A stretch of 40,273 nt of DNA. It comes from a virus. Within the stretch, counting starts at the first letter, position 1. Each line of letters starts with the position of its first letter. A program made the translations under genes and the position numbers. Location of the stretch: positions 1 to 40,273 of the IMG/VR virus record IMGVR_UViG_3300008107_000542; one strand, 5' to 3'. Below the pieces are notes generated by a model that was not told the origin of the DNA, searched no databases, and saw nothing but the letters and a program-made list of their open reading frames with translations. Below, piece by piece: positions 1 to 40,273 of the stretch.

Positions 1-7
1 TTTTAAA

Positions 8-943
8 ATGATCAGAGACGGTGATCAACTAGAAGGATGGGTACAGGCTAAAATTACCAAAGCCGCTGACTATGTAGCCAGCGTATATCATTACATGGAG
101 TACGAAATGAAGTTCAGCGAATACGGTTCAAAGATTGAAAACAGCGATATGTACTCGGAATCAGTCAAAGCTGAATTCCGTCAGAAGCTAGTTGAAGCAA
201 AGCAAAAATTAGACAAGCTTAAAAAGGTTGCACAGAGCATGGACGAGTCGGGCGCACTTCCATATGATCCGGACGGTGAAAGTGCTCCTCCGCCAAAAGG
301 CAAAGATGGAAAGTATCCTGTTATTGTTGCTGGACCAAACAAAGGTATTCGTTGGGGAGATATTAATCCCAAGACTGGACAAAAGGCAATGGGACCTACA
401 AACCCTGCACTGGCTAAACCAGTTAGAGAAGCTGCTAAATCTAAAAAGGGTGATGGCAATCTAGCTAACAATGCTAAACCATACGACAAAGTAACACGAG
501 GTGATGTCATTGCTGGACGTCTTGGCAAAGATGAAAAGGGTGGTAAGTCTGTTAAAGAAGATATGAAAGTAGGCGATACCAAAAAGACACGCACTGGTGA
601 ATTGACTAAAACTAAAACTGGTGTAGTTCATAAGCGTACAGATTACAAAGACGACGAGCATGGGGAACCAGCAAGTAAAGTAAAACAAAAATCTGCTGCT
701 GAAAAGAAAGCTGACAAGTCTAAAGAGATTAAACTACCTAAACATACAGGTAATACCTGGGGTATGAAGGGCGGAGAGAAGTTTGGTAAGAAAATGGAAG
801 GTGCCGCTAAATGTAATCACAGTCCTGCAGGTAAGAGCTGTCCAGTACATGGTTTAAAAGAGTGTGGTAGCATGTACGAAGGCAAGGCTAAAAATCCTAA
901 ACAACAGGCTGCTATCGCTATTGCTAAAAAGAAAGCACAGTAA
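8..943 (+). CDS. Conserved phage protein of unknown function, lysine-rich, possibly 5'-truncated
   Basis: A 311-residue hydrophilic protein. The first 75 or so residues look helical; the middle is low-complexity and rich in Lys, Gly and Asp. The C-terminus has a small Cys/His cluster (CNHSPAGKSCPVHGLKEC) that could bind a metal, followed by a basic Ala/Lys tail. The reading frame is open to the left edge of the window, so ATG 8 may be internal and the gene may start outside. It runs 2 bases ahead of the next gene and likely shares its transcript. I recall similar proteins from marine T4-like phages but no assigned role. A virion or assembly role is inferred only from its position before a late promoter and a LysM protein. 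Confidence 0.7.
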   Translation: MIRDGDQLEGWVQAKITKAADYVASVYHYMEYEMKFSEYGSKIENSDMYSESVKAEFRQKLVEAKQKLDKLKKVAQSMDESGALPYDPDGESAPPPKGKDGKYPVIVAGPNKGIRWGDINPKTGQKAMGPTNPALAKPVREAAKSKKGDGNLANNAKPYDKVTRGDVIAGRLGKDEKGGKSVKEDMKVGDTKKTRTGELTKTKTGVVHKRTDYKDDEHGEPASKVKQKSAAEKKADKSKEIKLPKHTGNTWGMKGGEKFGKKMEGAAKCNHSPAGKSCPVHGLKECGSMYEGKAKNPKQQAAIAIAKKKAQ

Positions 944-945
944 TC

Positions 946-1686
946 ATGGACATGAAGAAAATTTTACAGGCTTTTAATGGTGCTTCTGCCAAGAAGCCTG
1001 TAGAAGGCTCTAATGATATGAAAAAATTCCTGCACATCATGGAAGGCAAAGGTCCTCTTAATCGATTGACCACTGCTGAAACATTAGCAGTACAAACTTA
1101 TATTGAGGCAGAGCCTCGTAAAACTATTACCAGTCCTGTGCTTAACGTAGCTAAAGATGCTAAACCAGGAATGATTGGAAAATACTTTAAAAAAGTTGAA
1201 GAAGAACTTGAAGAGTCAGCTGAAAGATCAAAAGAACGTAGTAGACAGCTAGCTGAGATTGTAGCTAATAAAGTCAACGAAGGTGTTCCTCGTTTAAACA
1301 AACATATTAGCCAAAGTAAATTACCACCAGATTCTCTTAATAGAAGAGCCAAACATCATGCTGCCAAAAGATTGAGTGTAAAAGAAACACCAATTGCAGC
1401 CACAGACGATCCTAATGATCCTATGATCTACGGTCACGAGAAAGCAAATCCTATGAAATTAAAAAGTAGGATTATGCAGGCTAGAAATCAACTTAAAGAA
1501 TTAGCCAACATGGCAGATTCAGATAATTTAGCTGTATGGGAACAAATATGTAAGCTGTCAAAAGGCGGCATGTTTATGGGACTAGAACAAAATTTAGAAC
1601 AAATTCGTCACGGAATAGACGAATTGGCTAGCAAGCGTAAACGCGGAGGCGTAGCCAGCAGAGGAATTGATAAAGATATTGGATAA
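946..1686 (+). CDS. Conserved phage protein of unknown function
   Basis: A 246-residue charged protein with no membrane segment or signal peptide. Residues about 85-115 are Glu/Lys-rich and probably coiled-coil. The C-terminal 70 residues (from KLKSRIMQARNQLKEL) look helical and end in a basic segment. The start is ATG 946, two bases after the stop of the preceding gene; a second in-frame ATG lies two codons on. It is followed by a 123-base gap holding hairpins and a late promoter. No enzymatic motif is visible. A structural or assembly role is possible but not shown. Confidence 0.7.
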   Translation: MDMKKILQAFNGASAKKPVEGSNDMKKFLHIMEGKGPLNRLTTAETLAVQTYIEAEPRKTITSPVLNVAKDAKPGMIGKYFKKVEEELEESAERSKERSRQLAEIVANKVNEGVPRLNKHISQSKLPPDSLNRRAKHHAAKRLSVKETPIAATDDPNDPMIYGHEKANPMKLKSRIMQARNQLKELANMADSDNLAVWEQICKLSKGGMFMGLEQNLEQIRHGIDELASKRKRGGVASRGIDKDIG

Positions 1687-1754
1687 ACACCTACCTTGGG
1701 ACCGTTACTCTACGGAGGTGTTAGGCGGCTGCTGCCTACAAGAAGCGATTCGCT
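1686..1754 (+). other. Cluster of three small hairpins in a gene gap
   Basis: AACACCT (1686-1692) pairs with AGGTGTT (1716-1722). Inside it CCGT (1702-1705) pairs with ACGG (1712-1715) and stacks on the outer stem. TAGGC (1722-1726) pairs with GCCTA (1734-1738), and AGCG (1744-1747) with CGCT (1751-1754). No T-run follows, so this is not a classical terminator. It may be an mRNA 3'-end stabiliser or processing site for the upstream genes. Confidence 0.4.
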
Positions 1755-1778
1755 ACCGTGAAATGTAAAGTGAGCACT

Positions 1779-1786
1779 GATAAATA
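1779..1786 (+). promoter_or_regulatory. T4-like late promoter
   Basis: GATAAATA differs by one base from the T4 late promoter TATAAATA, which is read by RNA polymerase carrying the phage sigma gp55. It lies 23 bases before ATG 1810. The surrounding 17 bases (1777-1793) recur almost unchanged on the minus strand at 38599-38615, also just before a gene. This fits late expression of the LysM protein. Confidence 0.6.
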
Positions 1787-1809
1787 TTTGATAACATTGG
1801 AATTGAATT

Positions 1810-4296
1810 ATGGACTTTAACGATCTACTTGCTAAATTAGAAAAAATAGATAAGAAGCAGACTCTAATGGAGCAAACTCTCATGGAACAGCTTACACTTC
1901 AGCAGGTACAGGCTGCTGAAAAGCAGGCTGCTGATGCTGCTGCACAAGAAAAGAAAACTGGAATGCTCGGCGGCATTTTTAAAACAGATCCGCAGACTGC
2001 TGGCAATGTTGCATTGGCCAAATTGGCTGCACAGCATAAACTTCCAGGACTGTTTAACAGCAAAGGTGAATTTGTAGTCGCTGATGATAAACGCGGAGAT
2101 AAAAATTCCTACACTGGACAAGCAACGACTCCTGTTCAAATAGCACCCCCTACCCCGCAGGATTATGAACCATTGGCTGCATTAGGACTAGTTCCCGGCA
2201 ATGCCAAGGGGCCATCTGGATTGGCTAATGTTTTATCCGGTGGAAAAGCTCAACAAGGATTTGATTCAGCTAAAACAGCTAGCACCAAGGTCGGTGCTGA
2301 TCAGACCAATGCTAAATTTAAAGCAGACAAACTCAAGCAGTTAAATGATCTAGTGGCAAAATTAAATGCAGAAGTTCAAGGCGGCAACACAGATCCAGGT
2401 GTTGGTAAAGTTGACTATAAAATTGCAGAATCACTATTAAAAGAATTTGGGCTATCAGAAAAAGCAGATCCTTCAAGACCAGCCAGCATGAAAACCGTCA
2501 ACGGGATGAATATTTACACTAACGATCCCGTACCTGCAAACGCTGGGCCGGCTGGTGGGACTCCTTTTACTCCTGCTTTGCCAGGCGGTGGAGGAGATTT
2601 AGTTTCTCAAATCAATGCCATTATGAAAGAACTTGGCGACATGGGTGACGATCCCGAAGTAGTCGCGGCCCTTAACGCAGCTCAGAAAGTATTAGATGCT
2701 AAAAAGGCTGCTGACGCTAAAAAAGCAACAACAGCACAAGCAGGTACAGCACAAGCAGGTACAGCACAAGCAGGTGATGACGATGCTGCTAAAAGAGCAA
2801 AAATAGAGCATCAAGCTGGTGTAAAATACGGACCCGGAGTACCGTTAAATGTTCCGTTCAGTAAAACGCTTCCTGCATTCAGAAACGCTACAGAATTAAA
2901 AATGGAAGGCGGCAAAGTTGTTGCTGTTGACAAAGACGGCAAAGTAGTTGGGACCTACGACGGAGAAAATCGATGGCAGGCTACGCCCGCAGGCGGATCA
3001 ACTGTTGATTTATCACAGCAGCCAGGTGGTAATACTACAACAGCGGGTGGTAATACTACAACAGCGGGTGGTAATACTACAACAGCGGGTGGTAATACTA
3101 CAACAGCGGGTGGTGAAAAAGGCAGTAAGCCAACAACACCACAATCTACTGCACAAGAAAAGATGGATCGATTTGTTTTCCTTATGAATAAAAAGAAAGC
3201 AAGTGCTGGTGGGCCAACAACAGTGACTAACCCAGCACAGGCTAGTCAAACGGTTGTTGGAACGCAAGAATCTCTAGTTAATTTAATGTCTCGACTCAAA
3301 ATGCTAGAAGAATCAGTATTGTCTGAAGCACTTGATCCAGCCGAAGAAAAAGAATTACAAGCAATAAGTCAAGAAGTTATCAATACTGTTAACAGTGGTG
3401 CAGAAGGCATCCCTCCAGAAGTTTTAGCAGCAGTGAAAGAATTCCAAGCATCTGCATCTCCTACGCAGATAAACAACCCAGCAGATGCTACAAAAACAGC
3501 TTCAGGATACAAAGGCAGCGCAGGCAGTCAAGAAATTCAAAAGTTAAATCCTGAAATCAAAGACGTTAATAAGATTCGCGTCGGCCAAACAATCAAACTA
3601 CCCGGTGACAAAGAGTATGTTGTAGCCAAAGGAGATACTTTAGATGGTATTGCCGCAGGCAAGTACAAAGGTACTCCTCCCGGTGGTATGGACAGGATTG
3701 GTAAACCAAATGCTGCGGCAGCTAATCCAGCTAATCCAGCGGCAGCTAATCCAGCTAATCCAGCGGCAACAAATACTCAACAAGCAAAAGCACAGCCCTA
3801 TGTAAGCCCTACCAAAGCAGCTAATGACTGGGCTTTTAGTGTGTTTACTGGTGCTAAAGATAAAGCCGGAAAAGTGCAAACAATTGACAATGTTCCAAAA
3901 GAGCTCAGAGCAGAAGTTGATAAAGTTTTAGCTAACCCCCCTAGTAATTGGAAGAAACCAGATGCCCCGGCTGCACCAGCAGCAGGTGGACAACAGCAGG
4001 CAGCAGGTGGACAACAGCAGGCAGCGCCAGCTAATCCAGCGGCAGCATCAAGTGGTCAAGTAAGAATTGAAAGATTAGATATTATCAAGGCAAGAAGTAC
4101 TCAAGAGTATCTAGCCATAGTAAAAGCCAAAGGATACAAACAAGACAAGGATGGCAAGTTATCTCCAAGCGATGAAAGAAAAGCAGATATGTTTTATAAA
4201 GCAGAGATACAGAATGGAAAAATTAAAAACTATCCGCAACTTCAGCCTGTAGCAGAGGAACTTGATAGAATACTATCCATTGCCGGCCTACGCTGA
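1810..4296 (+). CDS. Large LysM-containing, Ala/Pro/Gln-rich protein, probably virion-associated
   Basis: An 828-residue protein. The N-terminus (about 1-50) is a Gln/Ala-rich coiled coil. A LysM-like region covers about residues 575-625: LNPEIKDVNKIRVGQTIKLP followed by YVVAKGDTLDGIA, the usual 'VxxGDTLxxIA' signature. LysM domains bind peptidoglycan or chitin-like glycans. Much of the rest is low complexity with four sets of short tandem repeats (GTAQA, GGNTTTA, ANPANPAA, AAGGQQQ). The C-terminal 70 residues are ordered-looking and charged. It has a late promoter 23 bases upstream and a strong terminator after its stop, so it is a single late transcription unit. A role in the virion, perhaps in cell-wall contact, is inferred. 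The end carries successive stops TGA-TAA-TAA. Confidence 0.75.
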   Translation: MDFNDLLAKLEKIDKKQTLMEQTLMEQLTLQQVQAAEKQAADAAAQEKKTGMLGGIFKTDPQTAGNVALAKLAAQHKLPGLFNSKGEFVVADDKRGDKNSYTGQATTPVQIAPPTPQDYEPLAALGLVPGNAKGPSGLANVLSGGKAQQGFDSAKTASTKVGADQTNAKFKADKLKQLNDLVAKLNAEVQGGNTDPGVGKVDYKIAESLLKEFGLSEKADPSRPASMKTVNGMNIYTNDPVPANAGPAGGTPFTPALPGGGGDLVSQINAIMKELGDMGDDPEVVAALNAAQKVLDAKKAADAKKATTAQAGTAQAGTAQAGDDDAAKRAKIEHQAGVKYGPGVPLNVPFSKTLPAFRNATELKMEGGKVVAVDKDGKVVGTYDGENRWQATPAGGSTVDLSQQPGGNTTTAGGNTTTAGGNTTTAGGNTTTAGGEKGSKPTTPQSTAQEKMDRFVFLMNKKKASAGGPTTVTNPAQASQTVVGTQESLVNLMSRLKMLEESVLSEALDPAEEKELQAISQEVINTVNSGAEGIPPEVLAAVKEFQASASPTQINNPADATKTASGYKGSAGSQEIQKLNPEIKDVNKIRVGQTIKLPGDKEYVVAKGDTLDGIAAGKYKGTPPGGMDRIGKPNAAAANPANPAAANPANPAATNTQQAKAQPYVSPTKAANDWAFSVFTGAKDKAGKVQTIDNVPKELRAEVDKVLANPPSNWKKPDAPAAPAAGGQQQAAGGQQQAAPANPAAASSGQVRIERLDIIKARSTQEYLAIVKAKGYKQDKDGKLSPSDERKADMFYKAEIQNGKIKNYPQLQPVAEELDRILSIAGLR
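2731..2775 (+). repeat. Three 15-base tandem repeats (protein GTAQA)
   Basis: Three identical copies of ACAGCACAAGCAGGT, in frame within the LysM protein gene. Identity at the DNA level points to recent slippage. Confidence 0.9.
3025..3108 (+). repeat. Four 21-base tandem repeats (protein GGNTTTA)
   Basis: Four identical units beginning at 3025, 3046, 3067 and 3088, each encoding GGNTTTA, followed by a partial unit (GGTGGT). The unit length is a multiple of three, so copy-number change keeps the frame. Confidence 0.95.
3718..3765 (+). repeat. Two 24-base tandem repeats (Asn-Pro-Ala rich)
   Basis: Two identical 24-base units at 3718-3741 and 3742-3765 encode repeated ANPANPAA; each unit also contains an internal 9-base repeat (GCTAATCCA). 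A further GCTAATCCAGCG occurs near 4030. Confidence 0.9.
3979..4020 (+). repeat. Two 21-base tandem repeats (protein AAGGQQQ)
   Basis: Two identical 21-base units (3979-3999, 4000-4020) encode AAGGQQQ in the linker before the C-terminal domain of the LysM protein. Confidence 0.9.
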
Positions 4297-4311
4297 TAAT
4301 AAGAAGTCCAT

Positions 4312-4346
4312 AAAAAGGCAAGCTTTGGCTTGCCTTTTTCTTTTTC
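4312..4346 (+). terminator. Rho-independent terminator
   Basis: A perfect 12-base stem (4312-4323 with 4328-4339, core AAGGCAAGC/GCTTGCCTT) with loop TTTG, followed by a T-rich tract TTTTTCTTTTT. It ends the LysM protein unit and separates it from the sigma70 promoter just downstream. Confidence 0.95.
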
Positions 4347-4349
4347 CTG

Positions 4350-4378
4350 TTGACATACACAGATAACTAGTATATAAT
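4350..4378 (+). promoter_or_regulatory. Consensus sigma70-type promoter
   Basis: TTGACA (4350-4355), 17-base spacer, TATAAT (4373-4378). Both hexamers are perfect. It would drive the DsbA-like gene, the membrane protein and possibly DNA polymerase, using unmodified host RNA polymerase. Confidence 0.92.
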
Positions 4379-4401
4379 TATAGGACACAAAAGGAGAACC
4401 T

Positions 4402-4668
4402 ATGTCATCACGTATGTATGGGCCAGAAGAGAAAGCCAAATTAGAAAGATTAATCAACGAAGGTTCAACCGTCTTACGAGAAATTGAAGATCTCAAAGAA
4501 GGTCTTAAAGAAACGGTTAAAGCTGTAGCCGAAGAATTAGAAATTAAACCTTCAATTATTAACAAAGCCATTACCATTGCCCACAAAGACAATTGGAAGG
4601 ATCACGAAAACGATTGGAACGAAATCGAAATGATTCTAGGTGTCACTAACAGATTGCCCAAGGACTAA
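4402..4668 (+). CDS. dsbA: Probable DsbA-like double-stranded DNA-binding protein (late transcription)
   Basis: An 88-residue, highly charged, all-helical protein. Length and layout match T4 DsbA (89 residues), a double-stranded DNA-binding protein that helps late transcription; it is unrelated to the disulfide oxidoreductase of the same name. The central part ('AEELEIKPSIINKAITIAHKDNW') has the pattern seen in the T4 protein, where a conserved helix is followed by a His-Lys segment. ATG 4402 has AGGAG at 4391-4395 and lies 24 bases after a perfect sigma70 -10 box. The next gene's ATG overlaps its stop by one base. The assignment rests on recalled similarity and context, so it is moderate. 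Confidence 0.6.
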   Translation: MSSRMYGPEEKAKLERLINEGSTVLREIEDLKEGLKETVKAVAEELEIKPSIINKAITIAHKDNWKDHENDWNEIEMILGVTNRLPKD

Positions 4669-4955
4669 TGGAATTTATAAAAGGCATTTACAATTGGGCA
4701 AGGACAGACTATCGAGAATGGCCTACCCGATTTACACTAGAGATTACAGCATGGTTTATGAGCCTTGGCTGTTCACTTACACTAGCAGCCGGGGCAACTG
4801 ATCCCTTGTTCTTTTATCTCTATCCAATATTCATTCTACAATGTGCAATTTTTGCTTGGGCATCATGGACTCGCAGAAGCACAGGCATGGTAGCTAACTA
4901 CTTATTGTTAGTCACTATTGATGTCATTGGATATGTTAGATTATTAAATATATAA
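4668..4955 (+). CDS. Small membrane protein, three predicted helices
   Basis: A 95-residue protein with hydrophobic segments at about residues 25-43, 45-66 and 76-93, so probably three membrane helices. A short amphipathic, aromatic N-terminus precedes them. Its ATG overlaps the previous stop by one base, so it is translationally coupled to the DsbA-like gene. No family with a known function was recognised. Phages of this group often carry small membrane proteins in early operons, and a host-envelope role is only a guess. Confidence 0.7.
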   Translation: MEFIKGIYNWARTDYREWPTRFTLEITAWFMSLGCSLTLAAGATDPLFFYLYPIFILQCAIFAWASWTRRSTGMVANYLLLVTIDVIGYVRLLNI

Positions 4956-5024
4956 TAGAAGGGCAGGCGGGCCATAATCCGCATAGTTGGTATTTGCAAG
5001 CCGTAAATTGCATAGGAGAAAAAT

Positions 5025-7688
5025 TTGTACGTAGACGCACTCTTTCAGCGTGATGCTGATATTATTAAAGTAGTGGAACGTGATAAAGATGGAAATCGAG
5101 TCTTTAAAGAATTTCCAGTTCGTTATACGTTTTATTATCCAGATGCTAGAGGTAAATTCCAAAGTATTCATGGAGACCCTTTAAGTCGCATCGTTTGTAA
5201 AAACACCAAAGACTTTCGCAAAGAACTTGCGATTCACAACAACAAAACACTCTACGAAGCAGATATTAATCCAATATTTGTATGCTTGAGTGAAAACTAT
5301 CTTAATCAAGACGCACCAAAACTCAATGTAGCTTTTTGGGATATTGAGGTGGACTTCGATCCAGAACGTGGCTATGCATCGCCAGATGATGCATTCATGC
5401 CAATTACTGCCATTGCTGTCCACCTACAATGGTTAGATACATTAGTTTGTCTTGCTGTGCCTCCAAAAGGCATGACTATTGCCCAAGCAGAAGAACTAGT
5501 CAGAGATTTTCCCAACACACATATCTTTGACAATGAAGCAGACATGCTGGACACGTTCTTGAATCTTATTCAAGATGCGGATATTTTAAGTGGTTGGAAC
5601 AGCGAGGGCTTTGATATGCCCTATACTGTTAACCGCATTACCAAAGTATTGAGCAAAGACGACACACGCAGACTTTGCTTGTGGGATCAATATCCTAAAA
5701 AACGTGAATATGAAAAGTATGGTAAAACTGCCACTACATATGATCTACATGGTCGTGTGCATCTTGACAGTCTAGAACTTTACAGAAAATACACCTATGA
5801 AGAACGACACACCTATCGATTGGATGCCATCGGAGAGATGGAGATTGGAGAATCAAAAACAGTCTACGAAGGTACACTGGATCAACTCTACAACAATGAC
5901 TTCCGCAAGTTTGTCGAATACAACAGGCAAGACTGTGCCTTGCTCAACAAACTGGATCAAAAGCTCAAGTTCATCGATTTAAGCAACAAACTGGCACACG
6001 AATGTACTGTGCTACTACAGACCACAATGGGTGCTGTGGCTGTTACTGAACAGGCTATTATCAACGAATGCCATCGTAGAGGTTTTCAAGTTCCTAATCG
6101 ACCCAAGCGTGATGAAAGCGAAGATACTGCTGCCGCTGGTGCTTATGTTGCCTATCCCAAAGAAGGTCTGCAAGACTGGGTTGGCTCATTAGACATTAAC
6201 TCCTTGTATCCAAGTGCTATTCGTGCATTGAACATGGGACCAGAAACTATTGTAGGTCAACTACGTCCTACAATGACCAAAGAGTACATTGACGGATTAA
6301 CTGCCAAAGGTAAAAGCTTTGCGGCTGCTTGGGAAGGTATCTTTGGTTCATTAGAGTATACCGCAGTGATGAACAAAGAGATTGGCTCTGAGATTACTAT
6401 CGACTGGCAAGACGGTGCAGTTGATGTATTAAGTGCTGCCGAAGTTAATAGATTAATCTTTGACAGCGGTCAATCATTTATGTTGAGTGCTAACGGAACA
6501 ATCTTTACCTATGAAAAAGAAGGTATTATTCCCGGGTTGTTAAAACGCTGGTATGCTGAACGTAAAGAGATGCAGGCCAAACTCAAAGAATGTATTCAAG
6601 CAGGTAATAAAGTTGAAGAAGAATATTGGGACAAACGTCAGTTGGTTAAGAAGATTAACCTCAATTCCTTATATGGTGCTATTCTTAACCCCGGTTGTCG
6701 TTTTTTTGATAAGCGTATTGGTCAGAGCACTACTTTAACAGGAAGACAGATTGCCAAGCATATGGCATCAAAGGTCAATGAGATTATCACTGGGGAATAC
6801 AATCACGTAGGCAAAGCAATTATCTACGGCGACACTGACTCATGTTATTTTAGTGCATACAAAACACTAAAGAAAGAAATTGAAGCAGGACACATTCCTT
6901 GGACTAAAGAAACTGTGATCCAACTCTATGATCAAATTGGAGATGAAGTCAACAATACATTCCCACAGTTTATGTTAGATGCTTTCCACTGTCCTAAATC
7001 TCGTGGTGAAGTTATCAAAGCTGGTCGTGAGATTGTTGGTTCAAAGAGTTTGTTCATTACCAAGAAACGTTATGCTGTCTTGTACTATGACAAAGAAGGC
7101 AAGCGTCAAGACATTGAAGGTAAGCCGGGTAAGATCAAGGCCATGGGCTTGGATCTGAAACGTAGTGATACGCCAGAATTTATTCAAAACTTCTTAAGTG
7201 ATATTTTGGAGAAAGTCTTAACTGGTGCTACAGAAGAACAGGTATTAGATCATATTACTGAATTCCGTACTAACTTCAAAGCTCGTCCAGGATGGGAAAA
7301 GGGTAGCCCTAAACGTGCTAACAATATCACTGCCTATCAGGGCAAAGAAGAAAAGAACGGCAAGACTAATATGCCTGGACACGTTCGAGCCAGCATTAAC
7401 TGGAATACGCTCAAACGTATGTATGGCGACAAGTACTCAATGCAGATCACAGACGGTGCCAAAGTAATTGTCTGTAAGATCAAAGATAATCCGTTGGGAT
7501 TTACTTCGGTAGCTTATCCGGTAGATGAACTACGGCTACCACAGTGGTTCAAAGACTTACCGTTTGATCACGAAGAAATGGAAGCTACAATTATTGATAA
7601 TAAATTGGGTAACCTAATTGGTGTACTTAATTGGGACATTAGGTCAACCGAACAGACCAATACCTTCAATAAATTGTTTGACTTTTAA
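5025..7688 (+). CDS. gp43: DNA polymerase, T4 gp43 type (family B)
   Basis: The replicative polymerase, 887 residues against 898 in T4. Exonuclease motifs: ExoI FWDIEVDF (D106, E108), ExoII WNSEGFDMPY, ExoIII EYNRQDC. Polymerase motifs: A with DINSLYPSAIR (D390), B with KKINLNSLYGA, C with IYGDTDS (D603, D605). Both proofreading and synthesis sites appear intact. The start is TTG 5025, with AGGAG at 5014-5018 six bases before it; no better ATG lies near the conserved N-terminus. A 69-base gap separates it from the membrane protein gene. The -35 box of the next promoter lies across its last codons. Confidence 0.97.
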   Translation: MYVDALFQRDADIIKVVERDKDGNRVFKEFPVRYTFYYPDARGKFQSIHGDPLSRIVCKNTKDFRKELAIHNNKTLYEADINPIFVCLSENYLNQDAPKLNVAFWDIEVDFDPERGYASPDDAFMPITAIAVHLQWLDTLVCLAVPPKGMTIAQAEELVRDFPNTHIFDNEADMLDTFLNLIQDADILSGWNSEGFDMPYTVNRITKVLSKDDTRRLCLWDQYPKKREYEKYGKTATTYDLHGRVHLDSLELYRKYTYEERHTYRLDAIGEMEIGESKTVYEGTLDQLYNNDFRKFVEYNRQDCALLNKLDQKLKFIDLSNKLAHECTVLLQTTMGAVAVTEQAIINECHRRGFQVPNRPKRDESEDTAAAGAYVAYPKEGLQDWVGSLDINSLYPSAIRALNMGPETIVGQLRPTMTKEYIDGLTAKGKSFAAAWEGIFGSLEYTAVMNKEIGSEITIDWQDGAVDVLSAAEVNRLIFDSGQSFMLSANGTIFTYEKEGIIPGLLKRWYAERKEMQAKLKECIQAGNKVEEEYWDKRQLVKKINLNSLYGAILNPGCRFFDKRIGQSTTLTGRQIAKHMASKVNEIITGEYNHVGKAIIYGDTDSCYFSAYKTLKKEIEAGHIPWTKETVIQLYDQIGDEVNNTFPQFMLDAFHCPKSRGEVIKAGREIVGSKSLFITKKRYAVLYYDKEGKRQDIEGKPGKIKAMGLDLKRSDTPEFIQNFLSDILEKVLTGATEEQVLDHITEFRTNFKARPGWEKGSPKRANNITAYQGKEEKNGKTNMPGHVRASINWNTLKRMYGDKYSMQITDGAKVIVCKIKDNPLGFTSVAYPVDELRLPQWFKDLPFDHEEMEATIIDNKLGNLIGVLNWDIRSTEQTNTFNKLFDF

Positions 7689-7706
7689 CAAAAAAACCTA
7701 TATACT
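7678..7706 (+). promoter_or_regulatory. Sigma70-type promoter for the clamp gene
   Basis: TTGACT (7678-7683), 17-base spacer, TATACT (7701-7706); one mismatch in each hexamer. The -35 box overlaps the end of the polymerase gene. AAAGGA follows, before ATG 7725. Confidence 0.8.
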
Positions 7707-7724
7707 ATTACAAAGGAAACTATC

Positions 7725-8456
7725 ATGAAAGACATTTTAACAGACATCGTAGCACATACACACAGCCTAGGAATTCTTCCTCTGATTAAAATTACAGGCG
7801 AAGATGATACTACAATAATTGAATCTATGGCAGAAGACCGTTCAGTTATTCTTAACGGAAAGACACATGCCGTAATTGGTGAGTTCGACGGAGTGTTTGG
7901 TATGCCAAACTTGGACAAACTTAATCTACACCTTAAGAATCCCGAGTACAAAGATAACGCCACTATTGAAGTTATGCAGGCAGAACGCAATGGCAAAACT
8001 GTGCCAGTAAGTCTACACTTTGAAAATCAGTCAGGCGACTTTGTCAACGACTATCGCTTTATGAACGCTGAAATTATCAATGAAAAGCTTAAGACAGTTA
8101 AGTTCAAAGGTGCTACTTGGGATATTGAGTTTGAACCTACAGTTACTAGTATTCAACGTCTTAAGCTACAGGCGCAGGCACATACAGAAGAAACTGTTTT
8201 CCAAGTTAAAACAGAAGGCGGCAACTTGGTATTCTTCTTCGGTGATGCTTCAACACACGCAGGTTCATTTACTTTCCATGCAGATGTTAAATCTAAACTT
8301 AAACAATCGTGGGCATGGCCGGTTACACAGGTAATGAGCATTCTTAATCTTGACGGTGACAAGACTATGCGTATTGCCGACGCAGGTGCAATGCAGATTA
8401 CTGTTAACAGCGGTCTAGCAGAGTACAACTACATTCTGCCAGCACAGAGCAAGTAA
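7725..8456 (+). CDS. gp45: Probable DNA polymerase sliding clamp (gp45-like)
   Basis: A 243-residue protein, close to T4 gp45 (228 residues), the trimeric clamp that tethers the polymerase to DNA and also activates late transcription. It reads as alternating beta strands and short helices. The C-terminal strand pattern (AGAMQITVNSGLAEYNYILPAQ) resembles the closing strands of clamp subunits. It sits directly after the polymerase gene behind its own promoter, with AAAGGA at a good distance from ATG 7725. Sequence identity to T4 gp45 is low by eye, so context carries much of the weight. A structure prediction should show two clamp domains if correct. Confidence 0.6.
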   Translation: MKDILTDIVAHTHSLGILPLIKITGEDDTTIIESMAEDRSVILNGKTHAVIGEFDGVFGMPNLDKLNLHLKNPEYKDNATIEVMQAERNGKTVPVSLHFENQSGDFVNDYRFMNAEIINEKLKTVKFKGATWDIEFEPTVTSIQRLKLQAQAHTEETVFQVKTEGGNLVFFFGDASTHAGSFTFHADVKSKLKQSWAWPVTQVMSILNLDGDKTMRIADAGAMQITVNSGLAEYNYILPAQSK

Positions 8457-8635
8457 TGAGTGAAACACATTCAAGAACACTGGCAAGGACGGTAGGTTGG
8501 CGTATCATTGCGACTATAATGACTATACCGTTTACTGGATTATCTACAGCTATTTTGATACATGTTATACTCACTGTAGCTCATTATATCCACGAAAGAG
8601 TTTGGTTAAAAATAAAGTGGGGCAAAGTTGAATAA
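8456..8635 (+). CDS. DUF2061-family small membrane protein
   Basis: A 59-residue protein. ATG 8456 overlaps the clamp stop (TAATG), and its stop lies 8 bases inside the next gene. The pattern 'RTLARTVGWRIIATIMT ... HYIHERVWLKIKWG' matches the DUF2061 family: an SRS/T-W-R-I-I-A segment, a hydrophobic hairpin and a terminal HERxWxxIxWG box. Two membrane helices are expected, at about residues 15-32 and 30-45. DUF2061 proteins occur in bacteria and phages and have no known function. Coupling to the clamp suggests early or middle expression. Confidence 0.8.
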   Translation: MSETHSRTLARTVGWRIIATIMTIPFTGLSTAILIHVILTVAHYIHERVWLKIKWGKVE

Positions 8636-10178
8636 AAATTTAACAGCAACTCAAAATGACTATGCATACTTCCTGCCAGCAACGTCAGGATTTTATAGTA
8701 CATTTATAGGCAAGCAGAGATACAGCAATTATGTAGACCCTGCTCGTATTCCTAAATCGTTTAAAAATGGTGTTGAGAGTTTAAACTATTTAGACCCAGA
8801 TAAAGGTCAATTTTACTACGACCATTGTTTGTATTCAGCAGGTCATGCTAATTTAGATCTTAACAAGCAAGACGAAAGCGAAGATATGTTCCGCAATCGT
8901 AATCGCGCTACAAGTTGGGTGCTAGGTGACTCAGGTGGATTCCAGATTGGTAAAGGTGTTTGGCCTGCTGATTGGAAAGATCCTAACTGTCCTAAAGCAC
9001 AAAAGAAACGTGAACAAGTTTTAACTTGGATGGACACGCTAATGGACTATGGTATGGTGCTGGATATTCCAGCATGGGTTGCTCGTAGTCCTGTAGGAAA
9101 GGCTGCAACAGGAATTACTAGTTACCCAGAAGCAGTACAGGGAACTTATATTAATAATGATTGGTTTATTAACAATCGTAATGGTAACTGCAAGTTCCTT
9201 AATGTTCTACAAGGCGAAAATCACCCAGATGCTGATGATTGGTACGATCGTATGAAGAAGTACTGCGATACTAAAATCTATGGCGATCGTGCGTTCAACG
9301 GATGGTCAATGGGTGGACAAAATATGTGCGATGTACACTTGGTTCTACGTAGACTAGTGGAATTACGATTCGACGGACTCCTTGAAAAGGGTCAGCAGGA
9401 TTGGATGCACTTCCTGGGCACTTCTAAATTAGAATGGGCAACTTTATTAACCGATATTCAACGATCAGTGAGGAAATACCATAATGAAAACTTTACCATA
9501 TCTTTTGACTGCGCCTCACCGTTTCTGGCAACAGCAAACGGACAAATCTACATTACAACAGAAACAGAAGACAGAAAGAAATGGGTTTACCGTATGCAGG
9601 CTTCGGCAGACGACAAAAAATATGCCCAAGACACAAGACTCTTCAAAGATGCAGTAATACAAGATAACATTTTTAGTGCATTTGAGTCAAGCCCTATTAT
9701 TGACCAAGTTGAAATAAAAGATATTTGTATCTATGCTCCGGGCGACCTAAATAAGATTGGCAAAGAAGGCAAGACATCATGGGATTCATTTAGCTATGCT
9801 ATTATGATGGGTCATAATGTTTGGATGCACGTTAACGCAGTACAAGAAGCCAATCGTCAATACGATTCTGGTAAAATACCTAGTATGTTAGTTCAAGAAA
9901 AATTTGATCGAATCTTCTTTAAGGATGTAGTCGAAGCCATTTTTGCCACAAGTAATAAAGGTGAAGCGTTGGCTATTATCGAAGAGTTCCGAAGATATTT
10001 TGATACCATTATTGGTACTCGGGGCAATACTGGTAAGAAAATGACTAATTCGTCGGCTAATTATACCAAATTCTTTGACGAAGTAGATACAGAGACTGTA
10101 CAATCTGAACACAGTGATGAATTCACTGACGAGGAAGAATCAAAATTAAACCAGCTAGAATCACAGGTAAAAGAATGA
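8628..10178 (+). CDS. dpdA: TGT-family (DpdA-like) DNA 7-deazaguanine transglycosylase
   Basis: A 516-residue protein of the tRNA-guanine transglycosylase superfamily. Residues 101-106 are DSGGFQ, the base-recognition box with its Asp. Residues 294-298 are DCASP, matching the nucleophile region of TGT (FDCxxPT). The GWSMGGQ block (near residue 225) and a following HFLGTSK also fit. The Cys/His zinc site of bacterial tRNA TGT is not evident. Phage DpdA proteins exchange guanine in DNA for a 7-deazaguanine such as preQ0. FolE and QueE in the same window favour DNA modification over tRNA queuosine. The last 60 residues are an acidic tail. Start TTG 8628 overlaps the previous gene by 8 bases and the Shine-Dalgarno (GTGGGG) is weak. 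Substrate (DNA versus tRNA) is inferred. Confidence 0.8.
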   Translation: MNKNLTATQNDYAYFLPATSGFYSTFIGKQRYSNYVDPARIPKSFKNGVESLNYLDPDKGQFYYDHCLYSAGHANLDLNKQDESEDMFRNRNRATSWVLGDSGGFQIGKGVWPADWKDPNCPKAQKKREQVLTWMDTLMDYGMVLDIPAWVARSPVGKAATGITSYPEAVQGTYINNDWFINNRNGNCKFLNVLQGENHPDADDWYDRMKKYCDTKIYGDRAFNGWSMGGQNMCDVHLVLRRLVELRFDGLLEKGQQDWMHFLGTSKLEWATLLTDIQRSVRKYHNENFTISFDCASPFLATANGQIYITTETEDRKKWVYRMQASADDKKYAQDTRLFKDAVIQDNIFSAFESSPIIDQVEIKDICIYAPGDLNKIGKEGKTSWDSFSYAIMMGHNVWMHVNAVQEANRQYDSGKIPSMLVQEKFDRIFFKDVVEAIFATSNKGEALAIIEEFRRYFDTIIGTRGNTGKKMTNSSANYTKFFDEVDTETVQSEHSDEFTDEEESKLNQLESQVKE

Positions 10179-10435
10179 CATTGCCCGATGAACGGTATCG
10201 TTCCGTAGTACAAACTAGAAGATTTTTGTTGGATCTTTGTAATCCACAGCACACTCCACGAGTTCCAAAAATTATAAGAGAACATGCACGAGCTATGTTG
10301 CGTCATTACCCAAGTGACTGGGATATGACTCGTGCCGCAGAAGGTGCTCCAGATGTGTTCCAAGAACGTATGGAAGCAGTAACAAGACTTATGAAACAGT
10401 ACGAAAACTCAAAGGCTGAAAAGAATGAAGCGTGA
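10175..10435 (+). CDS. BPSL0761-family protein
   Basis: An 86-residue protein. The opening 'MTLPDERYRSVVQTRRFLLDL' and 'TPRVPKIIREHARAMLRHYPSDWDM' match the BPSL0761 family, small proteins found mainly in beta- and gammaproteobacteria and their mobile elements. The function is unknown. It begins inside the DpdA-like stop (ATGA overlap), so translation is coupled to that gene. The family's bacterial distribution hints at a proteobacterial host but does not prove it. Confidence 0.8.
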   Translation: MTLPDERYRSVVQTRRFLLDLCNPQHTPRVPKIIREHARAMLRHYPSDWDMTRAAEGAPDVFQERMEAVTRLMKQYENSKAEKNEA

Positions 10436-10943
10436 TTATACAGACGGAGAGTTAGACAATGCTGTATTCTTCTTTGGACAAGAAGTAGAACATACCCCAG
10501 CATATAATATGAACACATTGTTTGTAGTAGGTGTTCAACCAATTGATGCTATTGAAGGTGCATTGTCTAATCAAAATATTAAACATATTTTCTTTGGTGC
10601 TAATCACAGTTTTAACCCTAGTAATTTTATTGAGCACAAAGAATGGGAAGAGATGATTTTCCATTTTCTAGATGCAGAATATCTTTGCTCATTAGATATT
10701 CCTATAAGTCAAGTTGAAGAATTCCACGAAAGCGGATACTGTGAGTATGATAATTTTATTCCGCAAATTCGTGTGCCAATTCCCTATATTAAATTATGGA
10801 ATTATAATACAATGCTTAAAATCGATGATAAAGATTTTAAGGCAACTAATCCCGGTGTATGGTCCCACAGTCTACATACACTAATGGATCGCAGTAAGTT
10901 CACAGACTGGTTACAATACAAAAATGACAAGGTATTAAAATGA
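10425..10943 (+). CDS. Conserved myovirus protein of unknown function
   Basis: A 172-residue soluble protein with alternating beta and alpha segments. Blocks 'NAVFFFGQEVEHTPAYNMNTLFVVGVQP' and 'IKHIFFGANHSF' look like Rossmann-type strand/loop units. I recall similar short proteins in marine T4-like phages, without function. The start ATG 10425 overlaps the end of the BPSL0761-like gene by 11 bases and the stop overlaps the next start, so it belongs to one operon with its neighbours. Confidence 0.7.
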   Translation: MKRDYTDGELDNAVFFFGQEVEHTPAYNMNTLFVVGVQPIDAIEGALSNQNIKHIFFGANHSFNPSNFIEHKEWEEMIFHFLDAEYLCSLDIPISQVEEFHESGYCEYDNFIPQIRVPIPYIKLWNYNTMLKIDDKDFKATNPGVWSHSLHTLMDRSKFTDWLQYKNDKVLK

Positions 10944-11143
10944 AAGAAATCATTGTCAAAGATAGTCCCGGATTTCAACTTCGGATTAAAAAATGGGAGT
11001 GTGCTAACCCTAAAGGTTTGTTTGCTGTTCATTTTATTCAAGCAACTAAAGACAAAGATGGTAACGTCGATAGTGAATCAACATACGAATTCTTCATGGA
11101 AGAATCCGATCTTAAATTAGTATCCGAGGCATTAATTAAATGA
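10940..11143 (+). CDS. Small conserved protein of unknown function
   Basis: A 67-residue protein with a predicted antiparallel sheet ('FQLRIKKWECANPKGLFAVHFIQATKD') and a short C-terminal helix. No motif or family was recognised. Stop/start overlaps (ATGA) on both sides support it as a real gene in the operon. Confidence 0.65.
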   Translation: MKEIIVKDSPGFQLRIKKWECANPKGLFAVHFIQATKDKDGNVDSESTYEFFMEESDLKLVSEALIK

Positions 11144-11529
11144 TTATTCGGCAAGACGTTCGTCCTAACAAAATGATTTGGGTCACCTTCCGCAAAGAAG
11201 GTATGCACAAGTATCCAGCCGCACTTACAGATCCAGCACTTGCTACAGGTGATGAATATGATGTAAGTTTTCTAGGATATCCGCATCGTCACATCTTCCA
11301 CTTTAAAGTGTGGATTGGTGTTACACACGATGATCGTGATATTGAGTTTATTCAGTTTAAACGCTGGTTGGAAAATCTGTACAGTTCAGGTACACTCCAA
11401 CTAGACTACAAGAGTTGCGAAATGATGTCAGGCGATTTATACGACAGCATTTCCAATAAGTATCCAGGTCGTGAGATTTGGATTGAGGTCTCCGAAGACG
11501 GAGAAAATGGTTCATTTATTAAGTACTAA
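11140..11529 (+). CDS. Conserved protein of unknown function
   Basis: A 129-residue, Tyr/His-rich protein ('FLGYPHRHIFHFKVWIGV') with an acidic C-terminus. The RHxFHF segment could hold a metal, but no known catalytic pattern was identified. ATG 11140 overlaps the preceding stop by four bases. Sixteen bases separate its stop from the next gene, which has its own AAAGAGG Shine-Dalgarno. Confidence 0.65.
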   Translation: MIIRQDVRPNKMIWVTFRKEGMHKYPAALTDPALATGDEYDVSFLGYPHRHIFHFKVWIGVTHDDRDIEFIQFKRWLENLYSSGTLQLDYKSCEMMSGDLYDSISNKYPGREIWIEVSEDGENGSFIKY

Positions 11530-11545
11530 CTAGAAAGAGGCTATC

Positions 11546-11821
11546 ATGGCTATTAATTATAAAAACGTTTCTTACTTTGAAACCCGCCCTGACATTGTAA
11601 AGATCTTTGATGATCTAGAAGCGTTCCACAATTTCTGTAAATTTGAAATGTGCGACTTTAACGAGGCTAATCTCTACAATAGGAATAGTCAGATCTGGAA
11701 CAACTACTACTACAGTACTCGTCCAAAGAAACCCTGGAACGGTGAGCGCAAACCACGTGGCGAATACAATCGCAGTGGTGGTAACAATTACAACAACAAT
11801 AGAAACTTTAACCGTCAATGA
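11546..11821 (+). CDS. Small protein with Arg/Gly/Asn-rich tail
   Basis: A 91-residue protein. The first 50 residues are folded-looking and include 'FDDLEAFHNFCKFEMCDFNEANLY'. From about residue 58 it is a disordered, basic tail of Arg, Gly, Asn and Tyr (GGNNYNNNRNFNRQ), a composition common in RNA- or DNA-binding tails. It overlaps the following glycosyltransferase gene by four bases (ATGA). The function is unknown and nucleic-acid binding is only a composition-based guess. Confidence 0.65.
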   Translation: MAINYKNVSYFETRPDIVKIFDDLEAFHNFCKFEMCDFNEANLYNRNSQIWNNYYYSTRPKKPWNGERKPRGEYNRSGGNNYNNNRNFNRQ

Positions 11822-12888
11822 TCTATATTGTTGATTTAGAAGCTGTTGAAACTCGCTACACAGCGCAATGGAAAGAACATGTACCTAAACTTCTTAAAAA
11901 ATCTGGACATCAGATTCAAGTTATCTCTGGTCCTGAAGATGTTCCTCGTGCCACTACTCCTGGTGCCTTTCTCAATTTTGGCGGCACTAATATCTATAAG
12001 TCTTGCCAAGTTGAAGAATTTAGTCGCTTATTTACATCCGGATCAGTTAAGCCAGGGGATCATTTTTTGTTTACTGATGCTTGGCACCCTGGCATCATAA
12101 ACTTAAAATACATGAGTGAACTGTTGGGTATTCCGGTAGTTACTCATGGATTATGGCATGCTGGCAGTTATGATCCTCAAGACTTCCTAGGACGTCTTGT
12201 TGGAGATAAGCCTTGGGTTAGAAATGCAGAGAAGAGTTTCTTTCATGCATTTGATCACAACTACTTTGCCACTGACTTCCATATTGATATGTTTGCACAC
12301 AATCTATTAAGCATAGATTTTGACACAGCAAAACTTTCATATATCGATAAAAATAAAATTGTACGCACAGGATGGCCTATGGAATATATGGAAGATACAC
12401 TTACTCCATATAAGAATATGCCCAAGAGAGATCTTATCTTGTTCCCGCATCGTATTGCACCTGAGAAGCAAGTAGAAATCTTTAGAGATTTAAAACATCA
12501 TTTGCCGCAATATGAATTCGTAGTTTGTCAGGATCAACAGCTGACAAAAAATGAATATCACAATTTACTAGGTGAAGCAAAGTTAGTGTTCAGTGCCAAC
12601 TTACAAGAAACACTAGGTATTAGCTGTTACGAGGGTGCTATCGTTGATGCTATTCCTATGGTGCCCGATAGACTATCATACAAAGAAATGTATTACGATA
12701 CATTTAAGTATCCTAGCAAGTGGACAGAAAACTACGATGCATACACCGTGTACCGTCCGGATCTCTGTCGTGCTATTATGATCCATATGGATAATTATAA
12801 AACTAGATTACCTATGCTTCGTAAACAAACGGGGGATTTACATGAGCAATTCTTCTCAGCCAAAGAATTATACAGACGATTTACTTAA
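11818..12888 (+). CDS. GT-B glycosyltransferase
   Basis: A 356-residue protein with two Rossmann-like halves, as in GT-B enzymes. The C-terminal half has 'RDLILFPHRIAPEKQVEIFRDLK' (strand and helix at the start of the donor domain) and 'SANLQETLGISCYEGAIVDAIPMVPDR', the conserved E...xxEG..... pattern of GT4-type glycosyltransferases where a Glu contacts the nucleotide sugar. Acceptor is unknown. It could act on modified phage DNA or on virion or host glycans; its position in the DpdA-like operon makes DNA a possibility only. It overlaps the previous gene by four bases, and the next gene starts 46 bases before its end. Confidence 0.75.
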   Translation: MIYIVDLEAVETRYTAQWKEHVPKLLKKSGHQIQVISGPEDVPRATTPGAFLNFGGTNIYKSCQVEEFSRLFTSGSVKPGDHFLFTDAWHPGIINLKYMSELLGIPVVTHGLWHAGSYDPQDFLGRLVGDKPWVRNAEKSFFHAFDHNYFATDFHIDMFAHNLLSIDFDTAKLSYIDKNKIVRTGWPMEYMEDTLTPYKNMPKRDLILFPHRIAPEKQVEIFRDLKHHLPQYEFVVCQDQQLTKNEYHNLLGEAKLVFSANLQETLGISCYEGAIVDAIPMVPDRLSYKEMYYDTFKYPSKWTENYDAYTVYRPDLCRAIMIHMDNYKTRLPMLRKQTGDLHEQFFSAKELYRRFT

Positions 12889-13234
12889 CGAAGTAATGAT
12901 CAGTGCCGGTGGCACTGGTGTAGATACAGACAGTGTCACTATTACATTGCCCAGTGATACAATGTCATCTTACAGTGGGGGCATTGTTACATTAACAGGT
13001 AGTGGTGCAGGTTCTGTTTATACTATTAACACCACTGATACAATAACTTTAACAGACGGTTTTACTAACATCTGGACAAATGAACAGAATGAATGGGTAG
13101 ATAAATTCCCAGAATGGGATAGAATTAAAGATATGTGTAAACAATATCCTAGTTTAGAAATTGCATTACGAAATTTTGAAACTATCTATAAACTAGTAAA
13201 GGACGACTATGATAATCCGACTCCTAAAAAATAA
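12842..13234 (+). CDS. Conserved myovirus protein, beta-rich N-terminus
   Basis: A 130-residue protein. Residues about 15-75 are Thr/Ser/Gly-rich and beta-like, with a run of DTITL-type strands. The C-terminal part 'EWVDKFPEWDRIKDMCKQYPSLEIALRNFETIYKLVKDDY' is helical and resembles the tail of a gene shortly downstream in general style (folded helical end). I recall this C-terminal segment in marine T4-like phages. It overlaps both neighbours (47 and 26 bases), with ATG 12842 inside the glycosyltransferase gene. Confidence 0.65.
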   Translation: MSNSSQPKNYTDDLLNEVMISAGGTGVDTDSVTITLPSDTMSSYSGGIVTLTGSGAGSVYTINTTDTITLTDGFTNIWTNEQNEWVDKFPEWDRIKDMCKQYPSLEIALRNFETIYKLVKDDYDNPTPKK

Positions 13235-13688
13235 ATTCTTTAGATTTTTAGAACGTAATGATCGCAAAAGAATCATTATGGATCGTGTCAGTGAAGAACC
13301 GTATCTTGAACGGTACTATGTTTTTCTTAAAGACAGAACATGGTTTCCATTTAACGTGTTTCTACACAAATTTCTTAAGTCAGATCCCGATGATGTGCAT
13401 GACCATCCATGGCCTTACGCTACTCTAATTCTTAAAGGAGGGTACTATGAATGGCTTCCACAGTTTGACAGTGGAGGTAACAAGATCGCCGAAATGTGTG
13501 TATGGAGAGGGCCTGGAAGTTTTCGTATATGTGGTGCTACTAGTTATCATCGTATCGAGCTTGACCCTAGTGTAGATTGTTGGACTTTGTTTATGCCTGG
13601 TCCGCAAAAAAGAGAATGGGGATTTCTCGTAAACAATAAATGGATTCCAAATGGCGACTATTTACAAGAACGTAAACTCCGCGGTTAG
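13209..13688 (+). CDS. Cupin-fold protein
   Basis: A 159-residue protein. 'DPDDVHDHPWPYATLILKGGYYEW' is a cupin first-motif pattern (HDH... with Gly turn), and 'GPGSFRICGATSYHRIELD' is the second motif with its His. The three His residues could bind a metal. Cupins of this type include sugar epimerases and dioxygenases, and the substrate cannot be read from sequence. The gene overlaps the previous one by 26 bases and the next by 38. Basic residues at the N-terminus (KNKFFRFLERNDRKR) may contact nucleic acid or membrane. Confidence 0.7.
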   Translation: MIIRLLKNKFFRFLERNDRKRIIMDRVSEEPYLERYYVFLKDRTWFPFNVFLHKFLKSDPDDVHDHPWPYATLILKGGYYEWLPQFDSGGNKIAEMCVWRGPGSFRICGATSYHRIELDPSVDCWTLFMPGPQKREWGFLVNNKWIPNGDYLQERKLRG

Positions 13689-14046
13689 TCCAGGCTACGG
13701 CGCTGTACCGCCACTAACAGTCGGATATACTACCAATACTACCGCAGGACCGTTTTTAACTACCAACGGTTCAGGAGCAACTAATTGGGCTACTGTGTCA
13801 CCTAACTATAACATAAGCGACGGAGTAATGAAGGTAAGCGGAGACCCTGCTACGCTAGAAGTCAAAGGTAAAATGGTGCTTAACGGACGGGACTTGGAAG
13901 AACGGTTAGACACAATCGAAAAAGTCTTGCAGATTCCTGAACGTGATGTTATACTTGAAAAAAATTATCCGTTACTTAAACAAAAGTACGATGATTACAT
14001 TAATACACTTTCTAAATATAGAATGTGGGAAGAACTTAAAAAATGA
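13651..14046 (+). CDS. Conserved phage protein with short coiled-coil segment
   Basis: A 131-residue protein. The first half is Thr/Gly/Asn-rich and beta-like, as in many minor virion proteins. The second half 'LEVKGKMVLNGRDLEERLDTIEKVLQIPERDVILEKNYP' is a conserved block, with a short coiled coil, that I recall from many aquatic phages. The stop overlaps the next start by four bases. Function unknown. Confidence 0.7.
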   Translation: MATIYKNVNSAVSPGYGAVPPLTVGYTTNTTAGPFLTTNGSGATNWATVSPNYNISDGVMKVSGDPATLEVKGKMVLNGRDLEERLDTIEKVLQIPERDVILEKNYPLLKQKYDDYINTLSKYRMWEELKK

Positions 14047-14630
14047 AAAAAATACATTACAGTTGGGCACAGATAGAAGGAGCATGTTTAGACATTGCTC
14101 GACAACTATCTAAAGACAACTGGCGTCCAGATTATATAGTAGGTATTAGTCGAGGCGGATTAATACCTGCTACATTATTGAGTCACTATATTAATGTGCC
14201 AATGAAACCTTTGCAGGTTAGTCTGCGAGACGGTGGCGAGTGTGTTAGCGATTGCAGTATGGCTGAAGATGCATTTGGATATCCCAGACAAGAAATTCAT
14301 ATTGCAGATGAAACCGACATTGGGGCTGTTTTAGATGCCGCATCAAGTTTGTTAGAAATGCCCGAAGCAACGGGATATAAAAATATTCTTGTTGTAGATG
14401 ATATTAATGATCAAGGCACTACTATTGCATGGATTAAAAAGGACTGGCAATCTAGTTGTTTGCCTGAAGATCCAGATTGGCAACATGTTTGGAGTAATAA
14501 CGTAAGATTTGCTACACTAACTAATAATCTAGCCAGCAATGAAACAGTAGATTATTCTGTTTGGGAAGTTAACAAAGCAGAGGATGATTGCTGGCTGGTC
14601 TATCCCTGGGAAGAGTATTGGCTAAAATGA
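14043..14630 (+). CDS. Phosphoribosyltransferase (type I PRTase)
   Basis: A 195-residue protein. 'ILVVDDINDQGTT' (about residues 114-126) is the PRPP-binding loop of type I phosphoribosyltransferases, and 'DYIVGISRGGLIPATLLSHYI' is the N-terminal loop after the first strand, as in xanthine/hypoxanthine-guanine enzymes. It likely links a purine to PRPP in nucleotide salvage, or may act on a modified base in this phage. The exact base is not readable. It overlaps its upstream neighbour by four bases and its downstream neighbour by four. Confidence 0.85.
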   Translation: MKKIHYSWAQIEGACLDIARQLSKDNWRPDYIVGISRGGLIPATLLSHYINVPMKPLQVSLRDGGECVSDCSMAEDAFGYPRQEIHIADETDIGAVLDAASSLLEMPEATGYKNILVVDDINDQGTTIAWIKKDWQSSCLPEDPDWQHVWSNNVRFATLTNNLASNETVDYSVWEVNKAEDDCWLVYPWEEYWLK

Positions 14631-14818
14631 AATTTTTTCTTGGCTTTTTAATAGCTACTGTAATATGGATAGTAGTTCTAGCGGCTATTCCTATGCCGGA
14701 AGAACGGGTTCGTATCTACGATTGCGGAATGGCCGAATGGCATCCTGATATTCCAGAAGATGTAAAAAATGCCTGTAGGAAACGATTTAAAAATGTACAA
14801 CCAGGTCCAATAACATGA
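14627..14818 (+). CDS. Small membrane-anchored protein
   Basis: A 63-residue protein. Residues 2-19 are a hydrophobic membrane helix or uncleaved signal anchor, followed by a charged periplasmic-type domain with 'YDCGMAEWHPDIPEDVKNACRKRF', a two-Cys motif that could form a disulfide. ATG 14627 sits in the stop of the PRTase gene (ATGA). I recall this 'AEWHPDIP..VK..C' motif from other marine T4-like phages. The function is unknown. Confidence 0.7.
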   Translation: MKFFLGFLIATVIWIVVLAAIPMPEERVRIYDCGMAEWHPDIPEDVKNACRKRFKNVQPGPIT

Positions 14819-15081
14819 TCAATATTAATCTGAATATTAGGAATCCTTTCAATAGAAACTTTAAACGTTTGTGGGGGTGTGCTCGTAGCACACCATTCGC
14901 ACATAAATTTGTTGAGTTTCAACTGTATAAGGATAATAGTATAATATCTATTAATATTAATTGGACATTTAGACAAGATCATTCGGGACTAAACATTGAC
15001 ATTGGTTTTTTAAGTTACTGTTTTGATTTTAATTTTTACGACAGTCGTCACTGGGATTTTAATAAGGGACACTACCAATGA
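14815..15081 (+). CDS. Conserved phage protein of unknown function
   Basis: An 88-residue protein built of beta strands: 'KFVEFQLYKDNSIISININWTFRQDHSGLNIDIGFLSY' then 'FDFNFYDSRHWDFNKGHY'. The RQDHxGxN and YDxRHWD blocks are the conserved parts I recall in related phages. No enzyme motif. Stop/start overlaps on both sides place it in the operon. Confidence 0.7.
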   Translation: MININLNIRNPFNRNFKRLWGCARSTPFAHKFVEFQLYKDNSIISININWTFRQDHSGLNIDIGFLSYCFDFNFYDSRHWDFNKGHYQ

Positions 15082-15893
15082 CTACAATGACTTTATTTCC
15101 TGGTCCCAAAATTGGTATTGTAGGCGCAGGATATGTAGGCGGTGCTATTGCTCGAGCTTATAGCGATACTATGGCGCAAATAATCTGCGTAGATGCAGAC
15201 CCTAGCAAATCTACTGGCACATATCAAGATCTTATGGACTGTGAAGCTGTGTTTGTCTGTGTTCCTAGTCCTAGTAAGCCCAGCGGAGAATGTGATACTA
15301 GCATACTCAATTCAGTATTATATCTGCTCAAAGATTATAAAAATCTTATTATCAGTAAAACTACTGCTACTCCAGACTTTTACCAAAGATCACAAGAAAT
15401 ATATCCTAATCTAGTACATGTTCCAGAATTCCTAACTGCGGCTAATGCATTACACGACTTTCTCACACAAGAATATGTTATAATTGGTGGATCTGTATTG
15501 GCCTATCAAAGAGAAGCAGAAAGAATACTGAAATTTGTACAGCCAATTAAAGCGGCTGCATATACTTCAATTGGCGAGGCTGCACTAACAAAATACATAA
15601 TAAACTCATTTCTTGCTACCAAAGTAGTGTTTATGAATGAAATGTATGAATTAGCAGATAGTTTAGGATTCGATTGGCGGAAACTGTCTATACTCCTTAT
15701 GAGTGATTCTAGACTAGGAGGTAGCCATATGATTGTACCAGGTCCAGATGGCCAATTTGGATTTGGTGGAGCATGTTTTCCCAAAGACACAGAAGCTCTT
15801 ATTAAATTTGCCGCTAAAAAGAATGTAAACCTAAATACTTTGAAGGCAGCAGTAAAGAAAAACGATCTTTTGAGGTTGCAAAAACCTAAATAA
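15078..15893 (+). CDS. Short UDP-glucose/GDP-mannose dehydrogenase-like protein
   Basis: A 271-residue protein. Residues 12-26 hold the NAD-binding Rossmann motif (GIVGAGYVGGAIA). The middle domain helix region and the catalytic block GFGGACFPKDT, with Cys at 233, are present. These enzymes oxidise the C6 alcohol of a nucleotide sugar to a carboxylate. The usual C-terminal UDP-binding domain (about 100 residues) is absent; the protein ends shortly after the catalytic Cys block. It may be a reduced but active form, or work differently. A second, more complete relative lies at the right edge on the minus strand. Confidence 0.8.
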   Translation: MTTMTLFPGPKIGIVGAGYVGGAIARAYSDTMAQIICVDADPSKSTGTYQDLMDCEAVFVCVPSPSKPSGECDTSILNSVLYLLKDYKNLIISKTTATPDFYQRSQEIYPNLVHVPEFLTAANALHDFLTQEYVIIGGSVLAYQREAERILKFVQPIKAAAYTSIGEAALTKYIINSFLATKVVFMNEMYELADSLGFDWRKLSILLMSDSRLGGSHMIVPGPDGQFGFGGACFPKDTEALIKFAAKKNVNLNTLKAAVKKNDLLRLQKPK

Positions 15894-15904
15894 TCGTGTA
15901 CAAT
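15876..15904 (+). promoter_or_regulatory. Sigma70-type promoter for folE
   Basis: TTGCAA (15876-15881), 17-base spacer, TACAAT (15899-15904). The -10 box is part of a direct repeat of TGTACA around one A. It lies at the end of the dehydrogenase gene, 41 bases before the folE start. Confidence 0.65.
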
Positions 15905-15945
15905 GTACAATAGTCATCCACGACAATAACTCGGAGAACAATAAA

Positions 15946-16770
15946 TTGACAAATGATTTTACCCCAGATCCTGTAATGAATACACCCATTGATCGAAAAT
16001 TTAAAGCTGACGAATATTTGCCACTGGACAAAAAAGTCTATATTAAAGCCGGCGAGGACATGAGCGACAAGGGCTACGAAGAAGCATATCTAGCAGACAC
16101 ACTTCGCTTTAAGATGAAACGTGATAAAAAGAGATTCTGGGCAGGTGACAATATCAGTGACTATGTTGACGAAGAAAAGAAAAATCAACTCATTGACGAA
16201 GCAACCGAAGCATTTGAACTAGTGCTTGATCGATTGCTGATCGATCGTGAAAACGATCCTAATTCAAAAGGCACAGCACGTAGACTTGCCAAGATGTACT
16301 TCAACGAAATAATGGCAGGACGATATGAACCAGGACCAGATGCAACCGCATTTCCAAACGATTCGGCAGACCGCTATGAGGGTATGCTGGTTGTACGTAG
16401 CGAGCTTCGTAGTATGTGTAGTCATCATCATCAGCCTGTTAGTGGTGTTGCCTATATTGGTATTATTGCCGCTAATAAACTTATTGGCTTATCGAAATAT
16501 ACACGTATCGCACAGTGGTGTGCTAGACGAGGTACTCTCCAGGAGGAACTTTGTAACGACATCGCCCGCGAGATTAGTAAAGCTACTGACTCAGAGAACG
16601 TAGCAGTCTATGTACAAGCTGTGCATGGTTGTTGCGAGAACCGCGGCATTATGGCACACTCGTCATTGACTCAAACTACTGTATTAAAAGGAACATTTAA
16701 AGATGATCCTCATACAAAGAAAGAGTTCTTTGATAATATTAAACTGCAACAAGAGTTTGCACCACGTTAA
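15946..16770 (+). CDS. folE: GTP cyclohydrolase I
   Basis: FolE turns GTP into dihydroneopterin triphosphate, the first step to folate and to 7-deazaguanines. Of 274 residues, the catalytic domain spans about 85-274. Zinc ligands are visible: Cys158 in MCSHHHQP with the following His, and the Cys pair at 229-230 in HGCCENRG. 'GLSKYTRIAQWCARRGTLQEEL' matches the family signature (GLSK..R....ARR.Q.QE). An N-terminal extension of about 80 charged residues is longer than in most bacterial FolE. Start TTG 15946 has GGAG at 15932-15935 about ten bases ahead; the next ATG (residue 11) is possible. It has its own promoter. With QueE and DpdA-like it supports preQ0 synthesis for DNA. Confidence 0.95.
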   Translation: MTNDFTPDPVMNTPIDRKFKADEYLPLDKKVYIKAGEDMSDKGYEEAYLADTLRFKMKRDKKRFWAGDNISDYVDEEKKNQLIDEATEAFELVLDRLLIDRENDPNSKGTARRLAKMYFNEIMAGRYEPGPDATAFPNDSADRYEGMLVVRSELRSMCSHHHQPVSGVAYIGIIAANKLIGLSKYTRIAQWCARRGTLQEELCNDIAREISKATDSENVAVYVQAVHGCCENRGIMAHSSLTQTTVLKGTFKDDPHTKKEFFDNIKLQQEFAPR

Positions 16771-16779
16771 GGAGATAAT

Positions 16780-16956
16780 ATGATGGATAAATTTTTTATA
16801 TGGGTTGGACGTAACAGAAAAGAAATTAGCCTTACAATTGGTGGGCTAAACATACTGTCTGGAATCAGTGCATTAGTAAGCGGTAACTATGGACTTGCTA
16901 TAGTAGGATTTACAATTGGCGGTGCTCTTATTTTTGATGCTTACCGGGGAATTTAA
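16780..16956 (+). CDS. Small membrane protein
   Basis: A 58-residue protein. After a charged N-terminal stretch (about residues 10-16), residues 17-35 and 38-53 form two hydrophobic segments rich in Gly, Ile and Ala. The start is ATG 16780 (a second ATG is adjacent), with GGAG at 16771-16774. The stop is directly followed by the next ATG. No family was recognised. Confidence 0.7.
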   Translation: MMDKFFIWVGRNRKEISLTIGGLNILSGISALVSGNYGLAIVGFTIGGALIFDAYRGI

Positions 16957-17466
16957 ATGAGTCAAGTTTATTTAATTAAACCACTTGAAAAGAAAAGCAT
17001 TGTCTATCATGTAGAAATGTTTCGTGAGAACCCAGATGGTACAGTAAGTTGGTTTAACATTGACGAAACTTATCGTTGGGGTCAGGGCTTTATTGAAGCG
17101 GATCTTGACTGTAATCTTCCCTGGGATGGTGACAATGTTGCCTATGCCAAACCAGATGTAGGTTGGGGCTGTGAGTTTGACGACAGCATCAGTGTTGAAT
17201 GGGAATTCAGCGACGATATTAAAGAATTAGAACAACAAGAACTCAAAGAACTTTACTATGAAGGTGGTGCCGGTTGGCTCTACGATGGTGAACACGATTG
17301 GCAAGAAGAAGACTGTGCTGTTCATATTATTGCACCGTACCAAGTTAGTTTATGTGATGAGCTAACAGGCGAAGTTATTGAAGAAAATGTTAAATTAAAA
17401 CCTAGACCAAATCCAAGTACATCATGGCCATTTAGTCCAGCATTTCCAAAACCTGAGGAAGAATAA
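16957..17466 (+). CDS. Conserved acidic protein of unknown function
   Basis: A 169-residue, strongly acidic, Trp-rich protein (for example 'PDGTVSWFNIDETYRWGQGFIEADLDCNLPWDGD'). It reads mostly as beta strands and ends in a Pro-rich tail. Strong acidity could mean DNA mimicry, but there is no direct evidence. The start immediately follows the previous stop and the stop overlaps the next ATG by one base. Confidence 0.65.
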   Translation: MSQVYLIKPLEKKSIVYHVEMFRENPDGTVSWFNIDETYRWGQGFIEADLDCNLPWDGDNVAYAKPDVGWGCEFDDSISVEWEFSDDIKELEQQELKELYYEGGAGWLYDGEHDWQEEDCAVHIIAPYQVSLCDELTGEVIEENVKLKPRPNPSTSWPFSPAFPKPEEE

Positions 17467-17684
17467 TGAATACTGCTAAAGATATAATGGATCAGTTTAT
17501 CAGTCGTGCAAAGAACTTGCAAGAGTTTACTATTTGCACCAATGTACCGGATAATTTTAGATTTAACGGAGTCGTACCATTTGATATGCGAATTGAAGAC
17601 GATACTATCTATGCTAAAGTATGGGCTGTAGAATTTGATGAAGCCGCTAAAAAGTTAGATGATTTTTTAGAAACATGTAAGTGA
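17466..17684 (+). CDS. Small protein of unknown function
   Basis: A 72-residue protein with an N-terminal helix, a central beta region (FRFNGVVPFDMRIEDDTIYAKVWAV) and a C-terminal amphipathic helix. No motif recognised. It overlaps its upstream neighbour by one base and its downstream neighbour by four. Confidence 0.65.
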   Translation: MNTAKDIMDQFISRAKNLQEFTICTNVPDNFRFNGVVPFDMRIEDDTIYAKVWAVEFDEAAKKLDDFLETCK

Positions 17685-18079
17685 ATAAAAAAATGACAGA
17701 TAAATTTTTTGACGGTCCTGACGATAAAGACGACAGCGAAGCACCTTGGGATGATATTGTCCGAGAAGACTTCCATATTGCTGTGTACAGAGACAAATAT
17801 CCTGTAACAGAAGGACATCTATTGTTTGTCCCCAAATACAATACAGTGACTATTGTAATGCAGGCTATGGATGATGCACTACGCGAAGGTCGTAGAGGTG
17901 TTGAACTAGGCGAGTGGGACGGTTTTAATGTAGGTATTAACTACGGTGAAGCAAGTGGTCAAACAGTTATGTGGCCTCATGTACATATGATTCCTAGACG
18001 CAATGGCGATATGGAAGATCCTAGAGGAGGCGTAAGACATGTTATTCCAGAACGTGGTAACTACAAAAAAGAAACATAA
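17681..18079 (+). CDS. HIT-family nucleotide hydrolase/transferase-like protein
   Basis: A 132-residue protein. 'GHLLFVPKYNTVTI' and 'GQTVMWPHVHMIPRR' are the two conserved blocks of the HIT family, which cleave or transfer nucleotides from dinucleotides and nucleotide conjugates. The histidine triad normally reads HxHxH; here the first position is Trp98 while His100 and His102 remain. Start is GTG 17681, which overlaps the previous stop, or ATG 17693 four codons later. HIT proteins are carried by several large phages; the substrate here is unknown. Confidence 0.85.
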   Translation: MNKKMTDKFFDGPDDKDDSEAPWDDIVREDFHIAVYRDKYPVTEGHLLFVPKYNTVTIVMQAMDDALREGRRGVELGEWDGFNVGINYGEASGQTVMWPHVHMIPRRNGDMEDPRGGVRHVIPERGNYKKET

Positions 18080-18089
18080 AAAAATAGAT

Positions 18090-18350
18090 ATGCCTACTAA
18101 ACCAGAGTGGTATCAAAATGATATACCTAGTGATCAAGTAATTACTGTCAAGTGGCACAATCAAAACAGTCATTGGTGGAATGAAACGTGTGCCAGTGTA
18201 CTAGAAGTATTTGGATTGCCCGGTGGAAGGTTTTATTACAAACCTTATCCAGACTATATGACATTTACTTTTAAAACAAAAAAAGATGCCAATTTATGTC
18301 GTATATTATTAAGTGAAAGGTTAGTAAAATTGCAACAATGGAACAATTAA
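18090..18350 (+). CDS. Small conserved protein of unknown function
   Basis: An 86-residue protein from ATG 18090. An upstream in-frame ATG (18039) would add 17 residues but lies inside the HIT gene. The sequence is Trp/His/Tyr-rich ('ITVKWHNQNSHWWNETCASVLEVFGLPGGRFYYKPYPDYMTFTFK') and ends with a helix (KDANLCRILLSERLVKLQQW), suggesting a compact alpha/beta fold. No family recognised. Confidence 0.6.
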   Translation: MPTKPEWYQNDIPSDQVITVKWHNQNSHWWNETCASVLEVFGLPGGRFYYKPYPDYMTFTFKTKKDANLCRILLSERLVKLQQWNN

Positions 18351-18354
18351 AATT

Positions 18355-18705
18355 ATGAATCCACAGACCCCAGCACAGGGTGTGCTACTGGTCACCGACT
18401 GGGGCACATCAAAGATGTATAAAGCAGTATGTGAGTGTGCCAACGACGACTGTACACATACAATTGACATTGAAGCAGAAGACACAGGTGTTAATGTAAC
18501 CATTTACACAAAAACTAGAACAAACTTTTGGTCCAAATCTCGATGGCGGCACATTTGGAATCTATTAACCAAAGGATATACTGAGCTCGAAACTTGTATT
18601 ATTATGCGTAAACAGGTTGCTCTTAACTATGCAAATGTGTTACAATTAGCAGTAAAGGACGTAGAAGAATTGAGGAACAAACATGGAAAAGATCAAAGTA
18701 AGTGA
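18355..18705 (+). CDS. Conserved phage protein of unknown function
   Basis: A 116-residue protein. The opening MNPQTPAQGVLLVTDWGTSKMYKAVCECANDD and 'TRTNFWSKSRWRHIWNLLTKGY' are blocks I recall from other aquatic phage genomes. Two Cys pairs near residues 25-33 (CEC...C) might bind metal. It overlaps queE by 23 bases and likely shares its transcript. Confidence 0.65.
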   Translation: MNPQTPAQGVLLVTDWGTSKMYKAVCECANDDCTHTIDIEAEDTGVNVTIYTKTRTNFWSKSRWRHIWNLLTKGYTELETCIIMRKQVALNYANVLQLAVKDVEELRNKHGKDQSK

Positions 18706-19555
18706 AATGTTTTATTCGGCGCAAGGAGAAGGACGCTTTGTAGGTGTCCCTTCTGTTTTCTTGCGTACATTTGGATGTAACTTTAAGTGTGCTGGATTTG
18801 GCATGCCTAAAGGCCAGTTAACTACTGAAGCAGATGCTGTAGCAGAGCAACAGATTTCTTTTAACAAATGGAAAACTTTTGAAGAGCTGCCGTTGGTAAC
18901 TACAGGCTGTGACAGCTATGCCAGCTGGCATCCAGCATTTAAGGATTTAAGTCCTTACTATTCATTAGATGAATGTATAGGCAAAATGTTAGATCTTACA
19001 CCTAACAAACGCTGGACACAGGACAACGGTAATGATGTTCATTTAGTTATCACTGGCGGAGAGCCGTTGCTAGGATGGCAACAGTTATATACTCCATTAT
19101 TAAAGAATCCTCTTATGCAGGATCTATGGAATGTAACTTTTGAAACTAATGGCACTCAAAAGCTCTATGAGCAGTTAAAGGTATTCATTGCATGGAATTG
19201 GAATGAGCATACAGGTAGAGAAGTTACCTTTAGTGTAAGTCCAAAATTAAGTGCCAGTGGTGAAGACTGGAATGATACTATTAAGCCTGAAGTAATTATT
19301 GACTATCAGGAAGTGGGTTTTGTGTATCTTAAATTTGTAGTGTCTACACTAGAAGATTTAGAAGAAGTAGATCGTGCAGTTGGGGTTTATAGACGTGCAG
19401 GATTTAGAGGGCCTGTGTATCTTATGCCAGTAGGCGGAGTTGTCAGTGTTTATGACAACAATAGAATACACATTGCAGATGAAGCATTAAAAAGAGGTTA
19501 CTACTATAGTCCACGTTTACACGTTGACTTATGGGGTAACGGATGGGGGAAATAA
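18683..19555 (+). CDS. queE: 7-carboxy-7-deazaguanine synthase (QueE), non-canonical cysteine spacing
   Basis: QueE is a radical SAM enzyme that makes 7-carboxy-7-deazaguanine from carboxytetrahydropterin. The N-terminus KVSEMFYSAQGEGRFVGVPS and the GGEP SAM motif (residues 125-128) are characteristic. 290 residues is longer than many QueE proteins. The [4Fe-4S] cysteines do not follow CX3CX2C. Cys32 and Cys36 lie in 'GCNFKCAGFG', and the third is most likely Cys76 in GCDSYASW, which looks like the usual CD(T/S) element moved by a 39-residue insert. It overlaps the previous gene by 23 bases. With FolE and the DpdA-like gene it points to 7-deazaguanine synthesis. Confidence 0.9.
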   Translation: MEKIKVSEMFYSAQGEGRFVGVPSVFLRTFGCNFKCAGFGMPKGQLTTEADAVAEQQISFNKWKTFEELPLVTTGCDSYASWHPAFKDLSPYYSLDECIGKMLDLTPNKRWTQDNGNDVHLVITGGEPLLGWQQLYTPLLKNPLMQDLWNVTFETNGTQKLYEQLKVFIAWNWNEHTGREVTFSVSPKLSASGEDWNDTIKPEVIIDYQEVGFVYLKFVVSTLEDLEEVDRAVGVYRRAGFRGPVYLMPVGGVVSVYDNNRIHIADEALKRGYYYSPRLHVDLWGNGWGK

Positions 19556-20004
19556 TGAAAAACTTATTAAGAAAAATATTTGGTCTTGACCAATTAGAAG
19601 AAGCTGTTGTCGTTGCTCGTCAAAAACTTGAAGAGGCAGAAAAATCTAAACAAGAAGTAGAAGCATCGCTTCAGAAAGCTCTTAAAGAAGAAGAACTGGC
19701 TAAACTTACACCTAAAGAACGTGCTACTGCCAAAGGCGAACCTTGGGTGGCGGTGTTAGACACCCATGTAAACAAAGACAATATTCGCAACGGCTTTTTT
19801 GAGCTTGACTGGAATGCAGAGTTTGTGTTACAATTGAAACAGGCTGGATACGGCTTTGACGGTGATCCGGATGAAGAAATTGTAGATCGTTGGTTTAGAG
19901 ATTTGGCTAGAAACATTTTAGGTGAGGAAGGTCAAGACACTACTCGTGGCGCAGGATTTATAAATGTTATTCCAATTTCAAAAGGCAAATCAGAGGTTTC
20001 ATGA
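19555..20004 (+). CDS. Conserved phage protein with N-terminal coiled coil
   Basis: A 149-residue protein. Residues 8-45 are a Glu/Lys/Ala coiled coil. The rest is a conserved domain beginning 'EPWVAVLDTHVNKDNIRNGFFELDWN' and including 'GFDGDPDEEIVDRWFRDLARNI', which I recall in other marine phages. The ATG overlaps the queE stop (TAATG), and the stop overlaps the next start by four bases. No activity can be assigned. Confidence 0.7.
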   Translation: MKNLLRKIFGLDQLEEAVVVARQKLEEAEKSKQEVEASLQKALKEEELAKLTPKERATAKGEPWVAVLDTHVNKDNIRNGFFELDWNAEFVLQLKQAGYGFDGDPDEEIVDRWFRDLARNILGEEGQDTTRGAGFINVIPISKGKSEVS

Positions 20005-20966
20005 CATATATTTTAGTAGACACAGCTAATACATTCTTTCGTGCTCGTCACGTTATTCGTGGTGATGCTGACATTAAGTTAGGCATGGCCTTACATATTA
20101 CATTCAACAGTATTAAGAAAGCTTGGCAAGACTTTAATGGTAGTCATGTTGTGTTCTGTCTTGAAGGTCGGTCGTGGCGCAAAGACTACTACAAGCCTTA
20201 CAAAGCTAATCGAGCAGAAACTCGTGCGGCAATGACGGTTAAGGAACAAGAAGAAGATAAATTATTCTGGGAAACGTTTGATGCGTTCAAAGATTTTGTT
20301 ATCAATAAGACTAACTCTACTGTACTTCAAAATTCAGTGTTAGAAGCAGATGATCTTATTGCTGGTTGGATTGCCGATCATCCCAATGATGATCATGTGA
20401 TTATCTCAACAGACAGCGACTTTCATCAGCTGATCGCACCTAATGTTAAGCAGTACAACGGTGTAGCAGAGACACTTACTACTATTGAAGGCATATTTGA
20501 TAAGAAAGGCAAACTAGTAGTTGATACAAAAACTAAAGAGCCTAAAGACATTCCTAATCCAGAATGGATCTTATTTGAAAAATGTATGCGAGGCGATAGC
20601 AGTGATAACGTCTTTTCAGCATACCCTAAAGTACGTAAAAATAAATTACAAGAAGCATTTAACGATAGAACCAATAAAGGCTTCGCGTGGAACAACATGA
20701 TGTTGCAACGTTGGGTCGACCACGAAGGTGAAGAACACCGTGTGCTCGACGACTATGAACGCAATCGTCGACTAATTGATTTAAAGCATCAACCGGATCA
20801 TATTAAATCTATTATTAAAGAGACTATTACTGAAAATAGTAAAACTAAAACCGTTGATCAAGTAGGCATACGTCTTCTTAAGTTCTGTCAGCTATATGAT
20901 ATGAAAAGAATGATGGATAGTATTCAGCAATATGCAGAACCCCTACAGGCAAAATACAAGGAATAA
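20001..20966 (+). CDS. 5'-3' exonuclease / RNase H of the T4 Rnh (FEN) type
   Basis: A 321-residue nuclease of the FEN/PIN superfamily, close in length to T4 RNase H (305). Metal-binding acidic residues are visible: D7 in ILVDTANTFFRARH, E115/D117/D118 in LEADDLIAGW, D138/D140 in STDSDFHQL. 'RGDSSDNVFSAYPKVR' fits the helix-turn-helix DNA-binding loop. In T4 this enzyme removes RNA primers from lagging-strand DNA. It lies in an early/replication-type stretch. It overlaps its upstream neighbour by four bases. Confidence 0.88.
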   Translation: MTYILVDTANTFFRARHVIRGDADIKLGMALHITFNSIKKAWQDFNGSHVVFCLEGRSWRKDYYKPYKANRAETRAAMTVKEQEEDKLFWETFDAFKDFVINKTNSTVLQNSVLEADDLIAGWIADHPNDDHVIISTDSDFHQLIAPNVKQYNGVAETLTTIEGIFDKKGKLVVDTKTKEPKDIPNPEWILFEKCMRGDSSDNVFSAYPKVRKNKLQEAFNDRTNKGFAWNNMMLQRWVDHEGEEHRVLDDYERNRRLIDLKHQPDHIKSIIKETITENSKTKTVDQVGIRLLKFCQLYDMKRMMDSIQQYAEPLQAKYKE

Positions 20967-20970
20967 CACA

Positions 20971-21450
20971 ATGACAGAATTTCAAGCTAAACCTATTGTA
21001 GATGGAAAATTTTGGATCGTTGAACAAAACGGTGAAAAGATCGGTACGCTATCTAAAAAAGAAAATAATAGATTTGTTTTGAGTAGCAAAGATGGTTCAA
21101 GTTTCTTTGGTAAAAAGGAAGAAATTATCAAAGCATTTGGTAAGGATTTTTTTCAAGCAAAGATTAAAACTACCATGAGTAACGAGGTAGTAAGAGATGT
21201 TTACAGTTATCCGACTAGCTGCCATCCTTACAATCCAATGTTTAATGTTCAAAAGAAGTTACCGTTGTTTACAAAGAGTCCGGATAGTAAAAGTCTTTAC
21301 TGTGCAGGATACTATGTAATTAGATTTGATAAAGGCTGGGTTAAGAGCTTCTGTCCAAAGCTAATTACTATTGAACGTTACGAAAACAAAGGTCCGTTTA
21401 AAACAGAATTAGAAATGAAACAGGTGCTATCAAATGCCAGATCCGATTAA
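20971..21450 (+). CDS. Conserved T4-like phage protein of unknown function
   Basis: A 159-residue protein from ATG 20971, chosen over an upstream ATG (20932) because AAGGA lies at a good distance and the longer form would sit inside the nuclease gene. The C-terminal block 'TSCHPYNPMFNVQKKLPLFTKSPDSKSLYCAGYYVIRFDKGW' is conserved-looking, with two Cys. I recall homologues in marine T4-like phages, unnamed. Its end overlaps the next gene by 17 bases. Confidence 0.7.
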   Translation: MTEFQAKPIVDGKFWIVEQNGEKIGTLSKKENNRFVLSSKDGSSFFGKKEEIIKAFGKDFFQAKIKTTMSNEVVRDVYSYPTSCHPYNPMFNVQKKLPLFTKSPDSKSLYCAGYYVIRFDKGWVKSFCPKLITIERYENKGPFKTELEMKQVLSNARSD

Positions 21451-21667
21451 TACTATTCCTATTCAGCAGTTTATACAGCAGGTAAAGGCCGCTGAACTAG
21501 GACAGCAACGTGAAATAAAGCTAGATATTAAAAATGCTAAACTATTGGCACTTTGTCTGGCAGAAGTAAGTGCTAAACTACTAGAAAATTACGACGGATT
21601 ACTGAATAAAATGCAGGCTGCTCAATCCGAGGAAATTGTAATTAAGCTAGACGGTGGCGGTCTATAA
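21434..21667 (+). CDS. Small helical protein of unknown function
   Basis: A 77-residue, mainly helical protein ('NTIPIQQFIQQVKAAELGQQREIKLDIKNAKLLALCLAEVSAKLL') with a Gly-rich end. No membrane segment. It overlaps the preceding gene by 17 bases. A late promoter follows its stop. Confidence 0.65.
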   Translation: MPDPINTIPIQQFIQQVKAAELGQQREIKLDIKNAKLLALCLAEVSAKLLENYDGLLNKMQAAQSEEIVIKLDGGGL

Positions 21668-21676
21668 CTAAAAACG

Positions 21677-21684
21677 GATAAATA
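21677..21684 (+). promoter_or_regulatory. T4-like late promoter
   Basis: GATAAATA, the same octamer as at 1779, in the 45-base gap before ATG 21713 (28 bases downstream). It would give late expression of the next two genes, separately from the early-type genes around them. Confidence 0.6.
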
Positions 21685-21712
21685 TATGCGTAGTTAAAAG
21701 GACGCATATAAC

Positions 21713-21997
21713 ATGAGTAGGCCAAAACCAAAAGTTTTGCTCGAATATACAAATAAAAAAACGTATAAGACAGAACAAGTATTAGATTCAGAAGCTATAT
21801 GGGCTGTGTTTTACAAAAATCAGCCATTTAATCTCAAAAGCTTTAATAGCCTCACCAGCTATCCTGGACCAAAATACAAAAAAGTAAGTTTCTCCAATCC
21901 TGGACATGCTATTAATCTAGCCAAGAAGCTGAATAGAATGTTTAACAGTGACGATTTCCAAGTGGTCAAACTGACTGCTGGTGAAATACTTAAATGA
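21713..21997 (+). CDS. Conserved phage protein of unknown function
   Basis: A 94-residue basic protein with 'RPKPKVLLEYTNKKTYKTEQVLDSEAIWAVFY' and 'SYPGPKYKKVSFSNPGHAINLAKKLN'. The second block looks like a conserved alpha/beta element; I recall it in T4-like cyanophage-type genomes. It follows a late promoter and overlaps the next gene by four bases. Confidence 0.7.
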   Translation: MSRPKPKVLLEYTNKKTYKTEQVLDSEAIWAVFYKNQPFNLKSFNSLTSYPGPKYKKVSFSNPGHAINLAKKLNRMFNSDDFQVVKLTAGEILK

Positions 21998-22392
21998 TAT
22001 CTAGAGAAACATTTACTAAAATTTTCCTTAAGGAGATGAGTCGTAGTACGGACGAAGCAAATGTACGGCTGCATCTTCACAAATGGTGGCAAAGTAAACG
22101 AACCAAAGAGGGTGGCGGGTTACGTTTAAGTTTAGAAGGCTACGAATTCATAGTGAGCGAACTAAATCTAAAAGAATACGAAATTCCATTTAACGAAAAA
22201 ATTGAACTGAGTCCTCAAACTATAATATTTTTTGATCAGTTTTTGGACAGTCCTTATTTTTTAACCAATCAAAGTCTTACCGTTTTCAACGAGAAAAAGG
22301 CATTTGAGCTATATATGTTTTCGGACGACATTCGAAAATACGGGCTAATCAAAGCTATAAACAATCAAAAAGATATCGCCCAAACTGACTAA
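21994..22392 (+). CDS. Conserved phage protein of unknown function
   Basis: A 132-residue soluble alpha/beta protein ('KWWQSKRTKEGGGLRLSLEGYEFIVSELNLKEYEIPF'). The basic RTKEGGGLRLS stretch could contact nucleic acid, but no known domain was recognised. It is the last gene before the moxR promoter, with an ATGA overlap to the gene before it. Confidence 0.7.
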   Translation: MISRETFTKIFLKEMSRSTDEANVRLHLHKWWQSKRTKEGGGLRLSLEGYEFIVSELNLKEYEIPFNEKIELSPQTIIFFDQFLDSPYFLTNQSLTVFNEKKAFELYMFSDDIRKYGLIKAINNQKDIAQTD

Positions 22393-22490
22393 AAACTCCA
22401 AAAAGGCGTTGACAACTAGATGCAACGGCAGTATAATAGATACATAGAACAGTTAGTTCTATAAAGTTTTTAACCTAACTAGGAGTTTTT
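22391..22490 (+). repeat. Inverted repeat flanking the moxR promoter
   Basis: AAAAACTCC (22391-22399) and GGAGTTTTT (22482-22490) are perfect inverted repeats, one on each side of the promoter. The right arm contains the Shine-Dalgarno GGAG and abuts ATG 22491. Only RNA read through from upstream carries both arms, so the ribosome site would be masked in read-through RNA but free in promoter-initiated RNA. A second hairpin, TAGAAC/GTTCTA (22445-22461), lies in the leader. Confidence 0.5.
22409..22437 (+). promoter_or_regulatory. Consensus sigma70-type promoter for moxR
   Basis: TTGACA (22409-22414), 17-base spacer, TATAAT (22432-22437), both perfect. About 45 bases of leader precede ATG 22491. 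Confidence 0.93.
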
Positions 22491-23582
22491 ATGAGCGAGA
22501 TTAGTTCACGTACCGTTGGCCCAAAGGCCGCAAAAAAGAGTCTGCGTCGTGCCTTTAAAGCCAATCGTCCGTTGTTCCTTTGGGGCCCCCCGGGTATTGG
22601 CAAGTCTGATATTGTCAAACAAATGGGCGAGGAACTCGACGCTCATGTAATTGATATCCGTTTGAGTCTTTGGGAACCCACTGACATTAAAGGTATCCCC
22701 TATTTTAATTCTGAGTCCAATCGTATGGAATGGGCTCCTCCTATCGAATTGCCAGATGCAGAGTTGGCAGCAAAACATGACAAGATCATTTTGTTCATGG
22801 ACGAAATGAACTCTGCGGCTCCTGCTGTGCAGGCGGCGGCCTATCAGTTAGTGTTGAATCGTCGTGTTGGTACTTACCGCTTGCCTGACAACGTGCTCAT
22901 CGTTGCCGCAGGTAACCGTGAAACTGACAAAGGTGTTACTTATCGTATGCCTGCTCCGTTGGCTAACCGCTTTGTTCACTTGGAAATGAAAGTAGACTGG
23001 GAAGATTACTTCCAGTGGGCTACTGACAATCGTATCCACAAGGATGTTGTTGGCTTCCTTACTTTCAGCAAGAAAGACCTCTACGACTTTGACCCAAAGG
23101 CTGCTTCACGTGCCTTTGCTACTCCCCGTTCATGGACCTTTGTATCCGAGCTGTTGTTTGATGACGATGAAGACGAAGGCACTTTGACTGACTTGGTAGC
23201 AGGTGCAGTTGGTGAAGGTCTTGCTGTTAAGTTCATGGCTCACCGCAAGATTGCAAGTAAGCTGCCTGATCCTACTCACATCTTAAAAGGCAAGGTAAAG
23301 AAGATGGACACTAAAGAAATTAGTGCCATGTACTCTTTGACTGTTAGCCTATGCTACGAATTGAAAGATTCTGCAGATAAGAATGCCAAAGATTGGAATG
23401 ACCAAGTTAACTACTTCTTCGAATTTATGATGAATAACTTTGAAACTGAATTGGTTGTTATGGGTACTAAACTTGCACTTACTCAATATCAATTGCCTTT
23501 GGATCCAGATGAGATCAAATGCTTTGATGACTTCCATGCCAAATACGGTCGCTTCATTGCTGCCGCTACTGAAAAGCGTTAA
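22491..23582 (+). CDS. MoxR-type AAA+ ATPase
   Basis: A 363-residue AAA+ protein. Walker A is GPPGIGKS (32-39) and Walker B is LFMDE (101-105). 'LPDNVLIVAAGNRE' is the sensor-1 region and 'PAPLANRFVHLEM' an Arg-containing motif. MoxR ATPases act as chaperones that insert cofactors or remodel protein complexes together with a VWA-domain partner. Here that partner is the next gene, 72 bases downstream. The transcript has its own perfect promoter. The target in the phage-infected cell is unknown. Confidence 0.92.
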   Translation: MSEISSRTVGPKAAKKSLRRAFKANRPLFLWGPPGIGKSDIVKQMGEELDAHVIDIRLSLWEPTDIKGIPYFNSESNRMEWAPPIELPDAELAAKHDKIILFMDEMNSAAPAVQAAAYQLVLNRRVGTYRLPDNVLIVAAGNRETDKGVTYRMPAPLANRFVHLEMKVDWEDYFQWATDNRIHKDVVGFLTFSKKDLYDFDPKAASRAFATPRSWTFVSELLFDDDEDEGTLTDLVAGAVGEGLAVKFMAHRKIASKLPDPTHILKGKVKKMDTKEISAMYSLTVSLCYELKDSADKNAKDWNDQVNYFFEFMMNNFETELVVMGTKLALTQYQLPLDPDEIKCFDDFHAKYGRFIAAATEKR

Positions 23583-23599
23583 TTTGGTTGTGGTACCAT

Positions 23600-23628
23600 T
23601 TGACAGGACCTTCGGGTCCTGTTATAAT
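23600..23628 (+). promoter_or_regulatory. Consensus sigma70-type promoter with hairpin in its spacer
   Basis: TTGACA (23600-23605), 17-base spacer, TATAAT (23623-23628). The end of the -35 box and the whole spacer form a perfect 8-base inverted repeat, ACAGGACC (23603-23610) and GGTCCTGT (23615-23622), with a TTCG loop closed by C-G. In read-through RNA from moxR this is a very stable UUCG hairpin. It may limit read-through or mark a 3' end, though no T-run follows. Confidence 0.9.
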
Positions 23629-23654
23629 ATATACTGTATAAACAGGAGCAAATT

Positions 23655-24824
23655 ATGACTCAACTAGATCCAGTTATTGACAAAATTGTAGTAGCCCGTG
23701 TAGGACTGCTACTTCGTCATCCGTTCTTTGGCAACATGGCTACTCGTCTTAAAATTGAGGAAGCCAGTGATTGGTGTATGACTGCCGCTACAGACGGACG
23801 CCACTTGTATTTTAATCGCGAGTTTTTTGAAAAGATGAGCGTTAAAGAAGTTGAGTTCGTAGTAGCTCATGAAATTCTTCACAATGTATTTGAGCATATG
23901 ATGCGAGTTGAAGGACGCGATCCTCGCATTTGGAATGCGGCCGCAGATTATAGTGTTAACGGTACCCTTGTTCGTGATCGCATTGGCGACAGTCCTAAAG
24001 GTATTAAAATTTTCCATGATCCTAAACACTATGGTAAAAGTACAGAACAGATCTATGACGAGATCTATAACGACTTGGACGAGCAAGAACTTGCCGCACT
24101 GGGTCAACTGTTAGACGAACACATTGATTGGGAAAAAGACGGCAAGGATGGTCGCCCACAATACAGCAAAGATGAACTTAAAAAGATCCGTGACGAAATT
24201 AAAGAGCAGATGATGCAGGCTGCTCAGGCAGCGGGTGCAGGAAATACTCCTGCAGAGATCCAACGCATGATCCGCGAATTGACTGAGCCTAAAATGAATT
24301 GGCGTGAAATTCTTCGCCAGCAAATTCAAAGTACTATCAAGAATGACTATACCTTTATGCGTCCTAATCGTAAAGCATGGCACATGAATGCTATTTTGCC
24401 AGGCACTAACTACGATGAAACTATTGACATTTGTATTGCTATTGATATGAGTGGATCAATCGGCGATGACCAAGCTAAAGATTTTATTTCAGAAATCAAA
24501 GGCATTATGGACGAGTACAAAGACTATAAGATTAAACTGTGGTGCTTTGATACCAAAGTCTACAATGAACAAGACTTTGACGGCTACGGCGACGACATTA
24601 TGGAATATGAAGTAATGGGCGGTGGTGGTACTGAATTTGATGCAAACTGGGACTATATGAAAGAGCACGATATCAGTCCTAAAAAGTTTATCATGTTTAC
24701 AGACGGTTATCCTTGGGGTAGCTGGGGTGATGAAAATTACTGTGATACTGTATTCATTATCCATGGCAATGATAAAATTGTACCGCCATTTGGCGCTTAT
24801 GCCTACTACGAGTCAAAAAATTAA
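23655..24824 (+). CDS. VWA-like protein with metallopeptidase-type N-terminal domain
   Basis: A 389-residue protein. The N-terminal part has HEILH (72-76) and the following NAAADYSVNG, typical of the putative zinc peptidase domain in the DUF2201 family. The C-terminal part has a VWA-like domain with the MIDAS motif DMSGS (264-268), a later 'TDGYPW', and 'GGGGTEFDANW', the second MIDAS loop. It is the expected partner of the MoxR ATPase upstream. It has its own promoter and AGGAG Shine-Dalgarno. The pair probably remodels or activates a protein complex; which one is not shown. Confidence 0.88.
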   Translation: MTQLDPVIDKIVVARVGLLLRHPFFGNMATRLKIEEASDWCMTAATDGRHLYFNREFFEKMSVKEVEFVVAHEILHNVFEHMMRVEGRDPRIWNAAADYSVNGTLVRDRIGDSPKGIKIFHDPKHYGKSTEQIYDEIYNDLDEQELAALGQLLDEHIDWEKDGKDGRPQYSKDELKKIRDEIKEQMMQAAQAAGAGNTPAEIQRMIRELTEPKMNWREILRQQIQSTIKNDYTFMRPNRKAWHMNAILPGTNYDETIDICIAIDMSGSIGDDQAKDFISEIKGIMDEYKDYKIKLWCFDTKVYNEQDFDGYGDDIMEYEVMGGGGTEFDANWDYMKEHDISPKKFIMFTDGYPWGSWGDENYCDTVFIIHGNDKIVPPFGAYAYYESKN

Positions 24825-25102
24825 TGGCACTAAAAAACGGTAAAGTAAATCCACTTAATGCTCTGGGCTTGCGGAAGGTTAACTTCCCAGCCCATCATTT
24901 TCACTATACTGCACACAATAGATATACACCAACTGTTGTGAAGATGCTAGACACGTGGATATATCATAATCTTAACGGAAGATACTATGTAGGGCAATCA
25001 ATTGACTTGATTGACAATACAATAGTATTCACTACTAAAGTTGGATTTGAGCAAGAAAAAGAACTCAGTTTTTTCAGACTTGCCTGTCCACATTTAACTT
25101 AA
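24824..25102 (+). CDS. Small protein of unknown function
   Basis: A 92-residue protein, His/Tyr/Asn-rich at the start ('FPAHHFHYTAHNRYTPTVVKMLDTWIYHN') with a beta-rich second half. It overlaps the VWA protein gene by one base and so belongs to the moxR-VWA unit. No family recognised. Confidence 0.65.
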   Translation: MALKNGKVNPLNALGLRKVNFPAHHFHYTAHNRYTPTVVKMLDTWIYHNLNGRYYVGQSIDLIDNTIVFTTKVGFEQEKELSFFRLACPHLT

Positions 25103-25121
25103 TAGATAAATTATAAGCATA

Positions 25122-25127
25122 TATAAT
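25122..25127 (+). promoter_or_regulatory. Possible promoter -10 box
   Basis: TATAAT stands in the gap before ATG 25145, but the -35 position holds only TTAATA. A partial late-type box (AGATAAAT) overlaps the same region. Either could start the next operon. Confidence 0.35.
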
Positions 25128-25144
25128 TGATGTAAGGAGATATC

Positions 25145-25357
25145 ATGACTGAAGAAGTTACTAATGTAGAAAACAATACACCAGCTGAGTCTGCACAACT
25201 GACACTCAATGATTTGGCAGCACTTAAAAGTATTATTGATGTTGCTTCGTCTAGAGGCGCATTTAAGCCAAATGAAATGGTTGCAGTTGGACAAGCATAC
25301 AATAAGCTAACCAGCTTTTTAGATACAATTTCTAAACAACCACAAGGAGTCAAATAA
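25145..25357 (+). CDS. Small paralogous protein A
   Basis: A 70-residue protein with the block 'LTLNDLAALKSIIDVASSRGAFKPNEM' followed by a helix ('GQAYNKLTSFLDTI'). The next gene has the same block, so the two are tandem paralogues. GGAGATATC precedes ATG 25145. Function unknown. Confidence 0.75.
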   Translation: MTEEVTNVENNTPAESAQLTLNDLAALKSIIDVASSRGAFKPNEMVAVGQAYNKLTSFLDTISKQPQGVK

Positions 25358-25593
25358 TGACTGACGAAGCTCAAGCAGTAGATCAAACTGAAGTACCACA
25401 AGCACCGGCTGCTAATCCAGAATTAACAATCTCTGATTTAGCCGCTATTAAAAATTTAATCGATGTAGTCACTACACGAGGTGCATTTAAAGGTGAAGAA
25501 CTTTCCAGCGTAGGCGTTTTATACGACAAGCTCAACAAGTTTTTAACTGCCGTTCAAGCACAGGCACAGCAACAAACTGCTGAGTCAAATTAA
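25357..25593 (+). CDS. Small paralogous protein B
   Basis: A 78-residue protein with 'LTISDLAAIKNLIDVVTTRGAFKGEEL' and 'LYDKLNKFLTAVQ', clearly related to the protein before it. Its ATG overlaps that gene's stop by one base. The N-terminus is Ala/Pro-rich and disordered-looking, and a Gln-rich tail ends it. The pair may form a heteromer. Confidence 0.75.
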   Translation: MTDEAQAVDQTEVPQAPAANPELTISDLAAIKNLIDVVTTRGAFKGEELSSVGVLYDKLNKFLTAVQAQAQQQTAESN

Positions 25594-25602
25594 GGAGATA
25601 TT

Positions 25603-26253
25603 ATGGTAGATCTTAAACACGTAGGTAGAATAAAAGCCACAGGAAGAAAATGTCTTGTAGCTTTTAGAACTTTACCCGGTGATGCATATCACTGCCTAGT
25701 AGTACCAACAGAAAACTTACCTGATGATTATCACGATGCACTTATTCAATTAGTTGAATCTGCATCCGGGCAAAGTTCTAACGAATTTGCTGAAGTACTT
25801 TCTCGAGCCAAATTCTCAGACGGTAGTACTATGCTGCCTGCGTTACACACGCAAGGTCGTCTAGTTCGACTACCAACTGATGCAATCGAAATGACACCTA
25901 ACTTCCAAGCAAAGATTGGATTAGACGAGTTGAACGCAGTTATTGCTCAACAACGAGGCGTGGCTATTGATGATTTAGCAGTTAAAGAGCTTAACAGTAA
26001 TAAGGTCGAAGTGTCTGAGATTGCCACAGTCAAGGATATATCCAACAACACTAGTAATGACAATGTCGCAAGAACAACATCTGCTAGCGTTACCCAAGAT
26101 GAACAACCAGCAGTAAATGCTCTAAACGAAAATGCACCAGCCGAAGAAAAGGCAAAATTCTATCGAGGCAAGGCGGATAAATTGGCCAAAGAAGCAGCTC
26201 AATTTAGACGAATGGCCGAAGAACTTGTCCCCACTAAAAAGAAAAGTGCGTAA
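25603..26253 (+). CDS. Conserved myovirus protein of unknown function
   Basis: A 216-residue protein. The N-terminal 110 residues ('RIKATGRKCLVAFRTLPGDAYHCLVVPTENLPDDYHDAL') form a conserved domain I recall in T4-like cyanophage-type genomes. A variable, disordered middle follows, then a C-terminal Lys/Ala-rich helix ending in basic residues. GGAG (25594-25597) lies before ATG 25603. No activity can be given. Confidence 0.75.
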   Translation: MVDLKHVGRIKATGRKCLVAFRTLPGDAYHCLVVPTENLPDDYHDALIQLVESASGQSSNEFAEVLSRAKFSDGSTMLPALHTQGRLVRLPTDAIEMTPNFQAKIGLDELNAVIAQQRGVAIDDLAVKELNSNKVEVSEIATVKDISNNTSNDNVARTTSASVTQDEQPAVNALNENAPAEEKAKFYRGKADKLAKEAAQFRRMAEELVPTKKKSA

Positions 26254-26563
26254 TGGGAAACCACTGCCCAAAGATGTAATAGATATATGGCCAGAAGTGT
26301 TTGGTGAGATTACATGTAATGTACTTCCACTGACATACTTGCATACTATAACTATTACATTTAAAAATGCAAAAGTTTGGGAAATAAGAGCTAATAAAAT
26401 TATGACTGACGATTGGGATTCCTTTGAATCCCACATCAAAGAAATAATTAAAGAATACGAATCAAATATTGAAAATATAGATTTTCGGCTCGACACAGAC
26501 AGAATTAAAAAAGACATTACTAGACATACTAAACGTTTTTTAAATAAAAGAAAGTTAAAATGA
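26246..26563 (+). CDS. Conserved phage protein of unknown function
   Basis: A 105-residue protein with GTG start 26246, which overlaps the previous stop by 8 bases; a longer form would lie deep inside that gene. 'NGKPLPKDVIDIWPEVFGEITCNVLPLTYLHTITITF' is a conserved beginning I recall from related phages. The C-terminus is highly basic (RHTKRFLNKRKLK), suggesting nucleic-acid binding. Its end overlaps thyX by four bases. Confidence 0.7.
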   Translation: MRNGKPLPKDVIDIWPEVFGEITCNVLPLTYLHTITITFKNAKVWEIRANKIMTDDWDSFESHIKEIIKEYESNIENIDFRLDTDRIKKDITRHTKRFLNKRKLK

Positions 26564-27240
26564 AAGTCAGACTCGTTTCATATAGTCAACCTACAGAAGA
26601 ATTTCGCAATCAAAACATCAACGATGCACTAGATCTAGTAGCATTTTGTGCGAGAGTAAGTAATCCTAGTAATCAATTTAACACAGAGACTAGCGAAAAA
26701 CTCATCAAATATTTGATCAAACACCAACATTGGTCGCCACTCGAAATGGTTTCAGTTTGTATTGAAATTGAAACCACTAGAGATATTGCCCGACAAGTTC
26801 TGCGTCATAGAAGTTTTAGCTTCCAAGAGTTTAGTCAACGATATGCGGATCCAACTAAAGAAATTGGCGAAGCATTTACTCTGCGTGAAGCACGTTTTCA
26901 AGATAGTAAAAATCGTCAAAACTCTGTTGAGTTTGACATGCAAGACGAACAACAAAAATTATTGGCCTACGAATGGGAACGTGCTCAGAAGCGTGTTTTA
27001 TATGCTGTAGAAAAAGAATACAAATGGGCTATTGCTAACGGCATTGCTAAAGAACAAGCCCGTGCATTATTGCCCGAAGGTCTTACAATGAGTCGTATGT
27101 ATATGAATGGTACTCTGCGTAGCTGGATGCACTACATTGAATTACGTAGTGCTAATGGTACGCAAAAAGAACATATGGAAATTGCTCAAATTTGCGGTCA
27201 AGTAATTGCAGAAATATTTCCGTTGTCTAAATCACTGTAA
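26560..27240 (+). CDS. thyX: Flavin-dependent thymidylate synthase
   Basis: ThyX makes dTMP from dUMP using FAD and methylenetetrahydrofolate. The RHRX7S signature is intact: RHR at 82-84 and Ser at 92. 'GLTMSRMYMNGTLRSWMHYIELR' is the conserved dUMP-binding region with its Arg residues. 226 residues is a usual length. It provides thymidine for phage replication. It is the last plus-strand gene; its final 43 bases overlap, tail to tail, the end of the minus-strand gene. Confidence 0.95.
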   Translation: MKVRLVSYSQPTEEFRNQNINDALDLVAFCARVSNPSNQFNTETSEKLIKYLIKHQHWSPLEMVSVCIEIETTRDIARQVLRHRSFSFQEFSQRYADPTKEIGEAFTLREARFQDSKNRQNSVEFDMQDEQQKLLAYEWERAQKRVLYAVEKEYKWAIANGIAKEQARALLPEGLTMSRMYMNGTLRSWMHYIELRSANGTQKEHMEIAQICGQVIAEIFPLSKSL

Positions 27241-28127
27241 TGTTGCACATTATCTGATTTTCTAGTTATATTAAAATTAAATGTTTTAAACCATTTACTT
27301 TGAATAGCTGTTAACGGATCATCTATGGGAAGCTCGTGTTTAATGAGGTTCCCAATTTTTTTGGCTAGTTCTAAAGGATCTTCACCTTTAACTCTATCAT
27401 AGAAGAATGCATTGAGATAATCAAAGTTTCGAACATTGATAAAATTCCAATCAGTAAAGTGTGTCATGTAGCAGCCTTGGCGAGCTCCTAGTATACTCCA
27501 AATACCGTGTTCTACATCTGCACCTACCATTGACCAAATACCTAACCTTTGATAATTACCCGGCCATACATCTTTTAAATGTTTGACTCGTTGGCCTTGC
27601 TCTAGACTCATTTTTACACCTTCACGGAATCCTGCTCTCCATGCTTGTAGGGCACTGCCGTTATTGTGTATCTCACTGAAACTTTTATCCAGTGGCAAAT
27701 ATTCTAAATCCCAACAAAAGTCTATTTGACTTTTAACATTGTCAGCGTCAGCAAGTTCGTGTGTACGCATACCTTCTACTACATGTCTTGGCCAACATTT
27801 AATGCCACCATTGCCGTACATGAGTCCGTTGATAACATTATAACTAGGCCAACTGATTACACAATTTTCAAAATTAATATCGTTAGGAACTTCTATTACT
27901 TGATTAAGAAACTTTCCTGTAAGTACATTGTCTCCGTCTATAGTAATAAATCTATCAGTTGTGGATAACTTTGCCGCGGCTTTGTGTGCGGCATCTGAAC
28001 CCTTAACTCCATGTACTCTTTTGGCCCAAGGTATTTTATTACACAAGGCAGCATAGTTACGATCAGCGTTAGGCTCATCGTAACTAATATAGATTACATC
28101 GTATTCACTTACTGTTATTTTTCTCAT
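27198..28127 (-). CDS. Glycosyltransferase-like protein with DGD motif
   Basis: A 309-residue protein. It has 'YDVIYISYDEPNADRNYAAL', 'RVHGVKGSDAAHKAAAKL' and 'DRFITIDGDNVLTG', with DGD at 64-66, the metal/nucleotide-sugar binding pattern of GT-A enzymes. It is closely related to the C-terminal domain of the giant protein next to it. It also has 'INGLMYGNGGIKCWPRHVVE', an element conserved between the two. Acceptor and sugar are unknown. It begins 23 bases inside the end of the upstream gene. Its stop lies inside thyX. Confidence 0.75.
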   Translation of the reverse strand: MRKITVSEYDVIYISYDEPNADRNYAALCNKIPWAKRVHGVKGSDAAHKAAAKLSTTDRFITIDGDNVLTGKFLNQVIEVPNDINFENCVISWPSYNVINGLMYGNGGIKCWPRHVVEGMRTHELADADNVKSQIDFCWDLEYLPLDKSFSEIHNNGSALQAWRAGFREGVKMSLEQGQRVKHLKDVWPGNYQRLGIWSMVGADVEHGIWSILGARQGCYMTHFTDWNFINVRNFDYLNAFFYDRVKGEDPLELAKKIGNLIKHELPIDDPLTAIQSKWFKTFNFNITRKSDNVQHYSDLDNGNISAIT

Positions 28128-31100
28128 TTAAAAATTGCTCGTATAACCAATCAAAGTCATTAATCTTAAATAAGTTCTCTGGATGTTCTGTAGCAAACTT
28201 ACGTCCGGCGAGTGCGCCTTTTATGGCAAATTCACCATAGGGCTTGTCTGCACCTTCTGTACACCATACATTCAAACGTTCTTCAGTTTCTGCATCTACC
28301 TGACGATCAATTGTTTTACCTGCTAGTTTAGCACATTCACGGAATGCTGACTTCCAAGTTGAAAACTCATCTGTGTTAAAAGAAGTTATGTTACTGACCA
28401 CTTGAACAGGTTTAAACTTGTCACTGATACTGGTTGTCATATCGGGACGAGTTACATCCATATCTAATGTAAGTTGTCTAGGCAATAGTTTAACACCACC
28501 GTAACCGTAGACTAGATTATTAACTGGGTTTTGACTGCGCCATACATGTACAGTATCATGTTCCCATACAGGTATTTCATAGTCAAACTTGAAGTCATCA
28601 ACTACAACTGCGTCACCGTCAACTACCCAGAAGTTATCTGTACCTGCCTGTTCGGCTGCTTTGATGTGTGCCTGGTGAATGCCTTTAACTCCATGTACAC
28701 GTTTGACTCTTGGATATAGTGTTTTAACTCTATCAAAGTTTTCGTCAGCATTACTTTCGTTATAACTGATAAACACAATGTCATAGGGTTTAACTTTACT
28801 GGCTGTGATATCCCATTCTTTCTTTTCTACAATATAACGGAATGTGATTTCTTTTTCAGTAATTGGAACATGCTTGCTCATTAAGTTAATACCATTATAG
28901 TTTTCTTCACCTCTAAATAGGTGTTTAAAACTGTGATTCATATTTCTGTCATAGGTATTGTGATGACTAAAATATGTATCAAAGGCAAATGTATCAAGAG
29001 GCTCTACTTCACTAGGTACCATCCAGAACAAGTCAGTAGTTGATTTTTCTAATGCTGTTAGATAATCTCTATATGTAGTTACTGTAAATGTATCATATTT
29101 CTTTGGATAGCTAGCTACTAATTCTATTTCTTTCTTTTCACTAAAGAATCTATACTTAAATTCTTTTTCAGATACTAGTACATCCTTGCTGAACAAACAG
29201 ATACCATCCCAATGTTCTCCGTTTTTAAATATGTGAGTAATGTGTTGATTATATCGTGGAACATAGTAGTCGAAGTCAAAGTCTTCAACTACGTCAACGT
29301 CAGTCCATATACCCCAGAACATATTAGATTCAGATAAATCACATGCTTGAACATAATCTTTGTATGTAGAAATATTGAACTTATCGAACATTTTAGGTCT
29401 ACTAGCCAACTCCATCCATTCTTTGCGATCAGTTAGATATCTAAAATTAAATTCTTTTTCTGAAATAAGTTTTTTCTTACTAGCAAGTATAACTCCGTCA
29501 TAGGTATCACCGTTTTTAAATACGTGATTTTCTTCTCTATCGTAACTGTTATGATAGCTAAAATAAAGATCAAAGTTAAACCCATTGACAATTTCAACAT
29601 CGTTAGGTACTATCCAGAACAAATCAGTATTTGAAGTTTCAACAGCATTGAGATATTCTGAATACTTGTTAATATAGAATATGTCATACGGTTTAGGAGT
29701 ACTAGCTACTAATTCTATTTCTTTCTTTTCACTAAAGAATCTATAATTAAATTCTCGTTCAGTAACTAACTCATGTTTTGACATCAAGCATATACCGTCC
29801 CAGTGCTCGTCATTTTTAAATACGTGAGTGATGTGTTGATTGTAACGTGGAACATAGGTGTCGCCATTGAGGAACATATGATTTTCTTCTCTATCGTAAC
29901 TGTTATGATAGCTAAAATAAAGATCAAATTTAAATTCGTCAACTGTAATAACATCGCTAGGAACTATATAAAATAAATCTGTAAGAGATTCGTCTACTGC
30001 ATTTAAATATTCATCATAACTGTCAATATAAAATATATCATACTGTTTAGGATAACTTGCTACGTAGTCAATTTCTTTCTTTTCAGTAAAGAATCTATAT
30101 TTGAATTCTCGTTCACTTACAGGTAAATGTTTACTGAATAAACAGATACCATCAAAATGATCACCGTTCTTAAAAATGTGCGTAATGTGTTGATTATATT
30201 TAGGCACATAGTAATTAAAATCAAAGTCTTCAACTACATCAACATCATGCCATACGCACCAGAACATGTTGCTGTTAGATTCCTTACAGGCATTAAGATA
30301 TTGTTCGTATGTTTTAATGTAAAATTTATCAAAGAGTTGAGGTCTACTTACAAGTATATCCCACTCTTTTCTTTCATTTAAAAATCTGTAAGTAAATTCT
30401 CGTTCACTTATTGGTGTAGACTTGCTGGCTAAAATAACACCATCATATGTGTCACCGTTGAGAAACATATGATTTTCTTGGCGGCTGTATGTATCATGAT
30501 GACTAAAATATAAATCAAATTTGTAGTCATTGACCACTACAACATCATTTGGTATTAACCAGAATAGATCTGTAGTCGCAGATTGTGCAGCATCTACGTA
30601 TTCTTCGTATGTGTTAACATAGAATATGTCATAATTTTTAGGATAGCTAATAGTATAATCAACTTCTTTTTTATCAGTAAAGAATCTATATTTGAATTCT
30701 CGTTCGCTTACTTTATTATACTTGCTAAACAGGCAGACACCGTCCCAGTGCTCGCCATTTTTAAATACATGAGTGATATGTTGATTGTAACGTGGAACGT
30801 AGTAGTCAAAGTCAAAGTCTTCAACTACATTAACATCCGGCCATACACACCAAAACATACTTGTTTTAGATTGTTCACAGGCTGTGAGATATTCTTCAAA
30901 AGAATTAATATACCATACTTCAAACTTAACTGGAGAACTGGCAAGTATCTCTTCTTCTTTTCTATCTATGATAAACTTATTAGTAATTTCTTTCTGTGAA
31001 ATTTCTATATATTTGCTTACTAAAAAAATACCATCATAGTAATCGCCATTTAACAACGCATGATTTTCATATCGTGTACATTGTACATTAAATTTAAAAT

Positions 31101-32733
31101 CTTCCAATACGTTAACATCGCTTGGAATCATATAAAACATGTCTGTTGTTGTCTGTGTTTTAGCTTCTAAATATTGCTCGTATGTGTCTACAATAAATTT
31201 ATCATATGGTTTAGGATAACTTGCTATGTAATCTACTTCTTTCTTTTCATTGAAGAATCTATACTTAAATTCTTTTTTGCTAATTTGATAATGCTTGCTG
31301 AACAAACATACGCCATCTAGATACTCGCCGTTTTTAAACACATGAGTTATATGTTGATTATAACGAGGAACATAATAATCAAATTCAAAATCTTCAACTA
31401 CATTAACATCAGTCCATATAGCCCAGAACATACCTGTTGTAGATTTCTCCACTGCTGTTAGATAATCATTGTATGTAGTAATTTCAAATTTATCAAACGC
31501 TGTTGGCATACTGGCTAATTCATCGTGTTCTTTTCTATTGATAACAAACCATGAATTGAATTCTTTTTTGCTAATTTCCTGTTCTCTAGGAGTTAGCATA
31601 ATGCCGTCATAAAAATCACCGTTTCTAAACACATGATTGATAGTTCTATTATATGTGTCATGATGTGTGTAGTATAGGTCAAGTTTAAAATTGTCTAATA
31701 TTTTTAGACTGGATGGTACTATCCAGAACATGTCAGTTGTTGAGTTATCTATAGCTTCTAGATATTCTTCGTAGGTATCTATGTTGAACTTATCGTAGGG
31801 TTTAGGATAACTGGCTACGTAGTCAACTTCTTTCTTTTCATTAAAGAACCTATACTTAAATTCTTTATCACTTACTTTATTATGCTTGCTGAACAGGCAA
31901 AGTCCATCGTAGTGATCACCGTTCTTAAAAATGTGCGTAATGTGTTGATTATAACGAGGTGCATAATAATCAAAGGTAAAATCTTCTACAATTTCTATAT
32001 CATACCAAACACCCCAGAACATATCTGTTGTTGATTGATCACAGGCAGATAGATAATCTTCGTAGGTCTTAATATTAAACTTTTCAAATTCTTTAGGTCG
32101 ACTGGCAAGAATTTCCCACTCTTTTCGATCGCTTAAAAATCTATATTTGAACTCTCGTTCGCTTATTGGTTTAAATTTCGACGCTAGTATAATACCATCA
32201 TAGGTGTCACCGTTGAGAAACATATGATTTTCTTGTCTCTCGTAACTGTTATGGTGACTGAAATACAGATCAAACTTAAACTCGTCAACAACATCAACAT
32301 CGCTAGGCACTAACCAAAACAAATCAGTAGTTGAATTTTCTAATGCTTCGCAATATTCTTCATATGTGTCTACATAAAAAATATCGTAGCGTTTAGGACA
32401 ACTTGCTACTAAATCAATTTCTTTTTTATCAGTGAAAAATCTATATTTTAATTCTCTGTCACTAATATACTTGTGACGAGGGATCAAAGACAATCCATCA
32501 AAATATTCGTTATTTTTAAAAATATGCACATATTCTTCATCCCATTTAGGAATTGAATACGAAGAAAAATCAAAATCTTCTTTTAATTCTATATCGTCCC
32601 ATACTGTCCAGAACATAGCAGTAAGGGCTTTTGATTTAGCTTCGTCAAAATTTTTGGCTTTTTTAGCAAACGGATATTTTGATTTGATAGTTTTCCAGTT
32701 TGGATTGTTTCCAATAACAAAAATATCGTACAT
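28105..32733 (-). CDS. Giant tandem-unit protein of degenerate glycosyltransferase-like modules
   Basis: A 1542-residue protein. A longer first unit (1-114) is followed by tandem units of 94-118 residues (115-1315) and a C-terminal domain (1316-1542) related to the neighbouring glycosyltransferase. Units alternate between two types. Type A carries a 'FW.VPSDV...F.FDLYFSHH' core and NGDTYDG; type B carries 'FWCVWPDV' and DYYVPRYNQHITH. The C-terminal domain keeps the DGD motif (1372-1374, in WVVDGDAVVVDDF); in the repeats the same position reads VPSD or VWPD. The repeats therefore look like catalytically dead copies of the same fold. Unit 9 is an A/B hybrid. No signal peptide. Possible roles are glycan binding, a scaffold, or a multi-site transferase; none is shown. 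Confidence 0.85.
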   Translation of the reverse strand: MYDIFVIGNNPNWKTIKSKYPFAKKAKNFDEAKSKALTAMFWTVWDDIELKEDFDFSSYSIPKWDEEYVHIFKNNEYFDGLSLIPRHKYISDRELKYRFFTDKKEIDLVASCPKRYDIFYVDTYEEYCEALENSTTDLFWLVPSDVDVVDEFKFDLYFSHHNSYERQENHMFLNGDTYDGIILASKFKPISEREFKYRFLSDRKEWEILASRPKEFEKFNIKTYEDYLSACDQSTTDMFWGVWYDIEIVEDFTFDYYAPRYNQHITHIFKNGDHYDGLCLFSKHNKVSDKEFKYRFFNEKKEVDYVASYPKPYDKFNIDTYEEYLEAIDNSTTDMFWIVPSSLKILDNFKLDLYYTHHDTYNRTINHVFRNGDFYDGIMLTPREQEISKKEFNSWFVINRKEHDELASMPTAFDKFEITTYNDYLTAVEKSTTGMFWAIWTDVNVVEDFEFDYYVPRYNQHITHVFKNGEYLDGVCLFSKHYQISKKEFKYRFFNEKKEVDYIASYPKPYDKFIVDTYEQYLEAKTQTTTDMFYMIPSDVNVLEDFKFNVQCTRYENHALLNGDYYDGIFLVSKYIEISQKEITNKFIIDRKEEEILASSPVKFEVWYINSFEEYLTACEQSKTSMFWCVWPDVNVVEDFDFDYYVPRYNQHITHVFKNGEHWDGVCLFSKYNKVSEREFKYRFFTDKKEVDYTISYPKNYDIFYVNTYEEYVDAAQSATTDLFWLIPNDVVVVNDYKFDLYFSHHDTYSRQENHMFLNGDTYDGVILASKSTPISEREFTYRFLNERKEWDILVSRPQLFDKFYIKTYEQYLNACKESNSNMFWCVWHDVDVVEDFDFNYYVPKYNQHITHIFKNGDHFDGICLFSKHLPVSEREFKYRFFTEKKEIDYVASYPKQYDIFYIDSYDEYLNAVDESLTDLFYIVPSDVITVDEFKFDLYFSYHNSYDREENHMFLNGDTYVPRYNQHITHVFKNDEHWDGICLMSKHELVTEREFNYRFFSEKKEIELVASTPKPYDIFYINKYSEYLNAVETSNTDLFWIVPNDVEIVNGFNFDLYFSYHNSYDREENHVFKNGDTYDGVILASKKKLISEKEFNFRYLTDRKEWMELASRPKMFDKFNISTYKDYVQACDLSESNMFWGIWTDVDVVEDFDFDYYVPRYNQHITHIFKNGEHWDGICLFSKDVLVSEKEFKYRFFSEKKEIELVASYPKKYDTFTVTTYRDYLTALEKSTTDLFWMVPSEVEPLDTFAFDTYFSHHNTYDRNMNHSFKHLFRGEENYNGINLMSKHVPITEKEITFRYIVEKKEWDITASKVKPYDIVFISYNESNADENFDRVKTLYPRVKRVHGVKGIHQAHIKAAEQAGTDNFWVVDGDAVVVDDFKFDYEIPVWEHDTVHVWRSQNPVNNLVYGYGGVKLLPRQLTLDMDVTRPDMTTSISDKFKPVQVVSNITSFNTDEFSTWKSAFRECAKLAGKTIDRQVDAETEERLNVWCTEGADKPYGEFAIKGALAGRKFATEHPENLFKINDFDWLYEQFLNEKNNSK
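28800..32400 (-). repeat. Tandem ~300-base coding repeats
   Basis: About twelve units of 282-312 bases (one hybrid of 354), alternating A and B, in frame within the giant gene. Type B units share near-identical DNA around the TATAATCAACACAT-like segment (for example near 29240, 29835, 30190, 30780, 31345 and 31945). This leaves much room for recombination. Confidence 0.9.
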
Positions 32734-32739
32734 ATCATT

Positions 32740-33354
32740 CTACCAGGTAATAAACTTATATAGCTCTTTTGCGTAGAGCTCGTGAGGTTTTCCTCCATGA
32801 TGCCAATACTGCGCCAGTGAGTTTTGATGTCCTTCTCTCACATACTTGGGATAAAAGGCATTGTAAGAATTATCAAAGTCCATGTAACGGGATCCGTCTA
32901 TTAATTTTAAGTAAAAGTCAGTCCATCGATCTCTTTTAGCAAAGTGCATAGTATTACACATGACATAAGGAATGTCCATTGACTTAAAATAAGATTGCAT
33001 TTGGTGAGCAAGATTTAAACTTTGTATTTCTAAATATGATTGATTTGATGCCATGAACTTTTGATAGAATGGTATTATACGTTTTTCCCAATCAGCGTTT
33101 CCGTTAAATCCAGGATTTAATCTATAGAATACATTATTAGTGTTTCCAAACCAAGAGTTAGTTTCAGATATAATGTATTTTGTTCCTAGCTCTGAAGGTA
33201 TTTCCATACGTATACTTTCAGTCCATGCAACGCATATAAACAAATCCATAGTTGATACGTCATATTCTTTATGCAACCATTCTAGTACAGACCTAGCTAT
33301 AGTAGGATTAGCCGATCCCGGAGACGAAATATTAATAGGTCTACGACCCAACAT
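32740..33354 (-). CDS. SGNH-hydrolase-like protein, damaged 5' end
   Basis: From the first canonical start (ATG 33354) 204 residues. Blocks 'PINISSPGSANPTIARSVLEWL' and 'DLFICVAWTESIRMEIP' resemble blocks II and III of SGNH-type esterases found in phages. The same frame stays open upstream to 33438 without ATG, GTG or TTG and encodes SHAAGSEIDGKLDSDFNRNNSFG, which looks like the catalytic block I (GDSHxxG). A TGA precedes it. The normal start therefore seems lost, and the upstream gene also ends early here. If only the internal ATG is used, the catalytic Ser is missing. Possible role: esterase acting on surface sugars. Confidence 0.6.
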   Translation of the reverse strand: MLGRRPINISSPGSANPTIARSVLEWLHKEYDVSTMDLFICVAWTESIRMEIPSELGTKYIISETNSWFGNTNNVFYRLNPGFNGNADWEKRIIPFYQKFMASNQSYLEIQSLNLAHQMQSYFKSMDIPYVMCNTMHFAKRDRWTDFYLKLIDGSRYMDFDNSYNAFYPKYVREGHQNSLAQYWHHGGKPHELYAKELYKFITW

Positions 33355-33413
33355 ACTTGCTAATAAGTTCCCGAATGAGTTATTTCTGTTAAAATCAGAA
33401 TCTAATTTTCCAT

Positions 33414-34514
33414 CTATTTCTGAGCCGGCTGCATGACTTCATAACTTTCGTCCCAAAAATCTGAAAATGTTTTAAAGCCCATTCTTTTAGCATATTCTAT
33501 AGTATGAGGAGGTGCTACTAATATAAAAGGACGCTTATATCTTATGGCTTGATATAATTTTTCGCTGTAATTACCACAATGCTGTGCAAATCTTGTTTCA
33601 TTAATTACATCACAAAAACTATCATTGTAAAAATTTTCTAATGGATTTAATCTAGGATTATTAATTGCAGGAGTTTCATAGATAGTATAATCATCTGTCA
33701 CTGGATAATGAGATGCTGTATTATCAGTTATTTCTACTAAAGCTTTAGCTTTGATATCTAAACATACTGGAGAATGATAATTTAAAATTTCTAATCCAGA
33801 GTTAAGTTGATCATATAGTTCTTTATTTGTTTTTTTCCATTGATGTAGAGGAAAAAATAAATCATGTGAAAATGCTTGGTTATTACAATTAAAATACCAA
33901 CTGTAGTTAGAAGAAACTGTTGATAAGAATGCAGTAATTAGATGACGATGTTTTGTGTATCGCCAATTTACACAAATAAATTTTTTAGTAAATTTGTTAT
34001 TAGGAAAACTCTCAAATAAAGAATAATTTTTTAAAAATAGATCATTTGTTACTAACTTCATCATCTTTGTATAATGTGGATGATAGTGAGCTGCTTTGTA
34101 ATCACAGGTATTTACTATTACTTTTTTTAAACCATTACGTGTAATATATTCTTTAATACTTTCTAACTCATCAGCTCGCATTTCTTGTACATTTGTTTCA
34201 AAAGGAAATTCACTGTAAAATCCTCTGTTGTGATGATACTGTTCTTTACGAGAACAAATAGGTTCGTATAAGAAAAAATGCAAACCTAAATTATTCATAA
34301 TTGATATGTCGTCAATACTATGACTGATATTTTTTAATCCCGTTAATTCTCCGTTACCCATGTAAACAAACACAGGCACATGAGGAGCCAGGCCTGAAGA
34401 ATTTCTAACCTGCTTCATAAAAAGATTTGCATCTGTTTCAGCGCGGTTTGACATGCCCGGAATATTAAACCAATGTAGTTGTGTTAATTCGTGCTCAGGG
34501 GGGCTAGTAATCAA
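33414..34514 (-). CDS. Putative glycosyltransferase (paralogue 1)
   Basis: A 366-residue protein. 'KKFICVNWRYTKHRHLITAFL' and the C-terminal 'NYSEKLYQAIRYKRPFILVAPPHTIEYAKRMGFKTFSDFWDESYE' are shared with the minus-strand gene at 38639-39494. The latter block resembles the donor-binding part of GT10-type fucosyltransferases (E.....TEK.Y.A......P). Only 8 residues follow DESYE, against more than 50 in the paralogue, so the C-terminus may be cut short. It overlaps the downstream end of the oxygenase-like gene by four bases. Confidence 0.65.
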   Translation of the reverse strand: MITSPPEHELTQLHWFNIPGMSNRAETDANLFMKQVRNSSGLAPHVPVFVYMGNGELTGLKNISHSIDDISIMNNLGLHFFLYEPICSRKEQYHHNRGFYSEFPFETNVQEMRADELESIKEYITRNGLKKVIVNTCDYKAAHYHPHYTKMMKLVTNDLFLKNYSLFESFPNNKFTKKFICVNWRYTKHRHLITAFLSTVSSNYSWYFNCNNQAFSHDLFFPLHQWKKTNKELYDQLNSGLEILNYHSPVCLDIKAKALVEITDNTASHYPVTDDYTIYETPAINNPRLNPLENFYNDSFCDVINETRFAQHCGNYSEKLYQAIRYKRPFILVAPPHTIEYAKRMGFKTFSDFWDESYEVMQPAQK

Positions 34515-35011
34515 AGCAGTTCTCCTGTAATCTGAAGTGTATATCTATCTTCTACTCCTATATTACTAGCTGCATGAGGAACATCATATTGCCAGAAAAA
34601 ATAGTCGCCTGCTTTCCAATTTACATAGCCAACATCTGCTATTTCTAAATAATGTCCGGGTTGCCAATCTTCTAACATAATTAAAACTCTACAGACATTT
34701 GTTGGAACTGCATTAAACAATTTAGTATAAGTTCTAAAATGGTCAGTATGAGTAGGCATTATTTCTAGGGTACTCATTTTATAAAAATTATATGTTTGAT
34801 TTTTTAAACCAAATATATTGTTAAACTTTTCTACCCAACTTGGCAATGGGTTTTTACTGTCATACATTGATCCTGTAAAACTTTTTATACAGTCATAACC
34901 TTTTTCTTTCCACTGGGCAATTTCTTGTTCAGTTACTGGTTGTTTAACGTAAGAAAAAGTCCTATAACTTTTATCCCAAAAAGGATTAACATGTCCAGTA
35001 TAAAAGTTCAT
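34511..35011 (-). CDS. 2-oxoglutarate/Fe(II) oxygenase-like (double-stranded beta helix) protein
   Basis: A 166-residue protein. The iron ligands HxD...H are visible as His88 and Asp90 in MPTHTDHF and His146 in DVPHAASN; Arg156 (RYTLQITG) could hold 2-oxoglutarate. The region between, 'RVLIMLEDWQPGHYLEI', fits the central strands. It resembles aspartyl/asparaginyl hydroxylase-type folds. Substrate is unknown; its neighbours suggest a small molecule or sugar. It overlaps both neighbours by four bases. Confidence 0.7.
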   Translation of the reverse strand: MNFYTGHVNPFWDKSYRTFSYVKQPVTEQEIAQWKEKGYDCIKSFTGSMYDSKNPLPSWVEKFNNIFGLKNQTYNFYKMSTLEIMPTHTDHFRTYTKLFNAVPTNVCRVLIMLEDWQPGHYLEIADVGYVNWKAGDYFFWQYDVPHAASNIGVEDRYTLQITGELL

Positions 35012-35985
35012 GTATGCTTCCTTTGTATGTCAAGGGTGACACAATGAAAGCCTCCACCTAATGTACGCTGTTGCCTCATTGGTAGCATTGCACATTCAAT
35101 ACCATATTTTTCTAATTCTTTACGTAGGTTGTGTTGATTTTCTTCTAATGCAACTAGATTAGGATTAACACTGAACAAATTCATATTAATCCATGTGCTA
35201 GCATTACAGTAACCAGGATAATGTCCAATATCAATAGGTTCAGGACACCATATGTAGTCCCATGACTGTAATGGTTTAGGTAACTGATCAATACTTTTAA
35301 TCCTAGCAGGATTTAACAACATTAGGCCTTCGCGAAGTAACCCGATAGTACTGTCTAAATGCATATAACTATACACACCTTCGATAGTCCAAACTTTGTT
35401 ATTAGGCAGTAACTCTTGTAGATACTCAGCGCCTTGCTTGTTGCCACTGTTACTGACTAGATAGTATAAATTATCATTGTCTCTTAAAATGTTAGCTGCA
35501 TCAAAAGCTGGCTCAGTCTCGTTAAGTGCTAGTGTGTTAGGATCTCCAAGACATTTTAAATTATATAAATCTTCGTCATGCGAACATCTAGCAATCGTTA
35601 CAACATAGTTGTTTTCAAAATGTTCTTGCAGGGCAAAATATTCATTGTGTCTTGCTTTTAATGGTTGAGGTGTTGATAAAATTAATTTATCATGTACTAA
35701 CACTCCGTCTCTAGGACAATAGTTATAGTAATTAGGAACAACATTTTTGTTTGGTCTTAATACAGTTACTCCGCAGGATTTTAAAAAAACAACAAATTTT
35801 TCTAAATCTTCATTGGCTTCATCAATAACTTGTTGTGGATAAGGTCCTACTGGAATTTCGTTGACATCTTTTACATCTGCATAATTAACAGTTCTTAAAC
35901 TAATATCGACGGAAGGTATTTTAGCATCGTCTGCAATACCAACTATAACTGTTTCTAATGGATCCCATTCATTTTTACTTAACAT
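35008..35985 (-). CDS. Glycine/inosamine amidinotransferase family protein
   Basis: A 325-residue protein of the pentein fold. The catalytic triad is visible: Asp162 in PAFDAANILR, His209 in SYMHLDST, Cys315 in LGGGFHCVTLD. Such enzymes move an amidino group from arginine to an amine, as in creatine precursor or streptomycin (StrB) synthesis. Length is a little below AGAT (about 420) and near StrB. It sits with an aminotransferase-like and a radical SAM gene, as in aminosugar or aminocyclitol pathways. A guanidino-sugar for a surface glycan is an inference. It overlaps the next upstream gene by 11 bases. Confidence 0.85.
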   Translation of the reverse strand: MLSKNEWDPLETVIVGIADDAKIPSVDISLRTVNYADVKDVNEIPVGPYPQQVIDEANEDLEKFVVFLKSCGVTVLRPNKNVVPNYYNYCPRDGVLVHDKLILSTPQPLKARHNEYFALQEHFENNYVVTIARCSHDEDLYNLKCLGDPNTLALNETEPAFDAANILRDNDNLYYLVSNSGNKQGAEYLQELLPNNKVWTIEGVYSYMHLDSTIGLLREGLMLLNPARIKSIDQLPKPLQSWDYIWCPEPIDIGHYPGYCNASTWINMNLFSVNPNLVALEENQHNLRKELEKYGIECAMLPMRQQRTLGGGFHCVTLDIQRKHT

Positions 35986-36565
35986 TGAACACCTTCATTT
36001 TTGATATATCAGGATAATCTGCATTACTCCATTTTTTTGGAGTTAAATCTTTTACTTGATTGAATTTTTCTATACCTAGCTCTGCTGTTTCAGGAGTCAT
36101 ATAATAATGATAACCAAACATATCAACGTCCTGTTCTTTCCAAGGCATGTCTTGAAGTCGACCGTCATAACTCATTTTTTTAAGAGTCTGCGCAGAAGAA
36201 TAATTATCAGTAAGAATAATTCCGCCTCGTCCTAGGTTAAGATGTTTTTTATATTGGAAACTTAAACACATAAATGTATCCGGCACGTAGCTGTTTTCTT
36301 TCCATAAAACTGCTGCATCAATAACATTAGTATTACCAATAAAATAATAGTCTTGCCATATTGAGTCTGCAAATTCCCAGGACAAGCCTAATTTTTCAAA
36401 TGTCATTGGTATAGACAGATAGGTATGTGTAGGACAGGTTACTAACCTAGGATTTATATGTCGTAGACAAAGTTCTATAGCGTGTGTACAACTATCGGTT
36501 GCAACAGCATATTTAGAACCAAAATATTTTGCAATGGTGTTTTCAAAGTTAACTATTGGGGACAT
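35975..36565 (-). CDS. Short DegT/DnrJ/EryC1-type aminotransferase-like protein
   Basis: A 196-residue protein. 'FENTIAKYFGSKYAVATDSCTHAIELCLRH' is the N-terminal signature of PLP sugar aminotransferases, and 'LSFQYKKHLNLGRGGIILTD' is the region with the PLP-binding Lys (106/107). It is about half the usual length (370), lacking most of the C-terminal domain. It may be a compact phage form, as several neighbours are, or incomplete. In sugar pathways it would add an amino group for the amidinotransferase. It overlaps the radical SAM gene by 17 bases. Confidence 0.7.
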   Translation of the reverse strand: MSPIVNFENTIAKYFGSKYAVATDSCTHAIELCLRHINPRLVTCPTHTYLSIPMTFEKLGLSWEFADSIWQDYYFIGNTNVIDAAVLWKENSYVPDTFMCLSFQYKKHLNLGRGGIILTDNYSSAQTLKKMSYDGRLQDMPWKEQDVDMFGYHYYMTPETAELGIEKFNQVKDLTPKKWSNADYPDISKMKVFNVK

Positions 36566-38069
36566 TTTCTTTTATGTTCTTAATACTAGAGATTGGAATT
36601 ACTACATTAGAGTGCATTGCTGCCTTTTCAGGAATAGCTTCCATTTTTGAAATATTTGGAACTTCTACTTCGTACTCTTTAAAATTACCCCAATGACCTT
36701 GGCCTCTATATCTATACTGAAAGGTAAAATCTATTGTGTTATTTAAAATTCTTTCTTCTTCTAAAAGAACATTAAAGTCGTCACCACTTCTGCCAGCTTC
36801 AACATCCCATGTTGGTTTAGCTAACTTCCTTGCTCGCTTTGCAGTATTACTCATCATGCGACTATAATCCTGAGCATAGAATGGTCCTTTACGACCTCTA
36901 GGCGGAGGCTCTCTTTCGTCGTAGGGATTATCAATTTGATCAAATTTGTATTTAAAATCAGCAGTCCATTGACCGTCATCTGAAATTTTAAATTTAAATA
37001 ATGCGTTATACATTCCTGGACCGTATTGGGTTCCAAATTCTTTTAGATCAATTGTGGGATTAAATAAAATTTCAGCTTCATACCCGCCTCGAGTTTTCCA
37101 TAGCATACGGAAAAATGGCCACATCTCATTTACTAGTGCATCAGCAAAAGGATTAAGATTAGGTTTAATTATATTGTAATCAAACTTTTCATATTCAATT
37201 TCTTTTATAAGGTATGGATTGTTTAATTGTATTTTATAGTGCTCTTTAGCTAGATTAAATCTTACAGGGTATCCAAAAGGTACTTCAGTACATCCCGTCA
37301 TTAAATCTAGGAACATATGGAGTGTCTTTACTCTGGTCATAACATGTGTACCACCTTTGGTAAAATCACTAGTGATCCAATGTCCTTGATATTTTTGTGC
37401 GCTGATATTAAACTTATGTGTATTCTGCCCAACAATAGTTTCCGGTCCTAGACCGTAGCCTACACCGGCGCCAACATTGTTGATATTCATGTCACGCATA
37501 CGCCACAACAGAGTCATGCTATCAGCAAAGTCTTGTAGCGTTTCTGTAGGGAATCCTACGATCCAGTTTGTAGCAGCATAGATACCAACTTCCTTACCAT
37601 CGCGGAAGTTCTGTTCCATTTCTGCAATAGTAACACCTTTGGCCATGTCGTCTAATACGCTTTGACTGCCGCTTTCAATACCGTAGTTTAGCATAATGCA
37701 GCCTCCGGCTTTTAGATCTTTAAAATACTCTAGATCCATGCGGCCATCACAACGAGCATAACCTGTCCAATTAATTTTAAGACCTTTAGCTTCAACTGCT
37801 TTACAAAATGCACGTAGTTCTTTTAAATTGCCGTTAACAAGACTATCAATGAACCAAATAACATCAACACCTTTATTGTAGTAAAGCCATTCTATTTCAG
37901 AAATAAGATCGACTGACTGACGCTGACGATATTTCCAAAAGTGTGTTTCTTCGCAGAATGTACATTTAGCTGTACAACCTCGACTAATTTCTGTGTTAAC
38001 ACCGTTGGGTAGATCGTAAAGACTAAAGTCATATGCGGTGCTCTGCGCTTTAATTCTTGCGCCATCCAC
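36549..38069 (-). CDS. Radical SAM protein (catalytic half of a B12-binding radical SAM pair)
   Basis: A 506-residue protein. The [4Fe-4S] motif CTAKCTFC is at 32-39, and 'NYGIESGSQSVLDDMAKG' and 'ATNWIVGFPTETLQDF' are typical of the B12-dependent radical SAM family. The C-terminal 200 residues are less conserved. The first codon (GTG 38069) follows no clear Shine-Dalgarno. The frame continues upstream as 'YQRRTYKVDGARIK', overlapping the end of the B12-binding gene in another frame. The two were probably one protein, and about 100 residues seem missing between the domains. Substrate unknown. Confidence 0.8.
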   Translation of the reverse strand: MDGARIKAQSTAYDFSLYDLPNGVNTEISRGCTAKCTFCEETHFWKYRQRQSVDLISEIEWLYYNKGVDVIWFIDSLVNGNLKELRAFCKAVEAKGLKINWTGYARCDGRMDLEYFKDLKAGGCIMLNYGIESGSQSVLDDMAKGVTIAEMEQNFRDGKEVGIYAATNWIVGFPTETLQDFADSMTLLWRMRDMNINNVGAGVGYGLGPETIVGQNTHKFNISAQKYQGHWITSDFTKGGTHVMTRVKTLHMFLDLMTGCTEVPFGYPVRFNLAKEHYKIQLNNPYLIKEIEYEKFDYNIIKPNLNPFADALVNEMWPFFRMLWKTRGGYEAEILFNPTIDLKEFGTQYGPGMYNALFKFKISDDGQWTADFKYKFDQIDNPYDEREPPPRGRKGPFYAQDYSRMMSNTAKRARKLAKPTWDVEAGRSGDDFNVLLEEERILNNTIDFTFQYRYRGQGHWGNFKEYEVEVPNISKMEAIPEKAAMHSNVVIPISSIKNIKENVPNS

Positions 38070-38587
38070 TTTGTAGGTTCTTCGCTGATATAGTACATAG
38101 AAAACCCTACTACTTGAGGATTCATTTCTATTATTTCTTGTATTGCCTGTTCAAGAATTGGTTCTAATACAGGATGTATGTCTTTCATATAGGTTTCACC
38201 TAGCCAGTGCCAACTGGCTGCAGGATCCCATAGTCTAAATGGTAGTTTGTTGTTAGGGATCCAATCTTCTTGATGGGCACGATATGCCTTAACATTAAGA
38301 TCCATAATAAGAGTTTCATATCCTGCACTCTTGGCTACACCACTTAATCTAGCAAGACTAAATGGCGGCATATAAGGACTCCATTCTGGACATAATACCA
38401 ATACTAGTTTAGTGTTTCTAGTTTTGTAGTCTACATAAACAGGAGTGAGATTTTTCTGTACTGTTGGTTTTGCATAGGGAGCAATCGCCTTCATCATAGA
38501 CATATGACGTGCGTCTGCTAGATCTTCTGGCGGCTTTTCGGGGAGGACTACTTCTTTTTTAGCAAGTCCTTGTAGATTAAAATCCAA
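37892..38587 (-). CDS. B12-binding domain protein (N-terminal half, out-of-frame tail)
   Basis: A 231-residue protein. 'LVLCPEWSPYMPPFSLARLSGVAKSAGYETLIMDLN' is the start of a B12-binding-type Rossmann domain. 'NPQVVGFSMYYISEEPTKW' is a later strand. From about residue 170 the sequence is the radical SAM region read in the wrong frame, so this tail is probably not native. The usual GGP and GE elements at the end of the domain are missing. Start TTG 38587 has AGGAG (38599-38595) seven bases ahead and a late-type promoter box, so expression looks real. Confidence 0.65.
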   Translation of the reverse strand: MDFNLQGLAKKEVVLPEKPPEDLADARHMSMMKAIAPYAKPTVQKNLTPVYVDYKTRNTKLVLVLCPEWSPYMPPFSLARLSGVAKSAGYETLIMDLNVKAYRAHQEDWIPNNKLPFRLWDPAASWHWLGETYMKDIHPVLEPILEQAIQEIIEMNPQVVGFSMYYISEEPTKWMAQELKRRAPHMTLVFTIYPTVLTQKLVEVVQLNVHSAKKHTFGNIVSVSQSILFLK

Positions 38588-38605
38588 TATAATTCTCCTA
38601 TCAAA

Positions 38606-38613
38606 TATTTAAC
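38606..38613 (-). promoter_or_regulatory. T4-like late promoter variant (minus strand)
   Basis: Reading the minus strand: GTTAAATA, inside a 17-base match (16 identical) to the segment around the plus-strand late promoter at 1777-1793. It lies 18 bases before the TTG 38587 start and overlaps its Shine-Dalgarno region, so the radical SAM operon is probably late. Confidence 0.5.
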
Positions 38614-38638
38614 AGTTTTAATTTTAACCGTTTTTTTT

Positions 38639-39148
38639 CTAAACTCCGGTCTGATCTAAACGATACTGAGTTTTTTCCATTAATACTCGATAATTATGAT
38701 CAAGGATATCTTTGATATCCGTCTGCCATTTAATCCAATGATCATCTGTAAAATCACATAGACGTAGGACTTCTTTCCAAATCATTTCTAATCTTAAATG
38801 ATCGTCAAGTTCACTGTCATAACTTTCGTCAATCAAAGGACTAAAAGTTTTATATCCTAGCTTTTTTAAATACTGTAAAGAAAATGGTCTTGATGCTAAA
38901 ATAAAAGGGTGCTTTAGTGCGATTGGTCTAAATGTTTTTTCTGTTAAAAATACAGAATCTCCGGCATCTATAAACGGAAAAAAATCATTATGGTCTTGAA
39001 AAAATAAAGTTTCAGTAACTAAACTAAAATAACTATCGCTGTGATAAGTTAAATCTTCAAGTCTTACATCAATTGGATTGTATCGATCGTCTGGTACATT
39101 AAGACGTAAGGGAAATATATCTTGATATCTCGTGAACAATTTCCACAT
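38639..39148 (-). CDS. Putative glycosyltransferase (paralogue 2), 3' fragment
   Basis: 169 residues from the first ATG (39148), but the frame is open upstream to 39328 and includes 'KLFCCLNKQLREHRARIFYKILDD', matching the KKFICVNWRYTKHRH region of the paralogue at 33414-34514. 'FLTEKTFRPIALKHPFILASRPFSLQYLKKLGYKTFSPLIDESYD' is the conserved C-terminal block. The true protein begins in the fragment at 39303-39494 and is broken at an A8 run. It may be rescued by transcript slippage. GT10-like donor binding is an inference. Confidence 0.6.
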   Translation of the reverse strand: MWKLFTRYQDIFPLRLNVPDDRYNPIDVRLEDLTYHSDSYFSLVTETLFFQDHNDFFPFIDAGDSVFLTEKTFRPIALKHPFILASRPFSLQYLKKLGYKTFSPLIDESYDSELDDHLRLEMIWKEVLRLCDFTDDHWIKWQTDIKDILDHNYRVLMEKTQYRLDQTGV

Positions 39149-39302
39149 TCTTTTGTACTCCGACAGTCCTGATAATCGTTGTATTACATCTAGACCGTAT
39201 TCAAAAGATGAGTAAGTTTTTTCTAAAAAATTGTCGTCAAGTATTTTATAAAAAATACGTGCTCGATGTTCTCTTAACTGTTTGTTAAGACAGCAAAATA
39301 AT

Positions 39303-39494
39303 TTAGATTTTTTTTGAATGAGCTGAAGTTAGATATACATAGGAAACACTATAATCATTTATCTGTCTAATAATTCGATGAATTTTTCTTATATGATCAA
39401 AATAAACTGCTTCGTTTATATTGTCAAATAGAATTATTTTATAACCGTCTTTAATTGCTGCTTTAATAGAATCTGTTATTGGCTCTGTATCCAT
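39303..39494 (-). pseudogene. Putative glycosyltransferase (paralogue 2), 5' fragment
   Basis: 63 residues from ATG 39494; the frame is open to 39635 without ATG, GTG or TTG, adding 'TFYVYAGTYSHCSFPKM' and similar. It ends at 39303 just after the A8 run (39308-39315). Removing one A joins it directly to the frame of the 3' fragment as 'LTSAHSKKSKLFCCLNKQ'. Both fragments therefore belong to one gene. The lack of a normal start adjoins an A10 run at the end of the upstream dehydrogenase gene. Confidence 0.6.
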
Positions 39495-39613
39495 TTTAGG
39501 AAAAGAACAATGAGAATATGTTCCGGCATAAACGTAAAATGTTTCTCGGCCAATGATACCGATTACATCTGTTAGAAATTCAATGTTATGACCAACGGTC
39601 TGTTGATCTAAAA

Positions 39614-40273
39614 TTAATTTTTTTTTTGACGAGAATTACCGTAATGTATTACTTCAAAGTTGGCGCCATCAACAGTTTTTAATTTTCGCCAAGGGTCTAT
39701 TACTATAGAACCTGTAGGGAATACCACGTGATTTACCCATTTGTCCCAATACCCGATAAGGTAAACTTCAGTCCACTCAGGTTTAAGATCTAGATCGTTA
39801 GTATGCACATCATAATAATTTACAGTACCGCCTAGTTTTTCAATGTAATGTCCTACCAACAGACTAGGACTTCCATTAGTATAGTGTACTCCCGGCTTGT
39901 ATGCTTTACCTACTATGGTAATATTTTTGCCGTAGGAAATACATTTTTTAGCAATACGTTCTGATTGTACTTCTCTAGCTGTCATAATAGCATCAAACAA
40001 ATCATAGCCTAGATCAAGTTTATCTGCTAGATATCTTAATGCTATATTATCTCTAGGATGGCATGCGCCCCCATCACCTAATCCCGCTTTCATGTATGCA
40101 GGACCCATAATGCGATACGAACTTTTTGCCAAGGCGTCAGTTACTACATCGACATTGATATTACCATTTGTTTCAGCAACATCTTGTATCATGTTAACTA
40201 ATGCTAATTTAGTACTGATAAATGTATTATAAAAAATCTTAATTGATTCTGCTTCGTCCCAAGTTCCAACTTC
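39614..40273 (-). CDS. UDP-glucose/GDP-mannose dehydrogenase family, C-terminal part
   Basis: 220 residues visible; the 5' end lies outside the window, with the frame open to 40273. 'SIKIFYNTFISTKLALVNMIQD' is the middle-domain helix. GDGGACHPRD holds the catalytic Cys (usual form GGxCFPKD). 'NITIVGKAYKPGVHYTNGSPSLLVGHYI' and 'GSIVIDPWRKLK' are the C-terminal UDP-binding domain, so this copy is more complete than the one at 15078. It oxidises a nucleotide sugar to a uronate-type sugar and probably feeds the glycosyltransferases beside it. Confidence 0.88.
   Translation of the reverse strand, partial: EVGTWDEAESIKIFYNTFISTKLALVNMIQDVAETNGNINVDVVTDALAKSSYRIMGPAYMKAGLGDGGACHPRDNIALRYLADKLDLGYDLFDAIMTAREVQSERIAKKCISYGKNITIVGKAYKPGVHYTNGSPSLLVGHYIEKLGGTVNYYDVHTNDLDLKPEWTEVYLIGYWDKWVNHVVFPTGSIVIDPWRKLKTVDGANFEVIHYGNSRQKKN

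Follow-up and report, generated by a model that had tools for sequence, protein, structure and literature searches.

The gene described here lies on the minus strand of a 40,273-nucleotide stretch of viral DNA (positions 1 to 40,273 of the IMG/VR record IMGVR_UViG_3300008107_000542), referred to below as the window. The window is part of a virus record of 67,697 bases, which encodes a DNA polymerase (phrog_262). The gene product is a giant protein consisting of tandem units followed by a C-terminal domain, here termed beta, and the neighbouring gene encodes a protein termed alpha. The features are:

28105..32733, minus strand: whole ORF of 1542 aa with an ATG start, comprising a first unit, 12 further units and a C-terminal domain predicted to be of the GT-A type
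32389..32733, minus strand: first unit (aa 1-115), longer than the others, with more of the N-terminal part kept and without DxD
30043..32388, minus strand: units 2-9 (aa 116-897), in which VP.. and VW.D/IW.D types alternate
29689..30042, minus strand: unit 10 (aa 898-1015), chimeric, with its junction at 29853-29857
28786..29688, minus strand: units 11-13 (aa 1016-1316), covered by a structure model
28108..28785, minus strand: C-terminal beta domain (aa 1317-1542), a predicted GT-A glycosyltransferase with the motif VDGDA
27198..28127, minus strand: alpha, 309 aa, with the motif IDGDN, a separate gene that shares 23 bp with the giant gene
32740..39328, minus strand: same-strand neighbours, among them a DegT-type aminotransferase, a B12-binding radical SAM protein and others without a family match

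The units following the first are of about 97 aa each. The FW/FY cores of the protein are found at residues 40, 138, 238, 335, 435, 532 and 626 (units 1-7), 723, 823, 920, 1038, 1138 and 1235 (units 8-13) and 1367 (the C-terminal domain), at a spacing of 94-100 residues and, once, 118. These positions bear out the first-pass annotation, made from the window alone, in its count of one longer unit and twelve more. That annotation had also assigned the Asp-Gly-Asp motif to the last domain alone and, indeed, among all the domains of the giant protein only the C-terminal one carries it after the core, the units reading VW.D/IW.D or [VI]P.[DSE] at this position. The kinship that it proposed between the C-terminal domain and alpha is reflected in 34% identity (E 2.5e-28), and the alternation that it described of two unit types holds across units 2-9 and is lost at units 10 and 11.

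In unit 10 the front part is that of a VPSD-type unit and runs straight into the middle part of a VW.D-type unit. Three related loci (L001, L084 and L086) come from the same virus, with at least 99.58% identity to the window in two blocks spanning the giant gene and 98.7% in the lowest long block (from 39319), and within unit 10 they carry 240 bp extra, which yields a regular array of 14 units; the same count recurs in L002 and L003. Compared with near-identical contigs, the window contig is also without 210, 217 and 152 bp at 33438, 38030 and 39319, sites at which the ORFs of L086 are longer (428 and 250 aa, 758 aa, and 382 aa, respectively, stop to stop). Since one contig shows four such short losses and the L086 ORFs are longer, the chimeric tenth unit is probably an assembly fault, with a genuine deletion as the alternative, and these comparisons suggest that the fuller version of the giant gene probably has 14 units. 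Such losses are not peculiar to the window contig, as L084 is without 118 bp near 37800 that are present in the window; short losses relative to L005 are also found in L007 and L008. The unit counts given below derive from single metagenome contigs, some with short deletions (the window, L007 and L008), and are therefore subject to some error.

A structure model of units 11-13 together with beta, built from an 84-row alignment, has a mean pLDDT of 91.3 and a pTM of 0.74. Its top Foldseek match in the PDB is the K4 chondroitin polymerase K4CP (E 7.3e-6), and other GT-A enzymes among the matches are SunS, ThuS, WrtF and polypeptide GalNAc-transferases. VIA comparison of this model gave Z values up to 11.4 (B4GALNT1, rmsd 2.7, 137 aligned), the rows falling mostly on model residues 299-463, i.e. 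on beta. The DxD motif is present in 30 of 30 beta domains of alignment A2 and in 152 of 152 N-complete beta ORFs, including 54 unit-bearing ones (some of the 152 are the same gene in overlapping loci, and 88 are left once collapsed), and an FRE stretch is also conserved. Modelling thus predicts that beta is a DxD-bearing glycosyltransferase of the GT-A fold, and we infer that it is active as such.

The units are related to this domain. An HMM of the window's own units scores the C-terminal domain at 33.5 bits, and with a broader unit HMM all of 30 beta domains reach 26.4-42.3 bits, against a maximum of 12.6 bits in a shuffle control (5455 sequences scored of 6000 made). The first-pass annotation had read the protein as a serially duplicated GT-A-like core with the catalytic motif in the last copy only, and had named profile-profile comparison of the units with the C-terminal domain as one test that could refute this. 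In hhalign the two gave a probability of 98.2 and an E value of 4.2e-14 (a pairwise profile-profile value, with no database behind it) over 60 columns, with FW-core placed on FW-core. By profile, then, the units are homologous to the beta GT-A domain. Chance repetition as the source of the array was ruled out by the regular cores, the 14-unit relatives and the shuffle control.

A model of units 2 and 3 alone, from an 88-row alignment, reached a pLDDT of 95.1. In a plain Foldseek search its best match was not significant (E 0.22), the top matches being galactosyltransferases, and in VIA 47 of 50 rows were glycosyltransferases or nucleotidyltransferases, as judged from the titles or from the known identity of the enzyme (the titles of the other three, 3d5n, 2e8b and 2waw, being uninformative). 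The VIA values (Z 4.7-6.5, rmsd 2.5-3.4, 88-100 residues aligned) are in a range, Z below 8, that may signify a common arrangement only; nearly all the rows match a single unit, spread over roughly 160-350 target residues, and absence of a fold from these lists carries no weight. Thus, of the modelling proposed earlier as a check, the C-terminal domain came out as GT-A and the pair of adjacent units matched GT-A-type folds at the level of these values, which are weak when taken by themselves; together with the profile result, the GT-A-type matches support the reading of a duplicated GT-A-like core. By our reading of the DSSP strings, the order of elements is strand-helix-strand-helix-strand(DxD) in beta and strand-helix-strand in a unit. 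The models suggest that the units are without one helix-strand of the donor half, after the first strand, and without the C-terminal helices of beta, and so represent about half a GT-A domain. These C-terminal helices could also serve the acceptor, and their absence from the units speaks against an acceptor-binding role of the array.

Residue counts cover 203 units, drawn from 131 distinct ORFs that contain beta. None of the 201 aligned units has the first Asp of DxD, its position being occupied by W (102), P (55), S (22), Y (8), T (4), R (4), H (3) and, once each, A, C and F, with a gap in 2; at the second DxD position 119 of the 203 have Asp. The units possess nearly invariant residues of their own, namely H, G and L (each in 202/203), E (201/203) and S (196/203).

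Matches to the beta family among contigs of uncultivated viruses number at least 583, the best 80 of which were kept. The loci were fetched by alpha, giant-protein or beta queries; they are not a random sample, and arrays without a nearby beta may have been missed. Among 127 N-complete distinct beta ORFs, 87 have no units, while 6 have one, 5 two, 9 three, 8 four and 4 five, and the larger arrays number six units (1 ORF), seven (1), thirteen (2), fourteen (2) and sixteen (2). The earlier suggestion that the number of units is open to change is therefore well founded, relatives carrying 0-7, 13, 14 or 16 of them. Collapsing to 88 representatives left 56 without units, 32 with units and 19 fused to alpha, and 33 of the 78 loci new to the beta-query scan were unit-bearing. 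In 42 of the 127 ORFs beta is preceded, in the same chain, by a relative of alpha; units and a fused alpha were found together in none of the 127 (nor in any of the 88), and either is always N-terminal of beta. At the loci examined, contig faults and ends excepted, arrays lie in the beta ORF or directly before it, as at L113 and L138, where a separate array ORF overlaps an ORF of one unit plus beta. The three-unit protein of L102 carries a twitch radical SAM domain in the same chain, and L101, which has no unit, has by sequence the same 413-residue extension. That beta stands without units in so many ORFs indicates that it can fulfil its basic role without the array.

With respect to the origin of the units, first units retain more of the N-terminal part than internal ones; they score a median of 38.5 bits with the beta profile (n=44, some of them from truncated or split ORFs) and internal units 19.5 bits (n=159), and the beta profile is preferred to that of alpha by 43 of the 44 first units and by all 159 internal units. 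Derivation from alpha is disfavoured by the latter result, and on these scores the units would stem from beta rather than from the 309-aa alpha. Unit relationships were judged from identity matrices. In three pairwise comparisons of arrays, first unit best matches first and last best matches last; internal units of distant pairs match several of their own type, and in the close pair L001-L005 10 of 12 keep their order. The repeat period is two in L001, and in L009 and L010 the blocks are mostly of three units and some of four.

It might be supposed that the array is decaying duplication debris with no role, given the lost DxD and the variable number of units. We regard this as highly improbable. 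The dN/dS of units is 0.063 between L001 and L005 (11 pairs) and 0.056 between L009 and L010 (7 pairs), and 0.04-0.13 within proteins, dS being near saturation or undefined for most of the unit pairs; beta (0.042-0.070, four pairs) and alpha (0.060-0.084, two pairs) were compared in the same way. A value of about 0.06 marks the units as constrained protein and not debris and, although dS is near saturation, suggests that the array is kept by purifying selection. The frames, moreover, stay open for up to 1855 aa (stop to stop), and the fold is modelled with high confidence.

Upstream of the giant gene, on the same strand, are a DegT-type aminotransferase (PF01041) and a B12-binding radical SAM protein, read off the L086 copy. 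Several genes in 32740..39328 are shortened or split by the deletions in the window contig. We take the gene at 35008-35985 to be amidinotransferase-like and that at 34511-35011 to be 2OG-oxygenase-like; family searches of these two gave nothing above cut-off. Three radical SAM proteins of the twitch type, above cut-off, are encoded farther upstream, beyond the window, as are tail and structural proteins. A general operon of beta with twitch radical SAM was considered and is not claimed, since, of the 73 loci of 12 kb or longer, only 11 had the motif close to beta. The setting resembles the variable host-recognition region described for pelagimyophages, which has tail fibres, glycosyltransferases and radical SAM cassettes, and for which modification of the host O-chain has been proposed (PMC7029224). 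The same record contains several radical SAM genes alongside tail and structural proteins, as does the pelagimyophage region as described (PMC7029224), and this would suit an array that is a spacer or fibre distancing beta, or a virion component, the fold being reused as a rod. This we consider unlikely, in view of the near-invariant residues that the units hold and of the location of the arrays in or directly before beta ORFs.

Our current working hypothesis, to which we give a probability of roughly 0.45, is that beta is a phage glycosyltransferase placed behind tandem, degenerate, half-size GT-A modules that hold its acceptor or its partners. An N-terminal copy of beta would have lost catalysis, the first unit having the look of an intermediate; the inactive copy would then have shrunk to a module of about 97 aa, and this module would have been multiplied two to four units at a time. 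Deprived of donor-side parts, the modules may hold the acceptor, which could be a glycosylated protein or else a glycan, growing or repetitive; alternatively they may hold partner enzymes such as alpha, and either would lend beta avidity or processivity. The surrounding gene cluster would then make an unusual glycan, to be borne on the host surface or the virion. It is the near-invariant H, G, L, E and S of the units, together with the parts of GT-A that seem to be kept, that point to a putative binding role. A more specific version, which we hold to be less likely than not, is that the minimal pseudo-GT-A module is a repeat building block in its own right, amplified by phages to as many as 16 copies that together bind an acceptor glycan of repetitive structure, the number of modules setting processivity or specificity of the terminal glycosyltransferase; if true, this would define a class of carbohydrate-binding or length-measuring arrays built from a transferase fold.

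It is also possible, if less than probable, that the array is a scaffold or intramolecular chaperone, which docks beta, alpha and cluster enzymes or aids folding in a COSMC-like manner. COSMC is described as having neither DxD, xED nor activity and as serving as scaffold and chaperone (PMC7185993). In keeping with such a role, alpha is also present in 24 of the 33 loci of at least 12 kb in the beta-query set, and arrays can be proteins of their own, as in the overlapping ORFs of L113 and L138. A scaffold role alone, however, leaves arrays of 13-16 units unexplained, and unit-free beta is common. In our analysis a COSMC-like scaffold would be the main rival to an acceptor- or partner-binding array, and the two appear inseparable on present evidence.

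At the thresholds used, no convincing Pfam, NCBIfam, PHROG or isolate-phage family was found for the giant protein. The window proteins have no listing for Pfam Glycos_transf_2 (PF00535, cut-off 23.3 bits), to which three fused relatives score 13.1-18.4 bits, under the cut-off; Phosphonate-bd, Nudix_hydro and Coatomer were rejected for the giant protein, all being under their cut-offs. NCBIfam gave no match at E 0.1 for the giant protein or alpha. Among PHROG matches phrog_16219 (function unknown; E 0.0023 over aa 1280-1355), which was followed by seven weaker matches, may be a remote relative of the giant protein. Searches of isolate phages by tblastn, in a set that may omit records close to the window's genome, found no match for the giant protein (1e-5), alpha (1e-3) or the fused protein of L021 (1e-2) and a single insignificant one (E 2) for the L137 protein at E 10; for L102, only the radical SAM part was matched among the matches listed (17 records). 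Among PDB sequences alpha had two matches to GT25 chains (E 0.8), and the beta and unit profiles had none at E of 1 or below. In bacterial and archaeal genomes, relatives of beta are encoded at 7 of 61 pattern matches, no clear array accompanying any of them, and matches to the unit profile fall within beta, bar one at E 1.8. No comparable pseudo-glycosyltransferase array came up in the literature searched. The beta family, with its many viral contig matches and neither a curated family nor an isolate match at these thresholds, thus points to a little-explored phage glycosylation system, in which the natural variants of 0-16 units offer a ready series on what pseudo-enzyme modules do.

The best Foldseek matches to the units-plus-beta model in BFVD are two uncharacterized proteins of uncultured Caudovirales phage, A0A6J5LK21 (E 5.3e-33) and A0A6J5L5L5 (E 4.4e-31), at 19% identity. 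The S-glycosyltransferases SunS and ThuS and the fucosyltransferase WrtF are close in GT-A fold to beta and, weakly, to the units, a likeness that does not in itself indicate a common function, and none of them is known to have an array. Beta can also be compared with the two-domain GT-A polymerases K4CP and heparosan synthase PmHS2, in that beta models as GT-A with K4CP as its top structural match and that an alpha relative and beta are paired in one chain in the fused ORFs; in the window, by contrast, alpha and beta are separate genes, and K4CP is not known to have an array of reduced units. COSMC (C1GALT1C1, an inactive GT31 that serves T-synthase) is a separate single protein, whereas the units are tandem half-size modules of one chain. 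The resemblance is that COSMC is described as a GT-A homologue that has lost DxD and is partnered with an active relative (PMC7185993). Against the GT-A common core of 231 aligned positions, eight strands and six helices given by Taujale et al. (2020; PMC7185993), beta has the DxD and the fold, while the units have about 97 residues and are missing the first Asp, which suggests that the GT-A fold can be reduced to about half its size, far under that core as defined there, and then amplified in tandem. The array may thus be seen as a variation on known pseudo-glycosyltransferases and multi-domain glycosyltransferases.

The predicted GT-A glycosyltransferase domain that closes the giant protein (beta) is found elsewhere in other arrangements, including fusion to a twitch radical SAM domain and an array of tandem degenerate GT-A-like units in an ORF apart from beta, as follows.

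L102:8899-11790, fusion of a twitch radical SAM domain to a beta that has three units
L101:6415-8346, the same fusion with zero units, recognized by sequence likeness to L102
L113:4413-5711, array-only ORF overlapping an ORF for beta with one unit
L138:4362-5720, array-only ORF overlapping an ORF for beta with one unit

The last two loci belong to two diverged viruses. Proteins in which beta is fused to its relative alpha (L011, L035, L061 and others) carry C-terminal extensions of 170-663 aa, for which no clear function was found in the few scanned. Beyond the window, the same virus record encodes three consecutive twitch-domain radical SAM proteins, each scoring above the NCBIfam cut-off, and a fourth, more distant one (all within L188:2377-7196); an adjoining 216-aa ORF appears, by eye, to resemble part of an alpha-type protein.

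Comparison with two contigs of the same virus, L084 and L086, revealed four short losses in the window.

29857, 240 bp missing
33438, 210 bp missing
38030, 217 bp missing
39319, 152 bp missing

These losses, which cut short or split several window ORFs, are probably assembly faults; L084 itself lacks 118 bp near 37800. Also in the window, 22491-24824 encodes an AAA ATPase whose best match is MoxR-like (PF07726), and the product of the following gene looks, on inspection of its sequence, like a VWA-type partner.

Beta is also encoded, without the array, in contigs L183-L187, titled Bdellovibrionales, Oligoflexia, Bacteriovoracaceae and Mucilaginibacter. The gene order in L184 is alpha, then beta, then a protein that to the eye resembles a radical SAM protein.
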